From an uncultured Pelagibacteraceae bacterium (GTDB taxonomy: Bacteria; Pseudomonadota; Alphaproteobacteria; Pelagibacterales; Pelagibacteraceae), in assembly GCA_902564385.1 (NCBI GenBank), contig CACFAT010000006.1, positions 1 to 64,000 on the forward strand: a stretch of DNA of 64,000 nt, written 5' to 3'. The notes under the pieces are model-generated. The model saw only the letters and a list, made by a program, of their open reading frames with translations, was not told the origin of the DNA and did not search any database. Numbering within the stretch: position 1 is the first letter of the stretch; each line of letters begins with the position of its first letter. Of this stretch, positions 1 through 64,000 are shown in pieces. The position numbers and the translations under genes were made by a program.

Positions 1-864
1 GGAGGTATAATAATATTTTTTAATTTAACCTGTTTTTTAATCTTTGTATTAGTAAATGATTACGATGTATCAATATTCGATAATAACTTTGAAATATATT
101 TTTTTTATTTCATCTGTTCTTTATTTTTTTTTTTAGGAATAATTGACGACAAATTTATTCTTAATGCTAATCTTAAGTTTATTTTAATTCTAATATTTAT
201 TTTGTCACTTTTAATTTTTGACAAGAGTTTCGTTATTGAAGAAGTCAGATTTAATTATGGAAAATTTAATTTAGATATATTTTCCATTCCTTGGACTATA
301 ATATGTTTTTTATTATTTATAAACGCATTTAATATGTTTGATGGATACAACCTTCAAGCATCAAGTTATTCACTTATTTTTTTTTCTTATCTATTTTTTA
401 AATCTCAATTAAGTGTATTAATTTTTATAATAGCAATTTCATTAATTTTTTTTTCTATTTTAAATTTTAAATCCAAATCTTTCCTGGGAGACAGTGGCAG
501 TTATCTTTTAGCATTTATATTAGGCGGATTGTCAATTAAAATTTATAATATTGGTGGCATTAGTTATGTTGAGGAAATAGTAATTTTAATGATGATACCA
601 GGTATTGATTTAATGAGATTATTTTTTGAAAGAATTTTCATCTATAAAAAATCACCTTTTAAACCCGACAGAAATCACCTTCATCATTATCTTATTGATG
701 TTTATGGAGAAAAGAAAACTTTCTTAATAATAAATTCAATTATACTTCTGCCATTTCTAATTGGGATTTTAATTTCCAAAGTATTCTTGTTAACAATACT
801 TCAATTATTTGTTTATTTTTCTCTTATTTCATTTCTAAAAAGAAAATTAGCCTCGATAAATTAG
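1..864 (+). CDS. WecA/WbpL/MraY-family sugar-1-phosphate transferase, 5' truncated by window
   Basis: The reading frame is open from base 1, so the true start lies upstream and 287 codons are present. The family transfers a sugar-1-phosphate to undecaprenyl phosphate at the inner membrane and starts O-antigen or capsule synthesis. Visible motifs are the fragment start GGIIIF, GIIDD at fragment residues 46-50, NMFDGYN near 111-117 with the catalytic-type Asp, GDSGS at 163-167 and HLHH at 226-229. Several hydrophobic segments lie between them. The HLHH loop and lack of MraY-specific context favour a WecA/WbpL-type enzyme. The sugar cannot be told from sequence. The stop overlaps the end of the convergent carbamoyltransferase by 18 bases. 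Confidence 0.88.
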   Translation, partial: GGIIIFFNLTCFLIFVLVNDYDVSIFDNNFEIYFFYFICSLFFFLGIIDDKFILNANLKFILILIFILSLLIFDKSFVIEEVRFNYGKFNLDIFSIPWTIICFLLFINAFNMFDGYNLQASSYSLIFFSYLFFKSQLSVLIFIIAISLIFFSILNFKSKSFLGDSGSYLLAFILGGLSIKIYNIGGISYVEEIVILMMIPGIDLMRLFFERIFIYKKSPFKPDRNHLHHYLIDVYGEKKTFLIINSIILLPFLIGILISKVFLLTILQLFVYFSLISFLKRKLASIN

Positions 865-2589
865 ATATTTTTCTATATATAATTTATCCATCTTAGTTCT
901 GAGAAAACAATCTATAGCTTCTCTTGGAGAGCAAACTATTGGTTCATTTTCGTTAAAAGAAGTATTTAAAATCATTGGGACATTTGTTAATTCTTTAAAT
1001 TCTTTAATTATATTATAATAATTTTCATTATAACTTTTTGATACAGTTTGAAGTCTACACGTTCCATCTACATGAACAACTCCCGGCACAATGTTTTTTT
1101 TATTTTCATTGATTTTATATACTTTAGACATAAAATTTACATTATCATTTATATCAAACCAGTCAGACACATCTTCTTCAAGAATAGAAGGTGCAAAAGG
1201 TCTAAATTTTTCTCTATTTTTTATTTTTTCATTTAGTAATTCTTTTATTCCAGCGTTTCTGGGATCAGCAATAATTGATCTATTCCCCAATGCTCTTGCA
1301 CCAAATTCCATAGCACCTTGAAATAATCCAATAACATTTTTATCAACTAGACTTTTTGCAATATCTTTAAATAGTAGATTTCTATCACTTATTAATTTTA
1401 CTAAAATATTTTTTTCATCAAATATTTTTCTATAATCTAAGACAATTTTTTTAATATCACTTAAAGAGTAGCTGGATCCTAAATATGGACTATCACTAAC
1501 AACTATTTTTGTGTTTTTTTTGATTTTTTTAATTGCCTCAGTTGCTGCACCAATACAGCCACCAGAGTCTCCTGGTGAGTGATTTATGTAAATATTTTTA
1601 TACTTAGTTTGTTTTTTTATTTTACCATTCATAACCGAATTCATTGCACATCCACCAGATAATGAAATATTTTCACTGGGGTTTATTTCATAAAGCTTAT
1701 TCATTATTTTTATAGCTATTTCTTCAAAAACAGTTTGTGCAGAAGCTGCAATATTCATGTGAAACTCACTTATTTTCTCATTAATTTTTCTTTCTTCTCC
1801 AAGCAAGTTAAAGATTCTGTCGTTATAAATGTTGCTGATTTTTGGCTCACCTTCAAGCCAACTCATCTCAATACCTTCATCATGATGTTTGAAATACTTT
1901 AAATTTAATTTAAAAAGATTTTTTTTATCATAATTTATTAATTCATAAATCTTATCTTTATAAAATGGTTTTCCATAAGATGATAAACCCATTACCTTAT
2001 ATTCATCTCCATAATTCTTAAATCCAAGATATTGAGTTATAGCAGTATAAAACAGACCCATAGAGTGAGGAAATTGTACTTCTTTAAATTTCTTTAATTC
2101 TCCTTTTTTGTATGAGCCAATTGTAGTGCTTACAAAGTCACCAAATCCATCAAGAGTTATGTAGTTGCATTCATTAAACTTTGACATTGTTACCGAGCTC
2201 GATGCATGAGCCATATGATGGTCTATAAGAATGACTTTATTTCTTAATTTTTCCCCAAAATGATTTTGAAATTCTTTATCAAGGCTATTTATTTTTTTTA
2301 AATTTTTTACTCTATTAGTAAATTTACTAATTTTAAAAATATTTTTTAATGCGTACAGTGATTTACTGAATAATCTTAAATTTGGATTCCTATTAACAGC
2401 AACATAATGAACATTTCGCAAAAGTATATTTTCTTTGTTTAAACAAAATTTTATTGAATTTATTGGGAAACCTGCAGCATGTTTTACTCTTGTTAGTCTT
2501 TCTTCTTCAATTGCAGCGACTATATTTCCATCTTTAAACAAACAAGCTGAGCAATCACCATGATATGCATTTAAACCTAAAATATACAT
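847..2589 (-). CDS. NodU/CmcH-family carbamoyltransferase
   Basis: Enzymes of this family move a carbamoyl group from carbamoyl phosphate to a hydroxyl of a sugar or antibiotic, using ATP. The 580-residue length is normal. The N-terminus starts MYILGLNAYHGDCSA, followed by AIEEERLTR and the metal/nucleotide motif HHMAHA at 124-129. SGGCAMNSV lies in the middle, and the C-terminal domain carries GARALGNRSIIADPR. In a polysaccharide island the likely acceptor is a sugar of the surface glycan, which is an inference. It is the last gene of a short minus-strand group with a GT2 transferase and a methyltransferase. Confidence 0.9.
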   Translation of the reverse strand: MYILGLNAYHGDCSACLFKDGNIVAAIEEERLTRVKHAAGFPINSIKFCLNKENILLRNVHYVAVNRNPNLRLFSKSLYALKNIFKISKFTNRVKNLKKINSLDKEFQNHFGEKLRNKVILIDHHMAHASSSVTMSKFNECNYITLDGFGDFVSTTIGSYKKGELKKFKEVQFPHSMGLFYTAITQYLGFKNYGDEYKVMGLSSYGKPFYKDKIYELINYDKKNLFKLNLKYFKHHDEGIEMSWLEGEPKISNIYNDRIFNLLGEERKINEKISEFHMNIAASAQTVFEEIAIKIMNKLYEINPSENISLSGGCAMNSVMNGKIKKQTKYKNIYINHSPGDSGGCIGAATEAIKKIKKNTKIVVSDSPYLGSSYSLSDIKKIVLDYRKIFDEKNILVKLISDRNLLFKDIAKSLVDKNVIGLFQGAMEFGARALGNRSIIADPRNAGIKELLNEKIKNREKFRPFAPSILEEDVSDWFDINDNVNFMSKVYKINENKKNIVPGVVHVDGTCRLQTVSKSYNENYYNIIKEFKELTNVPMILNTSFNENEPIVCSPREAIDCFLRTKMDKLYIEKYLIYRG

Positions 2590-2593
2590 TATT

Positions 2594-3376
2594 TTAAATA
2601 AACTTTTTTAATTGAAGAGCGAACAATAATATTTTCTTTGGTAAAATTAATTTTAATAGATTAATAATAATCATATAAATTAGCTTGTTATAATACCAAA
2701 GATTTAAAAAAAAACTCTTATCGTATTTTCTGCTTATTTCATAAAATTCTCTTATAGCAACAAATCTTTTTTTATCAGAAATACCTTGTGGTTTAGATGA
2801 AGATAAAACATTGTTGCTGTAGACAATTTTATATTTTTTATAATACAAATATTTCATTAGGTCAAAATCTGCTGCAATTTCATATTTAATATTATATTTT
2901 CGAAATTTAAAAATTTTTTTTTTAAAATATATACTTTGATGAGAAAATGAACTTTCATATGTATTTTTACTCATTCTTTTAAATTTAGTAAGAATATTAG
3001 TTTTGTTTAATAACACATTTTTTCCAATAATTATGTCAGCGTTGACATTATTTAAAATAGATTTTCTCACATTTGTTAGTGTTTTTGTTTTGTAGAATAT
3101 ATCTCCAGAATTTAGAAAAATAACCCAATTATTTTTTATTTTTTTTAAACCTTTATTCATCGCATCATAAATTCCTTTATCCTTCTCAATTATTTTCTTT
3201 ACATTCTTTTTTTTTAAATTTTTTATTAATTCTATAGATCCATCATTACTTTTCCCATCAACAATAATAATTTCATATTTCTTAAATTTTTGTCTAAAAA
3301 TAGATTTGAGCGTTTTATAAAGATCTTTCTTGGTATTTAAAGAGACAACTATAATTGAAAAGCTAACAGTTTCCAT
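2594..3376 (-). CDS. GT2-family glycosyltransferase (WcaE-like)
   Basis: This 260-residue protein has the GT-A fold start FSIIVVSLN, then IIIVDGKSNDGS near residues 37-48 and LNSGD in place of the metal-binding DXD, with KGIYDAMNKG before it. These match the inverting GT2 transferases of the WcaE type found in colanic-acid and O-antigen clusters. The C-terminal 60 residues are hydrophobic and basic and may anchor it to the membrane. The start codon overlaps the last base of the upstream methyltransferase stop, so the two are translationally coupled. Donor and acceptor are unknown. Confidence 0.85.
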   Translation of the reverse strand: METVSFSIIVVSLNTKKDLYKTLKSIFRQKFKKYEIIIVDGKSNDGSIELIKNLKKKNVKKIIEKDKGIYDAMNKGLKKIKNNWVIFLNSGDIFYKTKTLTNVRKSILNNVNADIIIGKNVLLNKTNILTKFKRMSKNTYESSFSHQSIYFKKKIFKFRKYNIKYEIAADFDLMKYLYYKKYKIVYSNNVLSSSKPQGISDKKRFVAIREFYEISRKYDKSFFLNLWYYNKLIYMIIINLLKLILPKKILLFALQLKKFI

Positions 3377-4140
3377 TATTTTTTTGTTAATAATATAATT
3401 GGATACTGAAAATTTTTAGCAAAAAATTTAGAGAAATTATTTTCAAAAAAATATAATAAACCGAACATTAATTTACCTAAAAAATTATCTGGAAATATAA
3501 TTTTCTGATGTTGAGAAGAAAAAGATCTCCATATAAAAATTTCAACTTTTGCCTTACCATTGAATTGTTTCCACCAGTCTAATGGATAGCAATAAAAGTA
3601 TAACAATTTTTTGTCCTTATTATTTTTATTTTTAAATTTAAAAAAATTTTTTATTTTGCTTATTAATGTATTTGGATTACTATAAACTATAATTATAGGT
3701 TTACCCCTCTTTGTTATGTCTATCATTTTATCTATGGTTTTTTTCTGATCTTTTTTGTTTATATGATAGATTGTATGAAGACTAATTACACAATCAAAAA
3801 AATTCTTTTTAAAATTTATTTTTAAAAAATCTTTACAATAATATTTTCCTCTTTTTTTAATTTTACTTTTTGCTTCTCTTATCGCAGTTTTTGAAAAATC
3901 TACACAGTGCCTTGTATTAAAATTTTTTGAATACGACAAATATTCAGCATATTGAATAGGACCAGAAGCAAAGTCGAGTAAATTTAGTCCTTTTTTTGGA
4001 ATATAATTTTTAATTTTTTTTCTACATTTCGAGACATAATTTTTCGCACACGGTCTTAGATCTTCAAATAATTCTGCATCTACTGAATTGATTTGATTTT
4101 TTTTCCAACCTATTTCATTGTAAAATTTGTATATATCCAT
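3376..4140 (-). CDS. Class I SAM-dependent methyltransferase
   Basis: A Rossmann-type methyltransferase of 254 residues. The SAM-binding motif I is LLDFASGP near residue 54, with an Asp-containing motif II (HCVDFSKTAI), KDFLKINF as motif III and FDCVISLHTIYHI as motif IV/post-motif. The remainder is basic with a C-terminal hydrophobic stretch. It is the first gene of a minus-strand trio with a GT2 enzyme and a carbamoyltransferase, and diverges from the GT-flippase fusion 40 bases away. A role in O- or C-methylation of a glycan sugar is an inference from context. Confidence 0.8.
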   Translation of the reverse strand: MDIYKFYNEIGWKKNQINSVDAELFEDLRPCAKNYVSKCRKKIKNYIPKKGLNLLDFASGPIQYAEYLSYSKNFNTRHCVDFSKTAIREAKSKIKKRGKYYCKDFLKINFKKNFFDCVISLHTIYHINKKDQKKTIDKMIDITKRGKPIIIVYSNPNTLISKIKNFFKFKNKNNKDKKLLYFYCYPLDWWKQFNGKAKVEIFIWRSFSSQHQKIIFPDNFLGKLMFGLLYFFENNFSKFFAKNFQYPIILLTKK

Positions 4141-4180
4141 TGAAAGAAACTTTTTATAATTTAAATTAATAGTTTAAAAT

Positions 4181-6469
4181 ATGAAAATATTACATATAAC
4201 GAATGAATTCTCAAAAAAAAATTATAGTATTTCTTCGTTAATTGAATACATCACTAAGTTATTTGATAAATCTGAAAGATATCAAGTTAAGATAATAAGT
4301 TCAAATATTGATGAAAATTTATTTGAAAAGAGTAGGGTGCAAAATTTCAAACTTACCTCATGGATAGATTTTATTTTTAGGGCTAGTAATTTAAAAAAAG
4401 AATTTAATAATAACGATATAATTCATGTTCACGGTATCTGGGCCCCTATACAATTATTCTCTATTATTTATGGCAGCATTTTTCACGAAAAAAAAATTGT
4501 TATCCATCCTCATGGGATGCTCTTAGATGAAGCGTTAAAAAGTGCTGGAAGTTTAAAATATATTTTTAAAAGAATAACTCTACATATTTTAAAATATTTA
4601 ATAAATTACAAAATTTCTTTCATATCAATAACTAATCAAGAAACTGATGCGATAAAAAAATTTTTTATTAAAAACCAAATTACTAAAATACCTAATCCAA
4701 TACCTTTTGATTTATCAGAACAATCAAGCAATCAAAAAAAAAAACAAATAATATATTTTGGTAGAATACATCCACATAAAAATTTGGAAATGTTAATAAA
4801 TTCTTTTATTAAAGCAAATTTAGGAAATGACTGGACCCTTAAAATTTATGGAATAAAAGATGATGAGAATTACAGAAACAAGATTTTGAAATTAGCTAAT
4901 AAATCAAAAAATATAAAAATTTATGATCCAGTATTTGGAGAAGAAAGACAAAAAATAATGTCTACTTCTTGGGCCAATATATTAATCTCAAAGTCAGAGG
5001 TCTTAAGTTTGTCAATATTAGAATCTTCTTATTATGGCTTACCAACAATAACTAGTGAAAAAATTGAATTAAGTGAACTTAATCAAACAGCTATTCCAAC
5101 AAAATTAACTAAACATGAAATAAGTAAAAAAATTAAAGAAATTTCTAATTGGTCTTTGGATAAAAGATTAAAAAAAAATGATCTGATTACTAAAAATTTT
5201 CGAGATTTATATTCAAAATATAATTCTGAAGATACATATAAACATTTTTATTCATCTAAGCATATTCCAATTTTAAATAAACAAAATGTACAGAAAACTA
5301 ATATTGAAAAAACTTTTATAGATAAAATAAATCTAAATTTCTTAGTTATTTCTGGAGTATATACTTTCAACTTGATGTTTGCTTCCTTATTTGTGATAAT
5401 ACTAGTTCTTTTTAAAAAATTTTCTATCGCAGGTGAGGTTGGTTTGGCATCTAGTTTTTGGCTGTCATTAACCCAAATATTTTCTAGCAACATGAGAAGT
5501 ATTGCAATAGCTGAAAATGATGAAAGGATTTCTAAAGATACATTGATTTATAGGTTTATATTTTCTGGAATTTTATTTATTATAGCTTATTTAATTTTTA
5601 ATCATTTTATATCTTCATTGAGCTCAAATCTCTTAATTTCGTTGTCTTTATTAATATTATTTCAATGGATGTTTGAAATGAAACTTGTCAGATTTGAAAT
5701 TAAAAATAATACAAAATTTTTCTATTTTATCTTTTGTGTTAATCTGCTTTTTCTAGTGACGATGGTATCAATTATAAAGATTTATGGGATAGATTTGTCA
5801 CAATTTGTAATTTACATCTATATAGGCTTTTTAACACTTTTTATTATAGGTGATTTAATCTTTCCAAAAAATTTTATTAATATTATTTCCACAATAAAAA
5901 CAAATATTACCACAATAGCTTTTGCTTCGTCTTTATCAATAATTTCTAGCAGTTTTATTTGGAGATTATTAATTTTTACTTTTTTTGAGAGAAGTATAGC
6001 TGGAATTTTTTATGCCTGCTTTTCAATTGGTTCATTTCCTGGAACATTATTTAATTCGGTAATAGGACCAACTTTTATTAAAAAAAAAATTGAGTTTAAT
6101 AAATATTTGATTGATTTTTCAAAACTATTTTTTGTTTTAATTGCCATTTTATTTATTTATTCTTCATATCAAATATATCTTTTGTACAACTCAAATTCTT
6201 TCAATTTTCTAAGTAGTCATTTTTTTATGTTTGTAACAACTATATCATTGATGGGTTCATATTTCATGAGTTTTGCAATGTTTAAAAGACACAAATTAAT
6301 TCAAGAGGGTATTTCAGAAAGAGAAGGCCTTTTTTTAACTGATATAATTTATGGATTATCTATAACTTTATTTGTACCTATATTATATTTTACTGGTGGA
6401 ATATTTGCCACCTCATTTGCATTTTTTGTTGCATCAGCTTTTGCATTTATGATTTATAGTAGAGCGTAA
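4181..6469 (+). CDS. Fusion: GT4-type glycosyltransferase joined to flippase-like membrane domain
   Basis: The 762-residue protein has two parts. Residues 1 to about 355 look like a GT-B fold GT4 transferase: MKILHITNEFS at the start, DIIHVHGIWAP, IHPHGML, then IIYFGRIHPHKNLEMLI and SKSEVLSLSILESSYYGLP with the Glu used by the family to hold the nucleotide sugar. After a basic linker, residues 385-762 are about ten hydrophobic segments resembling a polysaccharide flippase or Wzx-type protein, though shorter than a usual 12-14 helix Wzx. No stop or frameshift separates the parts. Coupling the last sugar addition to export is an inference. Gene 6482 follows after 12 bases. Confidence 0.75.
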   Translation: MKILHITNEFSKKNYSISSLIEYITKLFDKSERYQVKIISSNIDENLFEKSRVQNFKLTSWIDFIFRASNLKKEFNNNDIIHVHGIWAPIQLFSIIYGSIFHEKKIVIHPHGMLLDEALKSAGSLKYIFKRITLHILKYLINYKISFISITNQETDAIKKFFIKNQITKIPNPIPFDLSEQSSNQKKKQIIYFGRIHPHKNLEMLINSFIKANLGNDWTLKIYGIKDDENYRNKILKLANKSKNIKIYDPVFGEERQKIMSTSWANILISKSEVLSLSILESSYYGLPTITSEKIELSELNQTAIPTKLTKHEISKKIKEISNWSLDKRLKKNDLITKNFRDLYSKYNSEDTYKHFYSSKHIPILNKQNVQKTNIEKTFIDKINLNFLVISGVYTFNLMFASLFVIILVLFKKFSIAGEVGLASSFWLSLTQIFSSNMRSIAIAENDERISKDTLIYRFIFSGILFIIAYLIFNHFISSLSSNLLISLSLLILFQWMFEMKLVRFEIKNNTKFFYFIFCVNLLFLVTMVSIIKIYGIDLSQFVIYIYIGFLTLFIIGDLIFPKNFINIISTIKTNITTIAFASSLSIISSSFIWRLLIFTFFERSIAGIFYACFSIGSFPGTLFNSVIGPTFIKKKIEFNKYLIDFSKLFFVLIAILFIYSSYQIYLLYNSNSFNFLSSHFFMFVTTISLMGSYFMSFAMFKRHKLIQEGISEREGLFLTDIIYGLSITLFVPILYFTGGIFATSFAFFVASAFAFMIYSRA

Positions 6470-6481
6470 AAGTTATTCAAA

Positions 6482-7981
6482 ATGTCATATTTATTAAAAA
6501 AGAAAAATAAACTTTTAAAAGTTATCAGAAATACAATTTATATAATTTTTTTTCTTACCTCTATATTTGGCACCTACAATTATACTGGTAATAAATTTTT
6601 ATATTTATTATTTACTATTACAAATTTATATTTAATTAGTTTTGCCTTTAGAAAAAAAGCCATATTTTTTGAAACTTTTTTTTCATTGCTTCTTTTTTTA
6701 GGGTATTGGTTCAAATTTACAATGATTATATCTTTCACTGATGGAGTTTTCAGAGAAGGAGTTGGTAATTTTGATTACTCTTCAAATAATTTTGATTATG
6801 GTTTAATAATATCTATCATAGGTATAATACCTTTAATTTTATTTGGTCATATAAGAGAAAGATTTTTTTACTATCCTGATAAAATAAACTTAATTAAAAA
6901 TCATAATAATTTTTTTGTTAAATACAGAAAAAATATTATTTTTTTATTTTTAGCATTAGTTTTGACTATTTCAATAATCAATGCTTATTTTCAGATTTAT
7001 CAAAAGGGTTTATTGCCAATTAATGAAATTAACTTCTTTTTTTCTGGAACTATAAAATGGCTTTTACTTTTTGGATTAACTAGTATTTCTACTGTATTAA
7101 TATTTCTAGAATATAATTATTTCAAAAAAATATTTAATTTAACCATTTTCATTTCACTATTAGAGGTTTTTTTAAGCTCATTGTCTATGATTAGTAGAGG
7201 AATGATATTTAATTCTTCAGCTATTCTATATGGTATTTATAAATACAACAAAAAAACAGAGAAAATAATGAAAAAAGAGAATTTTTATATCTATATTTTC
7301 ATAACTATTGTTTTTTTTTACTTATCAGTGATGATGGTAAATACAATTAGAACAAATTACTTTTATGTTGGAAAATCGGCTATTGAAACCAAAAAAGAAA
7401 CTGGGGAGAAAAAGTTTTCAGAAAATATAGACCAAAAGTATCTAGAAGAAATTAAATCAAGAGAATTTAATTTTTTAGATTTAAATAATGAAGTGTTTTA
7501 TCTTATAATAAATAGGTGGGTTGGTATTGATTCAACACTTGTTGTTTCACAGAACAAAGATATGTTGAGCAAGAATTTATTTCTTTTAGCTTTAAATGAA
7601 AAACCAAAAAAAAACCATCCAACATTTTACGAGAAAACTTTTTTTTTAGAAGACGTTAAAACTTATAATGAGAAAAACCCATATGTAAATGTAAAAGGAA
7701 ATACACTTACTGGAGTAATATCTTTTTTATTTTTTACAGGTTCTTTTATTTTTTTATTTTCTGGAATGTTAATTTTAGTAGCTATTGGTAGTTTAATTGA
7801 AATTATTTCTTATAAGTTTTCAAAATCAAATTTAATATTTGCTAGTTTAATTGGTCAAATAATTGCTTTTAGGTATATCCATTTTGGTTATCTTCCAAAA
7901 CAGAGTTATCTTTTATTTGGATCAATTATATTAACCTTGATTATAATGTATATCTTTATGAAGAAATTTATCAAAAATTGA
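6482..7981 (+). CDS. Polytopic membrane protein, probable Wzy-like glycan polymerase
   Basis: A 499-residue protein with roughly 11-12 hydrophobic segments and a large hydrophilic loop of about 120 residues near 300-410. A short MISRGMIFNSSAILYGIY segment resembles the conserved part of oligosaccharide repeat-unit polymerases. Wzy proteins are poorly conserved, and the call rests on topology, size and its place directly after a flippase-like gene and before gmd-fcl. It could instead be another kind of envelope membrane protein. Confidence 0.55.
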   Translation: MSYLLKKKNKLLKVIRNTIYIIFFLTSIFGTYNYTGNKFLYLLFTITNLYLISFAFRKKAIFFETFFSLLLFLGYWFKFTMIISFTDGVFREGVGNFDYSSNNFDYGLIISIIGIIPLILFGHIRERFFYYPDKINLIKNHNNFFVKYRKNIIFLFLALVLTISIINAYFQIYQKGLLPINEINFFFSGTIKWLLLFGLTSISTVLIFLEYNYFKKIFNLTIFISLLEVFLSSLSMISRGMIFNSSAILYGIYKYNKKTEKIMKKENFYIYIFITIVFFYLSVMMVNTIRTNYFYVGKSAIETKKETGEKKFSENIDQKYLEEIKSREFNFLDLNNEVFYLIINRWVGIDSTLVVSQNKDMLSKNLFLLALNEKPKKNHPTFYEKTFFLEDVKTYNEKNPYVNVKGNTLTGVISFLFFTGSFIFLFSGMLILVAIGSLIEIISYKFSKSNLIFASLIGQIIAFRYIHFGYLPKQSYLLFGSIILTLIIMYIFMKKFIKN

Positions 7982-8027
7982 TTATTTTCTTTGAGAAACT
8001 AACTCTTATTTAATATAAAAAAAATAT

Positions 8028-9080
8028 ATGAAAAAGAAAATTGCTTTAATATTTGGTGTTACTGGACAAGATGGATCATATCTATCCGAGTTTCTTTTGA
8101 AAAAAAACTACATTGTGCATGGAGTAAAAAGAAAGTCTTCATCCTTTAATACCGAAAGGATCAATCATATTTATGAAAATAAAAAATCTCAAAATTTTTT
8201 TTTACATTACGGAGATATATCAGATACAAATTCAATATTTAAAATTATAAATAAATTAAAACCAAATGAAATTTATAATTTAGCAGCCCAATCTCATGTT
8301 GCAGTATCATTTCAAATTCCAGAGTATACTTCTAATGTTGATGCAATAGGCACTTTAAGAATATTAGATGCAATTAGGTTTTTTAATTTAGAAAAAAAAA
8401 CAAAATTTTACCAAGCCGGCACTTCAGAAATGTTTGGTGAAGTTCAAGAAATACCACAAAATGAAAATACCCCATTTTATCCTAAAAGTCCTTATGCCGT
8501 TTCCAAAGTTTATGCACATTGGATAACTAAAAATTATAGAGAATCCTATAATATTTTTGCATGCAATGGAATTTTGTTCAATCATGAAAGTCCGAGGAGA
8601 GGTGAAACATTTGTTACAAGAAAAATTACATTAGGATTATGCAAGATAAAATGTGGTTTACAAAAAAAACTTATATTAGGAAATTTGGACTCTAAAAGAG
8701 ATTGGGGACATGCAAGAGATTTTGTAGAAGCACAATGGTTAATAATGCAGCAAAAACGACCTAAAGATTATGTAATAGCTACAGGCAAACAATATAGTGT
8801 TAAAGAATTTATAAATCTAGTTTTAAAAAAATTGGAGATTAAACATTTTTGGAGAGGCAAAGGTATTGATCAAAAATGTTTTACTAAAAATGGTAAAATA
8901 ATAATTGAATGTAGTAAAAAATATTTTCGTCCATCAGAAGTAAACACTTTGATCGGTGATGCTACTAAAGCAAAAAAAGAATTAAAATGGAAACCAAGAG
9001 TAAATATTAAACAATTGATTGATGAAATGGTAGACGAGGACTTTAAAATAATTTCTCAATATGATAAAAAAAAAAGATAA
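8028..9080 (+). CDS. gmd: GDP-mannose 4,6-dehydratase
   Basis: Converts GDP-D-mannose to GDP-4-keto-6-deoxymannose, the first step to GDP-fucose, GDP-rhamnose or GDP-perosamine. The 350-residue SDR has the NADP-binding motif [10 protein letters not shown] at 10-19 and the [11 protein letters not shown] segment typical of GMD. The TSEMFGEVQ catalytic Ser/Glu segment is near 131 and YxxxK (YAVSK) near 156. [15 protein letters not shown] and [13 protein letters not shown] follow, both family signatures. The 3' end overlaps fcl by 20 bases, so the two enzymes are coupled and probably make GDP-L-fucose or a relative for the island glycan. Confidence 0.95.
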
Positions 9081-10008
9081 AATATTTCTAGCTGGTCACA
9101 ATGGATTAGTTGGCTCAGCTATATATAGAATGTTAAAAAAAAGAGGTTTTAAAAATATTATTACTCAAAGTAAAAAAAAGTTAGACCTTTTAAATCAAAA
9201 TAAAGTAATAAATTTTCTAAAAAAAAATAAGCCTAAAATTGTGATTATAGCCGCGGCGAAAGTAGGAGGGATAAAAGCAAATAACATATTTAGAGCAGAT
9301 TTTATTAGAGAAAATTTAACAATCCAAAATAATCTAATACACGGAAGTTACTCTAATAAAATCAAAAACTTAATATTTTTGGGCTCTAGCTGTGTTTATC
9401 CAGTAAATTGTAAGAGACCTATTAAAGAAGATTATCTATTAACAGGGAAACTTGAAAAAACTAACGAGCCTTATGCAATAGCCAAAATCGCAGGAATTAA
9501 AATGTGTGAGAGTTATAACAACCAGTACAAAACTAATTATTTATGTTTAATGCCTACAAATACTTTTGGTCCAAATGATAACTATGATTTAGAAAATTCA
9601 CATTTTATACCAGCAATATTGCGCAAAATTTATTTAGCTGAAAAAAATAAAAAATTTAAAATTAAATTGTGGGGTACCGGAAAAGCTAAAAGAGAAGTCA
9701 TATATGTAGATGATTTAGCAGATGCAGTCTTATATTTTATGAATAAAAAAGTTAAACATACTTTAATAAATATAGGAACTTCGAAAGAGAAAACAATCAA
9801 ACAATTTGTTAAAATTATTTTGAAAATTGTAGATAAAAAAATGAAAATAGTTTTTGATAACAATCCCAATTTAGATGGTATGAAAAGCAAAGTATTAGAT
9901 ACAAAACTTGCTAAACAATATGGATGGTCGCCAAAATCAAAATTAGAAGATGCTATTTTAAAAACTTATTTAGATTTAGAAAAAAATTATAAACAAATAG
10001 TAAATTAA
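9061..10008 (+). CDS. fcl: GDP-L-fucose synthase (GDP-4-keto-6-deoxymannose epimerase-reductase)
   Basis: An SDR of 315 residues. It has the nucleotide-binding start [13 protein letters not shown], the diagnostic [20 protein letters not shown] with the catalytic Ser/Cys pair, and [21 protein letters not shown] carrying Tyr-xxx-Lys. [12 protein letters not shown] and the downstream IPAILRKI region are also typical. It follows gmd with a 20-base overlap, the normal gmd-fcl pairing that yields GDP-L-fucose from GDP-mannose. A GDP-colitose or similar synthase is a less likely alternative. Confidence 0.93.
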
Positions 10009-10011
10009 ATT

Positions 10012-11193
10012 ATGGGATTTTTTCTCAAAAATGAAAATTTAATCACAAGATTTTCATTCTTTTTAATATTTATACTAGGAATATATCTATGCTTTATAGG
10101 AGGTTATGGTTCAGACGAAGATACACTACCTATGATTTATTCTTTCGAAACCAAATTATATGATGGCAGATTTGTTTCATCGAGATTTACAGGCAATCCA
10201 GTAGCAGAAATTGGAATAGGTTTTTTGTCAGTTTTTTTTGGAAGTTTTGTTACAAATCTTTTTACATATTTATTTCTAGTATTAGGATTGGTTTTATTTT
10301 ATTTATCATTCAACAATTTAAAAATATCTAAAGAAGTTTATTTATTTTTATTTCTTTGTTTGACCAATCCAATATTATTTTTTGATAATTTAGAACCTGT
10401 TGACTATTCCTGGGCTTTATTTTTTTTTTCCCTTGGAACATTTTTTTTTAATAAAAAAATATTTGAATTAGCTATATTATTTTTTGCAATATCTATAGGT
10501 GTTAGAATAAATTATGTTCTTTTTGTAGCAATAATAATTTTTTTTTTTGAGTTTGAAGAACAAATTTCAATTAATCGTCGATTAAATATTTTTCTTAGCA
10601 CTTTTGTTTTTGGAGGCATGTTTTATGTTCCAATTTGGTTCGAAAATAAATTTGACTTATCTTGGCTAACAGCCGCAAGACCTATGGATCAAGGATTTTA
10701 TGGTTTGATTGCTAGATTTATTTATAAAACTTACATTTCACTTGGTTACCTATCATCTTTCTTAATTTTATTCTTTATAATTAAAAATTTAAAAAATATT
10801 TTAATTATAAATAACTTTAAAGTATTATTACTTCTAGCAATTTCAAACCTATTAATTTTCCTATGGATTCCAGGTGAATTTTCTTATTTGCAATTATTTT
10901 TAGTAATTATTTTATTTATTATTTTTAATTCGAAGAATAAAAAAATTATATATGGATTATGTCTGTTAAATTTCATTTCATGGTTTATTTTTATCAATCC
11001 ATTGACCATTAAATATAAACAACCGGAATTATGTGCACCTAAAAATGCTATAAGTGCTAAAATTAATATCAAAGTTGAAAATGGCTATTTAATGAAATAT
11101 TTAGATAGTAGAGAGCATATTAGATGTTGGGTTCAGGGCAATACTGCTAGGGATAAAAGAATTCTTAAAGGACAGCCATTAAAACGCGACTAA
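10012..11193 (+). CDS. Polytopic membrane protein, possible GT-C glycosyltransferase
   Basis: A 393-residue protein with about nine hydrophobic segments. An acidic GSDEDT motif sits in the first external loop near residues 28-33, the place where GT-C enzymes carry their catalytic acidic residue. SSRFTGNPVAEIG follows. The C-terminal tail of about 55 residues is soluble and contains two cysteines (ELCAPKN and HIRCWVQGN), suggesting a periplasmic domain with a possible disulphide. No specific family was recognised. It lies 3 bases after fcl and overlaps the next gene by one base, so it belongs to the same operon. Confidence 0.55.
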   Translation: MGFFLKNENLITRFSFFLIFILGIYLCFIGGYGSDEDTLPMIYSFETKLYDGRFVSSRFTGNPVAEIGIGFLSVFFGSFVTNLFTYLFLVLGLVLFYLSFNNLKISKEVYLFLFLCLTNPILFFDNLEPVDYSWALFFFSLGTFFFNKKIFELAILFFAISIGVRINYVLFVAIIIFFFEFEEQISINRRLNIFLSTFVFGGMFYVPIWFENKFDLSWLTAARPMDQGFYGLIARFIYKTYISLGYLSSFLILFFIIKNLKNILIINNFKVLLLLAISNLLIFLWIPGEFSYLQLFLVIILFIIFNSKNKKIIYGLCLLNFISWFIFINPLTIKYKQPELCAPKNAISAKINIKVENGYLMKYLDSREHIRCWVQGNTARDKRILKGQPLKRD

Positions 11194-12857
11194 TGCTTAT
11201 AACATTCTTAATTAATCTCATTATATCGGCAATTATAATTGGATATTCTTTTATATTCAAATTAATCATCAGTGAAAATAAAAATATTAAAATTTATAAT
11301 TTAGATTTTATATATGGAATATTTTTTATAACTTTAATTTTAATTTTAATAAATTACTTTATTGCTACTTCTATAGCCAAAATACCTTTGGCAATCTTTG
11401 GTTTATTTCTATTCCTTTATGCATTTTTTAAAAAGAAAATTGCAATCGATTATATCTACTTTTTCTTCTTTCTTTTAATTTTTTCTGTATTTACTTATTA
11501 TAATTCAAATAATGTTGACTCACCCGTTTATCATCTTCAAACAATTAATTGGATACATGACCATAATATAACTTTTGGACTAGCTATTTTAGATTGGCAT
11601 TATGCGTTAAATTCCATCTGGCATATACTTTTAGCAGGCTTGAGCTTTCAATATAAAGATTTTAATTCAATATACGTAATAGCTTATATTCCTTTTTCAT
11701 TTATTTTTACCGAAAGTGTTAAAATTAAAACTAGTAAGGAATTGAGTCATTTAACGCTATTTTTATGCACATCGTTTCTGTTATTCTTTAGCATTGTCCA
11801 TCCCTATAAAAATGGAATAATCTTTAACCATTTAGGAAATCCTGAAGTAGATACTGTAGGAATGATTTTTTTTATAGCATCGAGTTTCATATTTATAAGA
11901 TATATTGAAACAAAAAATAAAGATTACTTTTATTTGCTAATTATATCTTCTGTAATTTGCCCTATGTTAAAACTTACATATATTGGGGCTCTCATATACC
12001 CTTTAATCGCTTTTTATTATCATAAAAACTTAAATACAATGTTATTTTTTAATAAAGTTTCTATTTTCAGCTTTTTTTTATTTGCTTTTTGGGCTTTAAG
12101 AAATTTAATATTAAGTTCTTGCTTTTTATTTCCTATCAAGTCTACGTGTATTAATTCTTCTTGGTCTTTAAGTGATAATCAAGTTTTGTTTTATCTTAAT
12201 CAGACTAAAAGTTTTGCTAGAGATACTACTTTAAGGTCAAGATATACTGATTTTGATTACACAATTTATAGCTATGATTGGGTTTTGCCATGGCTAAAGG
12301 ATTATTTTGTTAACGATGCTTTTTTAAATATAACAATATCTATATTTGTCTTATCTTTATTTTTTATAATTTTAATAAAATTATTATCTAAAAATCAAAT
12401 TACAAAAAAAACAAAATTCTTTTTAACAACTTCTATAATTCTTTATATAATTAATTTCTCTATATGGTTTCAAGCACCCGAGATAAGATTTGGTTGGGGA
12501 ATACTGATCTTTTTTCCATGTGTTCTCTTAGCTCTAATGTTGATAAATATGAATTTTTTTAAAATATATTTATCTAATTATATAGCCAGTAGCTTGATTA
12601 TACTTTCTATAATACTAGTAAACAAAAATTTAAATAACTTTAAGTTCTTAGATTTACTGAGACCTTTTGGAAAAAATTTTGATTATTCTCAAATTGTTAA
12701 ACTAATGGATGTAAATAGCTTTAAATTTTATCAGAGCTTGAATTGGCAATGTGCAGATTTCAGAGGAATTTGTATAAATAAACCAAAAAAACATTATTTT
12801 ATTGAAAAGCGTAAAAATTATTTATTTATAAGCACTAAAGATAAAAATACAAATTGA
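11193..12857 (+). CDS. Polytopic membrane protein, GT-C-like (paralogue of 15868-17532)
   Basis: A 554-residue protein with about 11-12 hydrophobic segments. A DSPVYHL motif at residues 109-115 lies in the first large loop, matching the D-x-x-x-Y-H-L signature of PMT-like GT-C membrane transferases. SCFLFPIKSTC lies in a central loop with paired cysteines, and a soluble tail holds two more cysteines (WQCADFRGIC). The minus-strand protein at 15868 has the same length and the same motif order. The substrate is unknown, with polyprenyl-linked sugar as donor being the usual case for GT-C. It overlaps the following GT2 gene (TTG start inside its TGA stop). Confidence 0.6.
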   Translation: MLITFLINLIISAIIIGYSFIFKLIISENKNIKIYNLDFIYGIFFITLILILINYFIATSIAKIPLAIFGLFLFLYAFFKKKIAIDYIYFFFFLLIFSVFTYYNSNNVDSPVYHLQTINWIHDHNITFGLAILDWHYALNSIWHILLAGLSFQYKDFNSIYVIAYIPFSFIFTESVKIKTSKELSHLTLFLCTSFLLFFSIVHPYKNGIIFNHLGNPEVDTVGMIFFIASSFIFIRYIETKNKDYFYLLIISSVICPMLKLTYIGALIYPLIAFYYHKNLNTMLFFNKVSIFSFFLFAFWALRNLILSSCFLFPIKSTCINSSWSLSDNQVLFYLNQTKSFARDTTLRSRYTDFDYTIYSYDWVLPWLKDYFVNDAFLNITISIFVLSLFFIILIKLLSKNQITKKTKFFLTTSIILYIINFSIWFQAPEIRFGWGILIFFPCVLLALMLINMNFFKIYLSNYIASSLIILSIILVNKNLNNFKFLDLLRPFGKNFDYSQIVKLMDVNSFKFYQSLNWQCADFRGICINKPKKHYFIEKRKNYLFISTKDKNTN

Positions 12858-13615
12858 AAATAAGCATTATTACACCAACATATAACAGCGAAGATACTAT
12901 ATTAACAAATATAGAATCTGTCTTAAGTCAAGATTATATAAATTGGGAGCAGATAATTATTGATAATATTTCAACTGATAAAACTTTGGAGTTTGTAAAA
13001 AATAAAAAAAATAAAAAAATTAAAATCATATCAGAAAAAGATCTCGGAATTTTTGATGCAATTAATAAAGGAATTGAAAATTCTACAGGTGATATAATTT
13101 CTATACTCCATTCTGATGATTATTATGATAATGATAATGTGTTAAGTATGATAGCTAGTAATTTTAAAAAATTTAATCCCGATGTTATTTATGGCAATTT
13201 AATTTACGTAAAAAAAAATGATATAAATTCTACTTTAAGGTTTTGGAAATCACAAAACTTCAAAAAAGGATTATTTTATAAAGGTTGGAGCCCACCTCAT
13301 CCAACATTCATTATAAAAAAAAAAATTTACGAAAAGTATGGAAAATATAATAAAGAATTAGGAAATTCATCAGATTTTGAATTAATGTTTAGAATGTTAG
13401 AAATTCGCAAATGTACATTTTTATATTTAGATAAAACGTTTATAAAAATGCGTTATGGGGGTTCTTCAAATAAAAGTTTTTCAAATATTATTAAACAAAA
13501 TTTAACTATTTTGAAAATTTTAGGAATCTATAATAAACCAATAAAGCTCTCTTATTTCATTATTTACAAAATTTGTAACAGAATAATGCAATTTATTATT
13601 AGACCAACGAAATGA
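12854..13615 (+). CDS. GT2-family glycosyltransferase (WcaE/PGL-like)
   Basis: A 253-residue inverting GT2 transferase. It has ISIITPTYNSEDTI at the start, IIIDNISTDKT near residue 35, DLGIFDAINKGIENS, and HSDDYYDNDNV as the metal-binding Asp cluster. The HPTFIIKKKIYEKYG motif is typical of WcaE-type enzymes. The start is TTG overlapping the TGA of the previous gene, and the stop overlaps the ATG of the ligase-like gene by four bases, so three genes are coupled. Sugar specificity cannot be read. Confidence 0.85.
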   Translation: MKISIITPTYNSEDTILTNIESVLSQDYINWEQIIIDNISTDKTLEFVKNKKNKKIKIISEKDLGIFDAINKGIENSTGDIISILHSDDYYDNDNVLSMIASNFKKFNPDVIYGNLIYVKKNDINSTLRFWKSQNFKKGLFYKGWSPPHPTFIIKKKIYEKYGKYNKELGNSSDFELMFRMLEIRKCTFLYLDKTFIKMRYGGSSNKSFSNIIKQNLTILKILGIYNKPIKLSYFIIYKICNRIMQFIIRPTK

Positions 13616-15159
13616 TTAAGTTTTTATCAAAAAAAAATTTTATACCAGAAATTTTAATTGTGCTTTTTCCAATTGCATTAATATCTGGTCCACTTGTACC
13701 TGAAATATTTGTGTTGATTATAAATATTTTTTTTTTAATCACTATTATTATTAATAAAGATTATAAATTTTTAAATGATAAATTAATTTACATAATTTCA
13801 ATTTTTGTCTTGTATGTTACTTCACTATCATTTTTTTCAGATTATAGTGATCAAATATTTTTAAAAAATGTTTTTTATTTTAGATTTATTTTATTTATTT
13901 TAGCAATTTATTATTTTTTAAATAAAAACTCTAAATTTATATATCTAATATTTTATTCGTTAATAATTATGTTTGTATTTTTAATTGTTGATGGTTTTTA
14001 CCAATTTGCTTATGATAAAAATCTATTTGGTTATCCAAAGTTTAGAAGCGATAGAATTTCCAGCTTTTTTGAAGATAAGCTTGTCTTAGGTAGTTTTATT
14101 TCTAGATATTTTTTTATTATTATCGCTTTATATTTTTATTTAAGAAACAAATTTAACGATATAATAATTTTACCAGTTATTTTATTGTCTTTTATATTAA
14201 TTGTTTTAACAGGAGAAAGGTCTGCATTATTCTTAACAATCATTGGATTAATAGTAATATTTATTTTACTAGATATAAAATTCTTAAGTAAAATTATAAT
14301 TATTTTATTAGCAGCAATTATATTATCTGTATCATTTAAAATAAACTCAACATTGTATGATAGGTATATCAATCAAACAAAGTCTCAAATATCATTTAGC
14401 AAAAACTTAGATTTAAGTAGTTTTTTTGACAGATTTAAATATTACAAATTAAGCTGGAATACAGCTTTTAATGGATTTAAAGAAAATAAAATCTTTGGAC
14501 AAGGTCCTAAATCATTTAAATATTTTTGTTCTCAGCCAAAGTTTGTAACTTATAGTTCGAAAGAATCATTTAAAAATAACAACATACAATATTTGGAAAT
14601 TCATAAAAAATTTATAAATGTCAAAATTACAGAAATATTTTTTGAACTTGGAGATGTAATTGAAAATAATAATTTATTATTAAAATATCAGTTTAAAAAT
14701 AAAGATTATGAATTTTATTCTAACAAAAAAGGAAAAATAAATTTTATCAATGTTTCTAAAGGCAATTTTATTAATAGTGGACATAAATTATTTAGTCTAA
14801 ACTTAACTGATTTTGATATCCCTGAAAAAAGTTACTTTTTTAGAAATGGATGTACCACTCACCCACACCAATTATATTTACAATTAATGTCCGAAACTGG
14901 TTTGATTGGCACTATATATATATTTAGTATTTTTCTTTTCATAATATATCTTTTTACAAAACATCTAATTGCAAAAATATTTTTTAAAAGTGTATTATAT
15001 AACAATACAAAACTATGTATTCTAACCTATTTTTTTTTGCTACTTTTTCCAATGACAACCTTTGGAAATTTCTTTAATAACTGGTTTATTATGTCCTTTA
15101 GTTTACAGTTAGGTTTACTTTTATACTTTTTTATAGACAAGAAAAATGAAAATAAATAA
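13612..15159 (+). CDS. O-antigen ligase/polymerase-like protein with inserted lipoyl/biotinyl-like domain
   Basis: A 515-residue membrane protein with about ten hydrophobic segments and a long periplasmic loop near residues 255-430. It has family-like elements of WaaL/Wzy_C proteins: GERSAL near 200, IFGQGPKSFKYFC ending at Cys306, and GCTTHPHQLYLQLMSETGLIG from Cys414. Between these cysteines, where relatives have only a short linker, sit about 105 residues. Residues 335-398 of that insert read like a barrel-sandwich hybrid (lipoyl/biotinyl/HlyD) repeat: FELGDVIENNNLLL, then YSNKKGKINFINVSKG, then INSGHKLFSL. It overlaps the upstream GT2 gene. Ligation of glycan to lipid A or polymerisation is the expected role. 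Confidence 0.75.
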   Translation: MIKFLSKKNFIPEILIVLFPIALISGPLVPEIFVLIINIFFLITIIINKDYKFLNDKLIYIISIFVLYVTSLSFFSDYSDQIFLKNVFYFRFILFILAIYYFLNKNSKFIYLIFYSLIIMFVFLIVDGFYQFAYDKNLFGYPKFRSDRISSFFEDKLVLGSFISRYFFIIIALYFYLRNKFNDIIILPVILLSFILIVLTGERSALFLTIIGLIVIFILLDIKFLSKIIIILLAAIILSVSFKINSTLYDRYINQTKSQISFSKNLDLSSFFDRFKYYKLSWNTAFNGFKENKIFGQGPKSFKYFCSQPKFVTYSSKESFKNNNIQYLEIHKKFINVKITEIFFELGDVIENNNLLLKYQFKNKDYEFYSNKKGKINFINVSKGNFINSGHKLFSLNLTDFDIPEKSYFFRNGCTTHPHQLYLQLMSETGLIGTIYIFSIFLFIIYLFTKHLIAKIFFKSVLYNNTKLCILTYFFLLLFPMTTFGNFFNNWFIMSFSLQLGLLLYFFIDKKNENK

Positions 15160-15172
15160 ATATAATTAATTT

Positions 15173-15865
15173 ATGAAACTATCAATAGTTATCCCATGTT
15201 ATAATGAAGAAGAAACATTGGAAAAGATCTTTAATAAAGTTATGAAATTTAATGAATTTGAAAAAGAAGTAATAATTATTGATGATTGTTCAAATGATAA
15301 AACTCCGGAGATTATTAACAAATTAAAAAATAATTATAAAGAGCTAAAATCTGAGAGGCATTCAGAAAATATGGGCAAAGGTTCTGCATTGAGGACTGGT
15401 TTTAAAATTGCACAAGGAGATATAATACTAATACAAGATGCCGATTTAGAATACGACCCAAATGACTATCATAATTTACTCAAACCATTTACAGAAAGTG
15501 ATGCTCAAGTTGTTTATGGATCTAGATTTTTAGGAGGTAAATATGTCAGGCTTCATTATTTTTGGCATTTTGTTGCAAATAAATTATTAACTATGGCTAC
15601 TAATATTTTTACAAATCTAAATATGACTGATATGGAAACTGGCTATAAGGTTTTTAAAAAAGAATGTCTAAGAGATATAATTCTCCATGAAAAATCTTTT
15701 GGAATTGAACCTGAAATAACAATGAAACTTGCAAAAAAAAAATTTATTTTTTATGAAGTCCCCATTAGCTATAAAGGCAGATCATATTCAGATGGAAAAA
15801 AAATAACGATAAAAGATGCGTTTAGAGCGATATATTGTATTATAAGATACAGATTTTTTGATTAA
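15173..15865 (+). CDS. GT2-family polyprenyl-phosphate glycosyltransferase (DPM1-like)
   Basis: The 230-residue protein resembles dolichol/polyprenyl-phosphate mannose or glucose synthases. It has LSIVIPCYNEEETL at the start, VIIIDDCSNDKTPEI, ENMGKGSALRTGF, then QDADLEYDP as the DXD-like metal site and YGSRFLGG. DMETGYKVFKK and FGIEPEITMKLAKK follow. Such enzymes load a sugar onto a lipid carrier on the cytoplasmic face for use by GT-C enzymes outside, which fits the GT-C-like neighbours. It has no C-terminal membrane helices. It ends 2 bases from the convergent membrane gene. Confidence 0.85.
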   Translation: MKLSIVIPCYNEEETLEKIFNKVMKFNEFEKEVIIIDDCSNDKTPEIINKLKNNYKELKSERHSENMGKGSALRTGFKIAQGDIILIQDADLEYDPNDYHNLLKPFTESDAQVVYGSRFLGGKYVRLHYFWHFVANKLLTMATNIFTNLNMTDMETGYKVFKKECLRDIILHEKSFGIEPEITMKLAKKKFIFYEVPISYKGRSYSDGKKITIKDAFRAIYCIIRYRFFD

Positions 15866-15867
15866 AT

Positions 15868-17532
15868 TTATCTTCCATCCCAATAAACACTATAACCAAG
15901 AATTTTTTTAAATTTTAGTTTTTCAGTCTTATAGTAAGTACAAGGAGATTTGCTGTACATACATTGCTTACCTCTGCTAAAATAATAGAATCCGTTATTT
16001 TTTAAGTATACCTTTGAAAATTTTTCATTTGGCTCAATATTTGGCCAGATTTGATTCACTGTTTTGTCATACGAGATTCTATTTAAATTTTTTAATGTTA
16101 ATCCACTTAATGAAATAATAATGAAAAGAATAAAAAAATTTTTAATTTTATCAATTGAAATATATTTTAATTTATCTTTGATTAATATCAAAAATACCAA
16201 AAGTATAAAAGTTATTAAAAATGAAAATCCAAACCTATAAAGAGGAAATTTAAAAAACCATAAAATAACAGTAAGACTTGTAAATAAGACAAGAAACAAA
16301 TTGTTAATTTTTATGTTTCTATTTAATTTTAAAATATTTTTCTTTCCTGCCTTTGCTCGTGTTATTACAAAAATATAAGTTACTATTAAAAACAATAGTA
16401 TTGGTAATAATTTTTCGAAAATATATGATAAATGATTATTTCTCCATGTTGGAAACCAATTAAAATTCTGATTAAACTTTTCGAAGGAACTAATAGAGTC
16501 TTTTTTATCCGGCCAACCTTTTGCCCAAGCCTCACTAACTTGTGCAGTTTCGATAGTTTTCTTTTCATTAAAGATTTTGAGCGAGTCCAAACAAGTATTT
16601 TTTATTGGGAAAAATACACAACCACTAATTAGTATAGACTTTATTAAAAACAGTATGAATAGAGATGAAAATAAATAAAACTTTAAACTTTTAAAAATTA
16701 CAATTTTACTATTAATTTTTAAAAATAAATAAAGAAGAGGAATTAAAGATATAATCATAAATATTTTCAAGGTTGATAGAAATATTGCAATTAAAAATAG
16801 AAAAAAAAATTTATTAGTTGACAAATTCTGTTTTAAAAAAACTTCATATAATTTTAAAAAAAAATAAAAATAAAATATATGTGCCGCTGCGTCATTACCA
16901 TATGCACTATATCTATTGAAAGCATAAATACTGATAACAAAAAAAATAAAATACAAAAGACTTAATGTAGTATTTTTTTCTTTGAAAAAAAAAACAATTT
17001 TTTTATACAAGAAAAAAATATATATAGAAAAAATAGTAACAAGTGGAATAGTTATAAATGATATATTAATAAAAAACGTATTATGAAGTGCAGACAAATA
17101 TTGAATTAAAGATCCATGACCAAATCTGAAATGAATATTAGTCAAACCAATAATTATTTTGCTTTCATTTATAATACTAGTGATAGGAAGGTGGTATAAA
17201 CCTGCATCAGGGCGATTTATATTTGAATATATTATTAAAATGAAACCAATTAAACTCGTAATTATTAAGTAATCTTTATTTAAATAAATTCTATATTTGA
17301 TCCCCAATATTATTCCAATTATAAATAGTATACTGGATAAAATTTGATTTAAGGGAAGTACAAAATTTAATAAAAGTCCCATGAAGGACATAACAATGAT
17401 ACCGATGAGACCTTTCTCAGAAATATCTAAATTAGATTGATAATTATTTGAAAACGCCAATGATATAAAAAATTTCCCATAAGATGTAATTACAAAAGTA
17501 CTTATTAAACAAGCGATAAAAACTTCTAACAT
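15868..17532 (-). CDS. Polytopic membrane protein, GT-C-like (paralogue of 11193-12857)
   Basis: A 554-residue protein with about 12 hydrophobic segments. Signature elements are RPDAGLYHLP at residues 117-126, SGCVFFPIKNTCL in a central loop, and FPLYRFGFSFL late in the membrane domain. A soluble tail has paired cysteines (KQCMYSKSPC). The length, motif order and cysteine pattern match the plus-strand protein at 11193, so the two are paralogues although clearly diverged. PMT-like GT-C glycosyltransferase activity is the best guess. It is a single gene on this strand, followed downstream only by a convergent GT2 gene. Confidence 0.6.
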   Translation of the reverse strand: MLEVFIACLISTFVITSYGKFFISLAFSNNYQSNLDISEKGLIGIIVMSFMGLLLNFVLPLNQILSSILFIIGIILGIKYRIYLNKDYLIITSLIGFILIIYSNINRPDAGLYHLPITSIINESKIIIGLTNIHFRFGHGSLIQYLSALHNTFFINISFITIPLVTIFSIYIFFLYKKIVFFFKEKNTTLSLLYFIFFVISIYAFNRYSAYGNDAAAHIFYFYFFLKLYEVFLKQNLSTNKFFFLFLIAIFLSTLKIFMIISLIPLLYLFLKINSKIVIFKSLKFYLFSSLFILFLIKSILISGCVFFPIKNTCLDSLKIFNEKKTIETAQVSEAWAKGWPDKKDSISSFEKFNQNFNWFPTWRNNHLSYIFEKLLPILLFLIVTYIFVITRAKAGKKNILKLNRNIKINNLFLVLFTSLTVILWFFKFPLYRFGFSFLITFILLVFLILIKDKLKYISIDKIKNFFILFIIISLSGLTLKNLNRISYDKTVNQIWPNIEPNEKFSKVYLKNNGFYYFSRGKQCMYSKSPCTYYKTEKLKFKKILGYSVYWDGR

Positions 17533-17590
17533 TTATTTATAATTAGCTTTTAATATATATAAATTCTTTTTTAAGAAAATTAAAAATAAT

Positions 17591-18598
17591 TTATTCTTTG
17601 ATCTTATCATTAATTAAAATTTTAATGAGTTTTTTAAAGCTTGTTTTAGGCTTCCATTTTAAAAATTTTTTTGCTTTACTAATATTACCTTTGGTAGAGT
17701 AAATATCATTTGGTCTAAAATATTTCTTATTTATTCTTATTATTATTCTATTGTCAGGAATATTGACTAATTTTAAATTTATGCCTTTACCTTTCCATTT
17801 TGCCTTAATATTTAAATAATTAGTTGAAATATCAATCAGCTCTTTAAGAGAATGACTTTTTCCAGTAGCTATAACATAGTCACCTGGTTTTTTAGTTTGA
17901 AGCATTTTCCACATTTGTACAACGTACTCTTTTGAATATCCCCAGTCTCTTTTAATATTTATATTCCCTAGTTCAATTGTCTTGCCTTTATTTTTTTTGA
18001 AATCAATTAATCCTTTGATGATTTTCGAAGATACAAAATTTTCATCTCTCAAAGGCGATTCATGATTAAATAATATTCCTGAAACAGCAAATATATTGTA
18101 AGTTTCCCTGTAATGACGAGTAATATAATGTGCAAATAATTTACTAATTGCATAAGGACTTTGTGGTTCAAATTTTGTTTTTTCTGATTGAAAAATATTT
18201 TTGCTATTTCCAAACATTTCAGATGAGGAAGCTTGGTAAAATTTTATTTTTTTGTCTCTTTTCTTTATTGCTTCTAAAAGATACAAAGCGCCAAGAGCAT
18301 TAACTTTATTGGTATTTATTGGGTTTTCAAATGATTTATCCACATATGATTGTGCAGCTAAATTATATATTTCATCAAAGTTATATCTCTTCAATATTTT
18401 CAAAATTTGAATTGAACTATTTATATTCATTTTTTTTAAAATTATTTTTTTTGATATATTTAATTTTTTTAATCTAAATAAATTTGGCTTATGTCCTGTA
18501 TAAGTACCAATTACTCTATAATTTTTTCCTTTTAAAAATTTTGCAAGATAAGCACCATCTTGACCTGTTATACCCGTAATAAGCGCTATTTTTCTCAT
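17591..18598 (-). CDS. GDP-mannose 4,6-dehydratase homologue (second copy)
   Basis: An SDR of 335 residues starting at MRKIALITGITGQDGAYL. The frame stays open for 32 codons upstream, but that extension overlaps the divergent GT2 gene and does not resemble the family, so the ATG at 18598 is preferred. It has AAQSYVDKSF, SSSEMFGNS with the catalytic Ser/Glu, SPYAISK as YxxxK, NHESPLRDENFV and KRDWGYSKEYV. It lacks the RRSS-type segment of the gmd at 8028 and has GHKPNLFRL there. It may make the same product or act on a related GDP-sugar; the sequence does not decide. Confidence 0.85.
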   Translation of the reverse strand: MRKIALITGITGQDGAYLAKFLKGKNYRVIGTYTGHKPNLFRLKKLNISKKIILKKMNINSSIQILKILKRYNFDEIYNLAAQSYVDKSFENPINTNKVNALGALYLLEAIKKRDKKIKFYQASSSEMFGNSKNIFQSEKTKFEPQSPYAISKLFAHYITRHYRETYNIFAVSGILFNHESPLRDENFVSSKIIKGLIDFKKNKGKTIELGNINIKRDWGYSKEYVVQMWKMLQTKKPGDYVIATGKSHSLKELIDISTNYLNIKAKWKGKGINLKLVNIPDNRIIIRINKKYFRPNDIYSTKGNISKAKKFLKWKPKTSFKKLIKILINDKIKE

Positions 18599-18672
18599 AT
18601 AAATATTTTTATGATTATATAAACTCTTAAGCAATTTAAACATAAAAATACAAAATATTTTAAAAATTAAAT

Positions 18673-19365
18673 ATGATATCGGTAGTAATTCCAACTTTAA
18701 ACGAAGCTAAAAATATTCCTACTATTATTAAAGAGTCAAAAAAATTAAGATATGCTTATGAACTGATCTTTGTTGACGATAACTCAGATGACGGCACAGC
18801 AAAAATAATCAAAAAATTAAAAACAAAAAAAGTTAAATTTATTAAGAGAATAAAAAAGAAAAAAGATTTGTCTAAATCAATTATGTTAGGTGTTAACAAT
18901 TCTAAATATAATAATATATTAGTTATGGATTGCGATTTACAACATAATATTGATTGTGCAAATATGATGATTGAGAAATTTTTTAAAAAAAAAAAAGATA
19001 TTATAGTTGGTAGCCGTTTTTTAAAAAAAAAATACTCAGGTAATTTAAGCTTTGTTAGAACAACTTTTTCCTTATTTTTTATACTATTAATAAACCTTTT
19101 TTTTAAAAAAGAAACAACAGATCCTTTATCAGGTTTTTTTGTGTGTAAAAAAAACTTGTTTTTGTCCTACAAAAAATATTTTTATTTAAATGGTTATAAA
19201 ATTTTATTTGATGTCATTTATAATAGTAGAGAAAATTTAACTATATTAGATCATCAAATTAATTTTAAAAAAAGAAAACATGGAGAATCTAAACTTGATT
19301 TAAAAATTGTAATAATTTTTATTAAACAATGTATTTTTACATTTAAAAACAAAAACAACCGATAA
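18673..19365 (+). CDS. GT2-family polyprenyl-phosphate mannosyltransferase-like protein
   Basis: A 230-residue protein similar to DPM1-type synthases. ISVVIPTLNEAKNI opens it, ELIFVDDNSDDGTAKII follows near residue 33, MDCDLQHN is the metal site, and VGSRFLKKKYSG and TDPLSGFFVCKK are typical. It probably moves a sugar from a nucleotide donor to a polyprenyl phosphate. It diverges from the GMD homologue with a 74-base gap and ends five bases before the convergent oxidoreductase-like gene. It is distinct from the DPM1-like gene at 15173, so two lipid-linked sugars may be made. Confidence 0.82.
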   Translation: MISVVIPTLNEAKNIPTIIKESKKLRYAYELIFVDDNSDDGTAKIIKKLKTKKVKFIKRIKKKKDLSKSIMLGVNNSKYNNILVMDCDLQHNIDCANMMIEKFFKKKKDIIVGSRFLKKKYSGNLSFVRTTFSLFFILLINLFFKKETTDPLSGFFVCKKNLFLSYKKYFYLNGYKILFDVIYNSRENLTILDHQINFKKRKHGESKLDLKIVIIFIKQCIFTFKNKNNR

Positions 19366-19370
19366 ATTTT

Positions 19371-20285
19371 TTATTTATTAAAAGAGTAATAAATTATATC
19401 TTGAGAAATTGGTCCAGCAACATATTTTCTTAAGGCACCACTATTATATACATTAATATTTTTTGAGATTTTTTTTATAAAAATTTTAATAGGTTCATTG
19501 TTAATACTTAGTTTAACTATATGGTTACTGAGAAAATATCTAATATGATTTGACTCATATTTCATAATTTCATTTACTCTAAAATTAATTTTTTTTTTTT
19601 TATATGAAAATTTTTGTACTAAAATACCATTCTCGCAATTTTCATTGTATTTTTCAATCCTTTTAAAAAAAAATTTTTTTAATACATCGCCTAATTTCAT
19701 TGGTATGTAGTAATATTTTCTTTTGTTTAGAAAAATATTTAGTGAATAAGAGCAACTACCATCTTCAAAACTTATTATATCGCTTTTTTTTAATAATTTT
19801 GAATTATATAATAACTTAAGTATACCTAGATTACCGACACAAAGGTCAAGTGTTTTAGTCTTATAAATTTTTTTCCCAAACAACAAAATATTTTGTTTTA
19901 AAACTTTAATTTTAGTAATTTCTTCATGAATTAATTCATTTTTAAAATCACTCTTTTCTATTCTTAAAATATTGTCATTATTTTTATTACTCAAGTAATG
20001 AGTGATATTTATGAAATTATTCATATATTTTCTAACTTTAAAAAAATTATTTTCTTTTTTAAATTTTTTAAATTTAATATTTCTACAAAAATTTTCATAT
20101 CTTTTGCAATTCACATATCCACCCCATATATTTGTATTTCCACCTAATCCATTAAATTCATAAAACCTTTTACTTTTTAAAATTTTTTTTTCGTTACAAT
20201 AAAAAATTTTCGATTTTTTTTTTACTTTATCCCTTACTAGAGCACTCAATCCACTTCCTAAAATTGAATGATTAATTTTGATCAT
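19371..20285 (-). CDS. Poorly characterised FAD-dependent (GMC-like) oxidoreductase
   Basis: A 304-residue protein not firmly recognised. The N-terminus has a dinucleotide-binding-like ILGSGLSAL at 8-16, then GLGGNTNIWGG at 46-56, which resembles the FAD-contact loop of glucose-methanol-choline oxidoreductases. A segment LDLCVGNLGILKLLYNSK resembles the second FAD contact of that family. It is much shorter than ordinary GMC enzymes (about 500 residues), so it may be a compact or partly degenerate form. It is extremely rich in Lys, Asn and Ile. It starts 13 bases from the divergent gene at 20299, also with a Rossmann-like start. Confidence 0.45.
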   Translation of the reverse strand: MIKINHSILGSGLSALVRDKVKKKSKIFYCNEKKILKSKRFYEFNGLGGNTNIWGGYVNCKRYENFCRNIKFKKFKKENNFFKVRKYMNNFINITHYLSNKNNDNILRIEKSDFKNELIHEEITKIKVLKQNILLFGKKIYKTKTLDLCVGNLGILKLLYNSKLLKKSDIISFEDGSCSYSLNIFLNKRKYYYIPMKLGDVLKKFFFKRIEKYNENCENGILVQKFSYKKKKINFRVNEIMKYESNHIRYFLSNHIVKLSINNEPIKIFIKKISKNINVYNSGALRKYVAGPISQDIIYYSFNK

Positions 20286-20298
20286 ATATAAGTGTTTG

Positions 20299-20871
20299 AT
20301 GTTAAAAATATTAATTATTGGATCAAGTTATAGCATCAAAAATACTTTTGCAAAAAAATTTAATAATGAAAAAATCAAATTCATAAATTTTAGAAAAATA
20401 TGGAATTTGAGAAATTTAGATAAATTCGACATTATTATTTTATCGGGCTTTCACCACAAAATTTTTCAACTTCAATTAAAAAATTTAAATAATTATATTT
20501 TTGATTACAAAAATTTTATAAAATACTTAATTTCAAAAACTAATAAATTAATCTTAATATCCACCTTTATACCAAAAAAAAAAAGTTTTAGTAGAGTAGT
20601 TTATTTTTACGTAAATATTTTAAATGATTTTGTTAACAATAATAAAGTAGTTGTATTATCTTTTAAAAAAATTATGGATGATAAACTAAAAAACTCACTA
20701 GTTGGTAAACTGCTTAATATTTTAAAAATAGAAACCACGGCACAAAATGATCTAATTAATAATACGAATGAATTTGTTTATACTAAAATAAAAAAACCAA
20801 AATTTATTTTTTTAAAATACACCAGAACTGTATTTATTGAACGCTTAACAAGATTATTTGATGTAGATTAG
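20299..20871 (+). CDS. Hypothetical protein, degenerate SDR-like
   Basis: The ATG at 20299 is preferred over a TTG 21 bases upstream because it places a nucleotide-binding-like motif (LKILIIGSSYSI) at the N-terminus. The product is about 190 residues, with a hydrophobic strand DIIILSGFHH and LILISTFIP where SDR epimerases have the catalytic Ser strand. No convincing Tyr-xxx-Lys is present, so it is either inactive or not a true SDR. It is the last protein gene before 5S rRNA and diverges from the FAD-like gene. Function unknown. Confidence 0.5.
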   Translation: MLKILIIGSSYSIKNTFAKKFNNEKIKFINFRKIWNLRNLDKFDIIILSGFHHKIFQLQLKNLNNYIFDYKNFIKYLISKTNKLILISTFIPKKKSFSRVVYFYVNILNDFVNNNKVVVLSFKKIMDDKLKNSLVGKLLNILKIETTAQNDLINNTNEFVYTKIKKPKFIFLKYTRTVFIERLTRLFDVD

Positions 20872-20950
20872 TTATTTAAACGCCGAAATACAAAAGTTCA
20901 AATATGTCATTATTAGTTAAGTTTTTTAATAAAAAAATTGTTTTATTTTG

Positions 20951-20978
20951 TTGTAAAATAAAAAAAATAGATTATAAA
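20951..20978 (+). promoter_or_regulatory. Candidate sigma-70 promoter of the solitary 5S rRNA
   Basis: TTGTAA (20951-20956) and TATAAA (20973-20978) are separated by 16 bases, and the 5S rRNA begins about six bases after the second box. The spacing would place transcription start right at the 5S 5' end. Such boxes occur easily by chance in very AT-rich DNA, so position is the main argument. Confidence 0.35.
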
Positions 20979-20983
20979 TTCCC

Positions 20984-21101
20984 CGCCTGGTGATTATTGC
21001 GAAAGGGTAATACCCGATCCCATCCCGAACTCGGAAGTCAAGCCTTTCTGCGCCAATGGTACTTTGTCTTAAGACATGGAAGAGTAGGACATTGCCAGGC
21101 T
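20984..21101 (+). rRNA. rrf: 5S ribosomal RNA
   Basis: About 118 bases with the closing helix GCCTGG (20985-20990) pairing with CCAGGC (21095-21100). The conserved central segments GATCCCATCCCGAACTCGG and GCGCCAATGGTA are present, and AGAGTAGG precedes the 3' strand of the closing helix. It stands alone: no 16S or 23S sequence lies in the preceding 21 kb. The exact ends are uncertain by one or two bases. Confidence 0.96.
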
Positions 21102-21111
21102 ATTCTCTCAT

Positions 21112-22005
21112 ATGAAAAAATACATTGTTGTAACTGGTGGAGCTGGATTTGTTGGTTCTAACCTAATAGAGCATTTTAATAAAAAAACTTCTTTAAACAT
21201 TATTAGCATTGATAACTATTCTAGTGGTAAAAAAAGTAATCATATTACATCCAAAAAAAATAAATACATCAAAGGTGATATTCAAAATATTTCTAAATTA
21301 TTAAAAAGTTATAAAAAAAAAATACATTCGATTTTCCACTTTGGAGAATTTTCAAGAATTTACCAAAGTTTTTTAAAATTTGATAAATGTTTTGATACCA
21401 ACTTCAAAGGAAGTAAAGAGGTATTCAAATTTTGTCTAGATAATAAAATTAAATTAATATATTCTGCAACTTCAGCAAGTCTTGGAAATAAAGGTAATGA
21501 TAAAAATTTATCACCTTATGCGTTTACAAAGTCTAAAAATTTAGAGTTATTAGAAAATTTAAAAAAATGGTTTAATTTTAAATATGAAATAATTTATTTT
21601 TATAATGTATATGGACCAAGACAAATTATGTCTGGCGATATGGCAACTGTTATTGGAATTTTTGAAAATCAGTATAAAAAAAAATTGCCATTAACAGTTG
21701 TTAAACCAGGAACTCAGACTAGGAGATTTACTCATATTTCAGATACCATAGATATATGTTTCGAGGCTTGGAAAAAAAATAAATGCGCTCATTATAGTAT
21801 TACCCATAAAAAGTCCTACTCTGTAATGGATGTGGCAAAAATGTTTAAATATAAAGTGAAATATTTACCACCTAGACTAGGAGAGAGATATGCTTCCGCT
21901 TTAACAAATATGTCTAATAACAACAAAATTATAAGAAAATATGGAAAAATAAATTTGAAAGATTACATAACATCGTTTATTAAAAAGCAAAAAAAATTTT
22001 TATGA
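21112..22005 (+). CDS. NAD-dependent epimerase/dehydratase (SDR, UDP-glucose 4-epimerase-like)
   Basis: A 297-residue extended SDR. It has [17 protein letters not shown] at the N-terminus, [12 protein letters not shown] binding the cofactor ribose, and [12 protein letters not shown] where relatives have the AAxxxVxxS motif. SATSAS is the Ser strand, [14 protein letters not shown] carries Tyr-xxx-Lys, and YNVYGPRQ and [10 protein letters not shown] follow. The fold and cofactor motifs are clear but the substrate sugar is not. It starts only about ten bases after the 5S rRNA with no terminator between, and its stop overlaps the rpmJ start (ATGA). Confidence 0.85.
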
Positions 22006-22127
22006 AAATTGCAAGTTCTTTGAAATCATTAAAAAAAAGAGATTTAAACTCTAAATTAGTTAGAAGAAGAGGTAGAGTTTATATAATTAATAAAAAAAAT
22101 CCTAAATTTAAAGCTAGACAAAAATAA
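22002..22127 (+). CDS. rpmJ: 50S ribosomal protein L36 (cysteine-free form)
   Basis: A 41-residue protein starting [14 protein letters not shown], with [18 protein letters not shown] and ending KARQK. It matches the longer, cysteine-free L36 form usual in alphaproteobacteria and lacks the zinc-binding Cys/His set of the 38-residue type. The ATG overlaps the stop of the upstream SDR gene by four bases. It sits in the large ribosomal subunit. Confidence 0.93.
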
Positions 22128-22130
22128 AAA

Positions 22131-22241
22131 ATGGACAATGAGAGTCATAAAAATACATGGAATAATTTTACTAAATTTGTTCTTTGGGGCTCTATTGCCG
22201 TTGTTGTTGTATTAATATTAATGGCAATATTTCTTTTGTAG
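22131..22241 (+). CDS. aa3-type cytochrome c oxidase subunit IV-like small membrane protein
   Basis: A 36-residue protein: a polar start MDNESHKNTWNNFTKF, then one membrane helix of about 18 residues. The pattern (acidic/His start, TW..F.K, W, hydrophobic helix with LMAIF) matches the small bacterial aa3 oxidase subunit IV family of alphaproteobacteria, a single-helix accessory subunit. It lies three bases after rpmJ and one base before pntA; in relatives it also occurs beside the transhydrogenase genes rather than with the oxidase. The gene is very short, so the call rests on the pattern match. Confidence 0.7.
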   Translation: MDNESHKNTWNNFTKFVLWGSIAVVVVLILMAIFLL

Positions 22242-22242
22242 A

Positions 22243-23328
22243 ATGATAGTTGGATCAATTTCTGAAAACTTAAAATTTGAGAAGAGAGTTGCGGTTACTC
22301 CAGATGTAATAAAAAAATATATATCTCTAGGTTTAGAAGTTCATTTAAGCAAAAACTACGCTTTACATTTAGGTATTAATGATAACGAATATGAGAATGA
22401 GGGTGCAAAAATGTTAAGTAGTGATCAAGTTTTATCTAATTCAAATGCGATTTTACAAATGAATATTCCAAACGAAGAAGCCATAAATAAGCTAAAGGAA
22501 AATCAAATTTTAATTGGAGTTTTAAATCCCTACTCAAATAATGAAAAATTAAGTGTAATGATATCAAAAAAAATTAATTGTTTTTCTCTTGAATTGCTCC
22601 CAAGAATTACAAGAGCACAATCCATGGATATTTTGTCTTCTCAAGCAAATTTAGCAGGTTACAAAGCTGTAATTGACTCTTTTGCATATTTTCAAAAAGC
22701 AATACCAATGATGATGACTGCCGCCGGTACGATATCTGCAGCTAAAGTACTTGTTGTTGGTGCGGGAGTTGCTGGTTTACAAGCTATCGCAACCGCGAAA
22801 AGAATGGGAGCAATTGTTTTTGCTACAGATGTAAGATTGGCATCTAAAGAACAAGTAGAAAGTTTGGGAGGAAAATTTTTAACAGTTGAAGGAGCTGAAA
22901 ATTTAGAAACAGAGGGTGGATATGCGAAAGAGGCATCAGAGGATTTTAAAAAAAAACAAGAAAACTTATTAAAAGAGACACTTAAGAAAGTTGATATAGT
23001 GATTTGTACTGCATTAATACCTGGAAAAAAAGCTCCTAAAATTATTAAAAAAAATATGATCGATGTAATGCCGAATGGTTCAGTCATTTATGATTTAGCT
23101 GCTTCACAAGGAGGAAATGCAGAGCTAACTAAAGTTGATGAGATTGTTGAAAGTAATGGTGTCAAAATAATGGGTGAAGCCAATATATTAAACAGATTAC
23201 CAGTCTCAGCATCAAATCTTTATGCAAAAAATATGTTTAACTATATAAATAATATGTTTGATAAGGAAAAAAAAAGTTTTGAAATTAATTTGGAAGATGA
23301 AATAATTGAGAAAACAATGGTAAAATAA
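22243..23328 (+). CDS. pntAA: Proton-translocating NAD(P) transhydrogenase, alpha subunit part 1
   Basis: The cytosolic NAD(H)-binding domain of transhydrogenase, 361 residues. MIVGSISENLKFEKRVAVTP opens the first AlaDh/PNT subdomain, PRITRAQSMDILSSQAN is a family signature near residues 120-136, and VLVVGAGVAGLQAIATAKR near 170 is the NAD-binding Rossmann motif. AASQGGNAELT lies near the end. As in other alphaproteobacteria the alpha subunit is split, with the membrane part in the next gene, whose ATG overlaps this stop. The complex uses the proton gradient to make NADPH. Confidence 0.95.
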   Translation: MIVGSISENLKFEKRVAVTPDVIKKYISLGLEVHLSKNYALHLGINDNEYENEGAKMLSSDQVLSNSNAILQMNIPNEEAINKLKENQILIGVLNPYSNNEKLSVMISKKINCFSLELLPRITRAQSMDILSSQANLAGYKAVIDSFAYFQKAIPMMMTAAGTISAAKVLVVGAGVAGLQAIATAKRMGAIVFATDVRLASKEQVESLGGKFLTVEGAENLETEGGYAKEASEDFKKKQENLLKETLKKVDIVICTALIPGKKAPKIIKKNMIDVMPNGSVIYDLAASQGGNAELTKVDEIVESNGVKIMGEANILNRLPVSASNLYAKNMFNYINNMFDKEKKSFEINLEDEIIEKTMVK

Positions 23329-23633
23329 TGGAAATTGATCCTTTTATATTCAGACTTAGTATTTTTATACTTTCTATTTTTGTTGGTTACTATGTTGTTT
23401 GGAGTGTGACGCCATCTTTGCATACTCCGTTGATGTCTGTTACAAATGCTATTTCATCTGTAATAATAGTAGGTGCCATTATAGCTTCATTGGCTGGTTC
23501 ATCTCAAAAAATTTTTGAAGTTTCAAATATATTTGGTTTTTTAGCAATAATCTTAGCAGCAGTGAATATTTTTGGTGGTTTCTTAGTAACTCAAAGAATG
23601 CTGCAAATGTATAAGAAGAAGAAAAAAAAATAG
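23328..23633 (+). CDS. pntAB: Proton-translocating NAD(P) transhydrogenase, alpha subunit part 2
   Basis: A 101-residue membrane protein with four hydrophobic segments. It contains WSVTPSLHTPLMSVTNAISS, the well-conserved core of the PntA membrane domain, and FGGFLVTQRML near the C-terminus. It overlaps pntAA by one base and precedes pntB by one base, giving a tight three-gene operon. It forms the inner-membrane proton channel together with PntB. Confidence 0.95.
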   Translation: MEIDPFIFRLSIFILSIFVGYYVVWSVTPSLHTPLMSVTNAISSVIIVGAIIASLAGSSQKIFEVSNIFGFLAIILAAVNIFGGFLVTQRMLQMYKKKKKK

Positions 23634-23634
23634 T

Positions 23635-25029
23635 ATGACTCCAAATTTATCAGCTCTTTTTTATTTAATTTCAGGAATATTATTTATTTTAGCATTAAGA
23701 GGATTATCTTCACCTGAAACTTCTAGACAAGGTAATTATTTTGGGATTGCTGGTATGGTTATAGCTATAATAGTTACATTTATATCAGTAGGAAATTTTG
23801 GTTCTGGATTAATTTATGTCTTAATTTTCTTAGTAATAGGTGGATCTATTGGTGCATTTATAGCATTTAGAATTCCAATGACAGCAATGCCTGAACTTGT
23901 TGCAGGTTTTCATAGTCTAGTAGGTCTTGCTGCAGTTTTTGTAGCAATATCAGCATTCCTAAAACCAGACGCTTTCAATTTGGGAACCGTTGGTAATATA
24001 AAGTTAGCAAGTCTAATCGAAATGTCTTTAGGTGCTGCTATTGGAGCAATCACTTTTTCAGGTTCGATCATTGCTTTTCTAAAACTTAGAGGAATAATGT
24101 CAGGTTCTCCAATTACTTTTAAGGGTCAACACTTAATAAATTTGGTACTGGGATTATCAATAGTTGCACTAATTTATTATTTATGCACATCTCAATCTTC
24201 AAATATTTTTTGGTCGATTGTATTAATTTCTTTTTTGGTTGGTGTATTATTAATAATACCAATTGGAGGAGCAGATATGCCAGTTGTCATATCAATGTTA
24301 AATTCATACTCAGGTTGGGCTGCTGCTGGAATTGGTTTCACTCTTGAAAATACTGCATTAATTATAACTGGAGCATTGGTTGGGTCTTCTGGAGCAATTC
24401 TTTCTTATATAATGTGCAAGGGAATGAATAGATCTTTCTTTAATGTAATACTAGGTGGCTGGGGAGCAACTGATCAAAGCTCGAGTTCAGATAGTATAGA
24501 ACAAAAGCCTTTTAAAAGTGGAAATGCAGATGATGCAGCGTTTTTGATGAAAAATGCTTCTTCTGTAATAATTGTTCCTGGTTATGGAATGGCTGTTGCG
24601 CAAGCCCAACATGCATTAAGAGAAATGGTCGATGCATTGAAGAAAAACGGAGTTAAAGTATCTTATGCAATTCATCCTGTTGCTGGTAGAATGCCTGGTC
24701 ATATGAATGTTTTACTAGCAGAAGCAAATGTACCTTATGATGAGGTTTTTGAATTAGAAGAAATTAATAACGATTTTGCAAATTGTGATGTAGCTTATGT
24801 TATAGGGGCTAATGATGTTACCAACCCGGTTGCAAAAACAGATCCACAAAGTCCTATATATGGAATGCCAGTTTTAGATGTCGAAAAAAGTAAGTCAGTA
24901 TTGTTTGTTAAGAGAAGTTTGTCTGCAGGATATGCTGGAATAGATAATGATCTTTTTTATAGAGATAATACTCTTATGTTATTCGCTGATGCAAAAAAAA
25001 TGACCGAAGAGATAGTTAAGAGTTTATAA
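23635..25029 (+). CDS. pntB: Proton-translocating NAD(P) transhydrogenase, beta subunit
   Basis: The 464-residue subunit begins with eight or nine membrane helices (about 1-265) that contain RIPMTAMPELVAGFHSLVG and GADMPVVISMLNSYSGWAA. The NADP-binding domain III has IIVPGYGMAVAQAQHALREM and HPVAGRMPGHMNVLLAEA, and YVIGANDVTNPVAKTDP with the conserved Asp and GAND loop. SAGYAGIDNDLFY is near the C-terminus. Length and motifs are normal. Confidence 0.96.
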   Translation: MTPNLSALFYLISGILFILALRGLSSPETSRQGNYFGIAGMVIAIIVTFISVGNFGSGLIYVLIFLVIGGSIGAFIAFRIPMTAMPELVAGFHSLVGLAAVFVAISAFLKPDAFNLGTVGNIKLASLIEMSLGAAIGAITFSGSIIAFLKLRGIMSGSPITFKGQHLINLVLGLSIVALIYYLCTSQSSNIFWSIVLISFLVGVLLIIPIGGADMPVVISMLNSYSGWAAAGIGFTLENTALIITGALVGSSGAILSYIMCKGMNRSFFNVILGGWGATDQSSSSDSIEQKPFKSGNADDAAFLMKNASSVIIVPGYGMAVAQAQHALREMVDALKKNGVKVSYAIHPVAGRMPGHMNVLLAEANVPYDEVFELEEINNDFANCDVAYVIGANDVTNPVAKTDPQSPIYGMPVLDVEKSKSVLFVKRSLSAGYAGIDNDLFYRDNTLMLFADAKKMTEEIVKSL

Positions 25030-25030
25030 A

Positions 25031-25723
25031 TTGACAAAAATTTTTTGTGATATTGCAGATTTAACTTTAATAAAAAAGTTTAACAAAAAAAAAATAGTAG
25101 AAGGTTTTACGACCAACCCCAGTTTAATTGCAAAAACTGGAGCTAAAGATTATAAAAATTATTGTAAAAAAATTTTAAAATTTACAAAAAAGCCTGTGTC
25201 ATTTGAGGTTTTTGCTGATACCCCAAATGTCATGAATACTCAAGGAGAAAAAATAAGTAAATGGGGAAAAAATGTTTACGTTAAAGTCCCAGTTGTTAAT
25301 TCACAAGGAGTGTTTATGGGAAATGTTATTAAACATTTAAATTTGAGTAATATTAAATTAAATATCACAGCGGTTTATACAACAAAACAAGTAAGTAAAA
25401 TATTATCTAAAATTAATAAAAAAACGAAAGTTATAATATCAATTTTTGCTGGTCGAATGGCAGATGCGGGCAAAGATCCAATTCCAGTGTTTAAAGATGC
25501 AATTAAAATGACAAAAAATCATAAAAATGTTCAAATTTTATGGGCGAGTACAAGAGAACCGTATAACTATATTCAAGCAAAACAGTTAAAATGTAGTATA
25601 ATTACAGTTCCCCCAGCAATAATAGACAAAATTGAAAAATTTGGTAAATCTTTTGATTCATTGACAAAAGACACAGTTTTGAATTTTTTAAAAGATAGTA
25701 AGAAATCAAAATTTAAGATCTAA
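25031..25723 (+). CDS. Transaldolase/fructose-6-phosphate aldolase family protein
   Basis: A 230-residue short transaldolase-type Schiff-base aldolase. FCDIADLTLIKKF and GFTTNPSLIAKTGA at the start, SFEVFADT, YVKVPVV carrying the catalytic Lys, LNITAVYTTKQV and FAGRMADAGKDP are all family motifs. It starts with TTG one base after pntB, so it is likely in the same operon. It should serve the non-oxidative pentose phosphate pathway with the transketolase at 34450, though short members can instead cleave fructose 6-phosphate. It ends exactly where the convergent acyltransferase gene ends. Confidence 0.85.
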   Translation: MTKIFCDIADLTLIKKFNKKKIVEGFTTNPSLIAKTGAKDYKNYCKKILKFTKKPVSFEVFADTPNVMNTQGEKISKWGKNVYVKVPVVNSQGVFMGNVIKHLNLSNIKLNITAVYTTKQVSKILSKINKKTKVIISIFAGRMADAGKDPIPVFKDAIKMTKNHKNVQILWASTREPYNYIQAKQLKCSIITVPPAIIDKIEKFGKSFDSLTKDTVLNFLKDSKKSKFKI

Positions 25724-26182
25724 TTATTTAAGTGGTTTTATAAATTTAGCTGGGTTGCCGGCGTATATTCCAGCTTTCTTTATATCTTTAGTAACAACAC
25801 TACCCGCACCAATCACAACATTATCTACTATTTTAACAGGCATTATTGTTGTATTTGATCCAATTAAAACTTTGTTTCCAATTTTAGTTTTCAGCCAATT
25901 TTTTTCTTTAAAGTTAATAATACCTTTAGAAAATTTATCATTAGTAAACATCACTCCATGTCCAATAAAACAGTTTTTTCCTATTTTAACCTTGGGACAA
26001 ACAAAAGTATGACTTGATACTCTAGTGTTATCACCGATTTTAACATCTTTTCCAATTTCAACAAATGGACCAATAAAAACGTTATTTCCAATTTTACATT
26101 CGTACAAATTTACTGGCTCTACAATTATGCATTTCTTACCAAACTTAACATCTCGGATATTGTTTTTGATTATATTTGGCAT
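25724..26182 (-). CDS. Hexapeptide-repeat acyltransferase (WbbJ/WlbB-like)
   Basis: A 152-residue left-handed beta-helix acyltransferase. Isoleucine-rich hexapeptide repeats run from about residue 27 to 60 and 87 to 135 (CKIGNNVFIGPFVEIGKDVKIG and the later IGSNTTIMPVKI), with VIGAGSVVTKDI and the family ending AGNPAKFIK. HTFVCP and FIGHGVMFTND supply the catalytic-type His region. It resembles sugar N- or O-acetyltransferases of polysaccharide clusters, yet lies among core genes 5 kb beyond the 5S boundary. The acceptor is unknown. Confidence 0.82.
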   Translation of the reverse strand: MPNIIKNNIRDVKFGKKCIIVEPVNLYECKIGNNVFIGPFVEIGKDVKIGDNTRVSSHTFVCPKVKIGKNCFIGHGVMFTNDKFSKGIINFKEKNWLKTKIGNKVLIGSNTTIMPVKIVDNVVIGAGSVVTKDIKKAGIYAGNPAKFIKPLK

Positions 26183-26218
26183 TTTTTTAAATTAACAATT
26201 TTATCAACACTAATAATT

Positions 26219-26295
26219 TGGTTGCGGGGGACGGATTTGAACCGCCGACCTCAAGGTTATGAGCCTTGCGAGCTACCTGGCTGCTCCACCCCGCG
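26219..26295 (-). tRNA. tRNA-fMet (anticodon CAU), initiator
   Basis: Seventy-seven bases including an encoded CCA. Acceptor arm CGCGGGG pairs with CCCCGCA, leaving the C1-A72 mismatch that marks the initiator. The D arm is GAGC/GCTC, the anticodon loop CTCATAA carries CAT, and the T arm is GGCGG-TTCAAAT-CCGTC. The anticodon stem is CAAGG/CCTTG, so only two G-C pairs adjoin the loop instead of the usual three. It lies directly downstream of rpsU on the same strand. Confidence 0.95.
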
Positions 26296-26299
26296 ATAA

Positions 26300-26506
26300 T
26301 TAAATCCTATTTTTGAGTTTGTTAAGTTTTTTTACTCTTTTAATGTTTTCTTGTAGAATTCTTTTTTTTTTTTCCGATGGCTTTTCGTAATTATTCTTCA
26401 GTTTTATTATCTTAAAAAAACCATCACGTTGTAGTTTTCTTTTTAAAACTCTTAACGCTTGTTCAACATTATTATCTTTTACTTCTATTTTAATAACAAC
26501 CTCCAA
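26300..26506 (-). CDS. rpsU: 30S ribosomal protein S21
   Basis: A small basic protein with VKDNNVEQALRVLKRKLQRDG and RPSEKK-like PSEKKKRILQEN, standard S21 features. The conventional start is TTG at 26506, giving 68 residues, but that codon overlaps the Shine-Dalgarno GGAGG itself. An in-frame ATT at 26494 lies five bases after GGAGG and would give MKIEVKDNNV, exactly the spacing of alphaproteobacterial S21 (M plus five residues before DNNV). I therefore suspect an AUU start and a 64-residue product. No ATG is available nearby. Confidence 0.92.
   Translation of the reverse strand: MEVVIKIEVKDNNVEQALRVLKRKLQRDGFFKIIKLKNNYEKPSEKKKRILQENIKRVKKLNKLKNRI
26500..26504 (-). promoter_or_regulatory. 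Shine-Dalgarno site of rpsU that argues for an ATT start
   Basis: The minus strand reads GGAGG here, a full Shine-Dalgarno sequence in a genome where most starts have none. It is five bases upstream of the in-frame ATT at 26494 and overlaps the conventional TTG start at 26506, which it could not serve. Confidence 0.6.
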
Positions 26507-26551
26507 AAAAAACGACTAGTTAGCATGTTAAATAATATTTGTCTATATATT

Positions 26552-27133
26552 TCAAATTCCAGTTTTATTGGTAATATTTAGTTTTTCTTTATCTTTCTTT
26601 TCTTTTAATATTCTTCTCTCAGCCTTTTCTAAAGCTGCTACTAAATCTTTTTGAGAAAATAAGCCCATGGCAACAGGATCTTTAGCGTTCAAACTATTAA
26701 AGTTCCAATAGCTTTTATTTCTTATTGAACTGACAGAGTTTTTTGTTATCCCAACTAATCTTGCTATTTGGGAATCTTTTAATATTGAGTGATTTTTTAA
26801 TAACCATAAAGCTGAGTCAGGTTTGTCCTGTCGTTTGGATAGTGGAACATATTTTTTAATTTTATTATCAGTATTTTTTATTTCAACTTCTTCATCAATA
26901 ATATTTAAAGGGCGGTTCTCATCTGTTGACGAAAGATTAATTTCTTCTTCAGTTAATTGTCCTGATATAATTGGGTTGTATCCAACAATTCCTTTAGCGA
27001 CTTCTCCATCAGCTATCCCTTGAATTTCCACCTCATGTAACTTACAAAAATTTGCTATCTGTTTAAATGTTAGAGATGTGTTTTCTACAAGCCATACAGC
27101 TGTTGCCATTGGCATCAATGGAGCTTTTGACAT
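26552..27133 (-). CDS. trcR: DUF1013 cell-cycle transcriptional regulator TrcR
   Basis: A 193-residue protein of the alphaproteobacterial DUF1013 family. It starts [20 protein letters not shown] followed by LTFKQIANFCKLHEVEIQGIADGEV, a helix-turn-helix-like segment. A second one comes near residues 108-135 (ALWLLKNHSILKDSQIARLV and ITKNSVSSIRN). The Caulobacter homologue TrcR works with RNA polymerase in cell-cycle transcription. Its start overlaps the rpmE stop by one base (TAATG), linking it to the ribosomal protein gene. Confidence 0.88.
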   Translation of the reverse strand: MSKAPLMPMATAVWLVENTSLTFKQIANFCKLHEVEIQGIADGEVAKGIVGYNPIISGQLTEEEINLSSTDENRPLNIIDEEVEIKNTDNKIKKYVPLSKRQDKPDSALWLLKNHSILKDSQIARLVGITKNSVSSIRNKSYWNFNSLNAKDPVAMGLFSQKDLVAALEKAERRILKEKKDKEKLNITNKTGI

Positions 27134-27363
27134 TAATTTTTATTCTCAGATCTAAAATTTTGGAACTTTTTGTTGAATTTACTGATTCTTCCTTTATCCA
27201 ATATTTTTTGTTTTCCACCCGTCCAAGCTGAATGAGATTTTGGATCAATTTCAAGTTTTAGAATTTCATTTTCAGATCCCCAAGTAGATCTCGTCTCAAA
27301 TTGAGTCCCATCAGTCATTTCAACTTTTATTTTATGATATTCTGGATGAATATTTTTTTTCAT
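27133..27363 (-). CDS. rpmE: 50S ribosomal protein L31 (cysteine-free form)
   Basis: A 76-residue L31 starting [20 protein letters not shown], with [25 protein letters not shown] and FNKKFQNF. The CxxC zinc motif of the E. coli type is absent, as is usual in alphaproteobacteria. Coupled to trcR downstream by a one-base overlap; 35 bases separate it from suhB upstream. Confidence 0.95.
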
Positions 27364-27398
27364 GGGCAGCCTTATAACAAAATTTGTTTTAAAAACAA

Positions 27399-28145
27399 TT
27401 AAAAGTTATCTAATTTTTTTAACATTTTTTCATATATATTTGAATTCCCAGCCCTAATATCGATATTACTTATTTTGAAATCTCTGACGTCACTAACTTT
27501 TCCTCCAGCTTCTTCTACTATTAATTTTCCCGCAGCTATATCCCATAAATTTATTTTGTTATGAAAATATCCATCAAATCTTCCACAACCAACATAAGCC
27601 AAATCTAAAGCAGCACAACCTGTATTCCTTAAATTTAGTTTAGGGTGTATTGATTTTATACCATTGCTGTTAGAAGCAAACAAACATTCTTCAAGATTTG
27701 ATTTTTTTGATACTCTTATTCTATTATTATTTATAAACGATCCATTATTCCTTTCTGCATAAAAGATTTCATTTTTTAATGGATCAAAAATCAACCCACT
27801 AATAATTTCACCATCTATTTGTAAAGCAACTGATATTGCAAAATGAGGTATACCATGTAAAAAATTTATTGTCCCATCTATTGGGTCTATGATCCAAAAA
27901 ATATCTTTATTTTTATTTATAATTTTACCGGTTTCTTCTGTTAAAAAAGAGTAATTTTTTTTTGATTTTGATAATTCATCTATTAAAATTTTTTCTACGC
28001 GCTTATCTGTTTTAGTTACAAAATCTTTTGGACCTTTTCTGGAAACTTGCAAATTTTCTATTTCACCAAAATCTCTTATAATTATTTTAGATGCTTTTTC
28101 ACATGCCTTTATCATTAAATTTAAATTTGCTGATATTGAATTCAT
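27399..28145 (-). CDS. suhB: Inositol monophosphatase family protein SuhB
   Basis: A 248-residue metal-dependent phosphatase. Motifs are [13 protein letters not shown], the EETG metal site (FLTEETGKI), [20 protein letters not shown] as the signature DPxDGTxNF near residues 84-92, and the C-terminal [19 protein letters not shown]. Family members hydrolyse inositol phosphates and related sugar phosphates; bacterial SuhB also contacts NusA/ribosomal RNA transcription complexes in E. coli. It follows efp by one base within the tkt operon. Confidence 0.92.
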
Positions 28146-28146
28146 A

Positions 28147-28707
28147 TTAAATTTTTTTTATATATTCCATAGTTCGTGTATCAATTATAACTTTATCGCC
28201 ATTTTCAATAAATGGTGGAACTTGAATACTTAAACCATTATCTAATTTTGCAGGTTTATAAGAAGAAGAAACTGTTTGACCCTTTAAAGCCACATCTGTT
28301 GTATCAATTTTACATGTGATTTGGTTTGGGAGAGTGATGCTCAAAGGTATCTCGTTATAAAAATTTATATTAACTTCTAAATTTTCTGACAGCAACTTAC
28401 CTTTCTCTCCAACTATGTTGTGATTTAAATTAATCTGTTCAAACGTATCAGGATTCATAAAGTGAAAATCATTTTCATCCTTGTATAAAAAATTATATTT
28501 TATTTCATCTAATGAGGCCTTCTCTATTGTTTCACTTGATCGAAATCTTTCATTTAATTTAGTACTTTTGTTTAAACTTTTCATCTCTACTTGAGCAAAA
28601 GCTCCACCCTTACCAGGCTTGACATGATTTGTTTTCAGAACTTCCCATAAATCGTCTTTGTGTTCTATTATCATACCAACTCTTATTTCTGTAGCATTGA
28701 TTTTCAT
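28147..28707 (-). CDS. efp: Elongation factor P
   Basis: A 186-residue EF-P with the three-domain length. The N-terminus MKINATEIRVGMIIEHKDDL leads to HVKPGKGGAFAQVEMK, where the Lys/Gly loop is the usual modification site tip (here Lys-33 between Pro and Gly). The C-terminal domain has LPNQITCKIDTTDVALKGQT, and IQVPPFIENGDKVIIDTRTMEY ends it. EF-P relieves ribosome stalling at proline stretches. Its ATG overlaps the thiE stop (ATGA). Confidence 0.95.
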   Translation of the reverse strand: MKINATEIRVGMIIEHKDDLWEVLKTNHVKPGKGGAFAQVEMKSLNKSTKLNERFRSSETIEKASLDEIKYNFLYKDENDFHFMNPDTFEQINLNHNIVGEKGKLLSENLEVNINFYNEIPLSITLPNQITCKIDTTDVALKGQTVSSSYKPAKLDNGLSIQVPPFIENGDKVIIDTRTMEYIKKI

Positions 28708-29321
28708 TTTAAATTTTTAATAGCTTGTTGCGGTTTAAGTTTTTTATTATTCCAAATGTAGCCTGAGATAGCTAAAAAATCTGCTTTATTCAATAACAGA
28801 TTTTTATAATTTTTCGCATTTATTCCACCAATAGCAACTACTGGTAAATTAGTTGACTTTTTTATATTAATCAAAGTTTTGATGTGTGCTTTATAAATGG
28901 TCTTCTTGGTTTTTGATTTATAGAATGCCCCTAAAGCAATATAATCAGCTCCATCTATTAAAGCTTTTTTAGCCAATTTAATTGAATTGTGACAAGTAAC
29001 TCCAATAATTTTTTTTTTTAATATTTTTTTAGCTTTTTTTATATTCATATCCTTTTGACCTAAATGACAACCATCAGCATTAACTTTTAAAGCAAGATAA
29101 GGACTGTCATTAATAATAAATTTTACTTTGTTCTTTTTACAAATTTTCAAAACTTTTTTTGCGATCATTATTTTCTTGCTAAAACTTTCTTTTTTAAGCC
29201 TGAGTTGAAAAAATTTTATTTTTTTTGATTGTAATACTAGATTTAAATTATTATAAAATAATTTATCTAAATTTTTGCTAGGAGAAATTAAATAGATAAA
29301 TTTCTTATTGCGATTTTTCAA
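28704..29321 (-). CDS. thiE: Thiamine phosphate synthase
   Basis: Joins hydroxymethylpyrimidine diphosphate with thiazole phosphate to form thiamine phosphate. It has a TIM-barrel with FFQLRLKKES-type start strand, FIINDSPYLALKVNADGCHLGQ near the centre and IIGVTCHNSIKLAKKA. GADYIALGAFYKSKTKKT and VVAIGGINAKN follow, the pyrophosphate loops. The frame is open up to an ATG at 29378, but that start overlaps fba by 74 bases and adds non-family residues. The TTG at 29321 (17-base overlap, product about 205 residues) is preferred. It sits in a glycolytic operon whose first gene, tkt, needs thiamine diphosphate. Confidence 0.88.
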   Translation of the reverse strand: MKNRNKKFIYLISPSKNLDKLFYNNLNLVLQSKKIKFFQLRLKKESFSKKIMIAKKVLKICKKNKVKFIINDSPYLALKVNADGCHLGQKDMNIKKAKKILKKKIIGVTCHNSIKLAKKALIDGADYIALGAFYKSKTKKTIYKAHIKTLINIKKSTNLPVVAIGGINAKNYKNLLLNKADFLAISGYIWNNKKLKPQQAIKNLK

Positions 29322-30318
29322 GATTTTCTGACCATTTTCCTTGTGAGGCCAAAGTACACATTTTAGCTCTATGATCAAATATTTCCTGTGTTCCTGTTGT
29401 ATTATTTATATCTTTTGACCAAAATTTTAATGCACTTTGTTGTAGAGCTCTTCCATAAGAATATGTCATTATAAAATTTGTATCATTTTTAATATTTATT
29501 TGGTTGAGGTTTGCTGTTGCCTCTATTTCTGTTTGGCCTCCTGAAAGAAAAGCTATTCCCGGTACTGAAGAAGGGACATTTTTTTTTAAACATTCTAAAG
29601 TAAGCTCTGCTATTTCTTCATTTGAAACTTTTTCACTAGAATCTTTTCCAGGTAAAATCATGTTTGGTTTTAAAATTGTTCCTTTTAAATCAACATTATG
29701 TAATTCTAACTCATCATAGCATTTTTTAATCACTTCAGAAGTTTTATTAAAACAATCTTTAGCCGAATGGTCACCTTCCATTAAAACTTCGGGTTCAATT
29801 ATAGGTACCATTCCTGATTCTTGGACTAATGCAGCATATCTGGCTAATGCATTAGCGTTAGCTGAAATTGATAAATTGCTTGGATATTTATCAGATATTG
29901 AATAGACACCTCTCCATTTCGTGAATCTTGCTCCAAGTTTATAATAGTCCTTTAATCTTTCCCTCAAACCATCTAAACCTTCAGTAATTTTTTCTTCGTT
30001 TGATCCTGCCAACATTTTGGCTCCTGTATCAACTTTAATTCCAGTTATTGATCCACTTGAGCTTATTAGTTCAGGTATATTTTTTCCAAAAGATGTTTTT
30101 TGTCTTATTGTTTCGTCATATAATATTACTCCACCTATACAATCTTTCATTGTGGAAGACGAAAAAAGAGTTTGTCTAAAGAGCAGTCTATTCTTTTCGT
30201 TGGAAGCCACATTCACCGAGTCTAATCTTTTTGTCATTGTGGCTGTACTTTCGTCAGCCGCAAGAATACCTTTTCCATTTGATAATATTTGGAGAGCAAT
30301 TTTGTTCAATTCGGACAT
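29305..30318 (-). CDS. Class I fructose-bisphosphate aldolase
   Basis: A 337-residue Schiff-base aldolase of the animal/plant-like type. The N-terminus has GKGILAADESTATMTKRL, then GVILYDETIRQK, GIKVDTGAK, TKWRGVYSI with the conserved Lys/Trp/Arg, IIEPEVLMEGDHS and GTILKPNMILPG with the Schiff-base Lys. FLSGGQTEIEATANL and FSYGRALQ-like YSYGRALQQS complete the phosphate-binding loops. It reversibly splits fructose 1,6-bisphosphate into the two triose phosphates. It abuts pgk with no gap. Confidence 0.94.
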   Translation of the reverse strand: MSELNKIALQILSNGKGILAADESTATMTKRLDSVNVASNEKNRLLFRQTLFSSSTMKDCIGGVILYDETIRQKTSFGKNIPELISSSGSITGIKVDTGAKMLAGSNEEKITEGLDGLRERLKDYYKLGARFTKWRGVYSISDKYPSNLSISANANALARYAALVQESGMVPIIEPEVLMEGDHSAKDCFNKTSEVIKKCYDELELHNVDLKGTILKPNMILPGKDSSEKVSNEEIAELTLECLKKNVPSSVPGIAFLSGGQTEIEATANLNQINIKNDTNFIMTYSYGRALQQSALKFWSKDINNTTGTQEIFDHRAKMCTLASQGKWSENLEKSQ

Positions 30319-31491
30319 TTAATTCAAAGCTTTTATACCAGGGAGAATTTTGCCTTCAAGATATTCTAAAAAAGCTCCACCTGCAGTTGAAACAAAATTA
30401 AATTTGTTGCTCATATTTAGTGAATTAATGATTGCCACTGTGTCACCACCACCAACTACAGAAAAAATTTTATTCCCTTTATTTGCAATATGTTTTGCTA
30501 TTTCTGAGCTTCCTAAAGAAAAATTTTTATTTTCAAAGTAACCTAATGGGCCATTCCATAATATTGTCGAGGAATCGTCAATAATTTTTTTTATTTCAAT
30601 TAATGTTTTTGATCCTACATCAAGTATCATATCATCATCTTCAATGTCTTTAAAATCTTTTTCAAAAGATTTATCATTCAATTTTTTTCCAATTTTAACA
30701 TCTTTCGGAAAATATATTTTACACTTATTTTTTTCAGCATATGTGAAAATTTCTTGAATTATATAATCAATATTTTTTTCATATACAGAATTACCAATTT
30801 TTAAACCTTTGTATTTCAATATATTGTTTGCCATAGCACCAACTATTATAATACTATTAAATTTTGGTATTAAATTTTTTATTATATTTATTTTTGAAGA
30901 TATTTTAGATCCACCAATTATACATGTTATAGGCTTTTTTATTTCAGAGGTTATCTTATTGAGTGCATTTACCTCTGCATTAATTTGAATTCCGCTATAA
31001 GACGGAATATACTTTGTTATTTTTGATACAGAGGCATGATCTCTGTGTGAACACGAAAATGCATCATTAACATATATTTCACCTAAGCTTGCTAATTTCT
31101 TTGAAAATTTATCATCGTTAGCTTCTTCTTCGGGATAAAATCTAATATTTTCTAATAGTACTAGCTCATCATTTGAATTCTTAAAAATATCTTCTTTATT
31201 TAAATTAAAAACGTTTTCTTTAAGCAATGACACTTTTTTTTTAATTTTGCTTTTAATATACAACGATACCAATTCTAGAGAAAGTTTCTTTACTATTTTA
31301 CCCTTTGGCCTTCCAACGTGAGAGATTATTATAATCTTTGCTTTTTTTTTTAATAGAAATTCTAGTGTAGGTAAAACCTTATCAATTCGGTTAGAATCTG
31401 TTATTTTTCCATTTTTTATAGGAACATTTAAATCAAGTCTAAGAATTACATTTTTATTTTCAATGTTTTCTATATTTTCAATGGATTTCAT
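30319..31491 (-). CDS. pgk: Phosphoglycerate kinase
   Basis: A 390-residue kinase that moves phosphate between 1,3-bisphosphoglycerate and ADP. RLDLNVPIKNGKI is near the N-terminus, followed by SHVGRPKGK, LLENIRFYPEEEAND, VNDAFSCSHRDHASV and the nucleotide-binding region ILWNGPLGYFE and VVGGGDTVA at the C-terminus. Length and motifs are normal. Its ATG overlaps the gap stop by one base. Confidence 0.97.
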   Translation of the reverse strand: MKSIENIENIENKNVILRLDLNVPIKNGKITDSNRIDKVLPTLEFLLKKKAKIIIISHVGRPKGKIVKKLSLELVSLYIKSKIKKKVSLLKENVFNLNKEDIFKNSNDELVLLENIRFYPEEEANDDKFSKKLASLGEIYVNDAFSCSHRDHASVSKITKYIPSYSGIQINAEVNALNKITSEIKKPITCIIGGSKISSKINIIKNLIPKFNSIIIVGAMANNILKYKGLKIGNSVYEKNIDYIIQEIFTYAEKNKCKIYFPKDVKIGKKLNDKSFEKDFKDIEDDDMILDVGSKTLIEIKKIIDDSSTILWNGPLGYFENKNFSLGSSEIAKHIANKGNKIFSVVGGGDTVAIINSLNMSNKFNFVSTAGGAFLEYLEGKILPGIKALN

Positions 31492-32498
31492 TATTTGATC
31501 TTGCTTACATACTCAGCAATATCACACATTCTATTCGAGAAACCCCATTCATTATCATACCAAGCTGAAATTTTTCCCATTTTATTGCCAACTACATTAG
31601 TAAGTGAGGAGTCTATGATTGCAGATGCACTATTGTGATTAAAATCAACTGAGACTAGCTTCTCATCTGTAACATTTAGAATATTTTTAAGTTTCGTTTT
31701 AGAAGCCAAAAATAAAGAGTTATTTAATTTTTTTACAGTAATATTTTTTTTTACATTAAATATAAATTCAATTAATGAAACATTTGGTGTTGGAACTCTC
31801 ATTGCTACTCCTTCTAGCTTACCTTTCAATGAGGGTACAATCTCACCAATAGCTTTTGATGCGCCAGTAGATGTGGGTACAATTGATTGACTAGCAGATC
31901 TTGCCCTTCTTGGATCTTTATGAGAATTATCTAATATTTTTTGATCACTTGTGAAAGCATGTATGGTTGTCATAAAACCATTAAGAATTCTAAAATTTTT
32001 ATTAATTACGTCTGCAACGGGAGCTAAACAATTTGTTGTACAAGAAGCTGCTGAAATAATTCTATCATTCTTGTTGATCTTCTTATGATTTACGCCAAAT
32101 ACTATAGTTTTATCTGCCATTTTACATGGGGCAGATACAATAACTTTTTTTGCTCCATTTACTATATGTGGCAGTAATTGATCTTTAGAATTAAACTTAC
32201 CTGTGCACTCAAAAACATAATCAACACCATATTTTTTCCACTTTATGTCATTAATCATAGAGTGCTGGGTGTAAGATATTTTTTCTTTATTTATTTTTAT
32301 ATAATTTTCTCCAGATTTTACTAGATAACTAAAATTTCCATGAATTGAATCATATTTTAATAAATTTGCACAAATTTCAGAGCCCGATCTATTATTAATA
32401 TGTTTGATAACTATTTTACCTTTGTAATTTTCATAAATTGACCTCACAATCATTCTGCCAATTCTTCCCATGCCATTAATGCCAACTTTTATTGTCAT
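31491..32498 (-). CDS. gap: Type I glyceraldehyde-3-phosphate dehydrogenase
   Basis: A 335-residue GAPDH. VGINGMGRIGRMIVRSI binds the cofactor, SAASCTTNCLAPVADV carries the catalytic Cys near residue 154, HAFTSDQKILD supplies the catalytic His region, and RARSASQSIVPTSTGASKAIG follows. WYDNEWGFSNRM is at the C-terminus. A run PLxxH...Asn at the adenosine ribose site was not examined closely, so NAD versus NADP preference is not assigned. It overlaps tkt by four bases (ATGA). Confidence 0.97.
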   Translation of the reverse strand: MTIKVGINGMGRIGRMIVRSIYENYKGKIVIKHINNRSGSEICANLLKYDSIHGNFSYLVKSGENYIKINKEKISYTQHSMINDIKWKKYGVDYVFECTGKFNSKDQLLPHIVNGAKKVIVSAPCKMADKTIVFGVNHKKINKNDRIISAASCTTNCLAPVADVINKNFRILNGFMTTIHAFTSDQKILDNSHKDPRRARSASQSIVPTSTGASKAIGEIVPSLKGKLEGVAMRVPTPNVSLIEFIFNVKKNITVKKLNNSLFLASKTKLKNILNVTDEKLVSVDFNHNSASAIIDSSLTNVVGNKMGKISAWYDNEWGFSNRMCDIAEYVSKIK

Positions 32499-34450
32499 TT
32501 TTTTAAATAAATTTTAATTTTTTTACTAATTTTTTCACTACTTAAACCAAAATGATCATAGACTTTTTTATAAGGAGCACTTTTACCGAAGTCTTCTATT
32601 GAAAAAGATAAGCCCTTTTCAATATATTTTTCCCAAGACATTTTTGATCCTGCCTCAATTGCAAAAATGTTTTTGCTTTCTTTTAAGATTTTATCTTTAT
32701 AGCTTTTGTTTTGTTTGTCAAAAATTTCTTGGCAAGGCATTGATATTACTTTTGAATAGATTTTTTGTTTGGCCAATTTATGACTAGTCTCAATTGCAAG
32801 ATTAACTTCGGATCCTGAAGCTAAAATAGTTAAACTTATATTTTTTCCAGTCCTCAAAACCTCGTAGGCTCCCATATAGCATTGATTTTTTTTGCTAAAG
32901 CTATTTCTTATGGCTTTCAAGTTTTGTCTGGTTAAGGCTAATATGCTAGGTGTTTTGTTGCTGTTTAAAGCAATATCCCAACATTCAATTGTCTCGGTTT
33001 GATCAGCTGGCCTTAAAACATTTAGGTTTGGAATGGATCTTAAAGCAGCAAGTTGCTCTACAGGTTGATGCGTAGGTCCATCTTCTCCTAGTCCTATTGA
33101 GTCGTGTGTCATTATATAAATTACCTTCTGTTTCATTATAGCAGAAAGTCTTATTGAAGGTTTGCAATAGTCTGAAAATATTAAAAAAGTACCTCCATAA
33201 GGAATAAAATTACTATGCAATGCCAAACCATTCATTATTCCACTCATAGCATGCTCTCTAACACCATAGTGAATGTAATTACCATTAAAATTATTTGAGC
33301 TAATAATTTTATGTAATTTAGTTTTAGTATTATTTGATCCAGCTAAATCAGCAGAACCTCCAATTAATGTATTTCTCTCTTTTAAAATTGCGGATAAAAA
33401 TTCTTCTGAGGATTTTCTTGTGGCTTGACTCTTAAAATTTTTTATTGCATCTTTTTTTTGCTTTATAATTGAACTTGAGAATTTATTTTTAATAATACTT
33501 TTATATTTTACTTTGTGTTTACTAAAAATTTTATTCCATATTTTTTCTTTTTTAATACCTTTTTCTCCGATTTTCCTCCAATCATTTAAAATTTTTTTAG
33601 GTATTTTAAATGGCTTGTATTCCCAACCTAATTTTTTTCTGACTAACTTAATTTCATCTATTCCAAGAGGACTTCCATGAGAAGAAGCCTTTCCACTTTT
33701 ATTTGGAGATCCAAATCCTATTGTAGTTTTACACGAAATCACAGTTGGTTTTTTTGATGTTTGTGCTTTTTTTAACGCATTATAAATTTCTCTGTAATTA
33801 TGCCCATTGATTAAAATATAATTCCATCCATAGCTTTTAAATCTGTTTTTATAATCATCTGAGACTGCTAAACTAGTAGGACCATCTATTGAAATAGAAT
33901 TATTATCAAAAAGCATTATAAGATTCCTAAGTTTAAGGTGACCGGCCAGACTCATTGCTTCGTGACTTATTCCTTCCATAAGGCACCCATCACCAGCCAA
34001 GACATAGGTTTTGTGATTTATTAAATTACTTCCTAATTTTTTCTTTAAGATTTCTTCTGCAATTGCAAAACCCACAGAATTTGCAATCCCTTGACCTAAA
34101 GGACCAGTTGTTGTTTCAATACCTGAGTTTGGGTGATACTCTGGGTGTCCAGCACAAATTGAATTTAGTTGTCTAAATTTCTTGATGTCGTTTAGTGATA
34201 CACTTTTATACCCAGTTAAGTACAAAAGCGAGTAAAGCAACATTGATCCGTGTCCAGCTGATAAAATAAATCTATCTCTATCAAGCCAGTTTGGATTTTT
34301 TGGATTAAATTTTAGAAAATATTTAAATAAAATTGTTGCAACGTCAGCCATACCCATTGGCATACCTGGGTGACCAGAATTCGCGTTTTGAACCGCATCC
34401 ATTGATAAAAAACGAATAGCATTTGATAAATTTTTTTCTATATTTTTCAA
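32495..34450 (-). CDS. tkt: Transketolase
   Basis: A 651-residue thiamine-diphosphate enzyme of the pentose phosphate pathway. The N-terminal domain has MDAVQNANSGHPGMPMGMAD, LSAGHGSMLLYSLLYL and TTGPLGQGIANSVGFAIAEE. The GDG...N metal/ThDP motif starts at LAGDGCLMEGISHEA. The central domain has HYGVREHAMSGIMNGLALH with the catalytic Glu and HDSIGLGEDGPTHQPVEQ. It is the first gene of the minus-strand operon tkt-gap-pgk-fba-thiE-efp-suhB and diverges from the zapA cluster across a 52-base gap. Confidence 0.97.
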   Translation of the reverse strand: MKNIEKNLSNAIRFLSMDAVQNANSGHPGMPMGMADVATILFKYFLKFNPKNPNWLDRDRFILSAGHGSMLLYSLLYLTGYKSVSLNDIKKFRQLNSICAGHPEYHPNSGIETTTGPLGQGIANSVGFAIAEEILKKKLGSNLINHKTYVLAGDGCLMEGISHEAMSLAGHLKLRNLIMLFDNNSISIDGPTSLAVSDDYKNRFKSYGWNYILINGHNYREIYNALKKAQTSKKPTVISCKTTIGFGSPNKSGKASSHGSPLGIDEIKLVRKKLGWEYKPFKIPKKILNDWRKIGEKGIKKEKIWNKIFSKHKVKYKSIIKNKFSSSIIKQKKDAIKNFKSQATRKSSEEFLSAILKERNTLIGGSADLAGSNNTKTKLHKIISSNNFNGNYIHYGVREHAMSGIMNGLALHSNFIPYGGTFLIFSDYCKPSIRLSAIMKQKVIYIMTHDSIGLGEDGPTHQPVEQLAALRSIPNLNVLRPADQTETIECWDIALNSNKTPSILALTRQNLKAIRNSFSKKNQCYMGAYEVLRTGKNISLTILASGSEVNLAIETSHKLAKQKIYSKVISMPCQEIFDKQNKSYKDKILKESKNIFAIEAGSKMSWEKYIEKGLSFSIEDFGKSAPYKKVYDHFGLSSEKISKKIKIYLKK

Positions 34451-34502
34451 AAAGTATCCTATCTAGACTTAGGTGATTCAATTTATTAATATAGATATAT
34501 AT

Positions 34503-34826
34503 ATGAAAAACATTGATGAAAAAGAAAAAAAATTAAAGGATACTTTAAAAAAGTTAGGAGAGATAAACATTCAACATAATGAAGAATTAAATAAAGTTTC
34601 AATTTTAAAAGATCAAAAAAATCAATTAGAAATTGAAAAAAAACAGATAACCACATCTCTGCAAAGCTTAGAAGAAGAAAACTTAAAACTTAGAAGTCAA
34701 ATAAATGAATTAAAAAAGGATTACGAATTTTCAAAAAGAAAAGAAAATCAATTTAATGAAAAAATTGATGAATTAAATCAAGAAACAGATAATTTATTGG
34801 AAGAAATAGATAAATGGCAAATGTAA
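34503..34826 (+). CDS. Coiled-coil protein upstream of zapA (DUF4164-like)
   Basis: About 107 residues when started at the ATG 34503; a GTG 30 bases upstream would add an unlikely hydrophobic start. The product is almost entirely charged heptad-like helix (LKDTLKKLGEIN through LLEEIDKW), a typical coiled coil. Alphaproteobacteria commonly have a small coiled-coil DUF4164-type gene directly before zapA, and the same place here suggests a role in divisome assembly. It overlaps zapA by 13 bases. Confidence 0.7.
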   Translation: MKNIDEKEKKLKDTLKKLGEINIQHNEELNKVSILKDQKNQLEIEKKQITTSLQSLEEENLKLRSQINELKKDYEFSKRKENQFNEKIDELNQETDNLLEEIDKWQM

Positions 34827-35260
34827 ATATAAAATTTAACGGCAAAGAATATTTATTATCTTGTGAGGATGGTCAAGAGGAACATTTGGAAGAATTATCT
34901 TTAAATTTAAATAAAAAATTCAATAATTTAAAATTCGATCTTGGAAATATTGGAGAGAATAAATTATTACTAATATCTTCTATAAAAGTCATGGATGAGT
35001 ATTTTGAAACCAAAAAAAAAGTAGATACGCAAAAAAAAGAGCTTCAAGAATTAAAAGAAAAATTTAAAGAATTAAAATCTTTAGTTTATCAGTACAAAGA
35101 TAACAAAGAAAATGAAATTAAAAATTTAAGCTCAACACAAGAAGAACTTAAGAGTGATATTGAAAACTACAAAATAAGTTATGAGAATTTAATAGATAAA
35201 GTAACTTTAGAAATAGAAGACTTTGTCAAAAAAAATAGCACAAATACTTCTGTTTCATAA
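34814..35260 (+). CDS. zapA: Cell division protein ZapA
   Basis: A 148-residue FtsZ-associated protein. The N-terminal globular part reads MANVNIKFNGKEYLLSCEDG, followed by QEEHLEELSLNLNKKF and ENKLLLISSIKVMDEYFE, which match the ZapA head domain. The C-terminal half is a long coiled coil. Longer than E. coli ZapA (109 residues), but a similar extension exists in alphaproteobacterial forms. It overlaps the upstream coiled-coil gene. Confidence 0.88.
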   Translation: MANVNIKFNGKEYLLSCEDGQEEHLEELSLNLNKKFNNLKFDLGNIGENKLLLISSIKVMDEYFETKKKVDTQKKELQELKEKFKELKSLVYQYKDNKENEIKNLSSTQEELKSDIENYKISYENLIDKVTLEIEDFVKKNSTNTSVS

Positions 35261-35267
35261 AATATCA

Positions 35268-35807
35268 GTGTCAAAATTTAAACTAAGAAAAAAAATTATT
35301 AATATTAGAAAAAAAAAATATTTTGAAATCAAAATAGGCAATAATGTTATAAATAGTTTTCCTAATAAAATTAATCTATCAAAAAATAAAATTATTGGAG
35401 GTTATTTTCCAATAAATTCTGAATTTGATTGTTTGCAAATACTAAAAAAATTTTATTCTAACGGTTATAGTATTTCGTTGCCAATTATAAAAAGAAATCA
35501 TCAAATGGATTTTTATAAATGGAGTCCAAACGATCCTTTAACAATAAGCTCGTTTGGAATTCCTCAACCATTAAAATTAAAAAAAGTATACCCAGATATA
35601 ATATTTGTACCAATAGTTGCTTTTGATAAATTCAGGAACAGAATTGGCTATGGTGGTGGATTTTATGATAGATATTTAGAAAAAATTTCTCAAATTAAAA
35701 AATTTACAACAATTGGACTGGCTTTTTCATATCAAAAAGTTAATAAAATTAATGTTGAAAATTTTGATAGAAAATTAGATTTAATTTTGACAGAAAAATT
35801 AATATAA
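35268..35807 (+). CDS. ygfA: 5-formyltetrahydrofolate cyclo-ligase
   Basis: Converts 5-formyl-THF to 5,10-methenyl-THF using ATP. KFKLRKKIINIRKKKY begins the domain; IIGGYFPINSEFD and YSISLPIIK lie in the middle, and the signature FRNRIGYGGGFYDRYL is near residue 133. The frame is open upstream into zapA, but the GTG at 35268, seven bases after the zapA stop, gives the family length of 179 residues. The zapA-ygfA order is conserved in many proteobacteria; no 6S RNA fits in the gap here. Confidence 0.9.
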   Translation: MSKFKLRKKIINIRKKKYFEIKIGNNVINSFPNKINLSKNKIIGGYFPINSEFDCLQILKKFYSNGYSISLPIIKRNHQMDFYKWSPNDPLTISSFGIPQPLKLKKVYPDIIFVPIVAFDKFRNRIGYGGGFYDRYLEKISQIKKFTTIGLAFSYQKVNKINVENFDRKLDLILTEKLI

Positions 35808-35809
35808 AA

Positions 35810-36616
35810 ATGAAGATTTTATTTTTAGGTGATATAGTTGGAGACGCAGGCTTTAAATCAGTAAAAAAAAACTTGCCAAAAATAGTCTCAAAAAAAAGTA
35901 TAGATTTTGTATGTGTTAACGGTGAAAATGCAGCCAGTGAAGGTGTGGGTCTAACTGAAAATATTGCTAATGAACTTTTTAATGTAGGTGTAGATGTCAT
36001 TACAACAGGCAACCATGTTTGGGATCAAAAAGAAATTTATGAATATATCAAAAATGAAAAAAAATTATTAAGACCAATAAATATGAGTGGAAATTTACCT
36101 GGTAAAGGTTTTTCCATATTCAATTCAAAAAAAAATCTGAAAGTCGGAGTGTTAAATCTCATGGGAAATGTTTTTATGAAAAAATGTGATGATGTTTTTA
36201 AAATTGCTACTGAATTTATTGCAGAAAAAAAAAAATCAAAAGATTATGATTTTTTAATAGTGGATTTTCATGGAGAAATAACAAGTGAAAAAATGGCTAT
36301 AGGTAATCTATTTGATGGATATGCAACTTTAGTTGTAGGTACTCATACGCACGTTCCAACAAATGATGCAAGAGTCCTAAAAAATGGAACTAGCTATATT
36401 ACTGATGCTGGAATGTGTGGGGACTATGACTCGGTAATTGGTATGAATGCACAAAATTCAATTAATAGATTTCTAAAAAAAGAAGCTGTAAAACATTTTC
36501 CTGCCAATGGAGAAGCATCTCTGAGTGGGGTAGTTGTAGATTGCGATGTAAGAAATGGACTAGCAAAAAATATAGAAAGCTTCATTTTTGGTGGAAGTTT
36601 AAAAAATATAAATTAA
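35810..36616 (+). CDS. TIGR00282-family (YmdB-like) metallophosphoesterase
   Basis: A 268-residue calcineurin-like phosphoesterase. ILFLGDIVGDAGFKSV gives the first metal Asp, FVCVNGENAASEGVGLTE the Asn/Glu set, ITTGNHVWDQKEI the GNH motif, and FHGEITSEK and VVGTHTHVPTNDARVL the histidine sites. YITDAGMCGDYDSVIG follows. The Bacillus homologue YmdB hydrolyses 2',3'-cyclic nucleotides. It starts two bases after ygfA and precedes yebC by two bases. Confidence 0.92.
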   Translation: MKILFLGDIVGDAGFKSVKKNLPKIVSKKSIDFVCVNGENAASEGVGLTENIANELFNVGVDVITTGNHVWDQKEIYEYIKNEKKLLRPINMSGNLPGKGFSIFNSKKNLKVGVLNLMGNVFMKKCDDVFKIATEFIAEKKKSKDYDFLIVDFHGEITSEKMAIGNLFDGYATLVVGTHTHVPTNDARVLKNGTSYITDAGMCGDYDSVIGMNAQNSINRFLKKEAVKHFPANGEASLSGVVVDCDVRNGLAKNIESFIFGGSLKNIN

Positions 36617-36618
36617 TT

Positions 36619-37341
36619 ATGGCTGGACATTCACATTGGGCGGGCATTAAACATAAAAAAGGCAAAGCTGACAAACAAAGATCAAAAATTTTTTCTAAAC
36701 TTTCCAGAGAAATCACGGTAGCCGCAAAACTAGGAGATAAGAACCCCGATATGAATTCGAGATTAAGATCAGCAATTCAAGCAGCAAGATCAGCGAATAT
36801 GCCAAAAGAAAATATTGAGAGAGCAATTGAAAAATCTTCTAACAATGATCAATCAAATTTTGAAAATATTAGGTATGAAGGTTTTGGACCAAGCAAATCT
36901 GCTGTAATAGTTGAAGCATTGACTGATAATAAAAATAGAACCGCTTCTAATATAAGAACAATTTTTTCGAAAAATAACGGTTCTTTAGGAACTCAGGGCT
37001 CTGCATCACATAATTTTCAAAGATTGGGTGTAATTAAAATAGACAAAAACGAAATTGAACAAGATAAAATTTTTGAATTAGCAATCGAGTCGGGTGCAAA
37101 TGATTGTATTTCTCGTGATGAATTTCATGAAGTACATACAGATATCGATGAAATATATGAGGTAAAAAAAAAATTTGAAAAAGTTATTGTAAATTTTCTC
37201 TCTACTGAAATTGAGTGGCTACCCATTAATAAAGTGTCTCTTAAAGGCGAAGAAAATCAAAATATGTTAAAATTTTTAGAAACCCTTGAGGATGAGGATG
37301 ATGTACAAAATGTTTATACAAATGTTAACTTTGAAGGTTGA
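36619..37341 (+). CDS. YebC/PmpR family protein
   Basis: A 240-residue protein starting MAGHSHWAGIKHKKGKADKQ, the family hallmark, then FSKLSREITVAAK, NSRLRSAIQAARSANMPKEN and YEGFGPSKSAVIVEALTDNK. The frame is open 78 bases upstream into the phosphoesterase gene, but the conserved MAGHS start at 36619 is clearly right. Members bind DNA or act on translation at proline-rich stretches; recent work in bacteria supports a ribosome role for some. It is followed without a gap by the ruvC-like gene, a common order. Confidence 0.95.
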   Translation: MAGHSHWAGIKHKKGKADKQRSKIFSKLSREITVAAKLGDKNPDMNSRLRSAIQAARSANMPKENIERAIEKSSNNDQSNFENIRYEGFGPSKSAVIVEALTDNKNRTASNIRTIFSKNNGSLGTQGSASHNFQRLGVIKIDKNEIEQDKIFELAIESGANDCISRDEFHEVHTDIDEIYEVKKKFEKVIVNFLSTEIEWLPINKVSLKGEENQNMLKFLETLEDEDDVQNVYTNVNFEG

Positions 37342-37839
37342 ATGATAATTGTTGGAATTGATCCAGGAATAGCAGGTGCCATCTGTTTTTTTTCTAGTGG
37401 GAATGTTATTGATGTAATCGACATGCCTACAATGGCTGAAGGAAAAAAAAATAAAAAACAAGTTAATGGTAGGCAAATTTATAATGAAATAATGCTAATA
37501 AAAAATAAATTTAAAAACGAAAAAATGAGTGTAATAGTCGAACAAGTTTCTGCTATGCCAGGACAAGGTGTAACAAGCATGTTTAATTTTGGACAATCAT
37601 TTGGAGTAATTAAGGGCATATGTTCTGCAATGGAGCTCCCCATTTTTTATGTTAGACCAGCAAAATGGAAAAAACATTTTAATTTGATTAATTCTGAAAA
37701 AGATGCCAGTCGAACTAAAGTAATAGATATGTTTCCTAGAATTTCTAATAAGTTATCAAGAAAAAAAGATAATAATAAAGCAGATGCTATTTTAATTGCT
37801 CAGTATTTTGAAAACACAAGGGAAAACGACGATAACTAG
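37342..37839 (+). CDS. ruvC: RuvC-like Holliday junction resolvase
   Basis: A 165-residue RNase H-fold nuclease. IVGIDPGIAGAICFF carries the first catalytic Asp, SVIVEQVSAMPGQG the Glu, and NNKADAILIAQYF the C-terminal acidic residues. The middle portion (MPTMAEGKKNKKQVNGRQ and FYVRPAKWKKHF) is more like phage or organellar resolvases than E. coli RuvC. The position directly after yebC fits ruvC, but ruvA and ruvB do not follow; tolQ comes 56 bases later. Confidence 0.8.
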   Translation: MIIVGIDPGIAGAICFFSSGNVIDVIDMPTMAEGKKNKKQVNGRQIYNEIMLIKNKFKNEKMSVIVEQVSAMPGQGVTSMFNFGQSFGVIKGICSAMELPIFYVRPAKWKKHFNLINSEKDASRTKVIDMFPRISNKLSRKKDNNKADAILIAQYFENTRENDDN

Positions 37840-37895
37840 ACTATTAGAGTTTTTTGAAGACAAATTAATGACATATTTTAATGGGAAACGATTGA

Positions 37896-38570
37896 ATGGA
37901 AGCAGATATTGCAACGCAAAGTTTAGGTTTAGCAAGTAACACAGATTTTTCTTTAATCAGTTTGTTTTTACGTGCCGATATAATTGTCAAGTCAGTAATC
38001 ATAATATTAATTGTAAGTTCTATTTATTCATGGGCAATAATATTTGAAAAAATAAGAATGTTTAGAAAAATTAATAAAAGCGCAGAGGAATTTGAAGAAA
38101 AATTCTGGAAATCAAAGTCTGCTGAAACATTTTATAACAGTTTGCCTTCAAATATTGAGGATCCTATGGCAAAATTATTTAAAAGTTCTATGCAAACAGT
38201 TATGAAAACTAGATCAAAATCAAATTTATCTGAGAGACTATCTAGTGTTTTAGAAGTAAATATTGAAAAACAAATGGTAGCAGTAGAAAAGTATAATAGT
38301 TTTTTAGCAACTGTTGGGTCGACAGCTCCATTTATAGGATTGTTCGGAACTGTTTGGGGAATTATGAATTCATTTCAATCGATTGCAATTTCAAGAAACA
38401 CTAGCCTTGCAATAGTTGCCCCAGGTATTGCAGAAGCCTTATTTGCAACTGCACTTGGATTATTAGCTGCAATTCCTGCTGTAATTGCGTATAATAAATT
38501 TAATTCAGACTCTAGAAAATACTCACAAAAATTAGAAAATTTTTCAAAAAGATTCTTATCAATTATTTAA
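37896..38570 (+). CDS. tolQ: Tol-Pal system proton channel subunit TolQ
   Basis: A 224-residue ExbB/TolQ protein with three membrane helices: about 25-48, then a pair around 135-160 and 175-200. Conserved elements include WAIIFEKIRMFRKI, FLATVGSTAPFIGLFGTVWG and SLAIVAPGIAEALFATALGL, the channel helices. With TolR it uses the proton gradient to energise TolA during outer-membrane constriction. It heads the operon tolQ-tolR-tolA-tolB-pal-cpoB. Confidence 0.96.
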   Translation: MEADIATQSLGLASNTDFSLISLFLRADIIVKSVIIILIVSSIYSWAIIFEKIRMFRKINKSAEEFEEKFWKSKSAETFYNSLPSNIEDPMAKLFKSSMQTVMKTRSKSNLSERLSSVLEVNIEKQMVAVEKYNSFLATVGSTAPFIGLFGTVWGIMNSFQSIAISRNTSLAIVAPGIAEALFATALGLLAAIPAVIAYNKFNSDSRKYSQKLENFSKRFLSII

Positions 38571-38987
38571 ATGGGATTTAAGCTCAAAAGTTCAAAAAAG
38601 GATCCAATGAGCGAAATTAATGTTACACCATTTGTTGATGTAATGTTGGTTTTGCTAATTATATTCATGGTCACTGCACCATTGCTTACAGTTGGAGTCC
38701 AGGTAGATCTGCCAGAAACTTCTGCTGATACGCTTCCTGAGGAAAATGAACCATTAACCTTAACAATTAATTCTAAAGGTGAAATTTTTATTCAGGAAAC
38801 AAAAGTTGAGTTTAACAATTTGATTGTAAAAATATTGGCAGTGTCAAATAATAGAACTGATACAAGAATTTATGTTAGAGGAGACAAAGCTATTAACTAT
38901 GGAAGGGTTCTTGAAATTATGGGAATGCTTTCAGGGTCGGGATTTACAAAAGTTGCTTTAATATCTGAACCGAATAAAGAGAGATAG
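38571..38987 (+). CDS. tolR: Tol-Pal system protein TolR
   Basis: A 138-residue ExbD/TolR protein. MSEINVTPFVDVMLVLLIIF carries the single membrane helix with the proton-carrying Asp, and the periplasmic domain ends IYVRGDKAINYGRVLEIMGM and GFTKVALISEP. It abuts tolQ with no gap and is followed by tolA after five bases. Confidence 0.96.
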   Translation: MGFKLKSSKKDPMSEINVTPFVDVMLVLLIIFMVTAPLLTVGVQVDLPETSADTLPEENEPLTLTINSKGEIFIQETKVEFNNLIVKILAVSNNRTDTRIYVRGDKAINYGRVLEIMGMLSGSGFTKVALISEPNKER

Positions 38988-38992
38988 AGATT

Positions 38993-39961
38993 ATGTATCG
39001 AGGTCTTTTAATCTCATCTGGATTTCATGTCGCTATTGTTATGGTGAGTATTTTGGCTTTACCATTTGTTGCCAAAAAACCTCTAGATATTCCACCTCTT
39101 ATTTCCGTTGAGCTTATTCAAATAGCTGAAAAGACAAATATTCCTTTCGCACCAAAAGCATCAAAAATAATTGAGAAGGCAAAAAAAGAAAATGAAAAGC
39201 TTTTGTCTGAACAGGCCCCTCCTAAAAAAGTAAAAAAAGATGAAAAAAAAGAAGTTCAAACAGATAAAAAAAAAAATGAAATTTCTAAGGTCGCATCAAA
39301 AAAAACACCAACAATTGAAAATAAAATAGAAAAGTTAAACAAAGAGAAATTAAACGCCGTACCTATGCCAGAAGAAGATAAACAAAAAATTCAACCTAAA
39401 GAAGAAAAAAAGCAGAAACCTTCAAAAGAAATCAATGACGAAAATATCAAAAAAATAGTTCAAACTAAAAAACCTATTTTGGATGAAAAAAAAGTTAAAC
39501 AAGTTTCAGAATTTGAAAAGAAAGAAAAATTAGATTTAAATGAAATTGCAGCTTTAATTGATAAAAAAAAAGAAAATTTAGCAGAAACAAAAAAAGAAGT
39601 TGATAAGATTTCTCAATCAACTGATGAAACTATGGATTATTCAAAATTAACCCTAAGTGAAGAGGACGCATTAAAGGCGCAAATATTTACATGCTGGAGT
39701 GTTCCTATAGGTTTGCCATTTAGTGAAGATTTATTGGTTAGAGTTAAACTCCAATTAAAACCAGACGGAACAATTGAAAAACTTGAAATGTTAGATCATG
39801 TAAAAATGAATACACCTGGTAAAGAAAAATTTAGAACACTAGCAGATAGTGTAAGACGAGCTATTCAGTTATGTAATCCATTAAAAGTTCCCACAAGTGG
39901 TTATGAAAGATGGAAAAATATGATTTTAAATTTTGATGCTCGTGATATGCTTGGAGGATAA
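38993..39961 (+). CDS. tolA: TolA-like energy-transducing protein
   Basis: A 322-residue protein with an N-terminal membrane helix (residues 5-24, [20 protein letters not shown]). A long Lys/Glu-rich segment from about 57 to 220 spans the periplasm, and a C-terminal TonB/TolA-like domain ([37 protein letters not shown]) contacts Pal and TolB. TolA sequences are poorly conserved, so the call relies on layout and operon position. The stop overlaps tolB by one base. Confidence 0.9.
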
Positions 39962-41307
39962 TGATTAGAATATTTAATTTATTTTTTGTTATATTTTTTT
40001 TATTATCAGCCAAAGCTTATTCTTTAATAGAGATTGATATAACCAGGGGCAATTTAGATCCGCTACCAATTGCAGTTTCTCCATTGTTTCAAGATGATAG
40101 TTCAAAAAGAAATTCAATTAATGAACTTAAAATTGAAAATGTTGGATCTGAGATTTCATTAGTTGTAGAAAATAATTTGAAAATTTCAGGTTTATTTAAT
40201 CCTCTTAGTAAAGAAGCATTTTTACAAAAGCCAGATATTGCTCATTTAAAACCAAGATTTGAGGATTGGGCATTGATTAAAGCTCAAGCTTTAATTACAG
40301 GCAAAGTAACAATTGAGGACAAAAAATTAAAAGTTGAATTTAGACTCTGGGATATTTTAGCTGGAAGAGAAATGATGGCTTTAGCATTCACAACGGTTCC
40401 AAGCAATTGGAGGAGAGTTGGACATATAATTTCTGATAAAGTTTATGAAAGATTAACTGGAGAAAAGGGATATTTTGATACCAGAATTATTTATGTGTCT
40501 GAAGAAGGACCTAAGACTGCAAGAGTCAAGAAGTTGGCTATTATGGATCAAGATGGTTTTAACACAAAATATTTAACATTAGGAAATGAATTAGTTTTAA
40601 CTCCTAGATTTAATCCGACAAGTCAGATGGTGACTTACCTATCTTATTTTAAAAATCTACCAAGAGTATATTTATTAGATATTGAAACTGGTACGCAGGA
40701 AGTAGTTGGTGATTTTCCAGGAATGACATTTGCTCCAAGATTTTCTCCAGATGGAAAGAAAATTATTATGAGTTTTGCTAAAGATGGTAACTCAGATATT
40801 TATACAATGGATTTAGAAAATAGAATTGTTGAAAGAATAACAAATCATCCATCAATTGATACATCACCATCTTACTCTCCTGATAATCGATTTATAACAT
40901 TTAATTCTGACAGAAGTGGTTTTCAACAAATCTATGTAATGAAATCTGATGGTTCAAATGTAAAAAGAATTTCATTTGGTAAAGGATTGTATGGTACGCC
41001 TGTATGGTCTCCAAGAGGTGATTTAATTGCGTTCACAAAATTACATAAAGGAAAATTTTATATCGGCGTTATGCGAACCGATGGTTCTGGAGAAAGATTA
41101 TTGACTGAAAATTACTATCAAGAAGCTCCTTCTTGGTCTCCAAATGGAAGAGTTTTAATTTTTTATAGAGAGACCAAATCTAACGATAAAGGTGAAGGAT
41201 TTAGCGCAAAACTTTGGTCTATAGATCTTACAGGATATAATGAAAGGCAGGTTCAAACAGAGACTGACGCCTCCGACCCATCTTGGTCATCTTTACTCAG
41301 TAATTAG
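39961..41307 (+). CDS. tolB: Tol-Pal system beta-propeller protein TolB
   Basis: A 448-residue periplasmic protein. The signal peptide is about residues 1-21 ([20 protein letters not shown]), followed by [17 protein letters not shown], the typical TolB N-terminal domain. A C-terminal six-bladed propeller of repeated SPDGK/SRDGS-type units runs from about 190, for example [16 protein letters not shown] and [18 protein letters not shown]. It binds Pal in the periplasm. Confidence 0.96.
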
Positions 41308-41394
41308 GCCTTTTTTATTAATTTTAATATAAATTAAGTTGATTTTTATGCTTGAAACATCTAAGTAGTTGTGAAAAAGTTCTAATAAATTATT

Positions 41395-41400
41395 AAGGAG
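41395..41400 (+). promoter_or_regulatory. Strong Shine-Dalgarno site of pal
   Basis: AAGGAG ends five bases before the pal ATG at 41406. A complete site stands out in this window, where most genes have none, and fits the high expression expected of the abundant Pal lipoprotein. The 98-base gap before pal may also hold a promoter, but I could not pick one with confidence. Confidence 0.6.
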
Positions 41401-41405
41401 CATTA

Positions 41406-41894
41406 ATGAATTTTAGTAAATCATTTAGAAATACGTTTCTAGTTATATTATTAAGTTTAATCGTATCAGCTTGTGCAACGAAAAAAACCACTACAAAAGT
41501 AGAAGGTCAAATGCAAGGTGATGTTTATACAGGCACTGATACTGTTAAATATTTAGCTGACGGTGTTCCAGACAGAGTATTTTTTGCAACAAACGAGTCT
41601 ATTTTAACAACTAAATCAAGAGACACATTAAGAAAACAGGCAAATTGGTTAAGAGAGAATTCTAGCATCAATGTTGTAGTCGAAGGTCATGCCGATGAAA
41701 GAGGAACAAGAGAATATAACTTGGCATTAGGAGAAAGAAGAGCAAATGCTGCCAAAGATTATCTAATCACTTACGGAATATCTGCAGACAGAATTTCAGT
41801 AATAAGTTATGGTAAAGAAAGACCTGTTGACTCAGGTTCAAACCCGCTATCTTGGTCGAAAAACAGAAGATCTGTAACCGTAAAAGCTAATTAA
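41406..41894 (+). CDS. pal: Peptidoglycan-associated lipoprotein Pal
   Basis: A 162-residue outer-membrane lipoprotein. The signal peptide ends in the lipobox IVSAC with Cys23 as the lipidated residue. The OmpA-like domain has VFFATNESILTTKSRDTL, INVVVEGHADERGTREYNLALG and the diaminopimelate-binding Asp/Arg set, then RANAAKDYLITYGI and GKERPVDSG. It tethers the outer membrane to peptidoglycan and cycles with TolB. It is preceded by a strong ribosome-binding site and followed by an intrinsic terminator. Confidence 0.97.
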   Translation: MNFSKSFRNTFLVILLSLIVSACATKKTTTKVEGQMQGDVYTGTDTVKYLADGVPDRVFFATNESILTTKSRDTLRKQANWLRENSSINVVVEGHADERGTREYNLALGERRANAAKDYLITYGISADRISVISYGKERPVDSGSNPLSWSKNRRSVTVKAN

Positions 41895-41912
41895 AGCTAT
41901 TTGAAATATTTT

Positions 41913-41956
41913 AAAGACCCTAAGATTATTATAAATAATTTCAGGGTCTTTTTTTT
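41913..41956 (+). terminator. Rho-independent terminator after pal
   Basis: AAAGACCCT pairs with AGGGTCTTT, extended inward by an AT-rich stem, and is followed by a run of eight T. It is the only clear intrinsic terminator seen in the window and lies between pal and cpoB. Confidence 0.85.
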
Positions 41957-41984
41957 GCCATCATTATAATTAAAAAATATTTAG

Positions 41985-42989
41985 ATGTTTAAAAAGCGTA
42001 CCAACATTTTAACTTATATAATCTCTATATTTTTTATTTCATTCAGTGCTTCCTCTGAAGAACTGAACATGAGAGAAATCTTAGAAATTATTCAAAAAGA
42101 TCTTAGAACTTTAGAAAGGGCAGTTTATTCAGAATCGTTTCAGAAAAAAACAGGAGCAGAAACCTCTTTGTCAAATAAAGAAACAGAAGATGTCTTGACA
42201 AGACATTTGTTAAAATTGTCTGAAATAGAAAAACAATTTCAAAATCTGACTAACAAATTTGAGGAAATTAATTTTAAAGTAGATAAATTATCGTCAAGAT
42301 TATCTAAAACACAAGCAGATAATCAATTAAGATTTCAAGATTTAGAAAATAATTCTAACCTCGTTCAAAAAAGTGATAACAATCAAGAAAACTTAATTAC
42401 AAATGAAAATCCAGAGAGTGATCTAGCTAGCAAAAAAATTATGCCAGGTACATCCCAACCTCAAGATTTAGGTACAATATCTTATAAAGATATGACAGAC
42501 ACAAATGAGACACAAGCAATACAGTCTATCGAAACCACTCAAACAATATTAACAGAAAATTTTATAAATGAAGAAAAAATTTTACCTGATGCATCTCCAT
42601 TAGAACAATATGAATTCGCAACTAGCTTTTTAAAAGTGGGAGATTATAATATGGCAGAAAGAGCATTCAGAGAATTTGTTGATACAAATCCAGATAATGA
42701 TCTTTCTGGAAACGCACAATATTGGTATGCAGAAACTTTTAGAATAAGACAGCTATACACTGATGCAGCATCTGCTTATTTAGAGGGTTACCAAAAATAT
42801 CCCAAGAGTGAAAAAGCACCTATTAACCTTTTGAAGCTTGGTGTATCTTTAGTTCAAATAGGAGAGAAAGATCAGGGTTGCTTGATGATTGCTGGTGTTA
42901 AAAAACAGTATCCAAATGCTACTCAATCAGTCCTTCAAAAAGCTAAATATGAAGAGAAAAAGTTTGAGTGTAACAAAGAAAACTCTTAA
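41985..42989 (+). CDS. cpoB: Tol-Pal system periplasmic protein CpoB (YbgF)
   Basis: A 334-residue periplasmic protein. A signal peptide (about 1-26, ending FSASSEE), an N-terminal coiled coil (residues about 50-120) and C-terminal TPR repeats (SPLEQYEFATSFLKVGDYN, AERAFREFVDTNPDN, AQYWYAETFRIRQLYTDAA) give the standard CpoB layout. It coordinates peptidoglycan synthesis with outer-membrane constriction. It follows the terminator after pal, so it may have its own promoter. The 3' end overlaps the tilS start region. Confidence 0.92.
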   Translation: MFKKRTNILTYIISIFFISFSASSEELNMREILEIIQKDLRTLERAVYSESFQKKTGAETSLSNKETEDVLTRHLLKLSEIEKQFQNLTNKFEEINFKVDKLSSRLSKTQADNQLRFQDLENNSNLVQKSDNNQENLITNENPESDLASKKIMPGTSQPQDLGTISYKDMTDTNETQAIQSIETTQTILTENFINEEKILPDASPLEQYEFATSFLKVGDYNMAERAFREFVDTNPDNDLSGNAQYWYAETFRIRQLYTDAASAYLEGYQKYPKSEKAPINLLKLGVSLVQIGEKDQGCLMIAGVKKQYPNATQSVLQKAKYEEKKFECNKENS

Positions 42990-43998
42990 TTTTTACCTAA
43001 CAAAACTAAAAGATCCTCAGGTAAGAAAATTATATAGCCTATTTTCAAATAATCTCGCATCTATGGATTTGACCAATAAAAAGATTATGATTGGGGTATC
43101 TGGTGGCGCTGACAGCTTAGCTGTATTATTTTTCTCTCAGTGCTATGCTTTAAAACATCATACTAAATTGTACCCTGTAATAATAGATCATAAACTAAGA
43201 AAAGAATCTACAATCGAAGCTAAAAACTTGAAGTATAAACTTAAACAAAACTTTAAAATTAATTGTAAAATTCTCTCAAAAAAAATTGTTAAAATTAATA
43301 AGAATATACAGTCTTATGCAAGAGACTTAAGATATGATTTATTTTTTGAAGAGTGCAATAAACAAAAAATAGACTATCTTATTTTAGGCCATCATAAAGA
43401 TGATCTAATTGAAAATTTTTTTATAAGATTTCTGAGAGGCTCTGGTTTAAAAGGACTTGTTTCTTTTGACAAAAACGTAACAATTTATAATGGAATTAAT
43501 GTTATTAGACCATTTCTATCTACTTCAAAAAAAGATCTACTTAAAATAAACAAAAAAACTTTTGGATTTTTTATAGATGATCCCACAAATAATGATGATA
43601 AATTTTTAAGAAGTAGAATTAGAAAACTTCTAACAAATTTAGATAAAGAAGGTCTAAAATTTAATAAATTCTATTTAACTTTAAAAAATTTGTCAAAAAG
43701 TGATCAAGTAATCGAATTTTATGTTGATAAAAATATTTTAGAAAACTCAAAGTATTTTGAGAAAGATAAAAAAATAATATTAAACCAATCTTTTTTTAAC
43801 AATCCTGAGGAAATTATTTTGAGAAGTATTATACAAGTAATTAAACGCATTAGTTGGAAAAAAAACTACCCAAGAGGCAAAAAGGTGAATAGTCTTATAG
43901 ATTCTATAAAGTTTTCAAACAAAAACGTGAAATTGACACTTTCTGGATGTATTATCGAAAAAATTCAAGATTCGGTGATTATTTACCCAGAAAAATGA
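42949..43998 (+). CDS. tilS: tRNA(Ile)-lysidine synthase TilS
   Basis: Modifies the wobble C of the minor Ile tRNA (anticodon CAU) to lysidine so that it reads AUA. The PP-loop is GVSGGADSLAVLFF, followed by DHKLRKESTIEAKN, YARDLRYDLFF, LGHHKDDLIENFFIRFLRGSGL and DDPTNNDDKFLRSRIRK. The frame is open upstream, and the ATG at 42949 is chosen, with a TTG 15 bases further on as an alternative; both overlap cpoB. With AT-rich codon use, AUA is frequent, so the enzyme is essential here. Confidence 0.92.
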   Translation: MKRKSLSVTKKTLNFYLTKLKDPQVRKLYSLFSNNLASMDLTNKKIMIGVSGGADSLAVLFFSQCYALKHHTKLYPVIIDHKLRKESTIEAKNLKYKLKQNFKINCKILSKKIVKINKNIQSYARDLRYDLFFEECNKQKIDYLILGHHKDDLIENFFIRFLRGSGLKGLVSFDKNVTIYNGINVIRPFLSTSKKDLLKINKKTFGFFIDDPTNNDDKFLRSRIRKLLTNLDKEGLKFNKFYLTLKNLSKSDQVIEFYVDKNILENSKYFEKDKKIILNQSFFNNPEEIILRSIIQVIKRISWKKNYPRGKKVNSLIDSIKFSNKNVKLTLSGCIIEKIQDSVIIYPEK

Positions 43999-44022
43999 TA
44001 ATTTTTTTGTTAAATGATCAAA

Positions 44023-44055
44023 TTGACACTTGTTAATTTACTAATAATTCTTAAT
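44023..44055 (+). promoter_or_regulatory. Candidate heat-shock (sigma-32) promoter of ftsH
   Basis: Upstream of ftsH lies CTTG (44029-44032), then 17 bases, then CTTAAT (44050-44055), close to the alphaproteobacterial RpoH consensus CTTG-N17-CYTAT. A perfect TTGACA (44023-44028) overlaps it and could serve sigma-70. The start codon is 11 bases after the second box, which implies a very short leader. The match is suggestive only. Confidence 0.3.
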
Positions 44056-44065
44056 TTAATGCTCT

Positions 44066-45958
44066 ATGAATTTTAAAAATTTAGCCATGTGGGGAATAAT
44101 CGTTATTTTAACGATTGGTCTTTATAATATGTTTAAGAACCCACAAGGTTCGATTTCTCAAAAAAATAAAATTATTTTCTCAGAATTTTTAACCGAAGTC
44201 GATAATGGAAGAGTAGTCAAAGTAGAGATACAAGGAAAAAATATAAAAGGAGTGTTATCAAATGGAAATCAATTCATTACTTATGCTCCTGAAGACCCGA
44301 ACTTAATCCAGAAACTAAGCGATAAAGGTGTAAGCATTTCAGCAAGTCCATTAGAGGAAAAAATGCCTTCATTATTAGGAATACTTCTTTCTTGGTTTCC
44401 AATGCTTTTATTAATTGCTGTTTGGATCTTTTTTATGAGACAGATGCAAGGTGGAAAAGGTGGTGCAATGGGATTTGGAAGATCGAAAGCCAAAATGATG
44501 AATGAGGTAAAAGGCAAAGTTACTTTTAACGATGTTGCAGGTGTAGAAGAAGCAAAAGAAGAAGTTGAGGAAGTTGTTGAATTTTTAAAAGATCCTAGAA
44601 AGTTTAGTAGACTAGGTGGTAAAATACCAAGAGGCTGCTTATTAGTTGGTCCTCCTGGAACTGGTAAAACATTATTAGCTAGAGCAATTGCTGGAGAAGC
44701 AGGTGTTCCATTTTTCACAATATCTGGATCAGATTTCGTTGAAATGTTTGTTGGTGTTGGAGCTTCAAGAGTAAGAGATATGTTTGAGCAAGGAAAAAAA
44801 CATTCTCCTTGTATAATATTCATTGATGAGATTGATGCAGTAGGAAGAAGCAGAGGAGCAGGTCTTGGTGGAGGAAATGATGAAAGAGAGCAAACTCTTA
44901 ATCAGTTATTAGTTGAGATGGATGGTTTTGATACTAATGAAGGTGTAATTATTATTGCTGCAACTAATAGACCAGATGTATTAGATCCAGCTCTTTTAAG
45001 ACCAGGAAGATTTGACAGACAGGTTGTTGTTTCCAATCCAGATCTAATCGGTAGAGAGAAAATTTTAAAAGTACATGCAAAGAAAATATCAATGGCACCT
45101 GATGTTAATCTAAGAACAGTAGCTAGAGGAACACCTGGATTTTCTGGTGCAGATTTAGCAAATCTTGTAAACGAGGCAGCTTTGCTAGCTGCAAGAAAAA
45201 ACAAAAGAATTGTGACGTATCAAGAATTTGAAGAAGCTAAAGATAAAGTAATGATGGGGTCTGAAAGAAGATCTATGGTAATGTCAGAGGAAGAGAAAAA
45301 ATTAACTGCTTACCATGAGGCTGGACATGCAATTGTAACAATAAATGAAAAAGCAGCTTATCCTATACATAAAGCAACAATAATACCAAGAGGAAGAGCC
45401 CTGGGAATGGTTATGCAATTACCTGAAAGGGATGAAGTTTCTCAAACAAGAGAACAACTTCATGCACAAATGGCCATAGCAATGGGCGGAAGAGTTGCGG
45501 AAGAAATAATTTTTGGAGATGACAAAGTAACTACTGGAGCAGCAAGCGATATTGAACAGGCAACTAAAAGAGCACGTGCCATGGTTATGAGAGCTGGGTT
45601 AAGTAAAGAAATGGGGCCAGTTGCTTATGGTGAAAACGAAGAAGAAGTATTTTTAGGAAGATCTGTTGCAAGGCAGCAAAATATGTCAGAGGAAACTGCA
45701 AGAAAAGTTGATAGCGAAATTAGAAAATTTGTTGATATGGGTTACGAGAGAGCAAGAAAAGTATTAACTGAAAAAATTGATGATTTGCATAAACTAGCAA
45801 AAGCTTTGCTTACTTACGAAACTTTAACAGGTGCAGAAATTGAGGATTTAATTAATAAAAATATTTATCCTAAAAATAAAGAAGATCTAAAAGTTGAAGA
45901 TGATGATCAAAGCTCAGCACTTGGTTCAATGGGCCTAAAACCAAAGATAGTGCACTAA
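44066..45958 (+). CDS. ftsH: ATP-dependent zinc metalloprotease FtsH
   Basis: A 630-residue membrane-anchored AAA protease. Two N-terminal membrane helices (about 4-22 and 103-124) flank a periplasmic domain. Walker A is GPPGTGKT near residue 195, Walker [11 protein letters not shown], the second region of homology [18 protein letters not shown], and the zinc site HEAGH near residue 416. A C-terminal tail of about 40 residues after the protease domain is acidic. It degrades misfolded membrane proteins and LpxC or RpoH in model organisms. Confidence 0.97.
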
Positions 45959-45964
45959 GCGTTA

Positions 45965-47014
45965 ATGAATAAATATTACACTAGAGCGTGTAATTTTTAT
46001 TACGGAACAACATCAAAAACATACATTAAAAAAAAAAAATCTATTCCTCTCAATGGCTACAAACATATTTCTTTTGATAAATTAGAAATCATTGACAGAA
46101 AAAAAAACAAAATTATCAATATTAAAGATATTAGTAAACTTTCAACTAAATTAAAAAAAAAAGTTAATAGAGATTTAAAAAATATAAAAAAAAAGAAAAT
46201 TTTTAAACAAATAAATTTATCGGATAACCCTATTTTAATGGGCATAGTTAATTTAACTCCAGATAGTTTCTCAGATGGAGGCAAATATAATAAAAAAAAT
46301 TTAGCGTTAAAACATGTAAATAACTTATTATCAAATGGCGCAAAGATAATAGACGTTGGTGGAGAGTCTACAAGACCAGGTGCAAAAGATATTAATCCTA
46401 GAAAAGAATGGGATAGAATAAAGTTTATCTTAAAAATTTTAAAAAATAAAAAAAGTTTTGTTTCATTAGATACTAGAAAAAGTTTTGTTATGGATAAAGC
46501 TTCCAAAATAAAAGTAGATCTTATAAATGATGTGTCTGGACTAAGTTATGATCCTGAGACTATAAATTATTTAAAAAAAACGAAAAAACCTTTTGTTATT
46601 CATCACATGAAAGGAACACCAAAAAATATGCAATTAAAACCATCGTACAATAATGTATTGCTTGATATTTATGATTTCTTTGAAAATAAATTAAAATACT
46701 TAAGAAACGAAGGTATTAAGCATAATAACATTATATTAGATCCAGGTATCGGATTTGGAAAAAATTTGAAACATAATATTACTCTTCTAAAGAATATTTC
46801 TATTTTTCATTCATTAGGCCTTCCTGTAATGTTGGGCTTGTCTAGAAAAAGATTTATTAAGGATATTTCAAGAGAAAATGATACTAAAGAAAGGATTGGC
46901 GGAACTGTATCTTCATGTATTCAAGCATACCTTCAAGGGATTCAAATTCTCAGGGTTCATGATATTAAAGAAATTAATCAAGCATTTAAAGTATTTAAAG
47001 AATTACAAAATTAG
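45965..47014 (+). CDS. folP: Dihydropteroate synthase
   Basis: Joins pterin pyrophosphate and p-aminobenzoate in folate synthesis. ILMGIVNLTPDSFSDGG, IIDVGGESTRPGA, SLDTRKSFVMDKA and VIHHMKGTP, then ILDPGIGFGK and GLSRKRFI, are the TIM-barrel signatures. An N-terminal extension of about 90 residues (IPLNGYKHISFDKLEII) resembles that of other alphaproteobacterial enzymes. It lies six bases after ftsH. Confidence 0.93.
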   Translation: MNKYYTRACNFYYGTTSKTYIKKKKSIPLNGYKHISFDKLEIIDRKKNKIINIKDISKLSTKLKKKVNRDLKNIKKKKIFKQINLSDNPILMGIVNLTPDSFSDGGKYNKKNLALKHVNNLLSNGAKIIDVGGESTRPGAKDINPRKEWDRIKFILKILKNKKSFVSLDTRKSFVMDKASKIKVDLINDVSGLSYDPETINYLKKTKKPFVIHHMKGTPKNMQLKPSYNNVLLDIYDFFENKLKYLRNEGIKHNNIILDPGIGFGKNLKHNITLLKNISIFHSLGLPVMLGLSRKRFIKDISRENDTKERIGGTVSSCIQAYLQGIQILRVHDIKEINQAFKVFKELQN

Positions 47015-47017
47015 AAA

Positions 47018-48349
47018 ATGATTAAAAAATATTTTGGAACAGATGGAATCAGAGGAAAGGTAAATGGATCCAAAATAAATGGAGAAATGTTTTTTAAATT
47101 TGGCTTAGCCGCTGGAACATATTTTAAAAATTTAAAAAAAAGTAAACAAACAGCAATTATTGCAAAAGACACTAGATTATCAGGATATACGCTTGAACCA
47201 GCTCTAGTATCCGGATTGGCATCAGCAGGTATGCATATTTATACTTTGGGACCGCTACCAACAAATGGTCTAGCAATGCTAACCAAAAAAATGAAGGCAA
47301 ATATGGGTATAATGATTACTGCATCACATAATCCATATCACGATAATGGATTAAAGTTATTTGGACCTGATGGACTTAAACTCTCTGACAAAATCGAAAA
47401 AAAAATTGAAAAGTTAATTGATTCAAAGATAACTAAAAATCTTTCAAAACCAATTGCGTTGGGTAGAGTTAAAAGATTAGAAGATGCTAATGAAAGTTAT
47501 ATAAAAATATTAAAACAAAATTTCCCATCCTCTTTTAGTTTAAAAGGAATAAAAATTGCTTTAGATTGCGCTAACGGAGCTGGTTATAAAGCTGGTCCTC
47601 AATTATTTAAATCACTAGGGGCTAAAGTATTCAGCACGGGCACTTCTCCAAATGGATTAAATATAAATCTTAAATCAGGATCTACTTACCCAAGTAAAAT
47701 TTGTCAAATGACAAAAAAAAATAAAGCTCATATGGGTATTTCGTTAGATGGTGATGCAGACAGGATAATTATATGTGATGAAAAAGGAAAAATTATAGAT
47801 GGTGATAAAATTCTAGCAATGTTGGGTGAGAGGTGGAAAAGAAAAAAGATTTTAAAGGGAGGCGTTGTTGGTACATTAATGTCAAATTATGGCTTAGAAA
47901 ATTTTTTTAAAAACAATGGAATTAAATTTTTAAGGTCAGATGTGGGAGATAGATATGTAAAAGAAAAAATGAAAAAAAATAAATTTAATTTAGGTGGAGA
48001 ACAATCGGGTCATATAATTCTTGGGAAGTTTGCAACCACAGGAGATGGATTACTGGTTGCCTTAGAAATCCTTTTTTCATTAAGAAAAAGAAAGAAAGCT
48101 AGTGATCTTTTTAATAAATTTAAACCCACTCCTCAAATATTGGAAAATATAGAAGTTAAAGATAAATCAATAATTAATACTCCAAAATGCAAAAAAGCAA
48201 TTAACGAAGCAAATAAAATAATTAAAAACAGAGGTAGAATTTTAGTTAGAAAATCTGGCACTGAACCAAAAATAAGAATTATGAGCGAGTCAGAGGATTC
48301 AAATTTAAATAAACTGTGTGTTAATATAATTAAAAAATCTATTCAGTAA
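47018..48349 (+). CDS. glmM: Phosphoglucosamine mutase GlmM
   Basis: Converts glucosamine-6-phosphate to glucosamine-1-phosphate for UDP-GlcNAc and hence peptidoglycan and lipid A. KYFGTDGIRGKVN opens the protein, GIMITASHNPYHDNGLKLFG holds the phosphoserine near residue 103, SLDGDADRIIICDE the metal site, and GGEQSGHII and VRKSGTEPKIRIM the substrate and phosphate sites. The 443-residue length is normal. folP-glmM order after ftsH is widespread. Confidence 0.97.
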   Translation: MIKKYFGTDGIRGKVNGSKINGEMFFKFGLAAGTYFKNLKKSKQTAIIAKDTRLSGYTLEPALVSGLASAGMHIYTLGPLPTNGLAMLTKKMKANMGIMITASHNPYHDNGLKLFGPDGLKLSDKIEKKIEKLIDSKITKNLSKPIALGRVKRLEDANESYIKILKQNFPSSFSLKGIKIALDCANGAGYKAGPQLFKSLGAKVFSTGTSPNGLNINLKSGSTYPSKICQMTKKNKAHMGISLDGDADRIIICDEKGKIIDGDKILAMLGERWKRKKILKGGVVGTLMSNYGLENFFKNNGIKFLRSDVGDRYVKEKMKKNKFNLGGEQSGHIILGKFATTGDGLLVALEILFSLRKRKKASDLFNKFKPTPQILENIEVKDKSIINTPKCKKAINEANKIIKNRGRILVRKSGTEPKIRIMSESEDSNLNKLCVNIIKKSIQ

Positions 48350-48350
48350 A

Positions 48351-49163
48351 TTGAAAATCAAATCTAAAATATTAATTATTGCAGGATCAGACTCCTCTGG
48401 AGGAGCAGGCATTCAAGCAGATATTAAATCAGTTACTTCACTTGGTTCTTTTGCTATGACAGCAATTACTGCTGTTACTGCTCAGAATACTACGGGTGTT
48501 AAGTCTATAATACCAATGCCTATTAAGGAAATTTCCAATCAAATCGAATTTACGTCAAAAGATATTAAGCCAGACTCAGTAAAAATAGGAATGCTGCATT
48601 CTACTAAAGTTATAAACTCAGTTTTAAAATCAATAAAAAAATCAAATTTAAAAAAAATAATATTAGATCCTGTTATGGTGGCCAAAGGTGGAACCAAGCT
48701 TATTGATAATAAAGCTATTTTAGTTTTGAAAAAAAAACTAATTAAAAAAGTTGATTTAATAACACCAAATATTCCTGAAGCAGAAATACTAACTAAAATC
48801 AAAATTAATTCTGAACTGGACATGAAAAATGCTGCTAAAATATTATTAGCTTTAGGTGCTAAGAATGTTTTAATTAAAGGTGGTCATTTAAGTTCTAAAA
48901 CTTTGAAAGATATTTTTGTAAATAAAAAAGAGACTGTAATATTTACAAATAAAAAAATTAAAACAAAAAATACACATGGAACCGGATGTACATTATCAAC
49001 TGCAATTGCAACATATTATGGATGTGGAAAAACTCTAAAGAAATCTTGTGAGTTAGGTATTAGATATGTAAACAATGCCATTAGGACAAGACCGAACTTT
49101 GGAAAAGGAAATGGACCAATTAACCATTTAAATAGTTTTATAGTAGAAAAGAAATTTAGATGA
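48351..49163 (+). CDS. thiD: Bifunctional hydroxymethylpyrimidine kinase/phosphomethylpyrimidine kinase ThiD
   Basis: A 270-residue ribokinase-fold enzyme. [20 protein letters not shown] is the substrate loop, [11 protein letters not shown] the pyrimidine site, DPVMVAKGG the Asp/Met region, [12 protein letters not shown] and [16 protein letters not shown] the anion hole with catalytic Cys/Asp. It starts with TTG one base after glmM. It phosphorylates HMP twice for thiamine synthesis. SAR11 is known to lack thiC and to need imported pyrimidine, so this kinase is the entry step. Confidence 0.93.
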
Positions 49164-50452
49164 ATAATGTAGTTGTCGTTGGATCGCAGTGGGGAGACGA
49201 AGGAAAAGGGAAAATAGTTGATTGGTTATCCAGTGAAGCAGATGTTGTCGTAAGATTCCAAGGGGGACATAATGCTGGTCATACCTTGGTCATAGATGGT
49301 GTTACTTATAAATTAAGATTATTGCCATCAGGAATTGTAAGAAAAAATAAAATTTCAATTATAGGAAATGGAGTTGTTATAGATCCTTGGGCGCTTTTAG
49401 ATGAAATTGAAGAAGCTAAATCTAAAGGTGTGGAAATTAATGAAAATAATCTCATATTATCAGAGACCGCTACATTAATTTTACCATTTCATAGAGAGAT
49501 GGATGAAATAAGAGAAGACTCTGCAGGTAAATCGAAAATTGGAACTACCAGAAGAGGTATTGGTCCAGCATATGAAGATAAAGTAGGTAGAAGATCTATA
49601 CGAGTAATGGACCTTGCATCAAAACAAAATCTTGAAAATCGATTATCATTAGTACTTGAACACCATAACGCCATCCGAAAAGGATTAGGTAAACCAATAT
49701 ATGAAAAAGATAAACTTGTTGAGGACTTATTAAAAATTGCCCCAAATATTTTAAAATATTCAGCACCTGTTTGGAGAAAGATAGACGAATTTAAATCTGA
49801 AAATAAAAAAATATTATTTGAGGGAGCCCAAGGAATATTGCTTGATGTTGATCACGGAACATATCCATATGTAACTTCGTCCAACACAGTAGCAGCTTCA
49901 GCAGCAACAGGATCAGGATGTGGTCCAAACTCAATAAACTATGTTTTAGGAATTACAAAAGCATATACAACAAGGGTAGGTGAAGGACCTTTTCCAACAG
50001 AGTTAACAGATGATATTGGTAATCATTTAGGTGAAAAGGGACATGAATTTGGAACTGTAACTAGCAGAAAAAGAAGATGCGGCTGGTTTGATGGAGTTCT
50101 AGTAAGACAAACAATAAAGATTTCAGGTATTGATGGAATAGCATTAACTAAATTAGATGTATTAGATGAACTTGATGAAATAAATCTTTGCGTAGCTTAC
50201 GAACTAAATGGCAAAGAAATAGATTATTTCCCTGCTGCTGTTGAAGATCAATTAAATGTCAAACCAGTATATAAAACATTCAAAGGCTGGAAATCTAAAA
50301 CCCAAGGTATTAAAAAATTTGACGATTTACCTAATAATGCAAAAATTTATGTAAAAGCTATTGAAGAGTTTATTGAGACAAAAATATCCAGTATTTCAAC
50401 AAGCCCAGAGAGAAAAGATACTATTCTTTTAGTAGATCCATTTAACTATTAA
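49160..50452 (+). CDS. purA: Adenylosuccinate synthase
   Basis: Couples IMP, aspartate and GTP to adenylosuccinate. [19 protein letters not shown] is the P-loop start, followed by [50 protein letters not shown] and [13 protein letters not shown], then the C-terminal [11 protein letters not shown]. The 430-residue length is normal. The ATG overlaps the thiD stop (ATGA) and the gene ends 12 bases from the convergent rpoH. Confidence 0.97.
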
Positions 50453-50464
50453 AAAATAGCAGTA

Positions 50465-51355
50465 TTAATTTGCAGGTAGAAGATTTTTTGATTTAGCAGA
50501 GTTAAGCATATGTTTTTGAAGTTTTTCAAATGCTTTATTTTCAATTTGTCTTATTCTTTCTCTACTTATTTTAAATTTTTTACTTAAATCTTCAAGAGTT
50601 ATTGGATCATCTGTTAATCTTCTTGAGTAAAGAATTTCTTTTTCTCTTTCATTTAAAATTTTAATAGAATCTTGAAGAAGATCTTTTCGTTGCTCCATTT
50701 CTTCATTTTGAGCAAATTTAAGTTCTTGATCCATATCATTATCTACAACCCAATCTTGCCATTCATCACCGTCTTCTCCAATTGGTGCATTTAATGACTG
50801 CTCTTTTCCTGAAAGCCTTCTATTCATAGATACAACTTCTTGTTCACTAACATCTAATCTGTTTGCTATATCTTTCACGTGTTCATCACGTAAGTCACCT
50901 TCAGTTCTAGGCGCAATTTGATTTTTTAACTTCTTCAAGTTGAAAAAAAGCTTCTTCTGAGCTGTTGTGGTTCCAATTTTTACCAAGCTCCATGATCTAA
51001 GAATATATTCTTGAATAGAAGCTTTAATCCACCACATCGCATAAGTTGCAAGTCTAAAACCTTTTTCTGGTTCAAATTTTTTAACAGCTTGCATTAAACC
51101 TACGTTACCTTCTGAAATCATTTCATTAAGAGGCAAACCATAACCTTTGTACCCCATTGCTATTTTAGCAACTAGTCTAAGATGACTTGTAACGAGTTTT
51201 TCAGCTGATTTAACATTTCCTGTAGTTTGCCAATTTTTAGCAAGCATATATTCTTCTTCAGCATCTAGCATAGGAAATTTTTTTATCTGAGCTAGATATG
51301 CAGCTAAACCACCTTCATTTGAAAGAGTAGGCAAATTGTATGTATTATTACTCAT
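50465..51355 (-). CDS. rpoH: RNA polymerase heat-shock sigma factor RpoH (sigma-32)
   Basis: A 296-residue sigma-70-family factor. Region 2 has EMISEGNVGLMQAVKKFEPE and the -10 recognition FRLATYAMWWIKASIQEYIL. The RpoH box is present as QKKLFFNLKKLK. Region 4 has ILNEREKEILYSRRLTDDPIT and DLSKKFKISRERIRQIENKA as the helix-turn-helix. It is downstream of rluD by 43 bases, the usual alphaproteobacterial order. Confidence 0.95.
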   Translation of the reverse strand: MSNNTYNLPTLSNEGGLAAYLAQIKKFPMLDAEEEYMLAKNWQTTGNVKSAEKLVTSHLRLVAKIAMGYKGYGLPLNEMISEGNVGLMQAVKKFEPEKGFRLATYAMWWIKASIQEYILRSWSLVKIGTTTAQKKLFFNLKKLKNQIAPRTEGDLRDEHVKDIANRLDVSEQEVVSMNRRLSGKEQSLNAPIGEDGDEWQDWVVDNDMDQELKFAQNEEMEQRKDLLQDSIKILNEREKEILYSRRLTDDPITLEDLSKKFKISRERIRQIENKAFEKLQKHMLNSAKSKNLLPAN

Positions 51356-51398
51356 AGGAAGTATTTATGTAATAGAGAAATTTTTTTTTACAATCGTT

Positions 51399-52379
51399 TT
51401 ATTTACTTAATTTTCTTAGTTTTTTTAAGATATCATTTAATTCGTTTGGGATATTTGACGAAAATTCTAATCTTTCCCCTGTCCTTGGATGGTCAAAACC
51501 TAGCTGTTTTGCATGTAAAAATTGTCTCTCAAGATTGGAAATTTTAATATTAAGATCCTCATCAATGTTTTTAAATTTTTTAAATTTTTTTTTATATTTT
51601 TTATCTCCAAGAATATTGTTTCCTTTGTATGACATATGAACTCTTATTTGATGAGTTCTCCCAGTTTCTAATTTGCATTGTATAAAACTAAAAGTTGGAA
51701 CATTATCATTCTCAAAAAGTTCTAATGTTTCATAGTGTGTAATTGCCTTTTTACCTTTGCTTGATGATACTTCCATCATCTGTCTATTTTTCGAGCTTCT
51801 GGTTATGAATGTTTCAATAGTTCCTTTTTGAGGCCTTAATTTTCCCCAAATTAAAGTTTGATAAACTCTAGTTATAGAATGTTCAGAGAATTGAAGTGAT
51901 AATTTTTCATGAGTTGAGTTATTTTTTGCTATTACAATTAATCCAGAAGTATCTTTATCAATTCTATGAACTATACCAGGTCTTAGTTCATCTCCAATAT
52001 CAGATAAATTTTTGCTATCATAATTCATTAACGCATTAACTATCGTATTATCATAATTACCAGCACCAGGATGCATTGAAATTCCAGATGGTTTGTCGAT
52101 TACAATTAAATCTTCATCTTCGTGAATTATGTTTAATCTAAAATTATAAGGTTTTAAGCTTTGTTTCTTAGGTTCAACAATTTCAAGCTCAATTTTGTCA
52201 TTTAATTTAGTTTTAATTGAAGGGTCTTGTATAATTTTCTCGTTAATTTTTAATTTACTATCTAATATTAAATTTTTTACTCTAGTTCTGCTTAAACTCT
52301 TATCATGATTTGCTAATATTGTGTCTACTCTCTTGTTATTATCATCCTCTTTAATAATAAAATTGATGATATTTTTCAT
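51399..52379 (-). CDS. rluD: RluA/RluD-family 23S rRNA pseudouridine synthase
   Basis: A 326-residue protein with an N-terminal S4-like domain (RVDTILANHDKSLSRTRVKN), followed by the pseudouridine synthase domain: VIDKPSGISMHPG, then GIVHRIDKDTSGLIVIAKN carrying the catalytic Asp near residue 143, and ETGRTHQIRVHMSYKG. HAKQLGFDHPRTGE is near the end. RluD type is preferred over RluA because of length, the S4 domain and the rpoH neighbour; exact target sites are inferred. Confidence 0.92.
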   Translation of the reverse strand: MKNIINFIIKEDDNNKRVDTILANHDKSLSRTRVKNLILDSKLKINEKIIQDPSIKTKLNDKIELEIVEPKKQSLKPYNFRLNIIHEDEDLIVIDKPSGISMHPGAGNYDNTIVNALMNYDSKNLSDIGDELRPGIVHRIDKDTSGLIVIAKNNSTHEKLSLQFSEHSITRVYQTLIWGKLRPQKGTIETFITRSSKNRQMMEVSSSKGKKAITHYETLELFENDNVPTFSFIQCKLETGRTHQIRVHMSYKGNNILGDKKYKKKFKKFKNIDEDLNIKISNLERQFLHAKQLGFDHPRTGERLEFSSNIPNELNDILKKLRKLSK

Positions 52380-52402
52380 AAATTATTATATTAAATTATT
52401 AT

Positions 52403-52479
52403 GCGTTCGTAGCTCAACTGGATAGAGCGCCAGATTTCGGCTCTGGAGGTTCAGGGTTCGACTCCTTGCGGGCGCACCA
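52403..52479 (+). tRNA. tRNA-Arg (anticodon UCG)
   Basis: Seventy-seven bases including CCA. Acceptor strands GCGTTCG and CGGGCGC pair (with two G-T pairs), D arm AGCTC/GAGCG, anticodon stem CCAGA/TCTGG around loop TTTCGGC giving anticodon TCG, and T arm CAGGG-TTCGACT-CCTTG. It lies between the divergent rluD and convergent permease; the permease stop begins one base after CCA. Confidence 0.95.
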
Positions 52480-53271
52480 TTATTCGCCCATATTAATAAG
52501 CGTTCCTTTGTTTTTTGCGACATTGAAAGAATAATAGAATAATGCAATTGATAATACAAAGTAAACTCCATTCCACATGAAAGCATAATAGATATTTTGA
52601 ATATCTACAGTTTGATTAATCAAAATATTTCTTGCTTCTTCAAATATATATACCAATGGTAGTACATAAGCTATCTTCTGGAACACCTCTGGCAATATTT
52701 CAATTGGATAATAAATGCATCCAAATGGAGCTAATAAAAACATTGTAGACCATGCTATATTTTCAAAAGAGGGTCCATATCTTAATAGACCAGCAGATAC
52801 CAGGATGCCAAGTGTTATTCCAAATAAATATAGGCTCAAAAATAAAAAGAATAAAAATATTCCTAAATCTAAAATTGAAATACCGAATAATGGAGAAGTT
52901 AAAAGCACTGCTGGTATTAAACCTATAAGAGCTCTAATTAAAGCTGTAGCAACAAGTGAAGTTAATATTTCACCAATTTTCATTGGCGCAATAAATAAAT
53001 TTGTAAAGTTTCTACTCCAAATCTCTTCAAGAAATAGCATATTAAATCCAATGCTTGTTCTGAAAAGAAAATCATAAAGGATTGCGCACGTTAATATAAC
53101 TCCTACCGCATTATTATAATATGTTGTATGTGTAGCAAAAAAATTTGAGATAAATCCCCATAAAGTAATTTGAATAGTTGGCCAATAAACAAGATCTAAA
53201 ACTCTTGGGAAAGATCTGGTAATTAAATAAAAATGTCTTAAAAAAAGACCATACATTCTAGTTAAGCTCAT
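52480..53271 (-). CDS. ABC-2 type transporter permease
   Basis: A 263-residue membrane protein with six hydrophobic segments, NodJ/DrrB-like. An N-terminal amphipathic part YGLFLRHFYLITRSFPRVLD precedes PTIQITLWGFISNFFA, and LFLEEIWSRNFTNLFIAPMKI matches the conserved ABC-2 loop. It overlaps the ATPase gene by 14 bases, forming an exporter. Substrate unknown. Its stop codon abuts the tRNA-Arg gene. Confidence 0.88.
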   Translation of the reverse strand: MSLTRMYGLFLRHFYLITRSFPRVLDLVYWPTIQITLWGFISNFFATHTTYYNNAVGVILTCAILYDFLFRTSIGFNMLFLEEIWSRNFTNLFIAPMKIGEILTSLVATALIRALIGLIPAVLLTSPLFGISILDLGIFLFFLFLSLYLFGITLGILVSAGLLRYGPSFENIAWSTMFLLAPFGCIYYPIEILPEVFQKIAYVLPLVYIFEEARNILINQTVDIQNIYYAFMWNGVYFVLSIALFYYSFNVAKNKGTLINMGE

Positions 53272-53995
53272 TTTTGCTCCTTGATAATTTTAAAAAAACT
53301 TCCTCTAGGTTTTTTCTGCCATGTTTATTAATTAATTCTTTTGGATTTCCTTCATCGATAATAATCCCATCCTTCATCATTAGAATTGATTTACAAAGCC
53401 TAGTGACTTCATTCATATTATGAGAGGCAAGAAGTATAGATATTTTTTTTTCTTTTTTATAATCTTCCAAAAAAGATCTAACAAAATCACCTACTTCCGG
53501 ATCTAATGATGCAGTTGGCTCATCTAATAGCAATACTTTTGGTTCGTTGATTAATGCTTTTGCCAAACTTACTCTATTTTTTTGTCCAGATGATAATTCA
53601 CCTGTAATGCTATTAAGCAAATCTTCTAATCTTAATTTTTCTGATAAAAATTCGATCCTCTCATTAATATGATTTATTTTGTATAATTTTCCATAAACAG
53701 TTAGATTTTGTTTAACTGTAAGTTTTTTTGGTAATTCAATATATGGAGATATGAAGTTAATCTGTTCCAAGATTTCAATTCTATTCCCTTCCAATTTTTG
53801 ACCGTTTATTAAAATTTCTCCACTAGTTGGTTTTAAAAGTCCCAATAACATGCCTATCGTTGTGGTTTTGCCTGAGCCATTTGGACCTAATAGACCTATA
53901 ATTTCGTCTTCTTTTATTTTAAAACTTATACCTTTGACAGCTTCATTCTTTCCGTAATTTTTTTTTATATTTTTAACTTCCACTAAATTTTTCAT
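53258..53995 (-). CDS. ABC transporter ATP-binding protein
   Basis: A 245-residue ATPase of the DrrA/NodI type. Walker A is GLLGPNGSGKTTTIGML near residue 34, the signature ELSSGQKNRVSLAKAL (LSSGQ), Walker B VLLLDEPTASLDPEVG, and ILLASHNMNEVTRL the switch His. It pairs with the permease downstream, which begins inside this gene, and its start overlaps the Sua5 stop by four bases. Exported substrate unknown. Confidence 0.92.
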   Translation of the reverse strand: MKNLVEVKNIKKNYGKNEAVKGISFKIKEDEIIGLLGPNGSGKTTTIGMLLGLLKPTSGEILINGQKLEGNRIEILEQINFISPYIELPKKLTVKQNLTVYGKLYKINHINERIEFLSEKLRLEDLLNSITGELSSGQKNRVSLAKALINEPKVLLLDEPTASLDPEVGDFVRSFLEDYKKEKKISILLASHNMNEVTRLCKSILMMKDGIIIDEGNPKELINKHGRKNLEEVFLKLSRSKNELN

Positions 53996-54927
53996 TTTTT
54001 TGATGCTCTAAAAAGTCTATCGTTAATCACTAATCCAAAGTTTTGGTTTGGTATTCTTTGTACAGCTATTTTTTTGTAACCTAACTTCTTAATTTTTCTT
54101 AATGTTTTATATAAATTTTTAACACTCTCCATTAGATTATTTGTCTTACTTAAGTAAAAATAATTCTTATTATTTTCTTCTCTCTTCTTAATTAGGATAA
54201 AAGCCTCATCTTTTTTTATTTTAACTGCGTTTAATCTAATAGGTATACCTGGTGAATAATGAATTTTTTTTCTCCCTGGAGAACTTATGTTACTTTTAGC
54301 ATACAATTTAGTTTTTAAATTTGTTTTTAATTTTTTATTTAATATAGAAATATTTAAACCACCCAATCTTAAGATTTGGGGTTTTTTTACTAAACTTATG
54401 ATAGTAGATTCAACACCAATTTTTGATCTTCCGCCTTCTAGAATAAATTTAATTTTTTCTCCAAATTCATCATATACATCATCTTTTGTTACTGGACTTA
54501 TCCCTTCAGAGATATTTGCGCTTGGCGCTGCTAAAGGATATTTTAAAGATTTTAATAACCTTCTAGCGGTTCGATGACTTGGAAATCTCACACCTAACGT
54601 TTTTTTGTTATTAGTAACGTTTTTTGAAATTTTGCTTTCATTTTTTAGTTTTAATATAAATGTAATTGGACCAGGGCATAATGAATTATAAAGTTTATAA
54701 AACAAAGTATTAGTCTTACAATCTTTCTCCAAATCTTTAATATTATAGTAATGAACAATTAAGGGGTTATCGGCAGGTCTTCCTTTTAATTTAAATATTC
54801 TTTTGGTAGCTTTATCAGAATATGCATTAGCAGCTAATCCATAGACAGTTTCCGTAGGTATTCCAATACATTCGTGATTATTTAAATATTTTACTGCTTT
54901 TTTAATATTTGAATCATTAATTTTCAT
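53992..54927 (-). CDS. tsaC: L-threonylcarbamoyladenylate synthase (Sua5/TsaC type)
   Basis: Makes the threonylcarbamoyl-AMP used for the t6A37 modification of tRNAs reading ANN codons. GIPTETVYGLAANAYSDKAT opens the YrdC domain, KGRPADNPLIVHY follows, then CPGPITFILKLK, LGVRFPSHRTAR, PLAAPSANISEGISPV and VESTIISL. The 311-residue length shows the two-domain Sua5 form, with YSPGIPIRL starting the C-terminal Sua5 domain. It diverges from xseB across only 20 bases. Confidence 0.92.
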   Translation of the reverse strand: MKINDSNIKKAVKYLNNHECIGIPTETVYGLAANAYSDKATKRIFKLKGRPADNPLIVHYYNIKDLEKDCKTNTLFYKLYNSLCPGPITFILKLKNESKISKNVTNNKKTLGVRFPSHRTARRLLKSLKYPLAAPSANISEGISPVTKDDVYDEFGEKIKFILEGGRSKIGVESTIISLVKKPQILRLGGLNISILNKKLKTNLKTKLYAKSNISSPGRKKIHYSPGIPIRLNAVKIKKDEAFILIKKREENNKNYFYLSKTNNLMESVKNLYKTLRKIKKLGYKKIAVQRIPNQNFGLVINDRLFRASKK

Positions 54928-54947
54928 ATAATATTACAAATTATTAT

Positions 54948-55202
54948 ATGAATGAAAAAATTTTGCCAGATGATATTGAGTCAAAATCTTTGAGTGAACT
55001 CACAGATATAGCAGATCGTTTAATACAAGAATTAGAAAGTAAAAAAAATTTGGAAGAATCTATTGATGATTATCAATATTTAATAAAGTTAAATAATTTA
55101 ATAGAGAAAAAATTTCAAAAGGATTCAAAAAATATATCCGAAAGTACCAAGCTAAAAATTGAAGAATTAACCTCAAAAAAAAATGAAAAAAAAATTAGTT
55201 AA
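54948..55202 (+). CDS. xseB: Exodeoxyribonuclease VII small subunit
   Basis: An 84-residue protein, mostly helical and charged: SLSELTDIADRLIQELESKK, then LEESIDDYQYLIKLNNLIEKKF, matching the XseB family pattern. It overlaps ispA by 20 bases, and xseB-ispA-dxs is a widespread proteobacterial operon, which supports the call. The catalytic large subunit XseA is not in this window. Confidence 0.85.
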   Translation: MNEKILPDDIESKSLSELTDIADRLIQELESKKNLEESIDDYQYLIKLNNLIEKKFQKDSKNISESTKLKIEELTSKKNEKKIS

Positions 55203-56052
55203 AACTGTTAATGAAGTAAATAAATTTTTAAAAAATTACTTAGCAAAACAAAAAAAAACAAATCTAATTATACCTATCAAGTATGGTTTATTTCCTGGAG
55301 GAAAAAAAATAAGATCTAAGCTTATTTTTGATGTTGGAAAAATTTTTAATGTCGAAAAAAAATATCTTTTATATTTAAGTTCAGCTGTTGAATGTATACA
55401 CGCTTATTCGTTAATACATGACGATTTACCGTGTATGGATGATGATGATATTAGAAGAGGTAAACTAACAACACACAAAAAATTTGGAGAATCAACAGCC
55501 GTTTTAGCTGGAAACTCCCTTTTGACATTAGCTTTTGAAATTTTATCTGATCCAAAGTTCAACATAAATAACAATAAAAAAATATCCCTGATAAATTTAA
55601 TATCTCAATCATCAGGTCACCAAGGAATAGCTGGAGGTCAATTTTTGGATTTAAATTATGAAAGAAAAAAAGTTTCTAAACAAAAAGTTATAGATATGGA
55701 GATTAAAAAGACTGGAAAATTATTTTCATTCAGCTGTTTGTCTCCAGTTATTTTGACAAATAAAAAAGATCAAATAAAAAAATTCTCAATTATTGGTGAA
55801 AAAATTGGTTTGCTTTTTCAAATTGCTGATGATTTAATTGATTATAGCAGTACATCAAAAACTGCAGGAAAAAAAACAAATAAAGATTCAAAAAGAGGAA
55901 AAGCAACATTAATAAGTTTACTAGGATATAAAAATGCTATTAAATATGCGTCAAAACTAAAAAAAGAAATATTTAATAGTTTAGTTAGCTATGGAAATAA
56001 TGCTAGTGATTTAAAAGAGACAATTGAATTTATATTAAGTAGAAATAAATAA
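55183..56052 (+). CDS. ispA: Farnesyl diphosphate synthase (short-chain polyprenyl synthase)
   Basis: A 289-residue all-helical prenyltransferase. LFPGGKKIRSKLIFDVG begins the domain, the first aspartate-rich motif is HDDLPCMDDDDIRRGK near residue 82, GHQGIAGGQFLDL follows, and the second motif FQIADDLIDY is near residue 200. The insertion DDxx..DD with two extra residues marks the bacterial short-chain type. It condenses IPP with DMAPP/GPP to give farnesyl diphosphate. It abuts dxs. Confidence 0.93.
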   Translation: MKKKLVKTVNEVNKFLKNYLAKQKKTNLIIPIKYGLFPGGKKIRSKLIFDVGKIFNVEKKYLLYLSSAVECIHAYSLIHDDLPCMDDDDIRRGKLTTHKKFGESTAVLAGNSLLTLAFEILSDPKFNINNNKKISLINLISQSSGHQGIAGGQFLDLNYERKKVSKQKVIDMEIKKTGKLFSFSCLSPVILTNKKDQIKKFSIIGEKIGLLFQIADDLIDYSSTSKTAGKKTNKDSKRGKATLISLLGYKNAIKYASKLKKEIFNSLVSYGNNASDLKETIEFILSRNK

Positions 56053-57963
56053 ATGCAGAATTATAAATATTTAAATAATATTAATTTTCCTTCAGATATA
56101 AAAAAACTCAATAATGAAGAATTAAAAGTTCTATCAGAAGAAGTAAGAAGCGAAATGATTGATGCTGTTTCAAAAACAGGTGGTCATCTAGGTGCGGGCT
56201 TAGGTGTTGTAGAATTAACAGTAGCACTTCATCATGTTTTTGACACACCTAAGGACAAATTGATATGGGATGTTGGACATCAATCATACCCTCATAAAAT
56301 TTTAACTGGAAGAAAAGATAAAATACGAACTTTACGGCAAGGAAGTGGATTATCTGGTTTTACAAAGCGATCGGAAAGTGAATTTGACCCTTTTGGTGCA
56401 GCTCATAGTTCCACTTCTATTTCTGCTGGATTTGGTATTGCAACAGCAAATAAATTATCAAATAAATCAGATCAGGTTATAGCAGTTATTGGTGACGGTG
56501 CCATGAGCGCAGGAATGGCATATGAAGCTATGAATAATGCTGGAGACTCAAAAACAAAAATGATCGTAATTTTGAATGACAATGATATGTCAATTGCAAA
56601 ACCAGTTGGCGCAATGAAATCTTATCTTGCTAAAATTTTTTCAGGTAAGATTTATTTTAGTTTCAGAGAAACAGTTAAAATGATTATTTCATCATTTTCA
56701 AAAAGATTTAGCAAAAAGGCAGGAAAGGCTGAAGATTTTTTGAGATCGGCTGTCACAGGTGGTACATTATTTAATTCATTAGGTTTTTATTATGTTGGTC
56801 CAATTGATGGTCATGATTTAGATGTACTATTGCCAATTTTAAAAAATGCAAAAGAAAGCAATCATAATGGTCCAATACTAATTCATATAAAAACTCAAAA
56901 AGGGAAAGGATATAGTTTTGCTGAAAAATCTGATGATAAGTATCATGGAGTTACAAAATTTGATGTTCAAACTGGAGTTCAACAAAAATCAACAACTAAG
57001 ACTCCTGCTTTTACAAAGGTATTTGCAAATACATTAATAGAGCATGCAAAGAAAGATAGTAAAATTGTAGGTATAACTGCTGCTATGCCATCTGGGACAG
57101 GAATGGACGCATTTAGTAAAGTTTTCCCGGACAGAACTTTTGATGTTGGCATTGCTGAACAACATGCTGTTACTTTTGCTGCAGGTTTAGCAACAGAGGG
57201 TTATAAGCCTTATGCAGCAATTTATTCAACATTTTTACAAAGAGCTTATGATCAGGTAGTCCATGACGTTGCAATTCAAAGTTTACCAGTAAGATTTGCA
57301 ATTGATAGAGCTGGTTTAGTTGGCGCCGATGGAGCCACTCATGCAGGTGCTTTTGATATTACATATTTATCAACTTTACCTAATTTTATTGTTATGGCAG
57401 CAAGTGATGAAGCAGAATTGGTAAGAATGGTCAATACGTCAGTAGATATTAATAATCATCCATGTGCATTTAGATATCCAAGAGGAAATGGAGTAGGTTT
57501 AGAATTACCTGATATCAACGAAAAAATAGATATTGGAAAAGGTAGAGTTATAAGAGAAGGTAAAAAAGTTGCCTTAGTAAGTTTTGGTAACAGATTAAAA
57601 GAATGTTTATTGGCTGAAGAAGGTTTAAAAAAAATGGGAATTAATCCAACAATTATAGATGCTAGATTTGCAAAACCTCTGGATGAAAATCTTATGTGGC
57701 AAGTTGCAACAAATCATGAAGTGGTAATTACCTTGGAAGAAGGCTCTATAGGAGGTTTTGGAGCTCATGTAAATCATTTCTTAAATGAAAAGAATTTATT
57801 AGATAATAATATAAAATTTAGATCAATGATTTTGCCTGATAAATTTTTAGACCAAGATAAACCAGAAGAAATGTATAAAGAAGCAGGTCTAGATGCTAAA
57901 TCTATTGAAGCGAAGGTTTTAGAAACTCTAAATTCTAAAGTTTTAATTAAAAAAACTAATTAA
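56053..57963 (+). CDS. dxs: 1-deoxy-D-xylulose-5-phosphate synthase
   Basis: A 636-residue thiamine-diphosphate enzyme that starts the MEP isoprenoid pathway from pyruvate and glyceraldehyde 3-phosphate. [36 protein letters not shown], and [20 protein letters not shown] (the GDG...N ThDP motif) are in the first domain. [17 protein letters not shown] carries the catalytic Glu. [12 protein letters not shown] and the C-terminal [12 protein letters not shown] are typical. The stop overlaps the convergent aroC by four bases. Confidence 0.97.
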
Positions 57964-59045
57964 TTGCCACATTGAGCTTTATTCATTAAGTAGTGATCAA
58001 GAATTACACAATGCATCATAGCTTCGCCAATAGGCACTGCTCTAATACCTACACATGGATCATGTCTCCCTGTGACTGAAATTGAAGTATTTTTTCCAAA
58101 TTTATTAATTGTTTTTCTTTGAGAAAGAATTGATGAAGTTGGTTTTACTGCAAAAGAAACTATAATTTCTTGACCACTAGATATACCTCCAAGAATTCCT
58201 CCAGCATTATTCGATTTAAATTTTGTTTTCTTTCCTGTTTGGGACATTTCATCAGAATTTTGTTCACCAGAAAGTTGAGCAGAGTTCATTCCTGATCCTA
58301 TATTTACCCCTTTCACTGCGTTAATACTCATCATTGCTGATGCTAAATCCATATCTAATTTTGAATAAATTGGAGCTCCTAATCCGACAGGAACACCTCT
58401 TGCTCTTACTTCAATAATAGCCCCACATGATGAGCCAGCTTTTCTTATCCCAAGTAAATATTTTTCCCATAATTTTAAAACTGTTTTATCAGGACAAAAT
58501 AAAGGGTTTTTTGTGATGAAACTGTCATTCCATTTTTCTGTGTCACATCCTAGTATTCCTAATTGTGTTACGGCTCCAATTACACTGTACTTTTTCCCAA
58601 TAATATTTTGCAAAACTTGTTTTGCTATTGCCCCTGCTGCCACTCTTGAAGCAGTCTCTCTTGCTGATTGTCTGCCTCCACCTCTATAATCTCTAATTCC
58701 ATACTTTTTAAAATATGTATAATCAGCATGACCAGGTCTAAATTTATCTTTAATATTTTTATAATCCCTAGAACGCATATCTTTATTGAAGATAATCATT
58801 GAGATAGGTGTACCAGTTGTTCTGCCCTCAAATGTTCCTGATAAAATTTCTACTTTATCATCCTCTTTTCTTTGGGTTGTGAATTTTGACTGACCAGGCT
58901 TTCTTTTATTTAATTCTAACTGAATGTCTCTGATATTAAGCTTAATATTCGGAGGACAACCATCAACAACACATCCTATTGCTGGACCGTGAGACTCACC
59001 CCAAGTAGTAAATCGAAAAAATTTTCCAAATGTATTAAAAGACAT
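57960..59045 (-). CDS. aroC: Chorismate synthase
   Basis: A 361-residue FMN-dependent enzyme converting EPSP to chorismate. [20 protein letters not shown] opens the protein with the conserved His, then [58 protein letters not shown] and [19 protein letters not shown] are the signatures. The length is normal. It diverges from pdxH (32 bases between starts). Confidence 0.97.
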
Positions 59046-59077
59046 TATATTATTATATAAATTATTTTGGTTAAATT

Positions 59078-59701
59078 ATGAACGAAAAAAATTCTTTAGG
59101 GTTAGATAAATGCTTTCTAGATCTCGATAATCCAATACTATTATTCACTGAATGGTACAACGAGGCAAAGAAAACAGAAATAAATGATCCAAATGCATTA
59201 GCTCTAGGCACTATTAACGAAAAAGGTTATCCGAATGTAAGAATGGTATTGCTCAAAGATTATGGAGAGGATGGATTTGTTTTTTACACTAACTTTAATA
59301 GTAATAAGGGAAACTCTATAAAGCAGAATCCAAACATTTCGATGTGCTTTCATTGGAAAAGTTTACTCAGACAAATTCGAATAGTTGGTACTGCTGAAAA
59401 AGTTTCTGATGAAGAAGCAGATAATTATTATAAGTCCAGAAGTTACGGAAGTAGAATTGGTGCATGGGCATCAAATCAGAGTTCAATTTTAAAAGATAGA
59501 GAAGAGCTAAACCAATCTATAAAAAAATTTAAAGATCTCTATAAAGATGAAAGTAATGTTCCAAGACCTGATCATTGGTCAGGATGGAGGTTAAAACACC
59601 ACGAAATTGAATTTTGGTTAGATGGTGAAAATAGAATTCACGAAAGATTAAAATATATTAAAGAAAATAATGATTGGAAAAAAATTCTCTTATCACCTTA
59701 A
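59078..59701 (+). CDS. pdxH: Pyridoxamine 5'-phosphate oxidase
   Basis: A 207-residue FMN enzyme finishing pyridoxal phosphate synthesis. NALALGTINEKGYPNVRMVL, then GFVFYTNFNSNKGNSI, MCFHWKSLLRQIRIVGTAEKV and SRSYGSRIGAWASNQSSIL form the split barrel, and WSGWRLKHHEIEFWLDG is the C-terminal signature. The stop overlaps the convergent ispB by four bases. Confidence 0.95.
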   Translation: MNEKNSLGLDKCFLDLDNPILLFTEWYNEAKKTEINDPNALALGTINEKGYPNVRMVLLKDYGEDGFVFYTNFNSNKGNSIKQNPNISMCFHWKSLLRQIRIVGTAEKVSDEEADNYYKSRSYGSRIGAWASNQSSILKDREELNQSIKKFKDLYKDESNVPRPDHWSGWRLKHHEIEFWLDGENRIHERLKYIKENNDWKKILLSP

Positions 59702-60711
59702 AATTTTCTATTAATACTAAATGAAGTTAAATTTTTGAGTATAGTTTTTTCTTCACAATCTTGAAATATACTTAATGAATTTGATGCTAAACTTATATAG
59801 TGCTCGGCTTTTTTGTAACACTCATTAATTATATTATATTTTTTTACCAATGTAAGCACATAGCCAAATTGTTCTTTAGATCTGATATTTTGTTCAAATA
59901 TTTTTTTTAAAACTAATTTTTCATCTGAAGATAATTTTTGATGTAATAGAATAATCGGGAGAGTAACCTTGCCCTCAAAGAAATCTTTCCCTATCTCTTT
60001 ACCAAACATTTTTAATTCTGAGTTATAGTCAAGTGTGTCATCTGCAATCTGAAATGTTAATCCAAGGTTCTTTCCATAGAATTCTAGTGCATCTTTAAAT
60101 TTATTGTCTTTATCAGTAATTATCGACCCAACTTTTGAAGATGCTGAAAATAAAGCTGCAGTTTTAGAAGAAATTATATTCAAATATGTATCTTCTAACA
60201 TTTCAGAATCACCTTTATGTTGTAATTGCAAAACTTCTCCTTGAGCAATAGTTGATGATGTAGAAGATAAAAGTTTTAATACTTCAATACTTCCATCTTC
60301 AACCATCATTTCAAAACATCTACTTAATAAATAGTCCCCAACAAGAATTGATGACTGATTTCCCCAAATTTTATTTGTAGTTTTTTTACCTCTTCTTAAA
60401 TCTGCACTGTCAATTACATCATCATGCATAAGAGTTGCTGCGTGTATGAGTTCAACACATGCAGCTAGGTTCACATCTCTACTACCTTTTGTATATCCAC
60501 ACAATTTAGCACACTCCAAAGTAAGCAATGCTCTTAATCTTTTACCTCCACTAGTCATGTGGTAAGCTGTCATTTCTTTAACAAGCTCAACTTTACTATC
60601 TAATTTATTAGAAATTTTGTCTTCAACTAAACTCAGTTTTTCATCAACAGAATTTACTAAATCTGTATACGCATTAGTTATTTGCTTTTTTAATTGAACT
60701 ACTGAACCCAT
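59698..60711 (-). CDS. ispB: Long-chain polyprenyl diphosphate synthase (octaprenyl/decaprenyl)
   Basis: A 337-residue enzyme making the ubiquinone side chain. GGKRLRALLTLECA, then the first aspartate motif LMHDDVIDSADLRRGK near residue 98, NQSSILVGDYLLSRCF, and the second motif LTFQIADDTLDY. The residue before the first motif cluster (HAATLMHDD) is small, fitting a long chain. The exact chain length is not certain; Q-10 is common in alphaproteobacteria. The gene diverges from the SppA-like gene across 108 bases. Confidence 0.92.
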   Translation of the reverse strand: MGSVVQLKKQITNAYTDLVNSVDEKLSLVEDKISNKLDSKVELVKEMTAYHMTSGGKRLRALLTLECAKLCGYTKGSRDVNLAACVELIHAATLMHDDVIDSADLRRGKKTTNKIWGNQSSILVGDYLLSRCFEMMVEDGSIEVLKLLSSTSSTIAQGEVLQLQHKGDSEMLEDTYLNIISSKTAALFSASSKVGSIITDKDNKFKDALEFYGKNLGLTFQIADDTLDYNSELKMFGKEIGKDFFEGKVTLPIILLHQKLSSDEKLVLKKIFEQNIRSKEQFGYVLTLVKKYNIINECYKKAEHYISLASNSLSIFQDCEEKTILKNLTSFSINRKF

Positions 60712-60753
60712 AAATTCAAAATATTACATTAAGTTTATTAATATACTTATCAA

Positions 60754-60781
60754 TTGACGCACCTAATTCTTCAACTATAAG
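60754..60781 (+). promoter_or_regulatory. Candidate sigma-70 promoter of the SppA-like gene
   Basis: TTGACG (60754-60759) and TATAAG (60776-60781) are 16 bases apart in the 108-base gap between the divergent ispB and SppA-like genes, 39 bases before the ATG. Both boxes differ from consensus by one base, a better match than expected for background AT-rich DNA. Confidence 0.5.
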
Positions 60782-60819
60782 TAGCTTTATAATTAAGTAA
60801 AATTTTTATAATCATTTGT

Positions 60820-61626
60820 ATGTTTTCATTTTTTAAAAAAAAAAAAATTGTTAGTCATTTAAGACTTACTGGCGTCATAGGAAATGTTGGAAAGTTTAAA
60901 CAAGGAATAGAATATTCCTCTCAAGAAGAAATGATAAAAAAAGCTTTTTCAGTAAAAAAAGCAGAGGCTGTTGCAATTTCAATTAATTCACCAGGTGGTT
61001 CACCCGTTCAATCACATCTAATATATAAATTTATTAGAGAACAGTCTAAGAAAAACAGAAAAAAAGTAATAGTTTTTGCTGAAGATGTTGCTGCATCTGG
61101 AGGCTATCTAATTGCATGCGCAGGTGATGAGATTTATGCTAATGCAAGTTCTATAATCGGATCAATAGGAGTAATTTATTCTTCTTTTGGTTTTAAAGAT
61201 TTAATTCAAAAAATAGGTGTTCAAAGAAGGGTTTACACAGCTGGAAAAAATAAAAGTACTCTAGACCCTTTTTTAGATGAGAAAGAAGAGGATATTCAAA
61301 GATTAAAAAATATTCAACTGGAACTTCACCAAGAATTTATTAATGTTGTAGAGGAAAGTAGATCAACAAAATTAAACAAAACTGATGTTGAACTTTTTTC
61401 TGGAGAATTTTGGTCTGGTAAAACATCTTTAAAACTTGGTTTGATAGATGGAATAGGGAATGCAGAACAGATATTGAGAGAAAAATTTGGTGAAGATGTT
61501 GAAATTAAAAAATTTGAAAAGTCTAAAGGATGGCTTGCCAAAAAACTTTCGTCTTCCGAAGACCATGCGGATAAGTTGATAAGTGTTTTAGAAGAAAGAT
61601 CTATTTGGCAAAAATATGGTTTCTAA
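60820..61626 (+). CDS. S49-family signal peptide peptidase-like protease (short SppA/SohB-like)
   Basis: A 268-residue serine protease. It begins [20 protein letters not shown], followed by [20 protein letters not shown], and the nucleophile Ser lies in [34 protein letters not shown], then [17 protein letters not shown] with the catalytic Lys, and [19 protein letters not shown] complete the domain. There is no obvious N-terminal membrane helix, unlike E. coli SppA. It overlaps glyQ by 11 bases. Confidence 0.9.
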
Positions 61627-62500
61627 AAAAAAAACAAAAAATCCAAAATCATTTATTTCTTTTCAGGATACAATTTTAAATCTTCAAAAGTACTGGTCAA
61701 AAAAAGGTTGCGTTATTTTACAACCTTATGATTTAGAAGTTGGAGCAGGAACATTTCACCCAGCAACAACTCTAAGATCATTAGGTTCTGAACCATGGAA
61801 AACAGCTTACGTTCAACCATCAAGAAGACCAACAGATGGAAGGTATGGAGAAAATCCTAATCGTTTGCAACACTATTATCAATTTCAAGTTTTAATAAAA
61901 CCTTCACCAAAAGATATTAAAAAAATGTATCTTAATAGCCTTTCATCAGTAGGTATAAAATACGAAGAGCACGATATCAGATTTGTAGAGGATGATTGGG
62001 AAAGTCCAACCTTAGGTGCTGCTGGTCTTGGATGGGAAGTATGGTGTGATGGTATGGAAGTTACTCAATTTACTTATTTTCAACAAATGGCAGGTATGGA
62101 ATGCAATCCAATATCTGTTGAAATTACTTATGGTTTAGAGAGATTATGTATGTTTATTCAAGGTAAAAAAAATGTTTTTGATTTAATTTGGAATGATGAG
62201 GGAGTTTTATACAAAGATGTTTTTCATCAAGCTGAAAAAGAATTTTCAGCCTATAATTTTGAGTATGCAAACACAGATAAATTATTTAAAATTTTTGATA
62301 TGCTAGAAGAAGAAGCAAAATCATTAATTGAAAAGAAAATTTCTCTTCCAGCATATGATCAATGTTTAAAATCAAGTCATGTGTTCAATATTTTAGATGC
62401 TAGAGGAGTTATAAGTGTTGCTCAAAGAGCAGAATATATTGCAAGGATCAGAGATCTGACAAGAGAAATTGGAAAAATCTGGGTAGAAACACAAAATTAA
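61616..62500 (+). CDS. glyQ: Glycine--tRNA ligase alpha subunit
   Basis: A 294-residue catalytic subunit of the bacterial alpha2beta2 type. [59 protein letters not shown] and [20 protein letters not shown] (motif 2/3 region), then [18 protein letters not shown] are hallmarks. The start overlaps the SppA-like gene and glyS begins one base after it ends. Confidence 0.97.
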
Positions 62501-62501
62501 A

Positions 62502-64000
62502 ATGTCTGAATTTTTCCTTGAATTATTTAGTGAAGAAATACCTTCAAGATTACAAATCAATGCTAGAAATGAATTATCACAAATTTTTAAAAAATTTTTT
62601 GAGGATAATGAAATTATAGTTAAAAGTAAAATAAATGCTTATTCGACTCCAAATAGGCTCATTGTTCATATAAATAAGATATCTAAAGATGTAATAAAAA
62701 AAGCAGAGGAAATTAGAGGTCCTAATATAAATGCTCCAGAAAAGGCTTTGGAAGGATTTTTAAAATCCAATAAAATAAGTAAAGAAAAAGTTTTCAAAAA
62801 AAGCACTGAAAAAGGCATATTCTATTTCTACAACAAACCATCGCAAAAAATAAAAACATACGATTTATTAAAAGAAAGTATTGCAAGTTTACTTTTAAAA
62901 ATTTCATGGAAAAAATCAATGAAATGGGGCAATCATGATTTATATTGGGGAAGACCGTTAAAATCAATATTAGCTTTATTTGATAAAAAAATAATTGAAT
63001 TTAAATTAAACCATTTACATAGTTCAAATAAAACTTTTACAGATAAAGATCTAGAAGATGAAGTAAAAAGTTTTAATGATTTTAAATCTTATATAAAATT
63101 TTTTAAACAAAAAGGAGTAACAATTGATCAAGATAAAAGGAAAGAATTTATAATTAAGGAAATAAACAAGGCAACTAATCAAAAAAAAATTCATATAAAC
63201 GTGAATGAAAAACTTATAGACGAAATAATAAATATTGTTGAAAAACCAAAAATTTTAGTATGTGAGTTTAATAAGAAATTTTTAGAAATTCCCCAAGAAA
63301 TACTTATTACTACAATGCAGCATCACCAAAAATATTTTCCTACATTTGATAGCAAAAACAAAATAACAAATAATTTTATAGTTGTAGCAGATTGCAAGGA
63401 CAAAAAGGGATTAGTAAAATTAGGAAATCAAAATGTTGTAGATGCAAGGTTGGCAGATGCAGAATTTTTTTGGAATAGAAATAAGTCTCAAAATTTAGTT
63501 AAACAGGTGTCTAGATTGAAGCAAATTAATTATTTTAAAGGGTTGGGAAGTTATTTTGATAAAATACAAAGAGTAAGAAAACTTAGCGGAATAATATCAG
63601 ATGAACTTTTAATAAGTAAAGAAAAGATAGAAATTGCTTCCTCAATTTGCAAAGTAGATTTGATGTCGGATTTAGTTGGAGAGTTTCCCGAATTACAAGG
63701 CGTGATGGGTGGATATTTCGCAAGAGAGCAAGGTTTTGATGAAGAAATAAGTTTAGCTGTTTCAGAGCATTACTTACCAAGTGGCATTGATAGTAAAGTT
63801 CCAAAAAAACCATACAGTATAGCATTATCGTTAAGTGACAAAATAGACTCTTTAGTTGGATTTTTTGGAATTAATCTCAAACCAACTAGTTCAAAAGATC
63901 CTTATGCCTTAAGAAGAATGGCAATTAGTTTATTAAGGTTAATAATTGAAAATCAAAAAAAAATAAAATTAAGAGATTTAATAAATTATTCAATAAATTT
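62502..64000 (+). CDS. glyS: Glycine--tRNA ligase beta subunit, 3' truncated by window
   Basis: The frame opens MSEFFLELFSEEIPSRLQIN, the GlyS N-terminus, and remains open to the window edge (499 codons, about 70% of the family length). Later signatures are ISWKKSMKWGNHDLYWGRPL, TTMQHHQKYFPTFDSKN, ADAEFFWNRN and EFPELQGVMGGYFAREQG. DKIDSLVGFFGI and TSSKDPYALRRMAI lie close to the edge. It starts one base after the glyQ stop. The anticodon-binding part is outside the window. Confidence 0.95.
   Translation, partial: MSEFFLELFSEEIPSRLQINARNELSQIFKKFFEDNEIIVKSKINAYSTPNRLIVHINKISKDVIKKAEEIRGPNINAPEKALEGFLKSNKISKEKVFKKSTEKGIFYFYNKPSQKIKTYDLLKESIASLLLKISWKKSMKWGNHDLYWGRPLKSILALFDKKIIEFKLNHLHSSNKTFTDKDLEDEVKSFNDFKSYIKFFKQKGVTIDQDKRKEFIIKEINKATNQKKIHINVNEKLIDEIINIVEKPKILVCEFNKKFLEIPQEILITTMQHHQKYFPTFDSKNKITNNFIVVADCKDKKGLVKLGNQNVVDARLADAEFFWNRNKSQNLVKQVSRLKQINYFKGLGSYFDKIQRVRKLSGIISDELLISKEKIEIASSICKVDLMSDLVGEFPELQGVMGGYFAREQGFDEEISLAVSEHYLPSGIDSKVPKKPYSIALSLSDKIDSLVGFFGINLKPTSSKDPYALRRMAISLLRLIIENQKKIKLRDLINYSIN

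Follow-up and report, generated by a model that had tools for sequence, protein, structure and literature searches.

A predicted lipoyl-like domain beside the proposed active site of a WaaL-type ligase in Pelagibacter

O-antigen ligases decide what reaches the cell surface and, in SAR11 bacteria, the glycans found there are considered relevant to escape from phages. To our knowledge, how such ligases choose their donor and acceptor is largely open. The window analysed here (a whole stretch of 64,000 nucleotides from an uncultured Pelagibacteraceae bacterium, contig CACFAT010000006.1) carries a ligase-like protein of 515 residues (13612..15159, forward strand, an open reading frame with an ATG start) that appears to hold an extra domain just ahead of its proposed catalytic histidine. 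What might a domain of this kind do at this place? A sequence-only reading of the same DNA had described the protein as O-antigen ligase-like and its periplasmic loop as the seat of a lipoyl/biotinyl-like domain. That description holds on profile evidence (PDB, Pfam, hhalign and shuffle controls), and the reading frame, its coordinates and all three peptides cited there are as they were given.

We identified the protein as a member of the Wzy_C/WaaL type through Pfam, where it scores 54.1 bits against PF04932 (Wzy_C; cut-off 31.7), and it is the sole Wzy_C protein found in its own genome (84% complete). A PDB search with the window protein alone (phmmer) gave nothing below E 0.37, with the lipoyl protein 7b9k at 2.1; a profile built from 20 ligases matches the WaaL structure 7tpg at 7.5e-13 and the oligosaccharyltransferase 9rmk at 3.6e-10. 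In the profile alignment Arg203 (14218..14220) stands opposite Arg191 of 7tpg, and His419, the last residue of His417-Pro-His419 (14860..14868), opposite His313. The arginine is present in 73 of the 78 ligases that we collected, and both histidines in all 78. In WaaL, Arg191 binds the Und-PP phosphate and His313 is the proposed acceptor-activating residue, a task that falls to His in ligases and, in most of the clan's polymerase families, to Asp or Glu (PMC10920833). The presence of His, not Glu or Asp, at the activator position of the window protein favours a ligase rather than a polymerase. Opposite Arg265 of 7tpg the profile consensus has a Tyr, and Arg251 of the window protein, further upstream, is Arg in 67/78 ligases. 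Hydropathy gives eight hydrophobic runs, some spanning the length of several helices, the criterion for WaaL being 12 transmembrane helices. The window enzyme probably joins sugar chains to the surface lipid of a bacterium that is common in the ocean.

The extra domain lies between two cysteines, Cys306 (14527..14529) on its N-terminal and Cys414 (14851..14853) on its C-terminal border, which may form a disulfide. Each is Cys in 76 of the 78 ligases, the same number having both, and two cysteines of 7tpg align with them in the 20-ligase profile alignment. The loop between these cysteines is periplasmic in WaaL (PMC10920833), and the insert of the window protein would be exposed on the same side. 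It comprises residues 307-413 (14530..14850), so that 107 residues separate the cysteines; the wide spacing noted earlier is thus real, and its estimate of about 105 residues was slightly low. A short linker, said to be usual in the family, was indeed what we found in 68 of the 76 ligases with both cysteines (5-35 residues, median 11), bearing in mind that the 78 are the top matches of our searches and no random sample. The gap measures 107-112 residues in the six ligases with a lipoyl-like insert, and 133 and 148 in two others (L066 and L007). The insert ends three residues ahead of His417 and five ahead of His419. The protein resembles WaaL (CAZy GT121, PDB 7tpg) in its Wzy_C family, its counterparts of Arg191 and His313 and its aligned Cys pair, but 7tpg has 7 residues between these cysteines where the window protein has 107 and a lipoyl-like domain.

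Sequence profiles support the insert as a complete lipoyl/biotinyl-like domain at about residues 325-398 (14584..14805). The alignment spans the whole lipoyl domain, from the first strand (window residue ~325) to the last (398), and the hairpin aligns to lipoyl domains free of gaps in three of the six inserts; the domain end proposed earlier (398) is kept, and its start lies earlier in the chain than the 335 given there. Single inserts mostly give weak Pfam matches. That of the window scores 15.9 bits against Biotin_lipoyl (PF00364; E 0.012), under the 22.1-bit cut-off, and matches the unrelated DUF386 slightly better (E 0.0049). The isolated insert of L064 passes two models, Biotin_lipoyl (31.7 bits, cut-off 22.1) and Biotin_lipoyl_2 (30.1 bits, cut-off 29.8), and the whole L064 chain scores over the Pfam cut-off for both Wzy_C (50.2 bits) and Biotin_lipoyl (27.6 bits). 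When a profile of all six inserts was run against the PDB, nine sequences fell below E 0.01, eight of them lipoyl/biotinyl proteins and the ninth labelled CbbQ. The best was 7b9k, at 2.4e-12 for its repeated domains together and 0.012 for the best single domain, and there were further matches to 1lab (8.1e-5), 1iyu (2.8e-4) and 1z6h (3.7e-4); 7b9k, 1lab and 1iyu are E2 lipoyl domains. These E2 matches, together with Biotin_lipoyl in L064, supply the barrel-sandwich hybrid profile match on which the sequence-only reading had staked its assignment.

Comparison of the insert profile with 12 SAR11 lipoyl domains gave an hhalign probability of 98.2 (E 3.1e-14); these domains had been found with the insert profile itself, so this result is not fully independent, as the PDB and Pfam searches are. 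Against a lipoyl HMM the six inserts score 34.8, 28.3, 27.2, 22.6, 18.9 and 9.9 bits, and the best shuffled insert 12.4 (12,000 shuffles, 10,989 of them scored). Five inserts (18.9-34.8 bits) thus beat all shuffles, and the sixth, that of L005 at 9.9 bits, does not exceed the top ones. In the other direction, the 12 lipoyl domains score 37-44 bits with the insert HMM and no more than 6.6 with any of 100 column-shuffled versions of that HMM. Two AF2 models, each built from a pair of sequences only, were uninformative (full length, pLDDT 37.3; insert, pLDDT 36.0 and pTM 0.33), and it is consequently the profiles from which the fold is predicted. In the window's own genome the only other matches to the insert profile below E 0.2 are frames of 1031 aa (4.7e-9) and 434 aa (9.2e-7), similar in size to the lipoyl proteins of other loci. 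Among the matches listed in the genus-wide insert search, 18 of the 26 loci ranked after the ligases have a lipoyl segment with an ESDK motif; at four loci we take the lipoyl proteins, judging from their sequence, to be the E1 and E2 of pyruvate dehydrogenase.

Earlier, an HlyD-like docking use had been judged likelier for this segment than a cofactor arm. HlyD_D23 reaches 12.2 bits on the window insert and 13.8 on that of L064, both under the 30-bit cut-off, and RND_mfp (NCBIfam) reaches 22.2 bits on L064 (cut-off 94.9; E 5.8e-5 over a stretch of 26 residues). On this same protein the lipoyl, biotinyl and RND-adaptor models of NCBIfam are poorly separated, at 4.7e-5 to 1.5e-4 and all under their cut-offs. 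No coiled-coil hairpin was found between the two halves of the domain, the hairpin being at most six columns longer than in SAR11 lipoyl domains. Given that lipoyl domains are the best matches both in the PDB and in the window's own genome, that the hairpin is short and that the HlyD models stay under cut-off, a lipoyl-like identity seems somewhat better supported than an HlyD-like one, although the separation is not sharp: the HlyD-like label has no model over cut-off, yet RND_mfp scores on L064 much as the E2 and biotinyl models do.

Domains of the lipoyl/biotinyl type are modified at a DK(A/S) or MKM motif. In our alignment such a motif is absent from all six inserts, and it is seen, as DKS, in the SAR11 lipoyl domains aligned to them. 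The hairpin that bears the lipoyl-lysine in true lipoyl domains (14692..14709 in the window) is variable here, its lysine column being occupied by Asn in the window (Asn363) and L001, Lys in L064 and L003, Glu in L004 and Ser in L005. The earlier remark that no lysine lies at the attachment site is hence correct for the window and does not extend to L064 and L003. Four columns are invariant in the six inserts (Gly347, Asp348, Gly374 and Leu396 of the window), the first two forming the GD turn of the lipoyl-like domain (14650..14655). None of these lies at the tip of the hairpin. This speaks against a cofactor and favours a folded module whose surface can change. The missing attachment signal suggests that an old module, which normally swings a cofactor in central metabolism, has been put to new use in holding a substrate or a partner.

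If there is such a partner, the neighbouring genes are where it might be sought. Ahead of the ligase, on the same strand, lie a 393-aa membrane protein, fam6 (10012..11193), a LIC_10190-family membrane protein of 554 aa (left copy, 11193..12857; NF047510 of NCBIfam, 128.5 bits, cut-off 100) and a GT2 glycosyltransferase, GT2a (12854..13615), that overlaps the ligase start. In all six insert loci a member of the GT2a family sits directly next to the ligase on one side. The left LIC_10190 protein is likewise seen in all six; it is shortened at two of them (L093 and L095), and at L095 about 7 kb lie between it and the ligase. Fam6, seen in four of the six, matched nothing in Pfam, NCBIfam or the PDB under the thresholds that we applied; its stretch GGYGSDEDTLPMI is invariant in the four members, and it may be an undescribed membrane glycosyltransferase. 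Behind the ligase, a second GT2 (15173..15865, forward strand) resembles polyprenyl-phosphate sugar synthases, being over the cut-off for Glycos_transf_2 of Pfam with all NCBIfam matches shown under theirs, and is followed by the right LIC_10190 copy (15868..17532, reverse strand, 554 aa; NF047510 112.9 bits, cut-off 100). Both are seen in five of the six loci, the other being L094, in which a different protein follows a Wzy_C-like neighbour before the contig ends. The two LIC_10190 copies flank the ligase and are ~20% identical to each other; neither has a Pfam match, and profiles of the cassette's two membrane protein families found nothing in the PDB at E 1. A second Wzy_C-like protein adjoins the ligase in four insert loci (L093-L096) and was not seen beside the ligases of the window (8000-22000) or L001. 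One of the four was tested and scored 27.2 bits, under the Pfam cut-off of 31.7, and the same pairing occurs with short-loop ligases (L160, L165).

The left LIC_10190 protein exceeds 700 bits in three of the 399 genomes searched, all of them insert-bearing, and is present as two contig-end pieces in a further insert-bearing genome, G342. The next tier, at 288-366 bits, consists of seven genomes (G177, G221, G394, G184, G225, G027 and G185). The ligases of G177 and G027 have a loop of 20 residues, that of G027 lying on another contig than its LIC_10190 protein, and in the other five the ligase falls outside the stretch examined. As far as seen, then, the insert goes with one cassette lineage. 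The region resembles HVR2, a surface-glycan region of SAR11 (PMC2217521).

How these observations could fit together is best set out as a sequence of steps. As a WaaL-type ligase, the enzyme would move a glycan linked to lipid-PP onto a periplasmic acceptor. The short Cys-Cys loop just ahead of His419 would have received a lipoyl domain that is complete but degenerate, bereft of its Asp-Lys-Ser lipoylation motif. There the domain probably forms a folded knob that is kept at the active site. This knob would dock either the glycan itself or a partner from the same cassette, namely a membrane glycosyltransferase or polymerase encoded nearby, and so position the donor or the acceptor. Reuse of the domain as a periplasmic docking or substrate-positioning module is in our opinion the most likely reading, if one about evenly poised between right and wrong; the loss of the lipoyl motif and the site of the insert fit docking rather than a cofactor arm. 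Against it, insert and cassette may simply be inherited together, and such linkage could suffice to explain their association. A broader proposal, that a captured lipoyl domain without its cofactor couples the ligase to the enzymes of a hypervariable SAR11 glycan cassette, with the loop as a general domain-swap site for specificity, is more tentative, and we would sooner expect it to fail than to hold.

Alternatively, the domain may bind nothing in particular and act as a steric lid, narrowing access to the active site to one acceptor (a core type) or one donor. Its position directly ahead of the catalytic-type His419 agrees with this, and so do the ligases L007 and L066, whose inserts are of another kind (148 and 133 residues from cysteine to cysteine) and indicate that the loop tolerates or favours extra mass. 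These two inserts (L007:2374-2805 in G327; L066:1780-2169 in G522) stand in other gene neighbourhoods. They were rejected as lipoyl-like and counted as other inserts, given that neither has a Pfam match at E 1 and that neither ligase gets a positive score from the insert or lipoyl HMM. In the tree described below both are placed outside the clade of the six, on branches without strong support, which implies that this site received an insertion on at least one further occasion; the Cys-Cys loop looks like a repeated insertion site. Mere bulk, however, would not need the lipoyl-fold positions that were kept over a long divergence, and we consider a lid unlikely, though it is the rival to be taken most seriously.

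Less probable again is that the domain is a neutral passenger, carried without a role at a tolerant site. Its rarity would fit. In the genus a homologue of the ligase was found in 262/399 genomes; those listed mostly align from residue 1-16 to ~312 and again from ~410, in frames of ~400-460 aa, and among the matches listed only G000 (the window), G342, G066 and G086 align over the full length with the insert. Strong insert matches occur in at least four of the 399 genomes, the window's own included. At the level of the order 352/397 genomes match; among the matches listed, G596 and G593 are new, the ligase of G593 reading identically to L001. In the class 50/385 match, the window's own genome being the one case in which the match runs through the insert, and several frames over 500 aa from this search (e.g. 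L127, L128) were left out of the loop-length measurement. All genome sets are even draws in which many genomes are incomplete, and the first pass scored at most three candidates per genome for full-length queries. A search of SAR11 genomes for ligases with and without the insert, suggested by the sequence-only reading, thus yielded six of the former and 68 with a short loop, and among the genomes sampled insert-bearing ligases are confined to the genus Pelagibacter. No relative was found on scanning viral contigs, and PHROGs gave nothing at E 0.1. An open frame of ~3104-3108 aa with a ligase match in G452 (L100, G452:C2) was discarded as an artefact of masked N.

The history of the insert is harder to reconcile with a passenger. 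In a tree of 77 ligase bodies (L120 left out; columns filled in fewer than 30% of rows, including the insert, dropped), built by a quick method and rooted at the midpoint, the six insert-bearing ligases form one clade (SH-aLRT 97) with one change and no insertless ligase inside. Since they diverge down to ~35% whole-protein identity with the window, a single gain followed by retention is indicated. One of them, L001 (SAR11 single-cell genome AG-426-E13), is 88% identical to the window over all 515 residues, with 77% in the insert and 91% in the body. Between these two, dN/dS of the insert is 0.27 (NG86) or 0.20 (YN00), that of the body 0.11 or 0.14, and that of a 64-codon core 0.42 (NG86). The insert therefore evolves faster than the body, as a passenger would, but under constraint.

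That the insert has no lipoyl-like fold, and is a K/N-rich loop with a chance resemblance, is very improbable: the uninformative AF2 models and the better score of DUF386 on the window insert would allow it, and the shuffles, the column shuffles and the PDB and Pfam matches of the relatives contradict it. A functional lipoyl or biotin swinging arm in the periplasm is hardly credible, for although the domain is complete by profile and two of the six inserts have the lysine, none has Asp-Lys-Ala/Ser around it, and attachment of lipoyl and biotin is cytosolic.

Returning to the docking module, comparable arrangements exist in other periplasmic systems. HlyD/MexA-type fusion proteins have a non-acylated domain of the barrel-sandwich type in a periplasmic setting. 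The insert would be like these and like the periplasmic domain of Alg44, its fold being profile-based here, but has no long coiled-coil hairpin, leaves the HlyD models under cut-off and is not a separate adaptor. The Alg44 domain, a MexA homologue that has been suggested as a link between the alginate polymerase and components in the periplasm, offers a precedent for docking (PMC3815931). An O-antigen ligase with an extra domain is also found in Brucella WadA, but there it is a cytoplasmic N-terminal GT domain outside the active-site loop (PMC9938171). Our literature search, with most subscription journals outside its coverage, found no lipoyl or biotin_lipoyl domain in an O-antigen ligase, no barrel-sandwich hybrid linked to a periplasmic glycosyltransferase, and no paper on a SAR11 O-antigen ligase bar an unrelated one on phage. 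The enzyme family is known, but its domains appear to be arranged here in a new way, so far observed in a single lineage of Pelagibacter. Since nature offers ligases both with and without an insert next to the catalytic-type His, their choice of donor and acceptor can readily be compared. If the docking reading is true, a carrier domain of central metabolism would have become a periplasmic module free of cofactor in highly abundant marine bacteria. To the lipoyl domain of 2-oxoacid dehydrogenase E2/E1 (PF00364) the insert is similar in that the whole domain aligns, including the GD turn and the Gly that follows the hairpin, and differs in having no DK(A/S) and in occupying a membrane-enzyme loop that faces the periplasm in WaaL. 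Among the SAR11 lipoyl proteins themselves, two E1-like pyruvate dehydrogenase frames of ~1016 aa (L036:1480 onward and L037:1465 onward) have an N-terminal lipoyl domain of their own.
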